Assembly: GCF_033568475.1 (NCBI RefSeq)
Contig: NC_133120.1
Coordinates: forward strand, 84,648,151 to 84,712,150
Source: Henckelia pumila
Taxonomy: Eukaryota; Streptophyta; Magnoliopsida; Lamiales; Gesneriaceae
Length of the DNA stretch: 64,000 bases
Reading direction: 5' to 3'
Within the stretch, counting starts at the first letter, position 1. The number at the start of each line of letters is the position of its first letter. Positions 1-64,000 of the stretch are shown here, piece after piece. The position numbers and the translations under genes were made by a program. The notes beneath the pieces are model-generated. The model made no database searches. It saw nothing but the letters and a program-made list of their open reading frames with translations, and was not told the DNA's origin.

Positions 1-139
1 AATATCTAGCGATCGAAGGTGATATGCCTCCGAACTTCCAAAAATAGATTTTTAATGATGAGCAATATTGGATTGCTGATTCTAAATGATCTTTTACATA
101 TTATGATTTCTTGTGACGTTCTATATTGCTTGTTTGTAG

Positions 140-672
140 AAGCTTTATGACTCGGTCTTCTTTGCCAACTCAAGACAGAGCAGGGCCCTCAGAATTCCAG
201 TCTTTCTCTGAGTCCTGGAAATCTAGACTTAATGCAATTTCAATGAAGTATGAGTTGTGCTTAAATATAGTTATCCTTGAAACAAATCAACTTCATTTTT
301 GGTTATTGATGGCCCTTTGAGTTCGTAACTGTTCGCTTATGCTAATTTTGTCAAAGATATAAGGAGTCCATTTCAAAAAATACAAGAGGATGGAAGGAGA
401 AACTGTTTTCAAAAGGTTCTCGAATGGCAGATATTGTCTCTGAAGTTAGGGGAGAGCCGAACCCTGGAATTGCTACTGTAACGCGCTTGATGGAACACCT
501 TGAGACAAGAAATAACAATAGAGCTAGTTGTGCCTTGCTATCAAACGACCCCAGGAATCCTTCAGTCTTCCCACGAAGCAGCCCTGATAACCGAAACGCA
601 CCCAACATAACACCAACACCACCAAATGCCGAAACTTCTGCTGCAATTGCCACTGGTTCAACGTCCATTTGA
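140..672 (+). CDS. RHF2A: RHF2A-like RING-H2 E3 ubiquitin ligase, 3' part
   Basis: Two terminal exons can be read: 140-247 (after a TTTGTAG acceptor) and 357-672 (after GTCAAAG), joined in frame with a split AAA codon and ending at TGA 670-672. The joined protein contains the Ser-rich stretch FQSFSESWKSRLN, then KYKESISKNTRGWKEK and MADIVSEVR...GIATVTRLMEHLETR. I recognise this as the conserved C-terminal half of plant RHF2A-type proteins. In Arabidopsis RHF1A/RHF2A are E3 ligases that promote degradation of a CDK inhibitor during gametogenesis (known biology). The RING-H2 domain is not in this window; it would lie upstream. The exon boundary matters: using the later AG at 385-386 would drop the YKESISK segment. 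The family call rests on memory of the C-terminal motif and not on the catalytic domain. Confidence 0.72.
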
Positions 673-2741
673 CTATGTTAGATTGTTCGGGAAGATGCAT
701 CCTTTCTCAGCATTCCATACTTGATGGTAAAATTAAGAGCTGTTTGACTGTTTCCATTATCATTTATCATTTCTCCAGTTTTGATTTTTTTTTTAAATCC
801 GCATTGAACTGATTTCATGTTTAGACTGCCCTCATCTGCACCAAATATGTCATGATTGTTGCTATTTCAAGTCAAGGAAGGCTAGACCGGGGTGTGGCTG
901 TTCTTTGATTCCCAACTATGGAGGGAGGAGAATAACTTTTAATGGAAGAAGTTGGTATCACTCTCCTTTGTGAAATCATCGGCATCATGGCTGTAACTTC
1001 AGCACTTATATTTTCAGAAAGAATTTGGTCAGATATCATTTTTATGGATGCTTTTATTAATTTGATATATCAAGTTACACTTACATGAGTTACATCTGCA
1101 CCGCCACGATATTTTCCTTTAATCAAAGTTCCAAATCCATAGTAGAGAAGTTTAAGCAATGGTATGAAAAGCCATTAAAACTCCCATATTGCCTCTATAT
1201 CAATCAATAGCTATATTAATGTATGCAGCTGCCCTTGAACCCCAAATTTTCTACCGACACTCACGGGACTACATATTATAGAAAGAGAAAAAGGACAAAA
1301 ATATTGATGCGTGATAACAATGTTTTGTCAAAAAATATCCAAGAAATGACAAATAACTTTTCTTCACGTAAAACCCTTTTCGACTCCGAAAAATTGGAAT
1401 CCGAACGGTAATGTCAAATTTAAAAGTTACTCATTTCTTGCTTATAGTGCCAAAGAGAGAGATTAGATTTACCGCAAGATTTACACTTTCTATTCTTGTA
1501 TATGTATATTTTTTTCATATAAAAAGACTATAGTTATCGTACCATAAGATCGTACATATATATTTAACTATTGCTTGTTTGACTCGTTAATTAAAAACTT
1601 ATAAAATAAGTGTTGCATACATGACTCGAATTAAATACACGAGGAGAGACAAAACAGATCTTCCGGTAGGAGAAGTGTCCCTAGCTGAATTATGAGTTTT
1701 GATTCTTCAAAATTAGCTTGTGGAATTATGGTGATTAACCAAACAACACCCACACGCTCTCCACGCGCTGTTGAAGGGACGTGGACTTTAGTGGTTGGCG
1801 TAGAATCCATGCCACTTATCATTGTCCGAAAATGACAGCTGCTCTTCCACGGCCACATTCTCTTTTACCATCTTATTACCGGTTCAGTACATTGGTAAAA
1901 AATAATAGTTTTACATGGGACACATTGATTTTATCTAATTATGAGCTGCCACGTCATTCGCAGAGCACTATTTTGCGGGTGGCGTCGACTCAATCCTTAT
2001 TACCAATACTGGTTTCATAAATATTAATATAACATAGTCCAAAAATTAAATTAAATTAATATAACAGGTTTAAAATAAACAAAACTATAGATAATAAACA
2101 TGTTTGATATTTGTGAAAAATAAACAAATTCATATTTTTATCGATTACAAAATAGGTTCTAAATTACATCCTACCTACGTATGTGAATATCGATTGAAGT
2201 TACGTCCATCTAAAATAATAGAACATCATTTTAATTGAGACTCACCTAAATATCCACAATAGATACTTGTCATATCAAAATTCTTATATACAAAGGCAAA
2301 TCTATAAAATATGCTATATTCAATATGTGTCTTCATGTGCTGTAATTTATGGGATATAATAATATATTAAGCACTAATTTTAACAAAAATAACATGATGA
2401 TAAATTACGTTCACACAACATATAAAGAAATATTATGTGTATTAAAATAAGTAAACTCAGAAGCACAAGACAAACCATAATATTAAAGCGCTTTCCATGA
2501 AAAGACATAATATTAAGACATAGCATGTCACTCACACCCAAATTTATTTATTTATTTATATATTTATTATTGACTTTAAATGTTGTACCAAACACATCCC
2601 ACCTCACCACCACCCAAAGTTAAGTCCTTCACATTCATCAAGTGGAAAGGGAAAAAAAAGAAAACAAAAAATACAGAGTAAACTTCAATTCCTTTCATTT
2701 CTTCTGCGGATTGAGGATCCCAATTTCTTCCATCTCCAGCC
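673..2741. other. 3' UTR of the RING gene and promoter side of the FLA gene
   Basis: No coding exon is supportable here. The left part is the 3' UTR of the upstream gene. The right part, about 2000-2741, is AT-rich with a TTTATTTATTTATATATTTA tract near 2542 and a CT/CA-rich leader just before the FLA start, as expected for a promoter and 5' UTR. Short ORFs at 1223-1411 and 1631-2020 show no family motif or splice logic. Confidence 0.5.
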
Positions 2742-5201
2742 ATGGATTCTCAGATCTATGGGGTCCGTAATCTGCTTTTCCTAGCCATTTTCACTTTCCT
2801 CACCGCCATAGCTTCTGCATTGCCGGGAAATTTGTCGGCAAAAACCTCCGCCGGCTCAAACTCTGCCGCCCAGATCAACTCCAACTCAGTTCTTGTAGCC
2901 CTTTTGGATTCTCGCTACACTGAGCTCTCAGAGCTGGTGGAAAAGGCCATGTTGCTTCAGACTCTTGAAGAAGCTGTGTCCAAGCATAATATCACCATAT
3001 TTGCTCCAAGAAACGAGGCTCTGGAGAGGGATTTGGACCCGGATTTCAAGCGCTTCTTGCTGGAGCCTGGGAATCTGAAATCCCTTCAGAATTTGATTCT
3101 TTTCCATATGATTCCGCGCCGGGTTGAGTCCAGACATTGGCCGGGGGAGGCTAAAACAAAACCCACTGTTCATACCAGTCTTTGCCGCGATGCAGGGGAT
3201 GAGAAAATCCAGGTGATGGAGAAAAGTGGGATGAAGCTCGTGGGCATGGCGAAGGTTATCAAAGAAGACGATATAATTCGGCCCGATGGAATAATTCACG
3301 GCATTGAGAAACTCTTGGTTCCTAAATCCGTCCAACAAGACTACAATAACCGACGGAGTTTGCGGGCCACCTCCGCCGTGCTGCCTGAGGGTGCGCCCGA
3401 AGTTGACCCAAGAACACACAGACTAAAGAAACCAGCACCGCCGGTTTCCGTCGGTGCGCCGCCGCTTCTGCCCATTTTCGACGCCTTGGCCCCCGGGCCG
3501 TCACTTGCGCCGGCTCCCGCTCCGGGACCCGGCGGGCCACACCACCACTTCGACGGAGAATCTCAGGTGAAGGATTTTATCCAGACTCTCCTGCATTACG
3601 GTGGATACAACGAAATGGCTGATATTCTGGTGAATCTCACCTCGTTAGCTTCCGAAATGGGAAGATTGGTGTCGGAAGGCTACGTGCTGACAGTTTTGGC
3701 ACCGAACGATGAAGCCATGGCCAAGCTGACCACGGATCAGCTGAGCGAACCCGGAGCCCCGGAGCAAATCATGTACTATCATCTGATTCCTGAGTATCAA
3801 ACCGAGGAAAGCATGTACAATGCGGTGAGGAGATTTGGGAAGGTGAAATATGATACTTTGCGGCTGCCGCATAAGGTGGCGGCGGAGGAGGCTGATGGGT
3901 CGGTGAAATTCGGGCAAGGAGAAGGATCCGCATATCTGTTCGACCCGGATATATACACAGATGGGAGGATTTCGGTTCAGGGTATCGATGGGGTTTTGTT
4001 CCCGCCGGAGGAAACAACGAAGCTTGTCCCTAGAACTGGTTCTGTTTCTAAGCTTGTTACTAAGCCTAGGAGAGGTACTTTCTTCTTCCCTTATTAATCT
4101 TCTTCAGTAATTAAAATTGATCTTTCCATTAATGGGCTTGCTCTGTATATGCCGAAATTCGCAAATTTTAAATCTTTGCCGGAATTGTGATACCTACAGT
4201 ATTCGGGTCGGGCAGGTGCAGACGGAGAAAAAGATTGAAAATTTTACTTGGAATGTTTTAAAATTTAACTCTTTTGCATCATTTTGATTGCTGCCTATAT
4301 ATACAAATGAGTTTTCCGGTGCCACGGCTACAATTCGCCGGAAATTCCAAATCTGCCACATTTTAATGCTGAAATTCTACAATGGTCTCACTAGTTTAGG
4401 TAAAGGTTAGCATTGTCACTTGCCATCTTTGTCTTCTGCTCCTGCACTTGAGTTAGGTACCAGAAAGTTTTGTTCCTATTCCTATAGCTAACAAACAGGC
4501 ACAAGTGCACTAGCCCATACTTAACTACTTGGTTGACTGATAACATTTTGTTATTTTTTGGTTCAACTTCTATAATCAATCATCGTCCGTGGCTAAGAAA
4601 TTTTGACAAAGAATGTGTGTATTAGTGTCTACACGCTGTGTCGACGTTACAAGTTATTACTCTACGTTCCCTAACGATCACATGCCTGGCCAGGATTGCT
4701 GTATGTTTCGTGAGTTGAGATATTATATTCATGGGAAGAGTTTAGGTAGAGTGGAAGTCACATAGCAAGACAGGCTGTTGTTATCGAATTTCATTTTCAC
4801 TGTGATGATTTCACATTGCATTTGCAATCTAGTAGTTGTGAAAGAAACATTTGATCTGTTTATAAGGTTTACATTATGAATTCTTGGGAGTACCGGCATG
4901 TTCAATTGGGACTGATCGCTTGCCATCGGGACGATAATGAATCTCATCGGAATGTGACAAGGGCAGCATTGTGTTAGGAAAGATGGATCTATGTCGTGAG
5001 ACTTGATGATTGTGATACATTTACTCAAAAACTATTTTGATTTCACCATGTTATAAGTGTTTCTTAAGAATCATGGTTGAATATTGAATTTGAATGACAT
5101 TTTGATTCTACTTTGGTATCTTTGCAGGGAAGTTGATGGAAATTGCATGTACAATGCTTGGGGCATTTGGAGGGGATTCTCATCTTTCAAGCTGTCTATA
5201 A
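2742..5201 (+). CDS. fasciclin-like arabinogalactan protein, FLA15-18 type (2 exons)
   Basis: Exon 1 is 2742-4074 and exon 2 is 5128-5201, with a 1053-bp GT-AG intron; the split Gly codon gives RRGKLMEIACTM and a stop at 5199-5201, 468 aa in all. Reading through the donor instead would end at 4097 with an unrelated FFFPY tail. A signal peptide covers residues 1-26. Two FAS1 domains lie at about 45-195 (H1-like TIFAPRNEAL, H2-like DGIIHGIEKLL) and 275-425 (TVLAPNDEAM, QGIDGVLFP). They are separated by an arabinogalactan glycomodule of Ala-Pro/Gly-Pro repeats at 249-266. No hydrophobic GPI tail is present, which agrees with group-B FLAs. Such proteins are secreted to the wall or apoplast and are linked to adhesion and secondary wall formation. 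The start ATG follows a pyrimidine-rich leader and fits the signal peptide. Confidence 0.93.
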
Positions 5202-6536
5202 ATTTTGTCAAAACTGTGGGAAGGTTTTTAGGGTGATATTGTGCATGATGACAAAAACATAAAGTGGGGAATATAAATGAGGTCCTTTGCGTTGAAATAA
5301 TAATCCCACCAAAAAAAAAAATTATTCTTTTAATTTTCGTATTATGATATCATAATGATAGTGTAATTACCTATCCTATTTTTTAAATTTGTATTTTATG
5401 TTTGTTCCACCGACAGTGGTTGTACCTACAAATAAACAAATCCTTTAAACGACAAGTTTTTATAAATGTTGTTATCATTATTAATTACCGATTGAAAAAT
5501 TTGGTAGGTGAGTAGAGAGAAATGAAAAAAATATATATTTGTATAATCTTTTATGAAAAATTAGAGTTTTCTTTTTCTTTTTTCCCCACAAAATTAAAAA
5601 TTGACTCAAAAGTTCTGTGAATTCAATGTAAAGCTTGTGACGAGCTTTTGATGGTTTTCTTTCACTCAAAGCTACTTGTATGTTACTGTAGAATTAATTC
5701 TCAAGTTAGATGTAAATTATTAAAACTTTGAAAAATTCATTAGATTCAATTAACCTCATTCGCTGGAATTCTCAACCCAATTGTCAAAAATTTTAATAAT
5801 CAGATGCTTGATATTTTGAATTCATACTTCACATTTTACATTATAATATTACCTGTCAAATTTATACCAAAATATAATTTTTAGTAACACTGCAAATAGT
5901 TCTTAGATACCACTTAAACATATGAATTATTTTAAAACAGGTTCCAAATTGAGTTTTTGTTCGGTATGAAGGAAGAAGCATGCACGTACCACTTTTAATT
6001 TTTCTGTAACGGAATGAATTAATAATTATATTAATAAGATTGCCGGCTAACTGTTTTTTACACCAATTTTATAAACTAAAGTCGAATCTTCATTTAATAA
6101 ACATATAAAACAGAGTGGCCATACTTTATAATCAACTCGGGCAGTTTGAAGCAATATTGTAATATATGTGAATTAAAAAAATATCAAGATTTGGTAGCTA
6201 ATTAATAGATAAGCTAGATGCATATGCCTTTTCCACAAAAAATTGTTCTATCTCGATGTATTGAATTTATAAATTCCTTCCGACGATTGAATGAACTGTT
6301 AAGGTACATCCACCACCATAATTCTCCAAGTATCATAAAAGGATATGAAACATTTTACAAAATGAAGCCATAACTAATTTCTTGCCCAAAGTTTGGAGTA
6401 TATTGTACATGGCAAAACAGTTTACAAACGAGACACAAAATCGAACAAGCAAAATATCAGCAATTTTGAGCTGAAAATTGCCTACAGAAGCATAGCAACT
6501 GATGCTTAAACCTGGCAATATCTCTTCACAATTATG
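5202..6536. other. spacer between convergent FLA and CDPK genes
   Basis: AT-rich 3' flanks of two convergent genes. I see no motif-bearing ORF, RNA gene or clear transposon; the ORF at 6333-6518 is probably 3' UTR of the kinase gene. Confidence 0.5.
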
Positions 6537-9661
<3,125 letters not shown>

Positions 9662-11304
9662 CGACTGATGATTTATCTTCTTCCCCAATAAATGAGACTC
9701 AAACTTCAAAGAACCCCACTAACTTTTTAACCTCCAATAACGCCTCCATTGTCTCGCAAACCTAAAATTGCAACGAAAATCTACTAACCAGTAATCCCAA
9801 CTCCACTATATAGGTGATGAAATAAATAAAAAAAATTCTACGATACATGCACGAACAACCCTTGAGAATCAAGAACAATCAATTAAGACGTTCATAAAAT
9901 TCGCATGATTAAGAGAAATTGAGAAGAACCCTGAGAATTTAATTCCACAAGCATACGATTATGTATATTGAAAAAAGACGGCCCAAATTATGCTGAACCG
10001 ATGGAAAAAAAACGCAATGAAAATGGTAAACGATGGAAGAAAAGGAAGTAGGCGTTGGGATAAAAGGAAAGAATCGTGGTGATTATATATATATATATTT
10101 ATATCAAACTTTCACATTTGATATGCCAATTCACACACACAGTGTTGGTATGTGTATTTGGGGAGTGGAATTAGGGTTTTGAATTTCTCACCTTTTCGAT
10201 TGAAACGGACGCAAATGGGAGACGAAAGGCTTGGCTAGGGGAGATAGATAGGAAGGTGGCAGGTTTTTCTGTTGAAGCTCTCAATGTTTCCCAAGTGCAT
10301 GTTACCGCGTTTACATATTATATTATTATTATATTATAATTATGTCTATATATATATGTATATATAATAAAAAATATTTGGATTAATTTCAATTTTTTTT
10401 GTAATTAAATGTACTTGACCATATCAAAACTCAATCAAAATTTTCTTGTATGTGCATCGACTAAATGTGTATTTGGATTCGCATTCCATTTATTTTTACC
10501 TTTTATGGGAAAATTTTTAGTTTGATTGATTGAAAGTTATTACTAAATCTAACTATTTTTCAAATGAAATTCCTTTTACCATATATAAAAATGCATATTA
10601 ATAATATATTTTGTCTTAGACGTTTGTTTGTAAACATCACATGACAGAACCAGAAAATTTCATTACTGAGGAGTTGAGGGGGACGATCGCACTCATTATC
10701 CCTCATTTGGCTCCGTCTCTGCAGCATCCACAGTAAATTGAAAGGGAAATGTTTGTATTGGATGTTAAAAAAAATTTTAAAAGTTGAAAATTCTTCAGAT
10801 ATTATTAACATTTAATAGAATGGAGGAAATAACATGCATACAAGTATACAAATAGTCAAATATATTAAATTATTTATAACGAAGTGGTAAGCCACTCGGC
10901 TTGAATTTGTAAATCAATAGACATGTTCCCCACGTATGAATGTTAAGTAAGAATCTCCCAACTTAAAATTTTGACCCGATCGCTTAAATTGTATTACCAA
11001 AATTAAAATATCTAATATTTAAATTTAACTTCACCAAATTATCTTAAATATAATTAATCTTGTTTGTCATGCTTAAGCTAAAACTTTATACCGATGAGAT
11101 ATGTAAACTAGGTACATTTCATTTCATCTCAAAGTTGAATTCATAAAATTCAATATCTTCACCATTTCATCTCCTTTTGTAAAGAAGATCTAATCTGCTG
11201 GTCACTCATTTGAGGAATTTCAATAAGAAATTAAATTGAAAAAAATTTCTGCAGCAAAATCAAAGCAACATTCATCCATCAACTCATTTTTCAGCGGTTT
11301 CATA

Positions 11305-11349
<45 letters not shown>

Positions 11350-11402
11350 CAAACATGTATAAGAGTTACCAGTTTTATCAACAAAACGAGAGGCCTGGGA
11401 AA
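9662..11402. other. CDPK 5' UTR/promoter and DUF936 3' flank
   Basis: Both neighbours are transcribed leftward, so this spacer holds the CDPK leader and promoter (about 9662-10350, with AT runs near 10085-10105 and 10321-10372) and the DUF936 3' flank. No further gene is supported. Confidence 0.45.
11305..11349. repeat. (AAT)n microsatellite
   Basis: An uninterrupted run of AAT/ATA triplets just 3' of the DUF936 stop codon. The poly-Asn ORF crossing it is an artefact of the repeat. Confidence 0.95.
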
Positions 11403-14400
11403 TCAAGACGAGGCTGCTGGGATCATACTTTCAACTGTCGTGCCAACATGTTGAATGACAAACCCGTAAATCTTTCGCTTCAGACTCTCAATCTTTCCCG
11501 CGAGAACATCATTCTGTTCAATCATTATGCGATCCAACCAGTTGTTGACTCGCTTAAGTTGAGACAAAATTGCTGCTATAGGGCCACAGTTGTTGAGTCC
11601 ACCATTGCCAGCAGGAGTGCATTTCCCAAAAACCCGAAAACCAGCATCAAGGGATGACTCTACAAATCTTACAAACCATATTTGCATCTCATACAGCAAA
11701 ATCTTTCCAAGTTCCACAGTCTCTCCCATCCCTTTGCCCCTAGTCCAAGGTCCAACTAGTGGTGAAGAGGTATTTGTGTTATTATTCTTAACGGTTGAAT
11801 TGGCAGACTGTCGTTTCTTAGAACTTTGTTGCTCCATTTTGGATGAGCCCGCAAAGTTTTGGTCTGTTAAAAGGGAGACAACTTCAAGATTTGTAGCCAA
11901 AGCGGCTTCTACCCAAAGGGTACTACTAGATTTTGATTGTTCTGATGAGGTGATGTTCTCATTAGCAGCTGATGAACTATGTTTGCCGGCAATAGATTCT
12001 GCGGCTGCTATGGATTTTAGAACATCTTCGTAAATTGACATGAATCGATCGATAGTAGGTAAAGGATTTTCAGGCTTTGAACTTGAGTGGAGATCTGTAA
12101 ACATGCTGCAGTTTTTCACAGAGTAGATTTGTTAGTAGTTAACACTGCTGTAAGAGGGTTCACAAATGAAGATTCATATCGATATACACATAATACATGT
12201 GAAATTAGCACTAGGGAGGACAGTATATGTGATATTATTCACTGAATCCCATGATCATTTTAAGATACAAAACAAAGGATACCAATCTCTGGCTATTAAC
12301 AAAATGGTAGTCATGCTTGTTGTAGTCATTTCAATCCATAATGTAATCGTGTTCAAATGACTTCAGCTTCTAGTGTAAGTTGTCTATTTCTTGACATTCA
12401 ACATAGACCAAGCGAAGTAACAAGAGCAGCAAGATGATAACATAGTGCTTCAAATGTTTTACGCATGGTCTATGTCTGAATAGCATAGTGCTTCAAATGT
12501 TTTACTCATGAAAGAACAGCTTTAAATCCTAAAAAATGGACAGAACAACTATAAGTTGTAGTGAAGACTTCAAAGGCTAGAAATTGAAGTGGCTAACCAA
12601 GTTCTGTATTTTACAGAAATGTATTTGAGGCATTACAGTCTACAGAAGCCAAAATATCATATAAAAGATATATTTAGGGTGGAATTTAACATAGCTGTAG
12701 GTGACCAAAAATAATGACTCGAGTAATTTTCAAAAAGCAACAAATACAACGAACATTATAAACAACGAGCGTGAAGACCCGCTCAAGTGCAGTACCTTAA
12801 GCTTCTCACGATTGATTCTGTGGCCATGGCCTCCTCTAAAGCTTCAGACGCAGCAGTTGAAGCCACTCTTCTCCTGCGCATAGCATCCTATCCCAATGCA
12901 ATATTACAAACGTGAATTACAATGTGCAATTGAAGAAATAGATAGTAATCATATTGATACATAAGTTCTCATGTACCTTTCCAAGTTTTGCAAGGCTTGA
13001 AGAGACACTGTCCAATGGAATACTACCATCCGTCCATTTCTTCTCGTGAATGGTGATTACAGGAGCCACATTTGGTTTTTCAGACTCAGATGGACTTTCA
13101 GACCCACAAAATTTTTCATCATTTGCGGGTGAGTTCTCATGTACATCACTTAATCGCCGAGAAATCGCAGCCTGAAAATGAACCACTCTATCACATACCA
13201 ATAACCAAATCACCACAAACTGCTGTTATTATTTATAATTTCCACTTAATGAACAATGTATCTAGTTTTAGTTTTATCCCACTCAACATGTATACATAAA
13301 ATAATTTCAAAACAGATGGAGGAAGTATATATTTAAACACTGTAACAACTCAAAAATTTCAGAGGACAAAAGGCGTCACCTGAGTTCTCAAAATAGCTTG
13401 CAGATCGGGTCTATTTTTAGTCCTCGTTTTTTCTTTGTCCTCAGAGGAGCTGCCTCCACCTGGAGTCGCCCCATCATCCCAGTTCTTCCTACTTGGCTTT
13501 ATGGACCCTACAAGTGCCTCAGAAACCTTTGATATCCCCGCAGCAATGTTAGCCATCTTCTTCTTCCCGGAAGAATCCAGTGCTGGGGATACCTTAAGCC
13601 CGCCTGACAATCTTCGGCCAGGGGACAGAGACATCCTTCTAGCTACCACCGGACTTGCCTGCCTCCTCCCTGAAGTTGGTGATGGCTGCCGATATCGTGA
13701 TGGCACTATTATTGCTGGTTCCCTTGACGTCCTCCTATTTTCGTCCTTGGCAGCCTCCTCAAGGCTAGGAACCACGCATTTTGATGGTGCAGGGGAACTC
13801 GTGCGCTTTCCCGACTTTCCAGCTGGGGATGGATCCCTCTCTGCTTTCTTCCCAGATGGGATCACGGATCTCTGCTTTAATGCTCCAGGTGACGAAAACC
13901 TTTGCGAACTGACCCTGTCTGAACCAGCTTTACCATTACTATTAGCCTGAGCATCTCCAGAACTGACATTAACATTCAAATTCTCTTTTGGGGCAACCAC
14001 TCCCCTACTAACCTTAGAGAAAGCCGCCTTAACATCGCCCACACTCCCATCACCCTCGGCGCATTTCTCCTTCGAATCTATCACCTTTTTACCCATCCTC
14101 GACAAATAAGCTGCGATAGGGTCCAATGAGGGGTCAGACTCCGAAACGGGCTGGATTACAACTCCACCGCTGTTAATGCGAGCAATGAGTGGTTCAGGAG
14201 ATCCAATAAATTGGTGACGACCAGCTATGGGACGTAGATTAAGTGGGGTGGGAACAGGAGTCGAGTCGAAGACGAGTCGATCGAGGTGCACAAACTGACC
14301 CAGCTGGAGACGGTTGTTGAGGATGAGTTCGGTATCACGGTCGGAGAGGGAAACGTAGGTGGAATTGCGGGAATCGGACAGCTGAACGTAGAATCCATGG

Positions 14401-14546
14401 TTGGGCCAAAGAGAATCCGAAGTGGACAACGCGGGGACAATTCCGACGACCTGGAGGAGAGCGCTGCGGTGGTCTCCGGTGACTTTGGTGGCGGAATTCG
14501 TGGATTGGAGGAGTTTGAGAAGGATTCCCGGGGTCAGAGACGCCAT
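11403..14546 (-). CDS. DUF936 family protein (4 exons)
   Basis: Exons on the minus strand: 14546-13380, 13171-12977, 12887-12796, 12105-11403; total 718 aa, all joins GT-AG and in frame. The start [14 protein letters not shown] at 14546 matches the family N-terminus; an upstream in-frame ATG at 14738 adds 64 residues without family character. Residues 1 to about 115 form the conserved N-terminal block ([54 protein letters not shown]). A long Ser/Pro/Lys-rich, probably disordered middle follows, then a C-terminal conserved block beginning with [19 protein letters not shown]. The family is plant-specific and its biochemical role is unknown; I do not assign one. Intron 3 contains two near copies of a CATAGTGCTTCAAATG stretch about 45 bp apart (about 12440 and 12484). 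Confidence 0.88.
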
Positions 14547-14877
14547 TTTTTTTTCGTGGAGAATGATTTTTCCGCAGATTGGATTTAGCATATGCAGATT
14601 GTAACTGAAGAAGATATGGGATGGCTTTGAATTCTGACCGTTGCTTGTATTTCGAATTTCAAATTTAACGAATCTATTGGTTGGAGCCTCAAGGATGAAT
14701 GCATACCGTCCAAAAAATTGAATACTATTTATTACCATTTTTTTTTGAGTTTATTATAGATAAAAAATTTATATTCATTTCAAAAAAAAAAGTATATCGA
14801 ACAAAAAATTGGAAAAATTCTATATCTATACGATTTATTAAATTACAACTCTTGTTAATAAAAACTAAATAAAGATA
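14547..14877. other. DUF936 promoter side, cut by the retroelement nest
   Basis: Short AT-rich upstream region of the DUF936 gene. The LTR element begins at 14878, so distal promoter elements may have been displaced about 20 kb to beyond 35273. Confidence 0.5.
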
Positions 14878-17800
14878 TGTGGGGATCCGGTTGCTAATCT
14901 CATCTTAGGGCAATAAACGATTAATAAACAATTAATCAAACAATAAAAGAATATTCAAACCAAGAGCTAAATTTTTTTTTTTTTAAAACTGAGCACCTCG
15001 CTCGATCGGATAAACTTGCCCGATCGAGCGAGCAAGAATATCCTGCTCTCGGGTCTGAACATATTTGGCCTCGCTCGATCGGTGGAAATCATCCGATCGA
15101 GCGAGCCCAAAAACTCAATTCTCTGCTTTGAAAAATCACAAGCCCCGCTCGATCCGTGGAGTTTATCCGATCGAGCGGGCACTCTGTCCAGAAAATAAAA
15201 ATGCAACTTTGCTGTACAATTTGATTCCAAATCTCATACCAACTTCATATAAACTTCTCAACATCATGCTAAATACTTTACATGCATTCAAACTAATAGC
15301 AAGTGATCTAGAATACATGAACTCTCAAGTATAAATCAATACTTGACAAAAACAACATATACAAATGTTCTTGCTTTCTAACATGTTTACCAAATCATAA
15401 TTACATGTCATCTGCTTAAAACCCGAATCACCACATGTCACGCCCCGGGTCCAATCCCGCGCCTGCGCGAATGCACAATGGGCCCCTATAGCAACTACTT
15501 CGTATTCGTCCTCGCTTTACGAAAATGATTAACCCAAGTTGCTATAGAAGTCCATTGTAGCCCATTTTAAATCCATTTTAAATCCTTGATTTTTTCCATG
15601 TGGGATAGGGGTTTCACAATCAACCCTCCTTCAGAAAGCGACGTCCTCGTCGCGACCTGAACTCCCGAGATCCACCAGCACCGGGAATATAGAGGTGGCT
15701 CCTACGGGTTCAAGAGGTGGCTCTCATCATGTAGCACTTTGCCCCGCAGGTTCAAGAGGTGGCTCCCACGCACGTAGCACTTTGTCCCGCATAGCACTTA
15801 TTTCCCGGGGTCTGCCGGCTGGTGACCTGGCTCTGATACCATTCTGTCACGCCCCGGGTCCAGGCCCGCGCCTGCGCGAATGCACAATGGGCCCCTATAG
15901 CAACTACTTCGTATTCGTCCTCGCTTTACGAAAATGATTAACCCAAGTTGCTATAGAAGTCCATTGTAGCCCATTTTAAATCCATTTTAAATCCTTGATT
16001 TTTTCCATGTGGGATAGGGGTTTCACACCACATGCTATCTCTCTTCTCAAGCTATCCAAGCCAACTCTAGCTTGATCATGCCCCAACCTGATGCAATGCA
16101 CACATACAAACAAAGCAACAGCCGGATAACTCCGGTGAGAATAAATCTCAGTATGAAAGACATGCATATACATCATTAACGCATATGGAATCTATATGCC
16201 ATAAAACTCTAAAATCATAAAACATATAATAACATGTAGATCATAGAATCATCATCTATTCTTAAATTCTTACACATAACGATTCATCTAAAGCAAGAGC
16301 ATATAAAGCATAATACAACATTCATATCTAGAATGGCATATCACAACATGCTAGCATTTATAACTGCATAATCTAAACCATAGAAAATTCTAGGTTAATG
16401 CATAAATGCAATGCATGTGCCAAGGAATAGGCTATCAAATCTGATACCAATAAGCTTAGTTCTTGGGATCCCGGGGAATAAAATCTTTAACTAACCACCG
16501 ACTCTTCCAATCGATGTGGTGTTAAATATCTCAATTCCCCTGACTTTGGTGCAACTATAGTGAGTCATCTAGCTCTGGATATAAATCTATATTCCGTGCC
16601 ATGAGTCATTTGACTCTGGAAGTAAATCTACATTCCATGCCACTCACTACAGTTCTCCAAATGTCATATGCACTCTAGGCCATTCTGCCCTCTGTGCTAT
16701 TCAAGGTAGGGTTCAAGATGAATGCAACACAATCTGGATGCATTAAATCATACATAAGCTAAAGCAACATCTTGAACACATCAAGAATATATTTATATGC
16801 ATGTAAGTAATCAAGGATACCAACAAAAGCAAGTAAATCACATAAGAGCACTGAAACAACTAAGTATGTGATTTCAGGATAACTCGAAAACCACCACGTT
16901 CTTGAGTTGTTCTACCTGGCAGGAATAATGTCGATTCATACCTTTCATCGCGATTCAAATATCTTGAATCTGTTGCCAATGCCGATCATCTCAAAGCTAG
17001 CCAAATCGGTCATCACAATCTGCTTATTTCAATCAGTGCTACTTGAAGATGTTTTTGATTCAATTTCAAACACTTTAAGTCATTCGAACTCGAACTCGCC
17101 GATTCAACTTCAATAATCTTCAATTCAAATATGAAATAGATTATAACATATCTAAACATCAATTTCCAATCTGAATCGATGTTTCTTTAAAGCTTATATA
17201 GTTCAAATCTTGCTAATGCAATCGAAATTCAAACCGACGTCGCAACTATTCGAGTCCGATAAATCTTTCGATTCAAATATCATCATATCTTTATTCTCAA
17301 CAAAATCTTATATTCAATTCATCCACAATAAGCTTAAAGATTAGCTCTAAACATGTAGAATTCATATCAATTCAAAATCTTGAACCGGCGGCGTAACTAT
17401 ACGATTTCGATCTTCCCAAAAGCTTAAACATCAATAATACAATCATATAAACCAATAATCATCACCATTTCATCAGCTTATAAACGTACATAACAAGTTC
17501 CAAATTTCAGATTTTCGAAAAATCTTCACAAAATCCAAATCATGTTCAAACGACGATCTTTTCTCGAGCCGTCTTAGATATGCTATCGTCGTATATGCTA
17601 GAACATATTTATACAATCAAATCTTAATTTTAACAACAACTTAAAATTCAAACATGGTACAACTTCATAAAACTTACGTCAAAACGTAGCACTCGGAGCT
17701 GTGATCGCAATTATATGCTTAATCGAAAATTCTACCGGGCGGATCAAAAGTTATTGGAGATTGAAAGGGACAAAAATGGCTTTGGAATATTGTTTTCAGA

Positions 17801-18363
17801 ACTCTCGGACACTTTATGAGTTGTGGCTGAAAAAATCTGATTCCCACGTGAATTGTTTGGATATATATTAGCTTATTTACAGTTTAGTCCCTGAACTTTG
17901 GCCTAATTGCAATTCAGTCTCCGGACAGGCGATTTAATTCAATTTCAATCCTAAATAATTTAAGAATATTAGAATTCAATTCTAAACTCTAAATATTCTC
18001 AAATTAAATATTTTCGGATTAAAATTAAATCATTTCGGAACTTCTCGCATTTTAGTCCTTGAACTACTCAATATTTGCAAATTGGCCCTTGCTCGAATTT
18101 CATACTCAAATTAAATCCTTGATATTTATCATCTTGGAATTCACATCTTAAATTTCATAAATATGAATTCAAATATTTTTAATCTTTAATTTAAGAATTC
18201 CGGATATTAAAATCTTAAAATCCGAAAATCCTCAAATTAAATATTTCTGACCCGAAATTGAAATCTCTAATTTTTAGAAATTTTTAAATTTATCTTTTCA
18301 CTTTTATTCGGAATTTAAATCTTAAATTCCGTAATTAAGAACTTAATATTTTTGGGCCTTACA
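14878..18363 (-). repeat. 3' LTR of the large element (interrupted by a TRIM)
   Basis: Same sequence as 32378-35273 with scattered substitutions, plus the 592-bp insertion at 15436-16027. It contains three hairpin-forming GATCGAGC repeats near 14997-15180. Confidence 0.9.
15436..16027 (-). mobile_element. TRIM retroelement with 183-bp LTRs
   Basis: Direct repeats 15436-15618 and 15845-16027 (TGTCACGCCCCGG ... GGGGTTTCACA on plus) differ at only a couple of bases. On the minus strand the right copy is the 5' LTR and is followed by a primer-binding site, TGGTATCAGAGCC (about 15827-15844), and the internal region ends in a purine tract, GAAGGAGGGTTGAT (15619-15632 complement). The 226-bp interior has repeats of the type TTCAAGAGGTGGCTC and no ORF. 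Target duplication CCACA lies at 15431-15435 and 16028-16032. The sister LTR at 32938 keeps the empty site (CCACG), which proves a secondary insertion. Confidence 0.93.
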
Positions 18364-21300
18364 TTTCCTCCCCTCTAAGGAATGATTTCGTCCTCGAAAT
18401 CGCATTCGACCTTACTGCTGATTCTCGTAAACTGTATAGCTGACTGAAGTAATACTAACTCCAATTCTCTGAGCTTTCGATATCTATTCTGATATCTTCT
18501 CTTCTATCGTATCTTAAACTTCTTTCTGATTGCTTCTGCAATCATATCAATTCTTATTAACATGTAATCACTGAGTCAACTTATATCTAAGTTGCTCTTT
18601 CTCGTAATCTAATCAGTTTCTCTTAAACTCTTATCTGCTTCTGTTTTATCTGAATTGAATGCACATACATATTCTAGCTGATATGATTCAGCCACTGCAT
18701 ATGAATAACAATTCATCTATCTGACAATTTGAGTATTAATCTATAAGCTAGATCAAATACTCACAGGAATCAATTCTGAAATCTCTTTCTGAACCTAATG
18801 ATGCTCGGAAAAGAACTTCTTGATTGATCATTCTGTTCAGATTTCAAATCTCTATCTGTTACTCGTTTGCTAGCTTTGTCAATGCTGCTCTATTCTCATT
18901 ATGTTCAAATCAATCTTCACAATCGCTATCATTTCGTGACTCATAGCTGGTCTGATAGCTGATATTTCTGAAATTTTATTTCAATATAAAGACAATTCTG
19001 TGTTTCTGATCAATCAATCATCAAAATACTGTCTTTATATCTATCAAATAGCTGTCACAGGAATCATAGTAATCAAGTGGCAAATAATCAATCAACTAGT
19101 ACCGAATCTAGTACTATAGTTCTGAGCATATCCTCGGAAATCTGGATAATCACATCTGATAATCCACTAATCAAAGGATGATATAATGAAATCTCATACA
19201 ACCAAACACTCAGAACATCTGACAATCAATGCCACAATCTAGAAAACAAATCTAAAGTCTCTATCTCGACAATAGATTTCAAGAATTCCTGTAATCTGAT
19301 CATCTTGCTAAATGCATAACCAGTATCTTTTTATGTTTGTATCATATCTAACACAACATATTCATGAATCTGTCGAAATCTACTACACTCTAAATCGCAA
19401 AATCATGACGATTCGAGTAGATTCGAACCAAAGTCGTTCAAAAAGTTGATCTGATTTCAACTCTTATGTAACTAATCTGTTACAGAAACCACTTGAGTAC
19501 TTCTTTTCTGCTTCTTTTACTGGAATTTTCGTATTGGTACTGTTAATTATGTCGTATCTGCTTTCAATTCTTTCACCAATACTGATTTCCAAGTAATGAC
19601 TACATGTAAGTCATACATGTTTAGACAACTGAATAAATATTAAATATATTGTCATATGCCTCTTTTAGAATCTGATATTCCATATCTAGAATATCTGGCA
19701 TAATCAAACGATTAATCACCACAAACATTCATCTGTTCTGCTCTGCTGTCTTATCTCTTATCTTAATCTAGCGTTCTCAATCAATCTGTTGCTTTTATCT
19801 GTCCAAACTAATTCGAGTTTAGCTTGGATCACAACAATTCTGATTGTTTAAGTATCTGTCAAGCATAAACATTCAACAAGTACAGATCTGTACCCAATAA
19901 ATCCAGCAATTAGCTAAAACCCAGAAATCTTGCTAGTATTCTGAATCTGAATTTCTATCAGTTACGAGCCAAATACTTCAAGATACACTGAATAAATACA
20001 TCAAATAATCAAAATTCTCAAATCTCAGCTCAAAGGAACTTGCTCAAATCAAGATCATCCAAAATTACATATTCTGAATGATAAAATCTGCTAAGTGATA
20101 CCATATCACTTGCATCATAAAAATCAAGAAGAAGGAATCAAATCAGACTCTAGTAAAAAAAATAAGAGTCCATCAAACTCGATCGAGGTCAAATACAAAA
20201 ACCTCAGAATCGATATTAAGAAATTCAAGAATCACGATTTCTATGATGTAATAGCTTCAGCAAAATTGAAGATAACGCTCAACTGTAACTGATCTTTCTT
20301 ATTCTCTATTGACATGAGTTCATTTATTAATTCTTAGCTGACAATAGTCGAACATCATCTTTTCGACTTAACTTATTGTCATAGAATTAATCATCATTTC
20401 GGTACTACATAACTCTTTTATACTAAATCTGCTAACTGTTTCTGAAGTTCTTCAGTTCACATAATGCTCATCTATACGAGTTGCCATAATACTTTCGTAC
20501 TAGACACCACTCTATATAGAACTGCATTCATGTCGTAGAAAGGTCGAAATATGTCATTGAACTATTTCTGTACATTCTAACCACTGACATAGTTGTCAAT
20601 TCTAGGTTAATTTTGTACTAGTTCAATATATCGACTAGACTTCTACTGACATTCTTCCACGATCATCGTGATATAAACAGTACCGACATAATAGAAATTT
20701 ATTTCTGCAACTCATATCAATAGATCTCTACTCATTGCTATTGCTGGTCTAACTTAATCACTGCACATAATCAATCAATTCTTATCTGATACTCAGTTAT
20801 TGCATTAATATCTATAATGCATATTCAATCTTATTTCCTCAAGTCTGCATTTCATCTTCTCTGTCTAATCATTCGAATGCATTTATTCTACTCAAAGGAA
20901 AAAATCTCAGCAAATATATTGAATAAAGGCTCATCAGATACGGATTATAGCATAACAAATCACTAATCTATGACTGTATACTATGCAATCAATATATAAG
21001 CGGTTAACTAGAATTAACTCACTTACCTGTAATATTCTTATCTGATACAACTTGAGCCTTTCAATCTTTGCTGCTGTTGCCACTATCTCTTGCTTCATAG
21101 CTATACTGCTATGGAAGTTGTAGTGGAGGTGATGATCATAGTGTTTCCACAATTACAGAGGCATGAATAAAAATTCAACTCTGCCTCGTACTACCGGTTC
21201 ATGATTTCGTTCTTCTCTTACTGGCTTGAAATCAACTTATGCGTCTCTACTGTTCTATCATCTTTAGCATATACAGAAAGAAACAATTCTGTTAACTTAC

Positions 21301-21806
21301 CTGCCAAACAATTTCAGTACTTCTTCTGGCAACTTCACCAACTTCTTGCTAAGTCCTGAAGTTGATATAAAATCAGGCTGGTTCTATGTTCATCTGAATA
21401 TGCTTCTCTTGAACAACTGATCCAGCTCTTCAAATCAACTCCTTTCTAGACATAGCATATTCTGTATCTTTCTAAGTTGATGATTCATAGCTTTGGAGTT
21501 GTTCAACTAACATACTCCTCAGTACAATCGGTTCAAAACCTTACCTCAACACGGTTCTGTTCTATCTGAGGTTCTGTTCTGTCTGAGATTCTCATTGTAA
21601 CGACCCACTGTATCAAGACAGGTCTTTTCAGCGTGCTTATGTTGCTTATGTCAACTCCTTTCTAGACATAGCATATTCTGTATCTTTCTAAGTTGATGAT
21701 TCATAGCTTTGGAGTTGTTCAACTAACATACTCCTCAGTACAATCGGTTCAAAACCTTACCTCAACACGGTTCTGTTCTATCTGAGGTTCTGTTCTGTCT
21801 GAGATT
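18364..21806 (-). mobile_element. internal region of the large element, 3' part
   Basis: AT-rich sequence rich in TCTG/ATCT words, beginning with the polypurine tract adjacent to the 3' LTR. No ORF above about 72 codons, no RT, protease or integrase motif on either strand. I see only the tandem duplication at its right end. Confidence 0.6.
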
Positions 21807-21866
21807 CTCATTGTAACGACCCACTGTATCAAGACAGGTCTTTTCAGCGTGCTTATGTTGCTTATG
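21435..21866. repeat. 216-bp tandem duplication across an insertion junction
   Basis: Units 21435-21650 and 21651-21866 appear identical base for base. Each contains 161 bp of host element, the CTCAT target site, and the first 55 bp of the Cassandra LTR end. The duplication therefore arose after the Cassandra-type insertion. Confidence 0.92.
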
Positions 21867-22200
21867 TCCTCACTCACACGCACCCTGGAAAACTTCCCAG
21901 GGGGTCACCCATCCTATAATTGCCCCAAGTCAAGCACGCTTAACTTTGGAGTTCTTATGTGATGAGCTTCCGAAAAGAAGATGCACCTTCTTGATATGAG
22001 CAGTACATATGAAATCTTTTAAACCCTCCTCAACTATGTAGTCTCATACCTACACAGTCTCAGAATCCCCTCTCATTCGGGCACGGGATCGGTTCATTCA
22101 TGTCTCCCTCCGCCTAGAAGCCTTTCAGGAGCCGCTCATTGTCCGTGCAACCTCTTGGCACCGGCGATCACTCCCCGCCTCTTCAGCCCCGGGCGTCACA
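21812..22200 (-). repeat. Cassandra LTR (3' copy) with 5S rRNA-derived sequence
   Basis: Reads TGTGACGCCCGGGGC ... GGGTCGTTACA on the minus strand. Between about 21888 and 21966 it carries a diverged 3' half of 5S rRNA, including the internal promoter words AGTTAAGCGTGCTTG (A box) and GGATGGGTGACC (C box). 5S-bearing LTRs are the hallmark of Cassandra TRIMs. It is about 9 bp longer than the partner LTR because GCTTATGTT is locally repeated. Confidence 0.88.
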
Positions 22201-22270
22201 TGCCCACCAGCTTCCGCTTGGTTCGTCCCCGAACCATACCGTACTAAGAGAGGTCGGCTTTGATACCAAC
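22201..22270 (-). mobile_element. Cassandra internal region with primer-binding site
   Basis: A 70-bp segment beginning GTTGGTATCAAAGC on the minus strand (complementary to the initiator tRNA-Met 3' end) and ending in the purine-rich AAGCTGGTGGGCA before the LTR. This length and layout are those of a Cassandra-type interior. Confidence 0.8.
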
Positions 22271-24982
22271 TGAAACGACCCTAACTCTCTAATAAATAAA
22301 TATGCGGAAATTTTTTTTTTTTTTTTTATACTACTAAACAAATATATGTACATATATGCCCATACATATATGCACAGAATAAAATAATTAAAATAAATAC
22401 ACGACTAAATAAATAAATAATTAAATACTTAAGAAAAATGCATTCTTTTAAATAACCATCTGAGTCAAAACAATAATTAAAAATATACTGCATAAATAAA
22501 ATAATTAAAATGTGTGCATGCACTAAAAATATTTAATAAAATATTCCAATAAACCTCAACCACTAAAAATATTAAAATGTATCATGACAACATGCACGGT
22601 GACTCAGAAGCTGTCACGGTCACGGGGCTACTGCAGCGCTGCTCATACATCCTCACCACCGGTAGGAGTAACCTGCTCCTCTACGTACTCACCTGCACCA
22701 TAACAGTGTAGTGAGCCTAGAGGCCCAACATGCATACTAACAAGGGTTTAAAAATAATTTAAATCAATTTAATACTAATACATACATATACATGAATGAG
22801 CATGCTTAAAAAATTACATAACATAACTTACATAAATAAACATACATAACATACATAATATCATACATACTAGAGTTGTTGAGCATTTATTTTCTTAACA
22901 TCGAATGGTCCTATCCGTAAGTGTGACCCATAGTGCGACTGATCAGTCTAAGAAACCATCGTACGAGGCTGGTGGCGAACCACCCATACATAAATGGCAG
23001 AAAACTGCCCATACATAAATGGCAGAAACTGTCTATACATAAATGGCCACACTACTTCAATTTCCACCTGAAATATTTTATTTGCTCAACCATAGAAATT
23101 CAATCATAGCATAAAAATTGATTTCATGAATGCATGTACTTAAATAAATTGTGTGTCCTTCATTTATATTTAATTTATTTTTTTTAATATCATATAAATA
23201 TTCAAATAACTTTTCATGCATAAAAATAATTAAATATAAACTCGGGACACACGCAAATTTCTCATGGTTTGATACAGCTGCTGGCCCTAGACATGCAAGC
23301 CCATTAACTTAAGACTTGGCCCATAAATCAACCAAAGCCCATTAAGACTAAATTAGGCCCAATAACACTGTCCCTGGCCCAATGGGCCCAAAAGCCCAAT
23401 AATAGGCCCAATAACTTTCATGGGCTCCCAAGCCCATAAAAATTTCTGGCCAACTTAAAAACTTAAATAAAAATTATTAAAAGCCCAAAAATAACTAAAA
23501 TAACCCAAAAAAAATTTAATGGAACCCAAATAAATTAAATGGTACTAATTAAATTTTTTGGGAATTTAATTAGTCCATTTAATTCCTAATTAACTTAAAG
23601 ACTTAAAAATAAAAATACCCGAGCCCAATTAAAATAACCCGGATCCGGACCCACTTAACTTAACCCATCTTATTTTAGACCCGACCCGGACCACCTGACC
23701 CGACCCGGACCACCTGACCCGACCCGGATCCAAGTCAAACCCTAGAACCCGAAACCCTACCTTACCTTTCCCTCCTTGTCTCGGCCGCACGAGCAGCAGG
23801 CCTTCACGGCCTGCTGCAGCCCAGCTCCGGCCACCGTGGCCGGAGCCCCGCCGGCAGGACCTCCCCAGGGTCCTGCCGGTTCGAACCATACCCTGGCCCG
23901 AACCCCATGCTGTCCCCTTAGCCTACACCGAAACCTCTTCCACGAACCCTAGCCTGCGCAGCAGAAAACGGGCAGTCATGGTTCATCTCGAACCAGACCG
24001 GTCCTAGCCCGTTCCAACCCGTGTCTGACCCTGCCACTCGACCCTAGGGACCCCAAAGAACCTTTCTAACCATGGACCAGCAGCCCACCTAGCCATGGAC
24101 ATGAAAAACGTGAGCATGCAATCACAAACCAAAACCGAGTGCTTGAGAGAACAAATTTTGAAAGAAACATGCTGTCAAAAAGATGAGTCTCGGTACTACA
24201 CACCCACACACATACATACACTGATATAGGATTAAAAAGTGAATAGAAACATGCCTTAATACCGATTTATAGAGCTAAAAGCGTGTACGACGGGCTTCGG
24301 GACGACGGGACGACGACGGGATGCCTTGGCTTGCTTGGAACCTTCGAAAACCGACCTCCTATGGAGTTTTAGGGCTGAAGACCGATTGGAGAAGATGATG
24401 AACAGTGGGGTGACGGCTGGGAGCTTGGAGTGATCGGCTAGAATAGGGTTTTAGGTAGAATAGGTTTTATTTTTGGTGTTAATTAAAATATAGGTTAAAT
24501 AATTAAATATAAAAAGGTTTTAAATAATTAATATACAACTTAAACCCCTAATTAAACTAAAAAAAATAAGATAACATAAAATAAATCTCGAAATATTAAT
24601 TTAGGGGAATTTTAAAAATACTAAAAAGTCAGTATTTTGACTAATTTTGGATAAAAATGACCCCTAAAATTAAATAAAATTAAATACTTAAAATTTTGAG
24701 ATAATAAAACTCAAAATAATATTTTAAGGCTCTAAAAAGGCTCATAAAATAATTTGGGTGGAAAGTCGTCATCTCGTCCGTCCACGGTCCCGTCTACGCG
24801 ATCAAATAATAAAAATACTAAAAATCATAAAAATTACTAATTATGGGTTAAATGCTTAAAAATGAATTAAATCATGCATAAATAATTCACATAATTATTT
24901 AACCCATAAATCATAAAATTTAAATAATTAATTATCCTAATTATGCAGGCGGATTTACGTATTTAAAATACCGGGTGTTACA
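22271..24982 (-). repeat. chromovirus LTR (2.7 kb)
   Basis: Begins TGTAACACCCGG and ends GTCGTTTCA on the minus strand. It shares long blocks with 29745-32318 and 60297-63172, for example the GCGTAGACGGGACCGTGGAC word. A CCGACCCGGACCACCTGA tandem repeat sits near 23686-23730. ORFs inside it (for example 23629-23889) are GC-island artefacts. Confidence 0.9.
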
Positions 24983-25003
24983 ATTCTCCCCCCCTTAAAT
25001 TGA
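24983..25003 (-). other. polypurine tract of the chromovirus
   Basis: AAGGGGGGGAGAAT directly precedes the LTR on the minus strand, the expected plus-strand priming site. Confidence 0.85.
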
Positions 25004-25027
25004 ATTTCGTCCTCAAAATTAAAGTAC

Positions 25028-26326
25028 TTACCCGAACAACTCCGGGTAGCGAGTCCTCATGTCGGCCTCGGTCTCCCAAGTAGCTTCCTCCTCTGAGTGA
25101 TTCAGCCACTGGACTCTGACCATCGGTATGACCCGCGTCCTAAGCCTCCGCTCCTCCCTAGCCAAGATCCGCACTGGCCTCTCCTCATACACTAGATCCG
25201 GTGGCAACTGTAAGGGCTCGAAATCCAACACATGCGACGGGTTGGAGACATATCTCCGAAGCATGGATACATGGAAAACGTTGTGCACTGCCGCTAGCCC
25301 CGGTGGTAGAGCTAAACGGTAGGCCAACGTGCCAACTCTCTCCAAGATCTCGAATGGCCCTATATACCTCGGATTAAGCTTGCCTCTCCGGCCAAAACGC
25401 ACTACTCCCTTCATCGGTGACACCTTCAGGAATATGTGATCACCTACAGCGAACTCCAAATCTCGTCGTCTGGCATCTGCATAACTCTTCTGCCGACTCT
25501 GGGCAGTCCTCATCCGGTCTCGGATCTGAGTCACTATGTCAGCTGTCTGCTGCACAATCTCAGGACCCAGCAAAATGCGCTCACCAACCTCATCCCAATG
25601 CACAGGAGATCTGCATCTCCTCCCATACAATGCTGCATAAGGAGCCATACCTATAGACGACTGAAAACTGTTGTTATAGGTAAACTCCACTAATGGCAGT
25701 CTAGTCTCCCAAGAGCCCCGAAAATCAATGACACAAGCTCTCAGAAGATCCTCGAGAACCTGGATCACCCTCTCAGACTGACCATCTGTCTGGGGATGAA
25801 ATGCTGTACTGAACAAAAGCCTCGTCCCCAAAGCTGTGTGCAGACTCTTCCAAAATGCAGATGTGAATCTCGGATCTCTGTCTGACACAATAGACACTGG
25901 TATGCCATGCAGTCTAACAATCTCTCTGATGTAAAGCTCTGCATACTGTGTCAAAGTATAAGTAATCCTCACCGGCAAGAAATGAGCTGACTTGGTGAGT
26001 CTATCCACAATCACCCAAATCGCTGTGCAACCTCTGACACTCCTCGGTAAGCCAACCACAAAGTCCATCGTAATATTCTCCCATTTCCATTCCGGAATGG
26101 GAAGAGGTCTAAGAAGTCCTGCCGGACGCTGATGCTCTGCCTTGACTTGCTGACAAATCAAGCACTCTGACACCACTCTCCCGATGTCACTCTTCATCCC
26201 GGGCCACCAATACAATAGCTGCAAATCTTTGTACATCTTCGTACTTCCGGGGTGAATGGAGTACGGAGATGTGTGAGCCTCTGCTAAAATATCAGCTCTC
26301 AACTGATCGACGTTCGGTACCCACAT
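25028..26326 (-). pseudogene. pol: chromovirus integrase with C-terminal chromodomain
   Basis: A 432-codon ORF. It has an HHCC zinc-binding region (AEAH, SIHPG, CLICQQVK), the DDE core (MDFVVGLP, VSDRDPRF, SERVIQVLEDL), the GPF/Y-type module (RYIGPFEILERVG), and a C-terminal chromodomain-like block (VRVQWLNHSEEEATWE). The last points to the chromodomain-bearing Tekay/Del-type lineage. It overlaps the upstream pol ORF by 35 bp in another frame; the linker normally lying between RNase H and the integrase zinc finger is largely missing, so the polyprotein is broken here. The domains themselves look intact. Confidence 0.88.
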
Positions 26327-28436
26327 CCTCCCTAATCCGATCTCGCAGAACTGGCTGCACCGTCAACACTGACAAGCTCGGTGCATGGCCACTCGGATAA
26401 CACTCCAAGCCAAAACTCTGAATCTCGCTCTGTAGTGGTAACTGTACGGTCAAACATGATAGCACTGACGACTTTCGACTCAAAGCATCGGCCACTACAT
26501 TAGCTTTACCCGGATGGTAGCTAATGTCACAATCATAGTCCTTCACCAACTCCAACCATCTGCGTTGTCTCATGTTCAACTCCTTCTGTGTGAAGAAGTA
26601 CTTGAGACTCTTGTGGTCTATGAAAATCTTGCACTTCTCGCCATACAGATAGTGCCTCCAGATTTTCAAAGCGAAAACCACTGCCGCTAACTCCAAGTCA
26701 TGTGTCGGGTAGTTCTGCTCATGAATCTTCAACTGCCTCGACGCATATGCGATAACTCTGCCACTCTGCATAAGTACTGCGCCCAAACCAAGCTTGGACG
26801 CGTCGGTGTACACCACTAACTCCTCATGTGGCACTGTCATAGCTAACACAGGTGCTGAAGTAAGTGCATCCTTCAGCTGATCAAAGCTCCTCTGACAATC
26901 TGGACTCCAACTATACTTCGCGTTCTTCTTGGTTAAGGAAGTCAAGGGTACTGCAATAGAGGAAAAACCCTTGATGAACTTCCTATAGTATCCTGCCAAA
27001 CCCAAGAAGCTACGAATCTCCGAAGCATTCTTTGGAATCCCCCAATCCTTCACTGCCTGCACCTTGGACTGATCCACTGCAATCCCATCCCTAGAAATAA
27101 TGTGGCCTAGAAACGCCACTTGCTCCAACCAAAACTCACACTTACTGAACTTTGCAAACAGTCGATGCTCTCTCAAAGTCTGCAAGGCTGTATGCAAATG
27201 CTGTGTATGCTCCTCAATGCTCCTCGAGTAGATCAATATGTCATCAATGAATACAATGACAAACTGATCTAGATACGGCTGGAAAACACGATGCATGAGA
27301 TCCATAAAAACTGCTGGAGCATTGGTCAACCCAAAGGGCATCACTAAGAACTCGTAATGCCCATATCGTGTCCTAAAGGCAGTCTTAGACACGTCTGAAT
27401 CCCTGACTCTCAGCTGATGGTAACCAGATCGCATATCGATCTTGGAGAATACCGAAGCTCCCTGCAACTGATCGAATAAATCTTCTATCCTCGGCAGTGG
27501 GTACTTATTCTTCACTGTGACCCTATTGAGCTCTCGATAATCGATGCACACTCTCATACTGCCATCCTTCTTCTTCACAAATAATACTGGAGCTCCCCAT
27601 GGAGAAAAGCTAGGACGAACAAAGCCTTTCTCTAATAATTCCTGTATCTGCTCCTTCAACTCTTTCATCTCGGTAGGAGCAAGTCTGTATGGTGCCTTGG
27701 AGATAGGCACGGTGTCTGGCACTAAGTCGATGCTGAACTCCACATCTCTCACTGGTGGAATTCCTGCAACATCCTCCGGAAAGACATCCGGAAAGTCACG
27801 CACCACCTCTATCTCTGATAATGATCTGCTAGATGGCTCTGAAGTCGTGACGATACTCGCTAGAAACCCCTGGCAACCCCGTCTCAACAACTTCCTCGCC
27901 TGAATATGAGATATCACCTGAAGCATATCACTGCTCTGAGATGCATGAAAAGTGAACGGGTCGCCTACTGTAGGTCTCACTGACACTGATCTCCGACGAA
28001 AATCAATCGAAGCTCCATTGACTGTCAACCAGTCCATGCCCAAAATCAAATCGAATCCACTCAATGGCAAAACTACTACATCTGCTCGAATGGAGTGTCC
28101 CTGCAGCTCTAACTCCAGTCCTCGAATAACCTTCGAGGTAGAAATAATCTGCCCTGACGGCATAGTAACATCATACCCACTGTCACTACTCTCAGGTGTG
28201 ATGCCTACCCGCCTGATAAACTCCAGGGAGATAAACGAATGCGTAGCCCCTGAATCTAGCAACGCAAACGTGAAGTTTTCTCCTACTAGAATTCTCCCGA
28301 TGATTAAGGAGGTATCTGGGTCTGCCTCCTCAGCCTGCATGACAAACACCCGCCCAGTGGTGTTCTTCTTCCTTGAGCAGTTGTATGCCCCATTCCCTAG
28401 CTCCTTGCAGTGGTAGCAAACGTTGGAACCGATCAA
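26292..28436 (-). pseudogene. pol: chromovirus gag C-terminus, protease, reverse transcriptase, RNase H
   Basis: A 714-codon ORF. A zinc knuckle at 7-20 has Asn in place of the His ligand ([14 protein letters not shown]), so it is damaged. Aspartic protease DSGA is at 61-64. RT spans about 250-440, with FVIVFIDDI carrying the catalytic pair at 398-399. RNase H follows ([28 protein letters not shown]) and a Ty3-type [14 protein letters not shown] end. The ORF then runs into an unrelated tail, TERRSVES, at the frameshift/deletion. Unlike gag, the RT and RNase H frames are uninterrupted, suggesting recent activity. Confidence 0.93.
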
Positions 28437-28901
28437 ACACTGACCTGAGTGAGGCCTCTAACACTATGGGCACAAGGGAACTACTCCTGTCTTAGGGGCC
28501 CCGCCCCTCTGCTGCTGCTGCGGCTGGCGCCCCTAAGGCCTCTGCTGTTGTCCCTGCTGATTCGGGCCCTTAGACGGCCCAGTAAACTGCTTCTTCGCAG
28601 AAGGCTGCGAAGATGGTCGATAAGCTCCTGGCTGGAACTGCCTCTTGCTTTGCTGTTACCTCTGCATCTCTCGTCTCCCTTCCTTAGAACGCAATGCTCT
28701 GCTAACTGCCGCCTCGTAAGTAGTGACATCCAACATGCGATCGTCATGCTTGATGTCAGCCCGCAATCCACAAACTGTCTCAACTTGTCTGGTGCACTCA
28801 GCAAAAGAGGCACGAAGTGACACCCTCTCTCGAACTGGGTAATGTAATCCACCACATATTTCTTTACGTAAATCGCCATGCATAACTAAGTATTTTAACA
28901 T
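28437..28901 (-). pseudogene. gag: decayed, 5'-truncated gag of the chromovirus
   Basis: Recognisable gag peptides occur in different frames: ITQFERGCHFVPLL in one, then LRADIKHDDRMLDVTTYE and AAVSRALRSKEGRREMQR in another, followed by a stop and a Gln-rich region. The N-terminal half of gag is absent: the leader runs almost directly into the middle of the domain. This copy could not make a full Gag. Confidence 0.8.
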
Positions 28902-29014
28902 TAATGCTAACTTAAATTCTTAAAAGTGAATCATGCTATAAACACTAAAAACTTACAGACCGGTAGCGTGGATTTCTGAGCTCGCATAGCAGTAATGACC
29001 CCTCCAAGGACCGT

Positions 29015-29028
29015 GCTTTGATACCAAC
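29015..29028 (-). other. primer-binding site (tRNA-iMet)
   Basis: GTTGGTATCAAAGC on the minus strand directly follows the Cassandra LTR end GTTACA. The next bases lead into chromovirus leader and gag, not Cassandra interior. Confidence 0.85.
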
Positions 29029-29408
29029 TGTAACGACCCACTGTATCAAGACAGGTCTTTTCAGCGTGCTTATGTCCTCACTCACACGCACCCTGGAAAA
29101 CTTCCCAGGGGGTCACCCATCCTATAATTGCCCCAAGTCAAGCACGCTTAACTTTGGAGTTCTTATGTGATGAGCTTCCGAAAAGAAGATGCACCTTCTT
29201 GATATGAGCAGTACATATGAAATCTTTTAAACCCTCCTCAACTATGTAGTCCCATACCTACACAGTCTTAGAATCCCCTCTCATTCGGGCACGGGATCGG
29301 CTCATTCATGTCTCCCTCCGCCTAGAAGCCTTTCAGGAGCCGCTCATTGTCCGTGCAACCTCTTGGCACCGGCGATCACTCCCCGCCTCTTCAGCCCCGG
29401 GCGTCACA
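29029..29408 (-). repeat. Cassandra LTR (5' copy) with 5S rRNA-derived sequence
   Basis: 380 bp, nearly identical to 21812-22200. The 5S-derived segment lies at about 29086-29165 on the minus strand with recognisable A- and C-box words. Followed on the right by CTCAT, the target duplication. Confidence 0.88.
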
Positions 29409-29744
29409 CTCATGCTATCTGCATAAGCTGTCTTATTCGATAACAGAAGCAATCGATATGGCAGAGATTATAACATACAATTTAAGTATAACATACATAT
29501 AATCTCATGCTTCTGAATAGAACACATGCTTGCAAATTCTCATGCTTTTCACATAATACATGCTTGCAACGAATTCATTTATTCTAATGAATTCAAGAAA
29601 TCATACATACATATCAGCATATAAGCATGTAATTCGCATATCGATAAAGCAAGCAGTGTTCAATCAAACAATCATCGTCGCATACAATTCTGTAAAGCAA
29701 GTAAAGCATAATCATGCAATACTATAAATGCATGCGACTTAATC
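29409..29744 (-). mobile_element. internal region of the large element, middle fragment
   Basis: Non-coding AT-rich remnant lying between two nested insertions, starting with CTCAT and ending with TAATC, the two target sites. No ORF of note. Confidence 0.6.
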
Positions 29745-32318
29745 TGTAACACCCAGTATTTTTTTTATACGTAAATTCGCATGCTTAATTAGGAAATTTA
29801 TTTATTAAAAATTTTAGATTATGGGTTAAATATTTATGTGAAATTATTTGTGCATGTTTTAAGTTATTTTCAAGCATTTAATCCATAATTAGTGATTTTC
29901 ACGATTTATGGAAATTTAATTATTTTATCGCGTAGACGGGACCGTGGACGGACGAGATACTAAAATATTTAACCAAAAATATTTTATGAGTTTATGAGCC
30001 TTAAAATAATATTTTAAGGTATTTTGTCAAGAATATTTTAGTATTTAATTATATATTTATTTAAGGGTTGATTTTTAGCCAAAATAAGTCATTTTAGTGA
30101 CTTTTATTAAATTTTAAAAATTCCCTATTATATTATTTCGGGATTTATACTTTGATATCAGATTGTTATTATTATTTTTTTAAGAGTTTTAAAGATTAAG
30201 TTAAGGTATAAATTATTTATATTGAGTAATATCTATTATTAACACATTATCTACCAAAAATTTAAACCTAAATCACTCCCTAAACTTATTCTAAACCCCA
30301 TCAGCCGCCTCCTATAATCTTCATCAGCCTTTCTTCACGTTCTTTTCCAGAAATTCAACCCCTAGCCGATCAACCTCAAATTCTTTTAAAGATTTTGTCC
30401 GTTCGTCGTCCCGAAGCCTCGTATTCGCGTCTTCCTTCGTCAAATAAATTCAAGGCATGTGTAATTCTTTTCCTTGAACACCATATAAGCTATTAAATCA
30501 CTTTTTATCAGAATTACCACGATTTTTACGTTAGAAAAATCTTGAAAGTTGAAGCATGCATGTTTAGTCATGTTCTTGTTCATGTTTTGCTTGTTTGCTT
30601 GGATATAGCCACGTTTTTCAGCCATGGAAGGGACCAGACTGCTGCTGGTCATGTAAGGGTGTGAGTGAGGGTCCTAGGAGTCGGTTGGCTCAGGTGGTTC
30701 GAACTAGGAAGGGCCAGGAACGAAGCAATCACAGCTGGTGCATCATGAGGTGCGCAGACTAGGGTTTCTGGAAGAGGACTTAGGTCTGGGGCTAGGAGCC
30801 ATGGCTCGGGCTGAGCCATGGTGGGTTAGGACCGCCCAGATGTGGGCGGTGGCGCTCCGGCCAGGGGCGGCCGGAGCTGGCCGGCAGCAGGCCAAGAAGG
30901 CCTGCTGCTCGCGGCCGAAGGGAGTTGGGGCTAGGGGGGATCGGGTTTTGGGCTGGGGGTGGGTTCAGGGTCGGGTCTTGGAGTCCGGGTTGGGTCAGGT
31001 AGGTCTAGGGTCGGGTCAGGTGGTTCGGGTCCGGGTTAGATGGGCCGGGCTTGGGTATTTTAATTTCTAAGTATTTAATAGTTTAAGTGTATTTTAGGAT
31101 TTATTAATTAGTTAAAAAATTATTTGGGCCTCCAAATAATTTTATTTGGGCTTTTTAAAATTATTTTTAAGTTAGCCAATAATTTTTATGGGCTCGTGGG
31201 CCCATAGGAATTTTTGGGCCAGTCAGTGTATTTTTGGGTCAGTCTAGAATTTTATTGGGTTTAATTAAGTTAATGGGCTTAAATATTTTTATTTAGGCCC
31301 AATTAAGTTTAATTAAGTTATTTGGGCTAAGATATGATTATTGGGCTTTTATTTAAGTTTAATGGGCTTAGAATGAGTGACCAGCAGTCTGGACCAACCC
31401 ATGAAAAATAAATAAGTCCGGAATATATATTTAATTATTTTTATGCATAAAGTCTATTTTAAGTATAAGTATATTATACTATGAAAAATTAATTAAATAT
31501 ATATTACGAACATATTTTCAGTGCATGCATTCATGAAATAATTTTATGGCATGATTTAATGTTTAAGGTTGAGCTAGAAAATAATTTTTATATTGGAAGT
31601 TGAAGTAGTGTGACAATTTAAGGGGGATCAGTCCCCACATGTTAAGGGCAGTTTACTGTCAATTTAAGGGTAGTTTACTACCATTAAGAGGTGATTCGTC
31701 ACCGCCGCGTACGTTGGTTTTAAGAGACTGATCAGTCGAACTTTTAAGTTTAAGGTTACACTACGGATATGACCATGCGATGTTAGAAAATGTTATGCTC
31801 AACAATGTTATGTATGTATTATATGATTATATTTAAGATCAAGTTTAAGCAAGATTTTCAGTCATGATTCATGATTTTTAAGCATGCTCATTCATGTATA
31901 TGATATGTATTAATGTAATTCTGTGATGCATTATTTTTAATCTTGTTATAAAGGATTAGACATGTTGAGCCTCTAGGCTCACTACATTTATATGGTGCAG
32001 GTGAGTACGTAGAGGAAGATGTAGTTCCTACCGGTGGTGAGAACGTATGAGCGGACGCGCAGTGATCCCCCGTGACCGTCGGCTGAGTTTTCATGGATAT
32101 TTTAAGAATTTTAAAACTCTGTTTCTTTTATGTTTTGTCAGTGGTGAATTTTAGTATTATTTTTATTAAGTAATTTTATTGCATGCAAACTTTTAGGTAG
32201 ATTGTCTGACAGTATTTTAATTAAGTTTGACTCAGTTATTTTAGTAAAAATGTTGCGTTTTATTTATATTATTTTTAAATCTGTTTATTTTGTGCATATA
32301 TTAGTAGTAGATGTTTCA
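29745..32318 (+). mobile_element. solo chromovirus LTR with intact target duplication
   Basis: Begins TGTAACACCC and ends AGATGTTTCA, the same family as 22271-24982 but in the opposite orientation and without any internal region. TAATC occurs immediately before (29740-29744) and after (32319-32323). This is the classic product of LTR-LTR recombination. ORFs such as 30738-31070 lie in its GC-rich part and are not genes. Confidence 0.94.
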
Positions 32319-32360
32319 TAATCTACCCCGCTCAACTTCTATCTTAGTCTAAGACTTTAC

Positions 32361-32377
32361 GCTCTGATACCACCTGT
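32361..32377 (-). other. primer-binding site of the large element
   Basis: ACAGGTGGTATCAGAGC on the minus strand adjoins the 5' LTR end CCCCACA; it matches the usual initiator tRNA-Met site. Confidence 0.85.
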
Positions 32378-35273
32378 TGTGGGGACCCGGGTTGCTAATC
32401 TCATCTTAGGACAATAAACGATTAATAAACAATTAATCAAACAATAAAATAATATTCAAACCAAGAGCTAAAATTTTATTTTTTTTAAAAAAAAAACTGA
32501 GCACCTCGCTCGATCGGGTAAACTTGCCCGATCGAGCGAGCAAGAATATCCTGCTCTCGGGTCTGAACATATTTGGCCTCGCTCAATAGGTGGAAATCAT
32601 CCGATCGAGCGAGCCCAAAAACTCACTTCTCTGCTTTGGAAAATCACAGGCCGCGCTCGATCCGTGGAGTTTACCCGATCGAGCGGGCACTCTGTCCAGA
32701 AAATAAAAATGCAACTTTGTTGTACAATTTGATTCCAAATCTCATACCAACTTCATATAAACTTCTCAACATCATGCTAAATACTTTACATGCATTCAAA
32801 CTAATAGCAAGTGATCTAGAATACATGAACTCTCAAGTATAAATCAATACTTACAAAAACAACATATACAAATGTTCTTGCTTTCTAACATGTTTACCAA
32901 ATCATAATTATATGTCATCTGCTTAAAACCCGAATCACCACGTGCTATCTCTCTTCTCAAGCTATCCAAGCCAACTCTAGCTTGATCATGCCCCAACCTG
33001 ATGCAATGCACACATACAAACAAAGCAACAACCGAATAACTCCGGTGAGAATAAATCTCAGTATGAAAGACATGCATATACATCATTAACGCATATGGAA
33101 TCTATATGTCATAAAACTCTAAAATCATAAAACATGTAATAACATGTAGATCATAGAATCATCATCTATTCTTAAATTCTTACACATAACGATTCATCTA
33201 AAGCAAGAGCATATAAAGCATAATACAACATTCATATCTAGAATGGCATATCACAACATGCTAGCATTTATAACTGCATAATCTAAACCATAGAAAATTC
33301 TAGGTTAATACATAAATGCAATGCATGTGCCAAGGAATAGGCTATCAAATCTGATACCAATAAGTTTAGTTCTTGGGATCCCGGGGAATAAAATCTTTAA
33401 CTAACCACCGACTCTCCCAATCGAGGTGGTGTTAAATATCTCAATTCCCCTAACTTTGGTGCAACTATAGTGAGTCATCTAGCTCTGGATATAAATCTAT
33501 ATTCCGTGTCATGAGTCATTTGACTCTGGAAGTAAATCTACATTCCATGCCACTCACTACAGTTCTCCAAACGTCATATGCACTCTAGGCCATTCTGCCC
33601 TCTGTGCTATTCAAGGTAGGGTTCAAGATGAATGCAACACAATCTGGATGCATTAAATCATACATAAGCTAAAGCAACATCTTGAACACATCAAGAATAT
33701 ATTTATATGCATGTAAGTAATCAAAGATACCAACAAAAGCAAGTAAAACACATAAGAGCACTGAAACAACTAAGTATGTGATTTCAGGATAACTCGAAAA
33801 CCACCACGTTCTCGAGTTGTTCTACCTGGCAGGAATAATGTCGATTCATACCTTTCATCGCGATTCAAATATCTTGAATCTGTTGCCAATGCCGATCATC
33901 TCAAAGCTAGCCAAATCGGTCATCACAATCTGCTTATTTCAATGAGTGCTACTTGAAGGTGTTTTTGATTCAATTTCAAACACTTCAAGTCATTCGAACT
34001 TGAACTCGTCGATTCAACTTTAATAATCTTCAATTCAAATCTGAAATAGATTATAACATATCTAAACATCAATTTTCAATCTGAATCGATGTTTCTTTAA
34101 AGCTTATATAGTTCAAATCTTGCTAATACAATCGAAATTCAAACCGACGTCGCAACTATTCGAGTCCGATAAATCTTTCGATTCAAATATCATCATATCT
34201 TTATTCTCAACAAAATCTTATATTCAATTCATTCACAATAAGTTTAAAGATTAGCTCTAAACATGTAGAATTCATATCAATTCAAAATCTTGAACCGACG
34301 GGGTAATGATACGATTTCGATCTTTCCAAAAGCTTAAACATCAATAATACAATCATATAAACCAATAATCATCACCATTTCATCAGCTTATAAACGTACA
34401 TAACAAGTCCCAAATTTCAGATTTTCGAAAAATCTTCACAAAATCCAAATCATGTTCAAACGACGATCTTTTCTCGAGTCGTCTTAGATATGCTATCGTC
34501 GTATATGCTAGAACATGTTTATACAATCAAATCTTAATTCTAACAACAACTTAAAATTCAAACATGGTAGAACTTCATAAAACTTACGTCAAAACGTAGC
34601 ACTCGAAGCTGTGATCGCAATTATATGCTTAATCAGAAATTCTACCGGGCGGATCAAAAGTTATTGGAGATTGAAAGGGACAAAAATGACTTTGGAATAT
34701 TGTTTTCAGAACTCTCGGACACTTTCTGAGTTGTGGCTGAAACAATCTGATTCCCACGTGAATTGCTTGGATATATATTAGCTTATTTGCAGTTTAGTCC
34801 CTGAACTTTGGCCTAATTGCAATTTAGTCCCCGGACAAGCGATTTAATTCAATTTCAATTCTAAATAATTTAAGAATATTAGAATTCAATTCTAAACTCT
34901 AAATATTCTCAAATTAAATATTCTTGAATTAAAATTAAATCATTTCGGAACTTCTCGCATTTTAGTCCTTGAACTACTCAATATTTGCAAATTGGCCCTT
35001 GCTCGGATTTCATACTCAAATTAAATCCTTGATATTTATCATCTTGGAATTCACGTCTTAAATTCCATAAATATCAATTCAAATATTTTTAATCTTTTAA
35101 TTTAAGAATTCCGGATATTAAAATCTTAAAATCCGAAAATTCTCAAATTAAATATTTCTGACCCGAAATTGAAATCTCTAATTTTCATAAATTCTTAAAT
35201 TCATCTTTTCACTTTTATTCAAAATTTAAATCTTAAATCCCGTAATTAAGAACTTAATATTTTGGGCCTTACA
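32378..35273 (-). repeat. 5' LTR of the large element
   Basis: Uninterrupted 2.9-kb LTR paired with 14878-18363. It lacks the TRIM, giving the ancestral empty site near 32938. The middle of its three hairpin repeats (about 32578-32612) has decayed. Confidence 0.9.
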
Positions 35274-35278
35274 AGATT

Positions 35279-36958
35279 TGTTCTAAAAAAAACTAAATAA
35301 AGATTATAATTATATCATTATCAATATATTTTAAACATTTTTAGATTACTAAATACTTTTATATATTTATCTAAATCTTTTGAATATTTAATTATCATAT
35401 CATACTGAAATTTATTATGAAAATTAATTAACATAATATATATAATAAATTTTTTAATATTTAATTTATCTTAGAATCTTGAAATTAATGCAAAAAAATG
35501 TATGGACATACACGCATTGCAGGTGAAGAACACTCGTTCTAATATCATCAATACCTCATTTAGAGTAACAATCCCCTACCCCCTATTCCTTTCCTTTCTT
35601 TTTCCAAAATAAAAAAATTGAAGTAAGGTGATAATGTGTTGGAATTCAACTCATTTTAGATTCAACAATTCAACTCAAATTTGATGGCTACCAAACTTGA
35701 TACCATTAACATTGTCATGGTTTCACACTTTACCTAACATCCAAAATCTTGCCTATAAATACACCCCAAAACCATTGTTTCAAAACATCCCAAGAAATCC
35801 CAAAAACACAAGCAATAAAAGAGTGTTTTTTGTAGCCTAGTCATTTAGATAAATTTTAGTATGCTCTGTGGTTGCGGCGATGTCCGATCTTCCACATCAG
35901 AAAGAATTTTCTATGTGATTAGATTTGTGTAAATTCCACTTGTAAAGTGAGATTGAGTGTGTCATTCAAGAATTATTATTCTTGAAGTTCTTGGTATCCC
36001 CTAAGTTGTTATAGGAAGCGTTGTTTTTATCTCCTATTATTCTAGGAATGTGGTTTACCCATTATTGATATAGTGAAGATTTTCTTGGTGGACTTAGGTC
36101 CCTTGGTTTTCCCTAATTTGGGTTTTTCACGTAAAAATCCTTGTGTTGTTTTCTTCGTGCTTATTATCTTGATTGATATTGATATCATGAAAACACTTTA
36201 ATCTGATAGTATCACTGAAGGAGAAAAGAATCAAAAGCTTCCGCTACATAAAAGTCAATTAATTTTGGATCTTTCCCAACATACCCTATTTTCACCCAAT
36301 ATTTCTTCCATTGTATTACAACATCATAACGACACTTTACAAATCTTTCATTCATACTTCGTAGAAATGCATTCCTATTTTCAAGATAAACACATTAACA
36401 AAAGCTATTTCAAAATGTATATCGGTGTACCAAAAGTCCAAAACACATCATAAACTTGTCGTTGATGAGGGAATAACTAGAGCCACACACTAGGTTTGTT
36501 CAAAAGAGGATTTTACAAACAGATGTCCATTTGATTGTTGAAGGCGCAAAACATAAAATTAACTTCCAGATTCAGAAAATCTACCACTTAACAAATAGGA
36601 ATAAATGTCTGGAAGTTACATTATCAAGAAAATCACTAAAGTGAAGTTTGATTGTCACTCTTGATATCGAAGAGCACCGGTGCCAAAAAAAACCTGTCGA
36701 AACTCGTACCATTTCGTTGCATTTTAAGGACGCCTCTAAGCAAAGACTCTCTTGTATCCGAAGTGAAAAGCACAAAGTTATACACACCTGCATGTGAATG
36801 AGTGAATCTGATACGGCATGATGCCAAGTAAAATATTGATAACCCTTCTGGTCATTGAGTTAAACCTAAAATCAAATGACATCCATAGAGTTCCTTCAAA
36901 AGAGAGAATGTAAACTACTACCTTTGAAACTAATACGGTTGAAAGCATTACACCAGCA
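35279..36958. other. spacer between the retroelement nest and the HscB gene
   Basis: AT-rich. Apart from the copia-like LTR at 35637-36195 I see only the presumed 3' flank of the HscB gene on the right; the short ORFs are unsupported. Confidence 0.5.
35637..36195 (+). mobile_element. probable Ty1/copia-type solo LTR
   Basis: Starts TGTTGGAATT and ends ATGAAAACA, 559 bp, with a promoter-like TGCCTATAAATACA near 35751-35764 and the U5-like wording common in plant copia LTRs. No matching second LTR, no clear target duplication and no internal region are present. Confidence 0.5.
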
Positions 36959-39661
36959 CTAAAGCTTCTTTATAATTTCCTCATTTGCACGTTTGTAGTA
37001 TGTCATTCTTCGAATTGAAGAAAGTGCATCTTCATATTGTGTACTCCTAAACGCATCTTCAAATGAGTTAGACCAATATTGCAATTTTTCCTGCAACTGA
37101 AAGGCAGAAAAGAAAATGGATGGGGAAGATATCAGCATCAGAAAATTGGAAAACAAAATATCCCAAAGAGGAAAATGTTGTTACTTAAGGATGCAGACTA
37201 AACAACAGACAACAAAAGATCAACAAAAATCAAGACACGAAATTGTTGAAGCTGATTAAGCATGCCAACTTGGGATTGTCCATTTATCTTGAATGATCGT
37301 AGAAGTACAGACGAAAAGAAGCACATTCTCTGAAGCCATATGCAGTCCATGATTAGAAAGACATGAAACACCAAGCAAAATTTTAAAAACCTTGAGACGG
37401 CTAGAAGTAGTCCAACTAAACTGCGAATATGGATGAAACAGTTTCTTTCCGTTCATAGTTTCAGAATTCAAAGTTCAAAAGATAGAAGAACTGCTAAGAT
37501 CTTATGTCAACCCACATCTATAAATACCTGAGCCTGGAGCTGAATTAATGCCTCAGTGCCTTCTGCTTCTTCTACAGCTTCCCTTAACTCCATGATCTGC
37601 ATGCCAATCCACCGATTATTATTACAAAGCACTTTTCATGTCAACAACAATCCCATTCCCTAATTAAGGTTTTTTCTGCCAAAGGCTTAAAGTTAATCTA
37701 ATAGTCAAATCTTTTTTAATCACACAAGATTCAACAGGTCCACACCATTAAAAAAAACATTTTGCTAATTATATAATAAGAAGAATGAAAAGTATTAAAC
37801 TTAAGTACCCTCTCCAATAACATGGCTAATGACAACAAAGGAGCTGTGACATATTGCATGGAGAGTTATAGCAGAGAAGTGCATAAGACAAAATCTTTTG
37901 AAGCTAAAAGATTAAAAGAGAGAAAGACAAAAACAATCCTCTGCAACTGATGATTCATGAAGTACTTCGTTACCTCAGCTAGGAGTTCCAGGTCTGTAAT
38001 CCTTTCTTCTTCATCCACAATCGACCCTTCTAACTTCATCTACATAGGTCAACCTCAACATTAGTGGGAAATAATGGGGAAAAAATAATGAAAGCATTGG
38101 GAGAATTCTTTCCACTATTCTGAAAAATAAACACAGTGAGATTTTAAATGCTACACTTCATTGACATAGAAAATTCAATATGATAAAATGATTCCAGCTG
38201 CTTATTGTAAAAAAAAAGTCAATAATTTCTATTTGTTGCTTCTGAAACTAAGGGCACAAAAAATACCAAATGACAAAAATGTACTTGAATTTGAGGCATT
38301 ATTTAAGGACAAGTATACGAGATAATGCACTTGAATTTGAGGCATTAAGTTTAAGCAGAGTCGACTTCATCAAAATCCCCCAATTGAGAGTTTAAAGTGA
38401 AGTTACTTACATAGGCTCCAATCATAAGATATGGACTTCACTTCAGGAATTCACATAAAACATCAAAGATCTATACTTGTCATTTGAATAACTACAAAAA
38501 TTTCTAGGCATACTTCACCTTTCATTAATAAGCTTTATTGTTCACTACAATAACCACTAAGGATGCTATATTAATATGTGATACTCACGGTTATGATCCA
38601 AATGAGTACTCATATACCATGTAGATTGCTCTTGACAAAGGGTCAGCAAGTGTTCGATATGCATCTATCAACCGCGCAGACTGTTCAGCCGCATATTCCC
38701 GTTCTCTCTATAAAAAAGCAAACAAAAAAATCTCATCGTCAATGAAGACTGCTTTTTCTAGAAAACAAATTGGAAAAACAACATCGAGGGATTCGAGGCA
38801 GCATATGAACCTGGGTTTTTGAATGAACTAGATCAGGATGCAGTTTCCTTTGCCAGTTCTTATACTCCCTCTCCAATTCTCCTACGTCAACATTGTAATC
38901 CCTCCCCCTATAATGGAGCAAAATTTCCGGACATCATTCTTCAAGACCGAAAAGATATAGGTCACATTGACGTCGTGCATGTTCAGCATCAAAATATAAA
39001 TAGATGAAGAGGTCCTCAAAAATCATCTCGAAATTCAACATATTGCGTCCAATTATCACATTCAACTTCATATAAATATGCCAGCACTAAAGCTCTGCAT
39101 AGTATGAATAATTCCGAGACAGCAGAAAAATCCCGAAAAAACAATTATCAAAGCGCGCATCGAAATAGCGATCTACAAACATCAATACTAAAATTGGTCC
39201 AAAATTTGAACGCAATAACTTTAATCCTAATTTTCCGTAATACAGAATACCCACATTCCGAAAATTTGGAAGTAATCAACGGAGCCATAGACCGGTTGCA
39301 CACTGCGACAAGTATGACAGAACAGAAACGGAGTCGTATTCGCACCCTCGGCGTCACAATTCCAGCAGCGCTGGAGTTTCTCACTGGAACCAGACTGGGA
39401 GCAGAAAAAAGAGCTATTGGGATCAAAAGTTAAGGTATCGATCCATTTCGCACCAAATAAAAGAGCTGGGTTCGGGAAAAACGACGTTCTGGCAGAAAGA
39501 AAGGGGTTTCCACCAAATCTTCCAGTGAAACGAGAAGATGAAAAATGTAAAAGAGAGGAATTTCGATAGAATAAATTAAAACGCAGAGAATCCGAAAGTG
39601 GAAAAGGGAATTTCTTTGAATTGATTATCCGCAAAGCAGCTGAAGTTTGCTTTCTCCACAT
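36959..39661 (-). CDS. HSCB: HscB-type iron-sulfur cluster co-chaperone (6 exons)
   Basis: Exons on the minus strand: 39661-39255, 38907-38811, 38707-38618, 38039-37974, 37596-37528, 37096-36959; 288 aa. Residues 1 to about 60 are Arg/Ser-rich and lack acidic residues, a likely mitochondrial presequence. A CxxC...CxxC zinc-type motif (Cys99, 102, 115, 118) leads into the J domain (VDYFQIFGM), with HPD at 159-161 split from the CxxC exon by intron 1. The C-terminal three-helix domain ends LQYWSNSFEDAF...IRRMTYYKRANEEIIKKL. HscB is the J-protein that loads Isu/Iscu onto the Hsp70 chaperone during Fe-S cluster transfer. The exon 1 donor is GGAAT/GTGGGT; the next GT, 4 bp on, breaks frame. Confidence 0.93.
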
Positions 39662-41110
39662 AGTGACTCGGTGGAGGAGGAGAAGAAGAATAATGATTCA
39701 TTTTATTCTGCAACATCCAAAATAACAATCGATTGTAAATTTATGAGCAATTTAGCCCCAAGGTGCAAACTGCGAATTCCCCATGACCATGCATCGCCCA
39801 CACAATTTTATGCTGAATACGCATTATTTTGTTAATTAATTCTTCTTCTTTTTTCTTTTTTCTTTTTTCTTTTTTGTAACATTAACCTATATATAACTTC
39901 TATGCTTTTAACTCAATTTGGTAAAAAAAAATCTTTATAGTATTGAAACTGGAGTTTTTTCACTCTTACCCCTGGATCAAGAGGATCTTTCGACAAAATA
40001 AAAACTTATAATATCCGTAGATTACAATACATAAGATGTTAGAGTTTTTTTACTCATAAAATAGATCTCACCACTCCAAAACTCATCTTTAAATAATAGT
40101 TCACTACAACAAATTATTTTTTTTTACGCTACAACAAATTCGATATGATCCAATATGTTATATAAATATTGTGCATTCTATGGCATGACATTTTTTTCAA
40201 TTTATTAATCAATCGTTCGTATAACCAAGATAACCACATCTTGATAAACTCCCTTCTGAGGGACATTGTTGCTTTGCCCTTGAGGACGTGAGAATTGAGA
40301 GGTCCCTTGCACTGCCATCTCATCCGCAAAACTTGCTTCTCTGCAAGGAGTGTCCTATGATTCATTGAGTGTCCATCGCCATTGAATCGAAGAGAAAACC
40401 CAACCAAACAAAGCCAAATAGTAGTAATACTAATACTAACAATGTCAACTGGTAAATTACACTTTTTAAAAATGAATTTAAACAGACGCTACTTATTAAG
40501 TATAAACGAATTATTATAGGACTAAAACACCTGGCCAAGAACATGATAAACTTTGAATCATTTACACGAGACGATCGTTCAACCCCTATACCTGTTTTGT
40601 TTTCTTAGCAAGCGACAAGACACCAAAGACTAGAAACGATTAGTATTATGGCTCTATAGAATAGCAACATAATTGTTTCTTTTACAAAGTAATATCCCCA
40701 TTTTATAAAAACAAGAAATACAACCAAATGGGGTGAAAAGAACCTCAAACGAAAAATGATATTAAAGAGAACGTAGTACGGAACTCCTAACTATACCCAC
40801 TTTACAGCCCCATCCACCAAAATCTTGTCATGTTCATGATTAAAAAAAAATTACACGGGACGACAAAATCTTCCCGGCTATTTCAAGAGCAGGTAATAAT
40901 GGGATACCAAGCAAAATACCATTCCCCCAGCCAAGTCAAGAGGACAAAAATAATAGCCAAAGGGGTGACCATAACGTCCTTTTAGAAGGAACGGTAGAAA
41001 AAAGAAGCATCACGCATCCTGTCAGCCATACGCTTTCCTTGCCATATCCACAGTTGAAAAATTCCGCATTTGAATTGTGGATTTCAGATTTAGATCAAAC
41101 AAAATTATAA
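39662..41110. other. spacer between HSCB and UBP12-like gene
   Basis: Contains the HSCB promoter (left) and the UBP 3' flank (right), with TTCTTTTTTC repeats at about 39841-39875. The minus-strand ORF at 40129-40407 encodes a basic 92-residue peptide that I do not recognise; no splice or family support, so not called. Confidence 0.45.
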
Positions 41111-52247
<11,137 letters not shown>

Positions 52248-53504
52248 GGCCGGAGATATTGGCACCGCCCGATTGATAAATTGACAGGGAATCAGAGTAA
52301 TGCGAACGTGGGGAGAGAGAGAGGCGGAGGGAGGGAGATTTAGAGAGACAATCAATCGTAGGCTTTCTGGGTTTTCTGTGCGTTGGTTTTCGAAGGGGGT
52401 GTGTTCGGAATTACTGGCAAAGGTAAGGGTAAAGTAGGAAGTATAAACATGGAGATAGCGAGAAGAGAGTAACAGATTTGTGGCGTACCATAAAATATAG
52501 TGTTATTTAATGGCAAATAAAATCTTGACACGTGGTTATTCGTTATTTATGTCATTTGTTAGACGTTAATATTAGGGCAACTTGGGATTGAGTCCCCCAT
52601 TTTAAATATAAGTTTAGATTTAATCCTTATTTCAGAAAATTTGTTTCAACTTCCTGGTTTCATATTTATTTTCATGAATAAAAATTTGTACAAAAGGTTA
52701 AATATATGGTACAAACATATGATATTTGAGTATTAATAATTTTAGATCTGGTATAAAAATTTTGATTATAACATTGAAACAAATTTTTTAATACTAAAAG
52801 CTTATCGTAGTCCGTACATACATGTTTATCTACAAAATATTTATATTAACGCATTTGTTCATTATGAATCAGAACAAATATCAGTATTTTGAGAATCGCA
52901 AAAATTAAAAATTTATGCGCACATAAATTTAAAAATTTGAGTACAAAAGTATTTAATTTACGTATTGATTTATATATTTATGGCATCAATTGCCTCAAAT
53001 GAAGTACAAAAATCATGATTTATATTTTTAGTTTTAGATAGATGAAATATAACACAAAATATTTATACCAAGAAAACTTGTTTTTATACCAGATCTGAAA
53101 TACTTAGTATTGAAATTTCATATATTTGTACCTGATTTTCAATTTTTTATACATGTTTTTCAATTAGAAAATAACTGTGGGCCCAGGGAGTAAATACAAA
53201 CTTTTTTTGAATCAGGGAGTGCAGTAAAAAAAAATATATGTCGAAGACTGAATGTTAACAAAACATATGGAATGGAGAGTTTTTACCAATTAACTCTTAT
53301 TTCGAAACGACGTCACAAATCTATATTTTTTAGACGTTAATAATAATAATTGATATTATTCATATTCGTAAAAAAAAAATCAATATTTTTGTCATAAGAA
53401 ACTATATTTTTCATGTATTGTATAAGATTAGAGTAGTATCTCACAAAAATATTTATTATTTCGTGTTTTTTTCCTCCTTGACATAATTGGATATCCGATC
53501 TTTA

Positions 53505-53942
53505 GAGTGTGTTTGGTAGACAGGATTTGGATGGGATTTGGTGGGATTTGGATTTGTAAATACTGTTTTAGTGTTTGACAAAATGAAATTTTAAAACGGG
53601 ATTGGTATTTGATGGGATTTCATGAGATTTCATTTAACTAAGTGAAATCCTTATAAAATTGATCGGATTTCATGGGATTTCATGGGATTTGAGTTTATAA
53701 AAATAATAAAATTATTTCTTATAATAAATTTATAAACTTTAGTTATAAATTTAAGTTTTTTAAACATTTTTTTTTAAAAAATATCACTTTCCAAAAATTT
53801 ATGTTAGCAAATTCTAATATGTATTTTAACTTTTTTTCCAAACACCAAAACGGAATTTGAATTCCATGAATTCCAATTCCAATTCCAAATCCAATTTCAA
53901 ATCCAATTCCAAATTCTATTTTTTAGGCATCCAAACACAGTG
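53505..53942. mobile_element. Tourist-like (PIF/Harbinger) MITE
   Basis: Ends AGTGTGTTTGG and, on the complement, ACTGTGTTTGG, flanked by TTA (53502-53504 and 53943-53945), the usual Harbinger target. The left half has GGGATTTCAT repeats and the right half the complementary AATTCCAA/AATCCAA repeats, so the element can fold back along its length. Confidence 0.65.
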
Positions 53943-55027
53943 TTAGAATTAACCGACATGAGTAGGTTCCCGTTTATTTTTGTTTTTACTTTTCCTTTTA
54001 ACTTTGTATTTAATAATGAATATAATATTCTTTCTTTTGCTCCTTTTCATTTCAATTATTTATCTACTTACTATAAATAGCGTGGATTTTGGTTATCTAA
54101 GACAAACTATTCCCTGGTCACGCCTTGTACTTATCCCACGTTAAAATATTTTAGCTTTAAAAGTTTATATATATTTTTATTTAATGATGATGTGATAAAA
54201 GTGATGGGCTATAACTCGTTTGTGGTCGGTCATGTCTATAAATGGGATTACGTGATCGTTCACAGTTATAACTTATATGTACCCACGAATTTTAACATTT
54301 TTTTAATTTTTTTTTATCCAGATAACAACAAGTATTGAAGTAAAGTGATAGATGTATAATATGATAAATAAAAATTACGTAAACAAAAAATATAAAAAGA
54401 GACGATCTCACATAGTCAATATTATGAGATAAATATCATATTTTACTCGATCTAGGAATGCCAAAATATTAATTTCGTTGTACATTTGGATAGATCGATC
54501 TATCTCACAAATATAAATTCGATATATCATCTAACAGAAACACTTCATTAAAAAAACTGAGGAATATGGGAAAAAAATAAACATACATACAAAATAGATC
54601 TTGTTAAACTTTCTCGTGATTTTTAAATGAAAGATGATAGTATGTGGTTATTTGTCGTATCATATACTTCTGATTTCAAATTTTTTTAAAATCTTTTTTA
54701 ACAATAAAAATGAACGAGTATTTTTTATAAACTATATATATAATTCATTCTACTTGGTATATACACAATATAAATTAACAGTTAGGAATGTTTTTCGAAG
54801 TTTTATTTAGTACTCTCTATCTCATTGATATAAATAAGTGTTTTTTTCAAATATATTAAAAAAAATTTAAAAATAAATTTTAAAAAACAATTTATATTCT
54901 GTCTTAAAATTTTAATATAAAAAAATAACTGTATAAATAATTAATTGTAGTAGAAGTAACTTAATAAAAGATGAGAAATTATATTAAATATAAAAGTAGC
55001 TATATATCTGATACGGATGAAAATTTA

Positions 55028-55137
55028 ACCTAAATAAATGGGAGAGAAAGAAATATATTTTTATATATATAAATATATATATACCTAAATAAATGGGAGA
55101 GAAAGAAATATATTTTTATATATATAAATATATATAT
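55028..55137. repeat. 55-bp tandem duplication
   Basis: Units 55028-55082 and 55083-55137 are identical, each ACCTAAATAAATGGGAGAG followed by an AT-rich tail. Confidence 0.9.
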
Positions 55138-55494
55138 ACCGTTTAATTGAGGGATAAGATAAATAATATATAGATAAGTAATATAATGTAATAAAAATAA
55201 ATAAAAAATAATAGTTAAAATAGTATTGAATTTGATTGATAGATTATAGTTTATTAGATTTAATTGATTAAATTTTATATAAAAATATTAAATGATCATT
55301 TTAACTTTTTATTAAATAAAATATAAATAATATTATTTATAAAGAATAATATAGTAATTTAAATTCAATGATTTATTGATGCAAGATAAATTATTAATAA
55401 TTTGATTGATGTAAAATTAATAATTAAAAGGGGGATAAATAATATTATGAGGATAACACGATATTAAATGAAATAAATTATACAAAAATTAATA

Positions 55495-55495
<1 letters not shown>

Positions 55496-55525
<30 letters not shown>
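55496..55525. repeat. (AAT)n microsatellite
   Basis: Run of AAT triplets in the spacer. Confidence 0.85.
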
Positions 55526-56271
55526 TGTACGAAACGAGACAGAGAGTATTGAATTCAGCATTTTATCCTTACCATAAAAAATACATACTTTAATTTTTAT
55601 TTTCATATTTTTTTTACAAAAAGACATTAAAATCAAAGGCGATGCTCAAATCACTCAAAAGTACCTAAATCAAAATTGAACCCAAAAATTTTCACTCGCA
55701 TAATTCGGATATTATTTAATTTGTCGCATCACCGACACTTCAAATTCACAAGCAACCGTGCCGTATAAATCACAAATTATATCATTTGCTCCTTGACGGT
55801 GTTTTATCCAACATGCCACATATCTCACAACCATATCCTGTCTGTGTCTTCCACACATACCTAGCTAGAGCTAAAATGATTTAAAAAGCTCCTATAGATT
55901 CGTAGACATTGTTTACTTAATTTTTAATGAAAATCACATAATATATATATATACATATTATGATATTAATGCATATACATTAATATATACATCGTAATTT
56001 TGTTTTAAAAAAAAAACTCATAAATCCAACAACAATGAAAAGAAATTACAATAATCTTAGCATTTATTAATACTGCACACTGGGCCATTTCCACCTGCAG
56101 ACAATGGCTTCCAACCGTACATACGCAAGTACATGGTAACATGTCTCGTAAAGGAAAAAACATATATATTAGGTAGTCCATTATTTATTCTCACAAAATC
56201 TATTACTATATATATCTTATAATTCGACTAGAGATACATAGAAATAGTATTCGATTTTTGTAAATTATCCA

Positions 56272-57466
56272 TCAATGTGATTTCTTTTGCGGTTTCACGA
56301 TGAGCACCGGACACCTTGCGTGGTGGACACAGTAATCGCTCACACTTCCCAACAACGCCCTAAAACATTTCGCCAAACCATATATGTTCGTTAAATTTAG
56401 CTTATTATATATTACATAATACAAACAAATTTCTAAATGATATTGGATTAACATTAGTATAAAAAATTTGTTGGAGGTGCAGGTTGATATAATAAATTAA
56501 GTTAATTAAATTAAATTAATAAAAGAATAAATATTTTTTCCAATTAATTATTTACTAGCACGTACATATAATATATTAGAGTACTGTTGTATACAAGCAA
56601 TCCGTTTTTTATAATAAAATTATATTTTAATTAAAATTATCAAATAAAATGATTGCACTATATATTAAATATAAAAAAATGAAAGAAATATTTAAACGAA
56701 AAAAAGAAAAAAAATTGAGATAATAAATACATATTATATTAATTATATTAAATATAAAAAACGAGAGAAATAGTTAAATGAGAAAAAGAAAAGAAATTGA
56801 GATAGTAAAGAGAAGGGTTTATGATGTGTGTGTTTTATATATATAAAAACCTATAATGTTCATCACTATGTTTATTACTGATGTGACACTATTTTATTGG
56901 ATGTGATAAAGATGTGATAAATTGTAGTTCCAATAGAATACTGCCACATCATTGGTGGGCATGGTCGTAAGCATACACTTAAAAGAAACTATATATATAT
57001 TCTATATATATTTTTGTTGGCAAACCAAGAGATAATCAACTGAAGGTCTTTTACATAATAGTAGTATAGATATAGATAATACCTCTTGATTTGGCCAAGC
57101 CCGCGACTGCCGATAACGAGAAGATGAATGTTCATATCTTCCACAGCCCGACAGATGGCGTCCTTTGGATCACCCTCAAGGATCAGAGTCTTCGCAATCA
57201 ACTGCGTGAATGATGAATCAAATACATATATATCCCTTTAATCGGCCCTTTTAGTAATATTCAATCAATTAGAGGAAAATTAATTAATTTTATGGGCAAA
57301 TTAATTTAATTTGTCACATACTGATTTCTCCCTACACATTTCATACGCACGGGACAGAATTCTCGCGGCATTCTGCTCCTGGGATTTGCTTGTGGATTCC
57401 TCAACTGGTTAACAAGATATTATATTGAATAATCAAGCGGTGAAATCAACTTATATATTTTAGAGG

Positions 57467-57532
<66 letters not shown>

Positions 57533-57659
57533 TTGATCACATAGGCAACCATCATGGACAATTACGTGAGCAACAGCCGACGTGACACCTTATACATTCA
57601 ACGAGTGATTGACGTAAGCTATTGCTCACGTAGTTGTCTGGTTGCTCATTTGATCAAAA

Positions 57660-57707
<48 letters not shown>

Positions 57708-58015
57708 GAGCTATATAATTAATGGAGCAAAAACATACCATATCCACTGGGGAAACCATAGCGAGGCATGGGCTGCACCACATGGGCTATGGTGACCACC
57801 TTGGATTCGCCAGTAGTTTCCGTACTGCCTGGTGTGGCGTTGAATCCACCGGCCGAGCCCTGACGCAAAATCTTATCGAGGAGCCATTGAAGCGCGTGGA
57901 AGCTCTCGTCGCTGTCGTCGATGGCCACCAATATATTCATGTGCTTTGTCTGTTCCGCCGTCATCGCCGTACCCGCCGCATCACGCGCAGCTGCAGCGCC
58001 ATACGACTCCTCCAT
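56272..58015 (-). CDS. universal stress protein (UspA-type, ATP-binding), 4 exons
   Basis: Exons on the minus strand: 58015-57739, 57404-57322, 57201-57083, 56359-56272; 188 aa, all joins in frame. The core begins at MNILVAIDDSDESFHALQW (about residue 26) and the C-terminal half holds VIGSRGLGQIKR joined by splicing to ALLGSVSDYCVHHA. This gives the G-2x-G-9x-G-S nucleotide-binding motif (Gly151, Gly154, Gly164, Ser165) of ATP-binding Usp proteins, which would be lost if exon 4 were missed. The end is CPVLIVKPQKKSH. The start at 58015 (MEESYG) is preferred; an in-frame ATG at 58102 would add 29 residues of uncertain value. Plant Usp proteins are small stress-responsive factors, some nucleotide-dependent chaperones; the specific role is unknown. 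Confidence 0.9.
57470..57528. repeat. (AT)n microsatellite, left of intronic MITE
   Basis: About 29 AT units in intron 1 of the Usp gene. Confidence 0.95.
57531..57659. mobile_element. small MITE-like inverted repeat in Usp intron 1
   Basis: Left arm TTTTGATCACATAGGCAACC...TACGTGAGCAACAGC pairs with the complement of the right arm, TTTTGATCAAATGAGCAACC...TACGTGAGCAATAGC. The element is 129 bp and is framed by AT microsatellites on both sides, which suggests TA-targeted insertion into an (AT)n tract or repeat growth from a TA duplication. Confidence 0.75.
57663..57703. repeat. (AT)n microsatellite, right of intronic MITE
   Basis: About 20 AT units directly after the MITE, in the same intron. 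Confidence 0.95.
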
Positions 58016-58520
58016 CTCGATCCCGGCTAGTTCGGTCTCTGTATGTAGGAGCCGCGACGCGCACAATGTTTGTTTATGATATATATGGTTGGCTCGATGC
58101 ACGGCGCGTGTAAGGATTTGTTATATGGACACGTGTTTTTTTGGTCGTTATTGCATGCATGCTGAAATGGATAGTTGTTCGTGCATGGTGGACAAATGTC
58201 GAGTATTAAAAACATTGACGAAGGATTGTTTGGCTGATTGGAAAATTCAACTAAATTTGATGAAAATAATGATTTTGATTAAGATGGAGTGAGGGACGTC
58301 GGTGTGGATTAAATATTTAAAAAAAGTAACTGTTATTAAAATTTTGAAAAATGACATATAATAAATAAATATAAACAAAACTATAAAAGTAAGACAAAGT
58401 TGATAGTTGGATGCGACTACACGGTGGAATTCACCTGATTAATCATAATATCGATGTAACAATTACTATAATTTAAACTGTTTGGAATAACGAAAATTCA
58501 AAGCATAATTGATATTTAAT
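58016..58520. other. Usp leader and promoter region
   Basis: Upstream of the Usp start. The first about 200 bp include the probable 5' UTR and hold the optional upstream ATG at 58102. No other gene is seen. Confidence 0.4.
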
Positions 58521-58547
58521 GAGATTCATTGAGATTTCACGGAGATT

Positions 58548-59248
58548 TTGTTAAAAGGATGGTATTCTGAAGAATTTGACAATCAACAGTGCGCAGCAAC
58601 AAAGAATAAGTCGAGACGAGAGAGTTTCTCTATCCGCAAGACGAAATTGCCCGTTAAAAGTGCTCGACGTTGGATGCATTAATCGTTTCTAAGATACAAA
58701 GACTTTGCGAACGAGATATATCAACACAAAAAATATCTCGAACTTCAGCGAACTAAAATATGAAAACATTAACTTTCTTTTGAGAAAGAGGGAGGAAATC
58801 GCAGTGAAAGCAAAAACTCTGATGTTTTACTTTCTCAAATGTTTTGTCAGCGTTTCAGATGTTTTTCTATATATTTATACGTTATAACCGATCATATATA
58901 TATCTTAAGACTTCAAACAATACGTCTCATGGTCTAAAGATGCAACTCATGATAGAAAAAGCCCAGAAACAGGTGCAACTTTTCGGACTGTAGAGGGCGC
59001 GCTCGGTCGGTAATTTTTAACCGATCGAGCGCCCCACATTTACCAACTTTATGTTTCGCTCAAACGATGCTGCGCTCGGTCGGTAGTTTCTTACCGATCG
59101 AGCGCACTAAAATTTTTTTTATTTTTTTTTCTTTAACCAAATTTTATTCAAAAAGAATAATTGATCATAAGATCTCGCCTCGACTTATTATTTGTTGTTG
59201 CTGTTGATTGTCAAGTTCTTCAGAATTCGGAATATCATCCTTTTAACA
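58548..59248. mobile_element. foldback element with about 70-bp terminal inverted repeats
   Basis: The left arm at 58548-58620 (TTGTTAAAAGGATGGTATTC ... AATAAGTCGAGACGAG) is the imperfect complement of 59174-59248. The interior has two GC-rich hairpins, 58994-59034 and 59071-59106, and no transposase. ORF 58705-58887 has no motif. Family unknown. Confidence 0.75.
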
Positions 59249-60130
59249 GATTTAGTTGAAGAGATTAATGAGATTTTACTGGATTTGAGCTAGTGGTCTT
59301 AAAATCAGACCGGGCCGGCCAGTTTGAGCGAACCAGTTATAGGTCTGGTCGAAACGCCTCAAAAATCGTTTTAACAGTTAAACTGGTCAAAAACCAAAAC
59401 ACCAATTGAACCAATTTTCCGATTTTTTTTAAAAAAATTAATTTTATTATTCAAAACCTTAAATTTAGTATTTTATTATATATATATATATATGATTATT
59501 TGAAATTTATACTGCATTAAAAATATTAATTTAGTATTACTAGATTTTTTAATTAATTAATTATTGTTTTTTAAAATGTATAACTATATCAATATATTTT
59601 GAATATATTATATAGTTATTTAGTTTACAGATAAATATATTTTTTGTTGTCTATTTATATAATCTGTTAGGTTTTTAAAATTTTAAAATATATAAATTTA
59701 AGTAAATAAATAAATATATTATTTATTATATTATATTATATAAACGATTTTATGGTTCGATCGTCAGGTTAAAATTTTCCGATCGATTGAATTGTTTTTT
59801 AAAATAGATCGGTTCAATTATCGATCCGATTACGAAAACATTGATTCGAGCTTTAGAGAAAATAAATTTTTTTTGGTATTAATATTGTATATCTGCCTCA
59901 TAAATTTTATATTCTCTCATCAAATTTATTAAAATATGATATATTTGATTTTTTAAGGTAAACTTGTAAATTCATTGAGAAAATTCGTCTGCTACAAGCT
60001 TCATCAACCAATAAAAAAATTTCTCATTTACCCAAACAAAACAAAAGATGAAGGAAAGAAAAAAATAAAATACGCTACGTTATGAGCGGTCATATTGGCC
60101 AATATATATTCATGAATAATATCTGTAACA
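59249..60130. other. AT-rich spacer with repetitive words
   Basis: AT-rich spacer. Repetitive GGTC/GACC-type words near 59310-59420 and 59745-59830 (CCGGGCCGGCC, TCGGTTCAATTATCGATCCG) resemble the ends of a decayed DNA transposon, but I cannot pair them convincingly. No coding exon. Confidence 0.35.
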
Positions 60131-60135
60131 ACTGG

Positions 60136-63100
60136 TGAAACATCTACTACTAATAATTGCGGAAATTTTTTTTTTATTTAAAATACTAATTAAAATAGAT
60201 GTACATACATGTCCATACATATATGCACAAAAATAAACAGATTTAAAAATAGCTCAAATAAAATGCAACATTTAATAAATTAAATGTCTGAGTCATTGTA
60301 ACACCCGGAAATTTTTAATACGTAAATTTGCATGCATAATTAAAAAAAATAATTATTTAAAATTTATATTTGGGTTAAATGACATTTATGTGTTATTATG
60401 TGGATTATATGCATGATTTAAATTTATGAGATCATTTAACCCGCAGTTATTGTATTTTTAGATTTTTGAGAATATTTTTGAGTCGATCGCGTAGACGGGA
60501 CCGTGGACGGACGATATGCCAAAATATTTAGCCAAAAATATTTTATGAGTTTTAGGAGCCTTAAAATAATATTTTAAGATATTTTGTCAAGAAAATTTTA
60601 GTATTTAGTTATATATTTATTTAATAATTGATTTTTAGCCAAAATAAGTCATTTTATTGACTTTTATTAATATTTAAAAATTCCCAAAATTATTATTTCG
60701 GGATTTTGGTTTAATATCAGATTTATTATTAATTTTAATAGTTTAAAAATTTTATATTTTATGTCATATTATCTACCTAACTATATTATATTAATTAATA
60801 TCCTATTTTAATTCTATTTAATTTATTTAAAACCTAAACCTACCCTACCACTATCTCCTTCAGCCGACAACTCCCTTTTCTTCCACCCTCCTTCACGCCT
60901 CCATCATCCTTCTTGGCAGAAAACCCCATAGCCGATCATTCAAGCTTCATTCCTTGAAGAATTTTGGTCCGTTCGTCGTCCCGGAAACCCGTAGACGCTA
61001 TATTCTTCGTCAATAATTTAAAGGCATGTGTAATTCTTTCCTTGAACACCATATAAGCTACTATTCTTTTCATGTCAGATTTTTATTGGATATTTATGAT
61101 TAAGCTTTAGCATGTTCATGTTTTTGCACTTGGAGTTTGATTTTCTCACGTTTTGCATGTTGTACATAATAGGCTCACGTTTTTTTTTGGTCATGGAAGG
61201 GTCCAGGCTGTTGCTCAACCTATGGGGTCGTGTCTTAGGGTCCCTTGAGTCGAGTGGTTTGAGTGGGGTGAGCCATGGGTGGCCCAAACTGAAGCAAGAA
61301 CAGCTGGTGTACAGACAGCGCGCAGGTTTAGGGTCCCGGGGAAGGGAGGATCGTTCTCCTTCCTCAGGCCATGGATTTTTGCGTGGTTTGTTGAGTTAGA
61401 ACCGTATGGATGTTGGCTAGGTCTAGGAACTGGTTTCATGGTCATTGGTGGTCTGAGTAGGCAACACGAGGGAAAACGCTGCAACTGCTCGCGTCTGCGC
61501 GTGAGCTGCACATGGTCGAGATGGCAGAGCTTCGTTCTCCCTCTATGGACGATGGTTTGGTCTGGTTCTTGGCTTGATGGAAGCGTCTGGATGTGGGCTA
61601 AGTTTAGGTGGTGGTGATCCGGCCGGTGGTGGCCGGAGAATGGCGGTCGTCGGTTCTGAATGGGAGCTGCTCGCGGCCAAGAAGGGAAGAGGGAGGGGGA
61701 AACGGGTTTTGGGGTTTTGGCTGGGTTTGGGCCGGGTCTTTGGGTCCGGGTCAGGTGGTCCGGGTCCAGGTTAGGTGGGCCGGGCTCGGATATTTTAATT
61801 TTTAATTAATTAAGAGTTTAATTGGTTTTTGAGCTTTAAAAATTAGTTAGAAAATTATTTGGGCCTCCAAATAATTTTATTTGGACCTTAAATAATTTAT
61901 TTAAGATAGCCTAATAATTTTTATGGGCTTGGGAGCCCATGAGAATTATTGGGCCAGTCAGTGATTTTATTGGGCCAGTCTAAGAATTTTTATAAATAAA
62001 TTAGTTAATGGGCCTAAATATTTTTATTTAAGCCCAATAATATTTAAGTATTTTATTTTAGTAAAAAAAATATAATTTTAAAATTTATTTATTTAATTAT
62101 GGGCTAAAAATTAGTTAATGGGCTTTAAGTTAGTTAAGGGGATTAGTAGAGAGGCCAGCAGTCTGGACCAACCCATGAAAAATAAATAAGTTCGGAATAT
62201 ATATTTAATTATTTTTATGCATGAAGTCTATTTTAAGTATAAATATATTATATTATAAAAAATTAATTAAATATATATTACGAACATATTTTCAGTGCAT
62301 GCATTCATGAAATTTCTTATGTATATAATTATGTAAATGATGAGCAATAAAATATATTTTGGTGAAAATTGAAGTATATGTGACATAGGGGTGGTTTTCC
62401 ACCATATGATTCGGTAGTTTTACTACCATAGGGGTGGTTATCCACCATATGATTCGGTAGTTTACTACCATAGGAGGTGATTTATCACCGCCATCGTACG
62501 TTGGTTTATGAGACTGATCAGTCGACACATGAGCGTCACACTTATGGATAGGACCATCTTCAGGTTTCAAAAGCATTGCTCAATTATGTTATATATGATA
62601 AAGAAATAATATGTTTATGATTATGGTTATGATTCAGTTTATGATTCAGCAGTTTTATTATGTGATGAAAATATTTTCATGCATGCTCATGTACATGTAT
62701 ATGTATTAGTAATTATGTGATGCATTATTTTTAACCTTGTTATAAAGGATTAGACATGTTGAGCCCCTAGGCTCACTACGCTTATATGGTGCAGGTGAGA
62801 CAGATGACTTTTATGTAGCTCCTATCGGTGGTGAGGACGTATGAATTCACGGAGCAGTGGACCTCGTGACCGTCGCAGATTTTAGTTGATGTTAAAGAAA
62901 CATTTATTTTATTATGCTGAGTTTTTAAACAAGTTCATCTTTTTATTATTTTAATTATGGGAATTTTGAATTATCAAACTTAGTATTTTTAATTCTTGCA
63001 TAAGGATATTTTCAGCAATTAATTAAGTTATTTTTATGTAGTAAAATTATTTCTTTTATGTTTATACATATATGTATGGGCGTATATGTATAGTATTATT

Positions 63101-63172
63101 TATAGATTATTTCAAAAAAATAATAATAATAATAATTTCCGCATTTAAGTTTAAAGAGTTCTAGATGTTTCA
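60136..63172 (+). mobile_element. chromovirus LTR with an inverted copy of its own end
   Basis: 60297-63172 is a full LTR (TGTAACACCC ... AGATGTTTCA) of the family at 22271 and 29745. Immediately before it, 60136-60296 is an inverted fragment of an LTR 3' end (TGAAACATCTACTACTAATA onward), most like the end of 29745-32318. ACTGG precedes the inverted piece (60131-60135) and follows the LTR (63173-63177), so both parts appear to have entered as one unit. ORFs at 61112-61805 lie in the GC-rich LTR segment and are not genes. Confidence 0.8.
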
Positions 63173-63177
63173 ACTGG

Positions 63178-64000
63178 TACCGCTAAAAGCTATTTAATTT
63201 CCGAAGCACACACTCCAATATAGCCAAAGTCCTAGTACATGTACATATTATATATATATATACAAAATTATGTAAAAATCAAATAAAATATTTGAATACA
63301 ACTATTTAATAACAATATGATTTTCTTCTTAGTTTTTGAAAATTACTTTTCCATGCATCTATATCATGATTGATGTAGCCAAAAATCACTTGTATATGAC
63401 ACGTTGCTTTCGCAAAGTCCGGAGTATCAACGGATCCTTGTATGTTTCCAGTAGAGATCCTCAGTGGGTTATTCATACGTCACAAAACAAAGTCAGAGGA
63501 GCCGAGAGGGTTCCCGGCGAAGGTACTCCGACGCTCAAGTCAGCGATTACTCAAGAAATAATAATCAAGAGTAGAGCGTTATAATGCTAAAGAAAGTGTG
63601 TACCTTAATAATGAGATGACTTGAGCTATTTATAGATATTCGGAGAGTTTCACGGGCTTGAGCCTCTTATGGGCTTTTGTAGAATTCAGGGTCTGCTTGA
63701 ATTAAATATATATAATATTTAAATAAGCTTGAGCCTCAAAAATATTTGGAGTGGACCTTCATGATTGGGCTCAGGCCCAGTTGAATTTTTAGGTGTAAGA
63801 ACCCAAGGAAAGAGGAAACGTTACTTCTCCCAAAGCTTCAACTATTTCTCCGAAAAAACCAAACACCGAACCGAACCGAAAACCAAAATTTGAAATTCGG
63901 ATATAAATGTTAAAACCAAAATTTATTTGGTTCGGTTTCGGATTATATATCTCAAAACCGAACCGACCGAAAAAACCGAAATTTTATTAAATTAATAATT
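63178..64000. other. unclassified repetitive spacer at the right edge
   Basis: Non-coding. From about 63840 there are repeated ACCGAACCGA/GGTTCGGTTT words in both orientations, typical of simple repetitive transposon ends. 63480-63660 contains a TATTTATAG promoter-like word and may be part of an LTR cut by the window end. Confidence 0.35.

Follow-up and report, generated by a model that had tools for sequence, protein, structure and literature searches.

The locus lies in a window of 64,000 nucleotides of Henckelia pumila (contig NC_133120.1, positions 84,648,151 to 84,712,150) and holds a hybrid retroelement on the minus strand, enclosed by a single 5-bp duplication, CTCAT. When checked at base level in the assembled sequence, its minus-strand order was Cassandra LTR, primer-binding site (PBS), chromovirus interior, single chromovirus LTR, PBS, Cassandra interior and Cassandra LTR (Table 1), which bears out the initial annotation both in this seven-part order and in the CTCAT on the two outer sides. 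The two Cassandra LTRs are three substitutions and one 9-bp insertion/deletion apart, and the Cassandra interior with its PBS matches L126 at 98.6% identity over 70 bp. An exact 216-bp tandem duplication lies at the left edge.

Table 1. Features of the composite element, listed in minus-strand order.
Feature	Coordinates	Strand	Detail
Target-site duplication, outer right	29409..29413	none	CTCAT
Cassandra LTR, 5' copy	29029..29408	minus	380 bp, TGTGACGCCC...GGGTCGTTACA
5S boxes A and C inside 5' Cassandra LTR	29153-29111	minus	
Join 1, Cassandra LTR/chromovirus interior	29015..29028	minus	GT spacer + PBS TGGTATCAAAGC
Chromovirus interior	29014-24983	minus	polypurine tract at its end
Chromovirus 5' leader	28856..29014	minus	no gag similarity found
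gag remnant	28457..28855	minus	N-terminal part absent; tblastn
Protease, reverse transcriptase and RNase H frame	26292..28457	minus	721 aa open; Pfam RVP_2, RVT_1, RT_RNaseH
Integrase	25028..26326	minus	zinc-binding domain, SH3-like domain, weak chromodomain
Polypurine tract	24983..25000	minus	AAGGGGGGGAGAAT, precedes chromovirus LTR
Sole chromovirus LTR of the composite	22271..24982	minus	2712 bp, TGTAACACCC...GGGTCGTTTCA
Join 2, chromovirus LTR/Cassandra interior	22257..22270	minus	GT spacer + PBS TGGTATCAAAGC
Cassandra interior	22201..22256	minus	includes its own polypurine tract
Cassandra LTR, 3' copy	21812..22200	minus	389 bp, 9 bp longer than the 5' copy
Target-site duplication, outer left	21807..21811	none	CTCAT

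Both outer LTRs contain 5S boxes A (RGTTAAGYRHGY) and C (RRRATRGGTRACY) with an 18-nt spacer, the distance given for Cassandra LTRs in the accessible text of PMC7215508. Similarity to 5S rRNA was also detected: in a 411-base search, positions 21875-21988 of the left LTR matched the Rfam 5S_rRNA model from 1 to 120 at 26.2 bits (E 0.0024), below the model's gathering score of 38, and at that score the whole-window search returned no 5S_rRNA. The Cassandra PBS TGGTATCAGAGC, which should lie 5-200 nt from box C, occurs exactly in L131-L134; the window has TGGTATCAAAGC, with one mismatch, 84 nt on. Regular copies with two LTRs have the short, non-coding interior of Cassandra (about 68 bp in L145, L152, L164 and L166); that of the window is cut off by the chromovirus. 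A tandem array of Cassandra LTRs and interiors occurs in the genome as well (L154-L158).

The chromovirus in the window is defective. Compared with the regular copy L120, its gag region lacks about 436 bp. Similarity to gag, assessed by tblastn with 240 retrieved proteins of which 47 matched at E 1e-3, does not begin until 28855, and the remnant has in-frame stops and changes frame near 28767. When this remnant was used in a protein search, none of 57 candidates matched. Another frame change, with 23-35 residues missing, lies at the RNase H/integrase border near 26330. This broken copy could not itself have supplied enzymes. The 159 bp after the PBS can be identified as chromovirus leader because L120, L125 and L127 match the initial 166 bp of the interior at 91-94% identity. 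Positions 28850-28945, which weakly resemble an inverted chromovirus LTR start, lie in this regular leader, and that reading was dropped.

The chromovirus LTR start TGTAACACCC equals the Del/Tekay U3 att site at 10 of 10 positions in the accessible text of PMC4029996. The type-A U5 att site of Del/Tekay has GGG at positions -8 to -10 according to the same text (Cruz et al. 2014, PMC4029996); by these positions, rather than by the published logo, GGG in the LTR end GGGTCGTTTCA lies one base more distant from the terminus. The integrase C-terminus gave a sub-threshold match to Pfam Chromo (23.1 bits, E 7.1e-5; cut-off 25.1). The putative Del/Tekay name rests on LTR start, LTR length and domain order rather than on a tree. 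A search of viral contigs found no relatives.

A simply nested chromovirus would be bounded by two LTRs and flanked by a target duplication of its own. Neither was seen, and the initial annotation's rejection of simple nesting holds: there is one chromovirus LTR, followed by GT rather than AA. No second chromovirus LTR adjoins 29015. The neighbouring LTR at 29745-32319 is a solo copy, independent of the composite, that lies on the opposite strand within a TAATC duplication of its own.

The search for further joins proposed in the initial annotation was positive. Exact Cassandra LTR-PBS-chromovirus joins (join 1) were found at no fewer than 11 places, counted from 100 of the 232 places that matched with up to 3 mismatches, and exact chromovirus LTR-PBS-Cassandra joins (join 2) at 13 places in the complete list of 41; reversed-pattern controls gave 0 in both cases. 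Because identical joins recur genome-wide while these controls are empty, the window join is more than chance. The genome holds at least 22 distinct hybrids when four loci beyond the exact-join places are included. Flanks past the search pattern were read at all 11 join-1 places (on the chromovirus side for only 5 more bases at three), as was the Cassandra side at all 13 join-2 places. A scan of bacterial and archaeal genome contigs with a 16-base pattern gave matches in at least 119 stretches, which were taken for chance.

Exact joins are spread over five contigs (C1, C2, C3, C4 and C66), and eight hybrid loci have matching outer target duplications. Both observations make an assembly artefact barely credible, even for repetitive elements whose joins were read from an assembly and whose surroundings include the tandem duplication at the left edge. 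No duplication was verified at 11 of the 19 exact-join loci; for nine of these the outer end is unread or disordered, and at C3:68.99 and 69.08 Mb (one duplicated event) the sequence read showed none. No LTR end was present in the pieces read where the 3' ends of C66, C3:33.86 and C2:49.26 Mb had been predicted. Of 11 join-2 loci that were newly read, three (C2:83.63, C3:144.58 and C4:226.82 Mb) showed no chromovirus LTR start in the piece examined. C1:29.75 and C1:79.97 Mb were dropped as hybrids, being a mutated Cassandra and a chromovirus with TTACA. At six more loci Cassandra is joined to a sister chromovirus leader; five of the six leaders aligned, at 82-84% identity over 42-47 bp, and the sixth was alike by eye.

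The joins had been proposed to fall at the LTR/PBS boundary, within a shared GTTGGTATCAAAGC. Their placement was correct, but this 14-bp block is not natively common to the two elements. Elsewhere in the genome, native Cassandra of the window's subfamily continues from its LTR end into AA-TGGTATCARAGC-CGACC, and among all 8 places matched with 0-1 mismatches none was a Cassandra-to-Cassandra join carrying GT. Natively common are the 12-nt PBS TGGTATCARAGC and the similar LTR ends, GGGTCGTTACA in Cassandra and GGGTCGTTTCA in the chromovirus, with 10 of 11 bases alike; the GT at both window joins is the chromovirus-type spacer. At the opposite end, the Cassandra LTR start TGTGACGCCC agrees with the published Del U3 site TGTAACACCC, as given in the accessible text, at 8 of 10 positions, among them the six that are most conserved. 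Such a Del-like start is not confined to Cassandra, since the ends of a second TRIM in the window are similar.

Among the matches listed, the exact join-1 spacers were AA at six of 11 places, GT at four and AT at one. Join 2 had GT at 11 of 13 places (two of them one duplicated locus) and GA and AA at one each. Such mixed spacers are as expected of mispaired strands resolved either way. The window belongs to the four Cassandra-to-chromovirus joins with GT, though Cassandra strong-stop DNA should carry AA; GT at these four needs resolution toward the minus strand, with no further explanation. By spacer comparison, the window's break point at join 1 falls in the last two LTR bases, and the one at join 2 either inside the PBS or at the PBS end.

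These spacers bear on whether a chromovirus was inserted by integrase into Cassandra at the LTR/PBS border and then lost its 5' LTR between short repeats, a history we consider very improbable. GTTGG follows both LTR ends and, from the window alone, could pass for a duplication of 5 bp; GT does occur in a more diverged group of Cassandra (L131-L134), and the AA at C3:144.58 Mb, one of the 13 join-2 places, would suit insertion into a native young Cassandra. However, the window's own subfamily is natively AATGG rather than GTTGG, and nesting demands one insertion point and one deletion at many loci without producing half hybrids. The A-type PBS at both joins was dropped as sole proof against nesting, as young Cassandra copies show both PBS types.

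Four arrangements carry perfect 5-bp target duplications, namely either element outside and both half hybrids. Cassandra is outside in the window (CTCAT) and at C1:2.70 Mb (GATGC), and the chromovirus is outside at C3:58.97 Mb (ACCTC), C4:33.38 Mb (ACATC) and C1:120.2 Mb (GTTCA). The half hybrids at C4:75.2 Mb (AAAAT) and C3:87.84 Mb (CACTT) have unlike LTRs at their ends within one duplication. In the composite at C1:2.70 Mb the two Cassandra LTRs are identical, with 0 differences in 380 positions. A regular chromovirus at C1:2.36-2.37 Mb, which has a CCATT duplication of its own, matches the chromovirus part of this composite at 99.86% identity across 6580 aligned bases.

Both intact Cassandra-outside composites have GT and the A-type PBS at each join, which could hint at a common ancestor. 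Descent from a single ancestral composite that later transposed whole is nonetheless improbable. The two composites also agree in order, and 10 of 380 positions differ between their Cassandra LTRs (97.4% identity), but their chromovirus LTRs are only 72-85% identical, and the copy at 2.70 Mb is nearly identical to a separate regular chromovirus. Moreover, the chromovirus-outside hybrids carry AA at join 1, and the six additional loci involve the sister leader.

Integrase-independent recombination would be another route: a chromovirus cDNA or one-LTR circle would recombine at the PBS into a chromosomal Cassandra (or the reverse where the chromovirus is outside) by single-strand annealing or gap repair. 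This has precedent in fission-yeast Tf1, for which the accessible text of a review describes PBS-homology insertion and tandem products (PMC12786077). It yields the exact window layout, with the outer duplication being that of the older element, and if the inner element served as the copied template, the GT spacers at the two joins of the window and of C1:2.70 Mb would be accounted for. We nevertheless judge it unlikely. It gives no half hybrids with unlike LTRs in one duplication; a single crossover would leave equal break points at both joins, whereas those of the window differ; and the parts at C1:2.70 Mb are both recent. The half hybrids fit an integrase-inserted fused cDNA better than later chromosomal recombination; in principle, recombination between the similar 11-bp LTR ends of a composite could produce them at a later stage. 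Plus-strand transfer between co-packaged RNAs and recombination of a one-LTR circle had both been offered as readings of the window, and the genome evidence favours the former because unlike-LTR halves in one duplication, as with AAAAT and CACTT, are not expected from circle recombination.

The window element is thus probably a hybrid cDNA formed by plus-strand transfer between elements and inserted by a chromovirus-type integrase. Cassandra and chromovirus would be reverse-transcribed together. Plus-strand strong-stop DNA, consisting of LTR and PBS, normally would pair with the PBS complement that ends its own minus strand; because both elements use the 12-nt PBS, the strong-stop DNA of one could pair instead with the PBS complement of the other. 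A single transfer would give a half hybrid whose two terminal LTRs are unlike, whereas two transfers with the inner LTR unresolved would give a five-part composite with either element outside. Insertion of either product by a chromovirus-type integrase would create the 5-bp target duplication.

Several known systems resemble this one in part. Sabot & Schulman (2007) described complex LTR retrotransposon insertions, which they explained by strand switching between two packaged templates (PMC1950507). Like these, the window element has an internal third LTR, two interiors, like outer LTRs and one flanking 5-bp duplication; here the second interior is that of a TRIM, and the first lacks part of gag. 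Their cases involve similar members of one family and a switch between R regions, whereas ours joins unrelated families at the PBS and includes half hybrids and both outer orders. Template switching is one possible origin of Cassandra tandem arrays in the accessible text of Kalendar et al. (2020; PMC7215508), but those chains of LTRs and interiors are Cassandra only. Tandem LTR retrotransposons of rice and other plants (LTR-interior-LTR-interior-LTR, some with one target duplication) likewise consist of highly similar units in the text available to us (PMC11899658), in contrast to the two families fused here. The Tf1 route shares PBS-homology-guided insertion and tandem elements, but from what its review describes (PMC12786077) unlike-LTR halves in one duplication would not be expected. 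Fused insertions within a family are already known; the inter-family, partner-revealing version seems to be new.

Cassandra, which encodes no enzymes of its own, is widespread in vascular plants, and as late as 2020 the accessible text of PMC7215508 described its autonomous partners as unknown. The available part of Gao et al. (2016) reports putative autonomous partners for 11 of 289 TRIM subfamilies, four with full coding capacity (PMC4717578); enzyme donors were sought there through LTR and internal similarity, and here through fused cDNA and LTR-end likeness. A chromovirus donor had been suggested from the window, and the LTR ends lend this some independent support while leaving it a matter of interpretation. 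We infer co-packaging, the order of the strand transfers and the role of this chromovirus lineage as enzyme supplier, and consider it likely that a Del/Tekay chromovirus is the donor, taking up Cassandra RNA, transcribed from a 5S-type promoter, into its particles, sharing reverse transcription and inserting the product. Its integrase would accept the similar LTR ends of Cassandra, each unlike-ended half hybrid would reflect a single integrase reaction on one Cassandra and one chromovirus end, and the 22 hybrid loci would be natural by-products of shared replication.

Intermolecular plus-strand transfer is rare, and these hybrids would be a natural record of it in which break points can be read to the base. 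For other elements that lack enzymes, partners could be assigned in the same way, by searching for unlike LTRs inside a single target duplication.

Base-by-base reading of the minus strand confirmed the Cassandra-chromovirus fusion layout claimed in the initial annotation (table). The outer element is Cassandra as judged from its motifs, since both outer LTRs carry box A and box C as published, spaced 18 nt apart, and the element has a full-length, below-threshold match to 5S_rRNA; the search of the window gave no 5S_rRNA match at gathering score. The inner element encodes protease, reverse transcriptase, RNase H, integrase and a weak chromodomain. This chromovirus copy is broken: gag, recognisable only from 28855, contains stops and a frame change, the gag region is ∼436 bp shorter than in the regular copy L120, and a frame change at the RNase H-integrase border is accompanied by the loss of 23-35 residues. 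Its first 166 bp past the PBS are 91-94% identical to other copies. An exact 216-bp tandem duplication (21435-21868) takes in the Cassandra LTR end and its target duplication, and so either postdates the insertion or results from assembly.

Parts of the window composite, and hybrids with LTR ends read on both outer sides (C-numbers, contigs)
Feature	Position	Strand	Motif or target duplication
Target duplication, both outer sides	21807-21811 and 29409-29413		CTCAT
Cassandra LTR, first on minus strand	29408-29029	-	box A, box C
Join 1: GT + TGGTATCAAAGC	between 29029 and 29014	-	
Chromovirus interior	29014-24983	-	
Chromovirus LTR, single	24982-22271	-	
Join 2: GT + TGGTATCAAAGC	between 22271 and 22256	-	
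Cassandra interior	22256-22201	-	
Cassandra LTR, last on minus strand	22200-21812	-	box A, box C
Cassandra outside	window		CTCAT
Cassandra outside	C1:2.70 Mb		GATGC
Chromovirus outside	C3:58.97 Mb		ACCTC
Chromovirus outside	C4:33.38 Mb		ACATC
Chromovirus outside	C1:120.2 Mb		GTTCA
Half hybrid: Cassandra LTR, chromovirus interior, chromovirus LTR	C4:75.2 Mb		AAAAT
Half hybrid: chromovirus LTR, Cassandra interior, Cassandra LTR	C3:87.84 Mb		CACTT
Half hybrid, left end an inverted Cassandra, U5 end outward	C3:161.69 Mb		CAACT
Cassandra outside, short chromovirus interior, Cassandra interior deleted	C2:87.3 Mb		ACAAA/ACAAG (imperfect)

Several other elements lie nearby. A solo chromovirus LTR with a TAATC duplication (29745-32319, plus strand) is ∼330 bp from the composite. 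Direct repeats on the minus strand (14878-15437 plus 16026-18363 versus 32378-35273; 95.6-97.2% identical), the right one adjoined by a canonical PBS, TGGTATCAGAGC, at 32372, resemble the paired LTRs of a large element enclosing the composite. The left large LTR is interrupted by a second TRIM (15436-16027, minus strand), with 183-bp LTRs 98.9% identical, the same PBS and an LTR end resembling the Del attachment site; its flanks suggest TGTGG as target duplication.

Young Cassandra copies read GTGGGTCGTTACA-AA-TGGTATCARAGC-CGACC (R, G or A), a more diverged Cassandra group (L131-L134) mostly CTGGGGCGTTACA-GT-TGGTATCAGAGC-CGACC, and regular chromovirus copies GGGTCGTTTCA-GT-TGGTATCARAGC-ACGGTCC, with the exception of L120, which has TTTTA. 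Comparison of these native forms identifies the 14 bases at both window joins as the chromovirus version. The block had been taken as native to both elements; what they have in common is the 12-nt PBS and similar LTR ends.

When the genome was searched for further Cassandra LTR-PBS-chromovirus joins, the same joins were found to recur at many loci. Exact join 1 (Cassandra LTR to chromovirus leader) occurs at at least 11 places and exact join 2 (chromovirus LTR to Cassandra interior) at at least 13, with no match to either reversed control; repeat counts from these pattern searches are lower bounds. Up to three mismatches, join 1 matched 232 places, 100 of them listed (complete for zero, one and two mismatches), and many of the weaker matches are ordinary Cassandra or chromovirus copies, judged by their letters. 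The join 2 search gave 41 places, all listed. Sequence past the join 1 pattern was read at all 11 loci, the chromovirus side for just five further bases at C3:58.97 Mb, C4:33.38 Mb and C66. At all 13 join 2 loci the Cassandra side was read and its interior and LTR aligned; a chromovirus LTR start lies 2.5-3 kb upstream in 8 of the 11 newly read loci and was not found there in three.

The exact joins represent 19 loci, or 18 events, because C3:68.99 and 69.08 Mb have one flank in common. Together with C1:120.2 Mb and three one-mismatch loci (C43:0.26, C3:118.3 and C2:190.0 Mb), this gives 22 distinct hybrids. The Cassandra LTR was aligned in all three one-mismatch loci and the chromovirus leader in two, that at C43 being judged by eye. 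At six loci (L204-L209, on C2, C3 and C43) the leader attached to the Cassandra LTR at the PBS comes from a sister chromovirus; in five of them it shares 82-84% identity with known leaders across 42-47 bp, and in L207 it was judged by eye. This indicates that more than one chromovirus subfamily is involved. The interior that follows the Cassandra LTR end and PBS at L160 (C1:27.15 Mb) is of another kind and may reflect a fusion to a further family. Cassandra LTRs and interiors also form a tandem array at C1:24.72 Mb (L154-L158), like arrays published for other plants.

LTR ends were read on both outer sides at nine loci, eight of which have a perfect 5-bp duplication. The doubled C3 locus has none, its chromovirus LTR start adjoining an inverted Cassandra fragment; at C2:24.44 Mb an inverted chromovirus leader lies beside the LTR start, and at C4:138.5 Mb the hybrid continues into a second Cassandra interior. 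In total, a verified duplication is missing at 11 of the 19 exact-join loci; those of the 11 not named here have at least one unread outer end. Elsewhere in the window (60136-63172), a chromovirus LTR has its 3' end repeated in inverted orientation in front of it, with ACTGG flanking the whole on both sides; this places a U5 end at either outer side, the same form as in the hybrid at C3:161.69 Mb.

The Cassandra LTR pair differs at 3 of 380 positions in the window and at none of 380 at C1:2.70 Mb. Across 6580 aligned bases, the chromovirus part of the latter composite shares 99.86% identity with a regular copy located at C1:2.36-2.37 Mb, which has its own target duplication, CCATT, but the composite's chromovirus LTR is only 72-85% identical to that in the window. 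From these identities the two composites are best seen as separate events.

In normal replication, plus-strand strong-stop DNA (LTR-spacer-PBS) transfers to the PBS complement at the minus-strand 3' end. Transfer onto the other element's minus strand would yield a half hybrid with unlike LTRs; exchange by both elements, with one inner LTR left unopened by strand displacement, would give the five-part composite, in which the outer position can fall to either element. Each of these products, half hybrids and composites of both outer orders, was observed. The spacer would be expected mostly from the preceding LTR and sometimes from the other strand. Join 1 spacers were AA in six, GT in four and AT in one of 11; join 2 spacers were GT in 11, GA in one and AA in one of 13. 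Two composites with Cassandra outside, those in the window and at C1:2.70 Mb, have GT at join 1, which the model leaves unexplained. According to a review (PMC12786077), plus-strand strong-stop transfer involves host end-joining factors that exploit microhomology at the PBS. Sabot & Schulman (PMC1950507) proposed a heterodimer via the R region; here, in contrast, the two elements were seen to share sequence only around the PBS.

The open-access text consulted already describes Cassandra arrays as well as complex or tandem insertions within one family, and within that literature we found no Cassandra-chromovirus hybrid or named Cassandra partner. Cruz et al. 2014 (PMC4029996) suggest that attachment sites could show which lineage serves enzyme-less elements; in their account the Del U3 site is TGTAACACCC, most conserved at positions 1, 2, 3, 6, 9 and 10, and the type-A U5 site, in which GGG occupies -8 to -10, is common to all eudicots studied. 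The Cassandra LTR start, TGTGACGCCC, matches this U3 site at 8 of 10 positions, including all six conserved ones; among the window's 8145 10-mers that begin with TG, 12 do so. Ten of those 12 are LTR-element ends, some on the opposite strand, and the second TRIM is among the 12, so such likeness may be common among TRIMs. The Cassandra LTR end, GGGTCGTTACA, agrees with the chromovirus end, GGGTCGTTTCA, at 10 of 11 positions, GGG lying in both one base farther from the end than in the Del site as published there. Taken together, Del-like LTR ends and fused cDNAs make the chromovirus lineage the best candidate for the enzyme donor of Cassandra.
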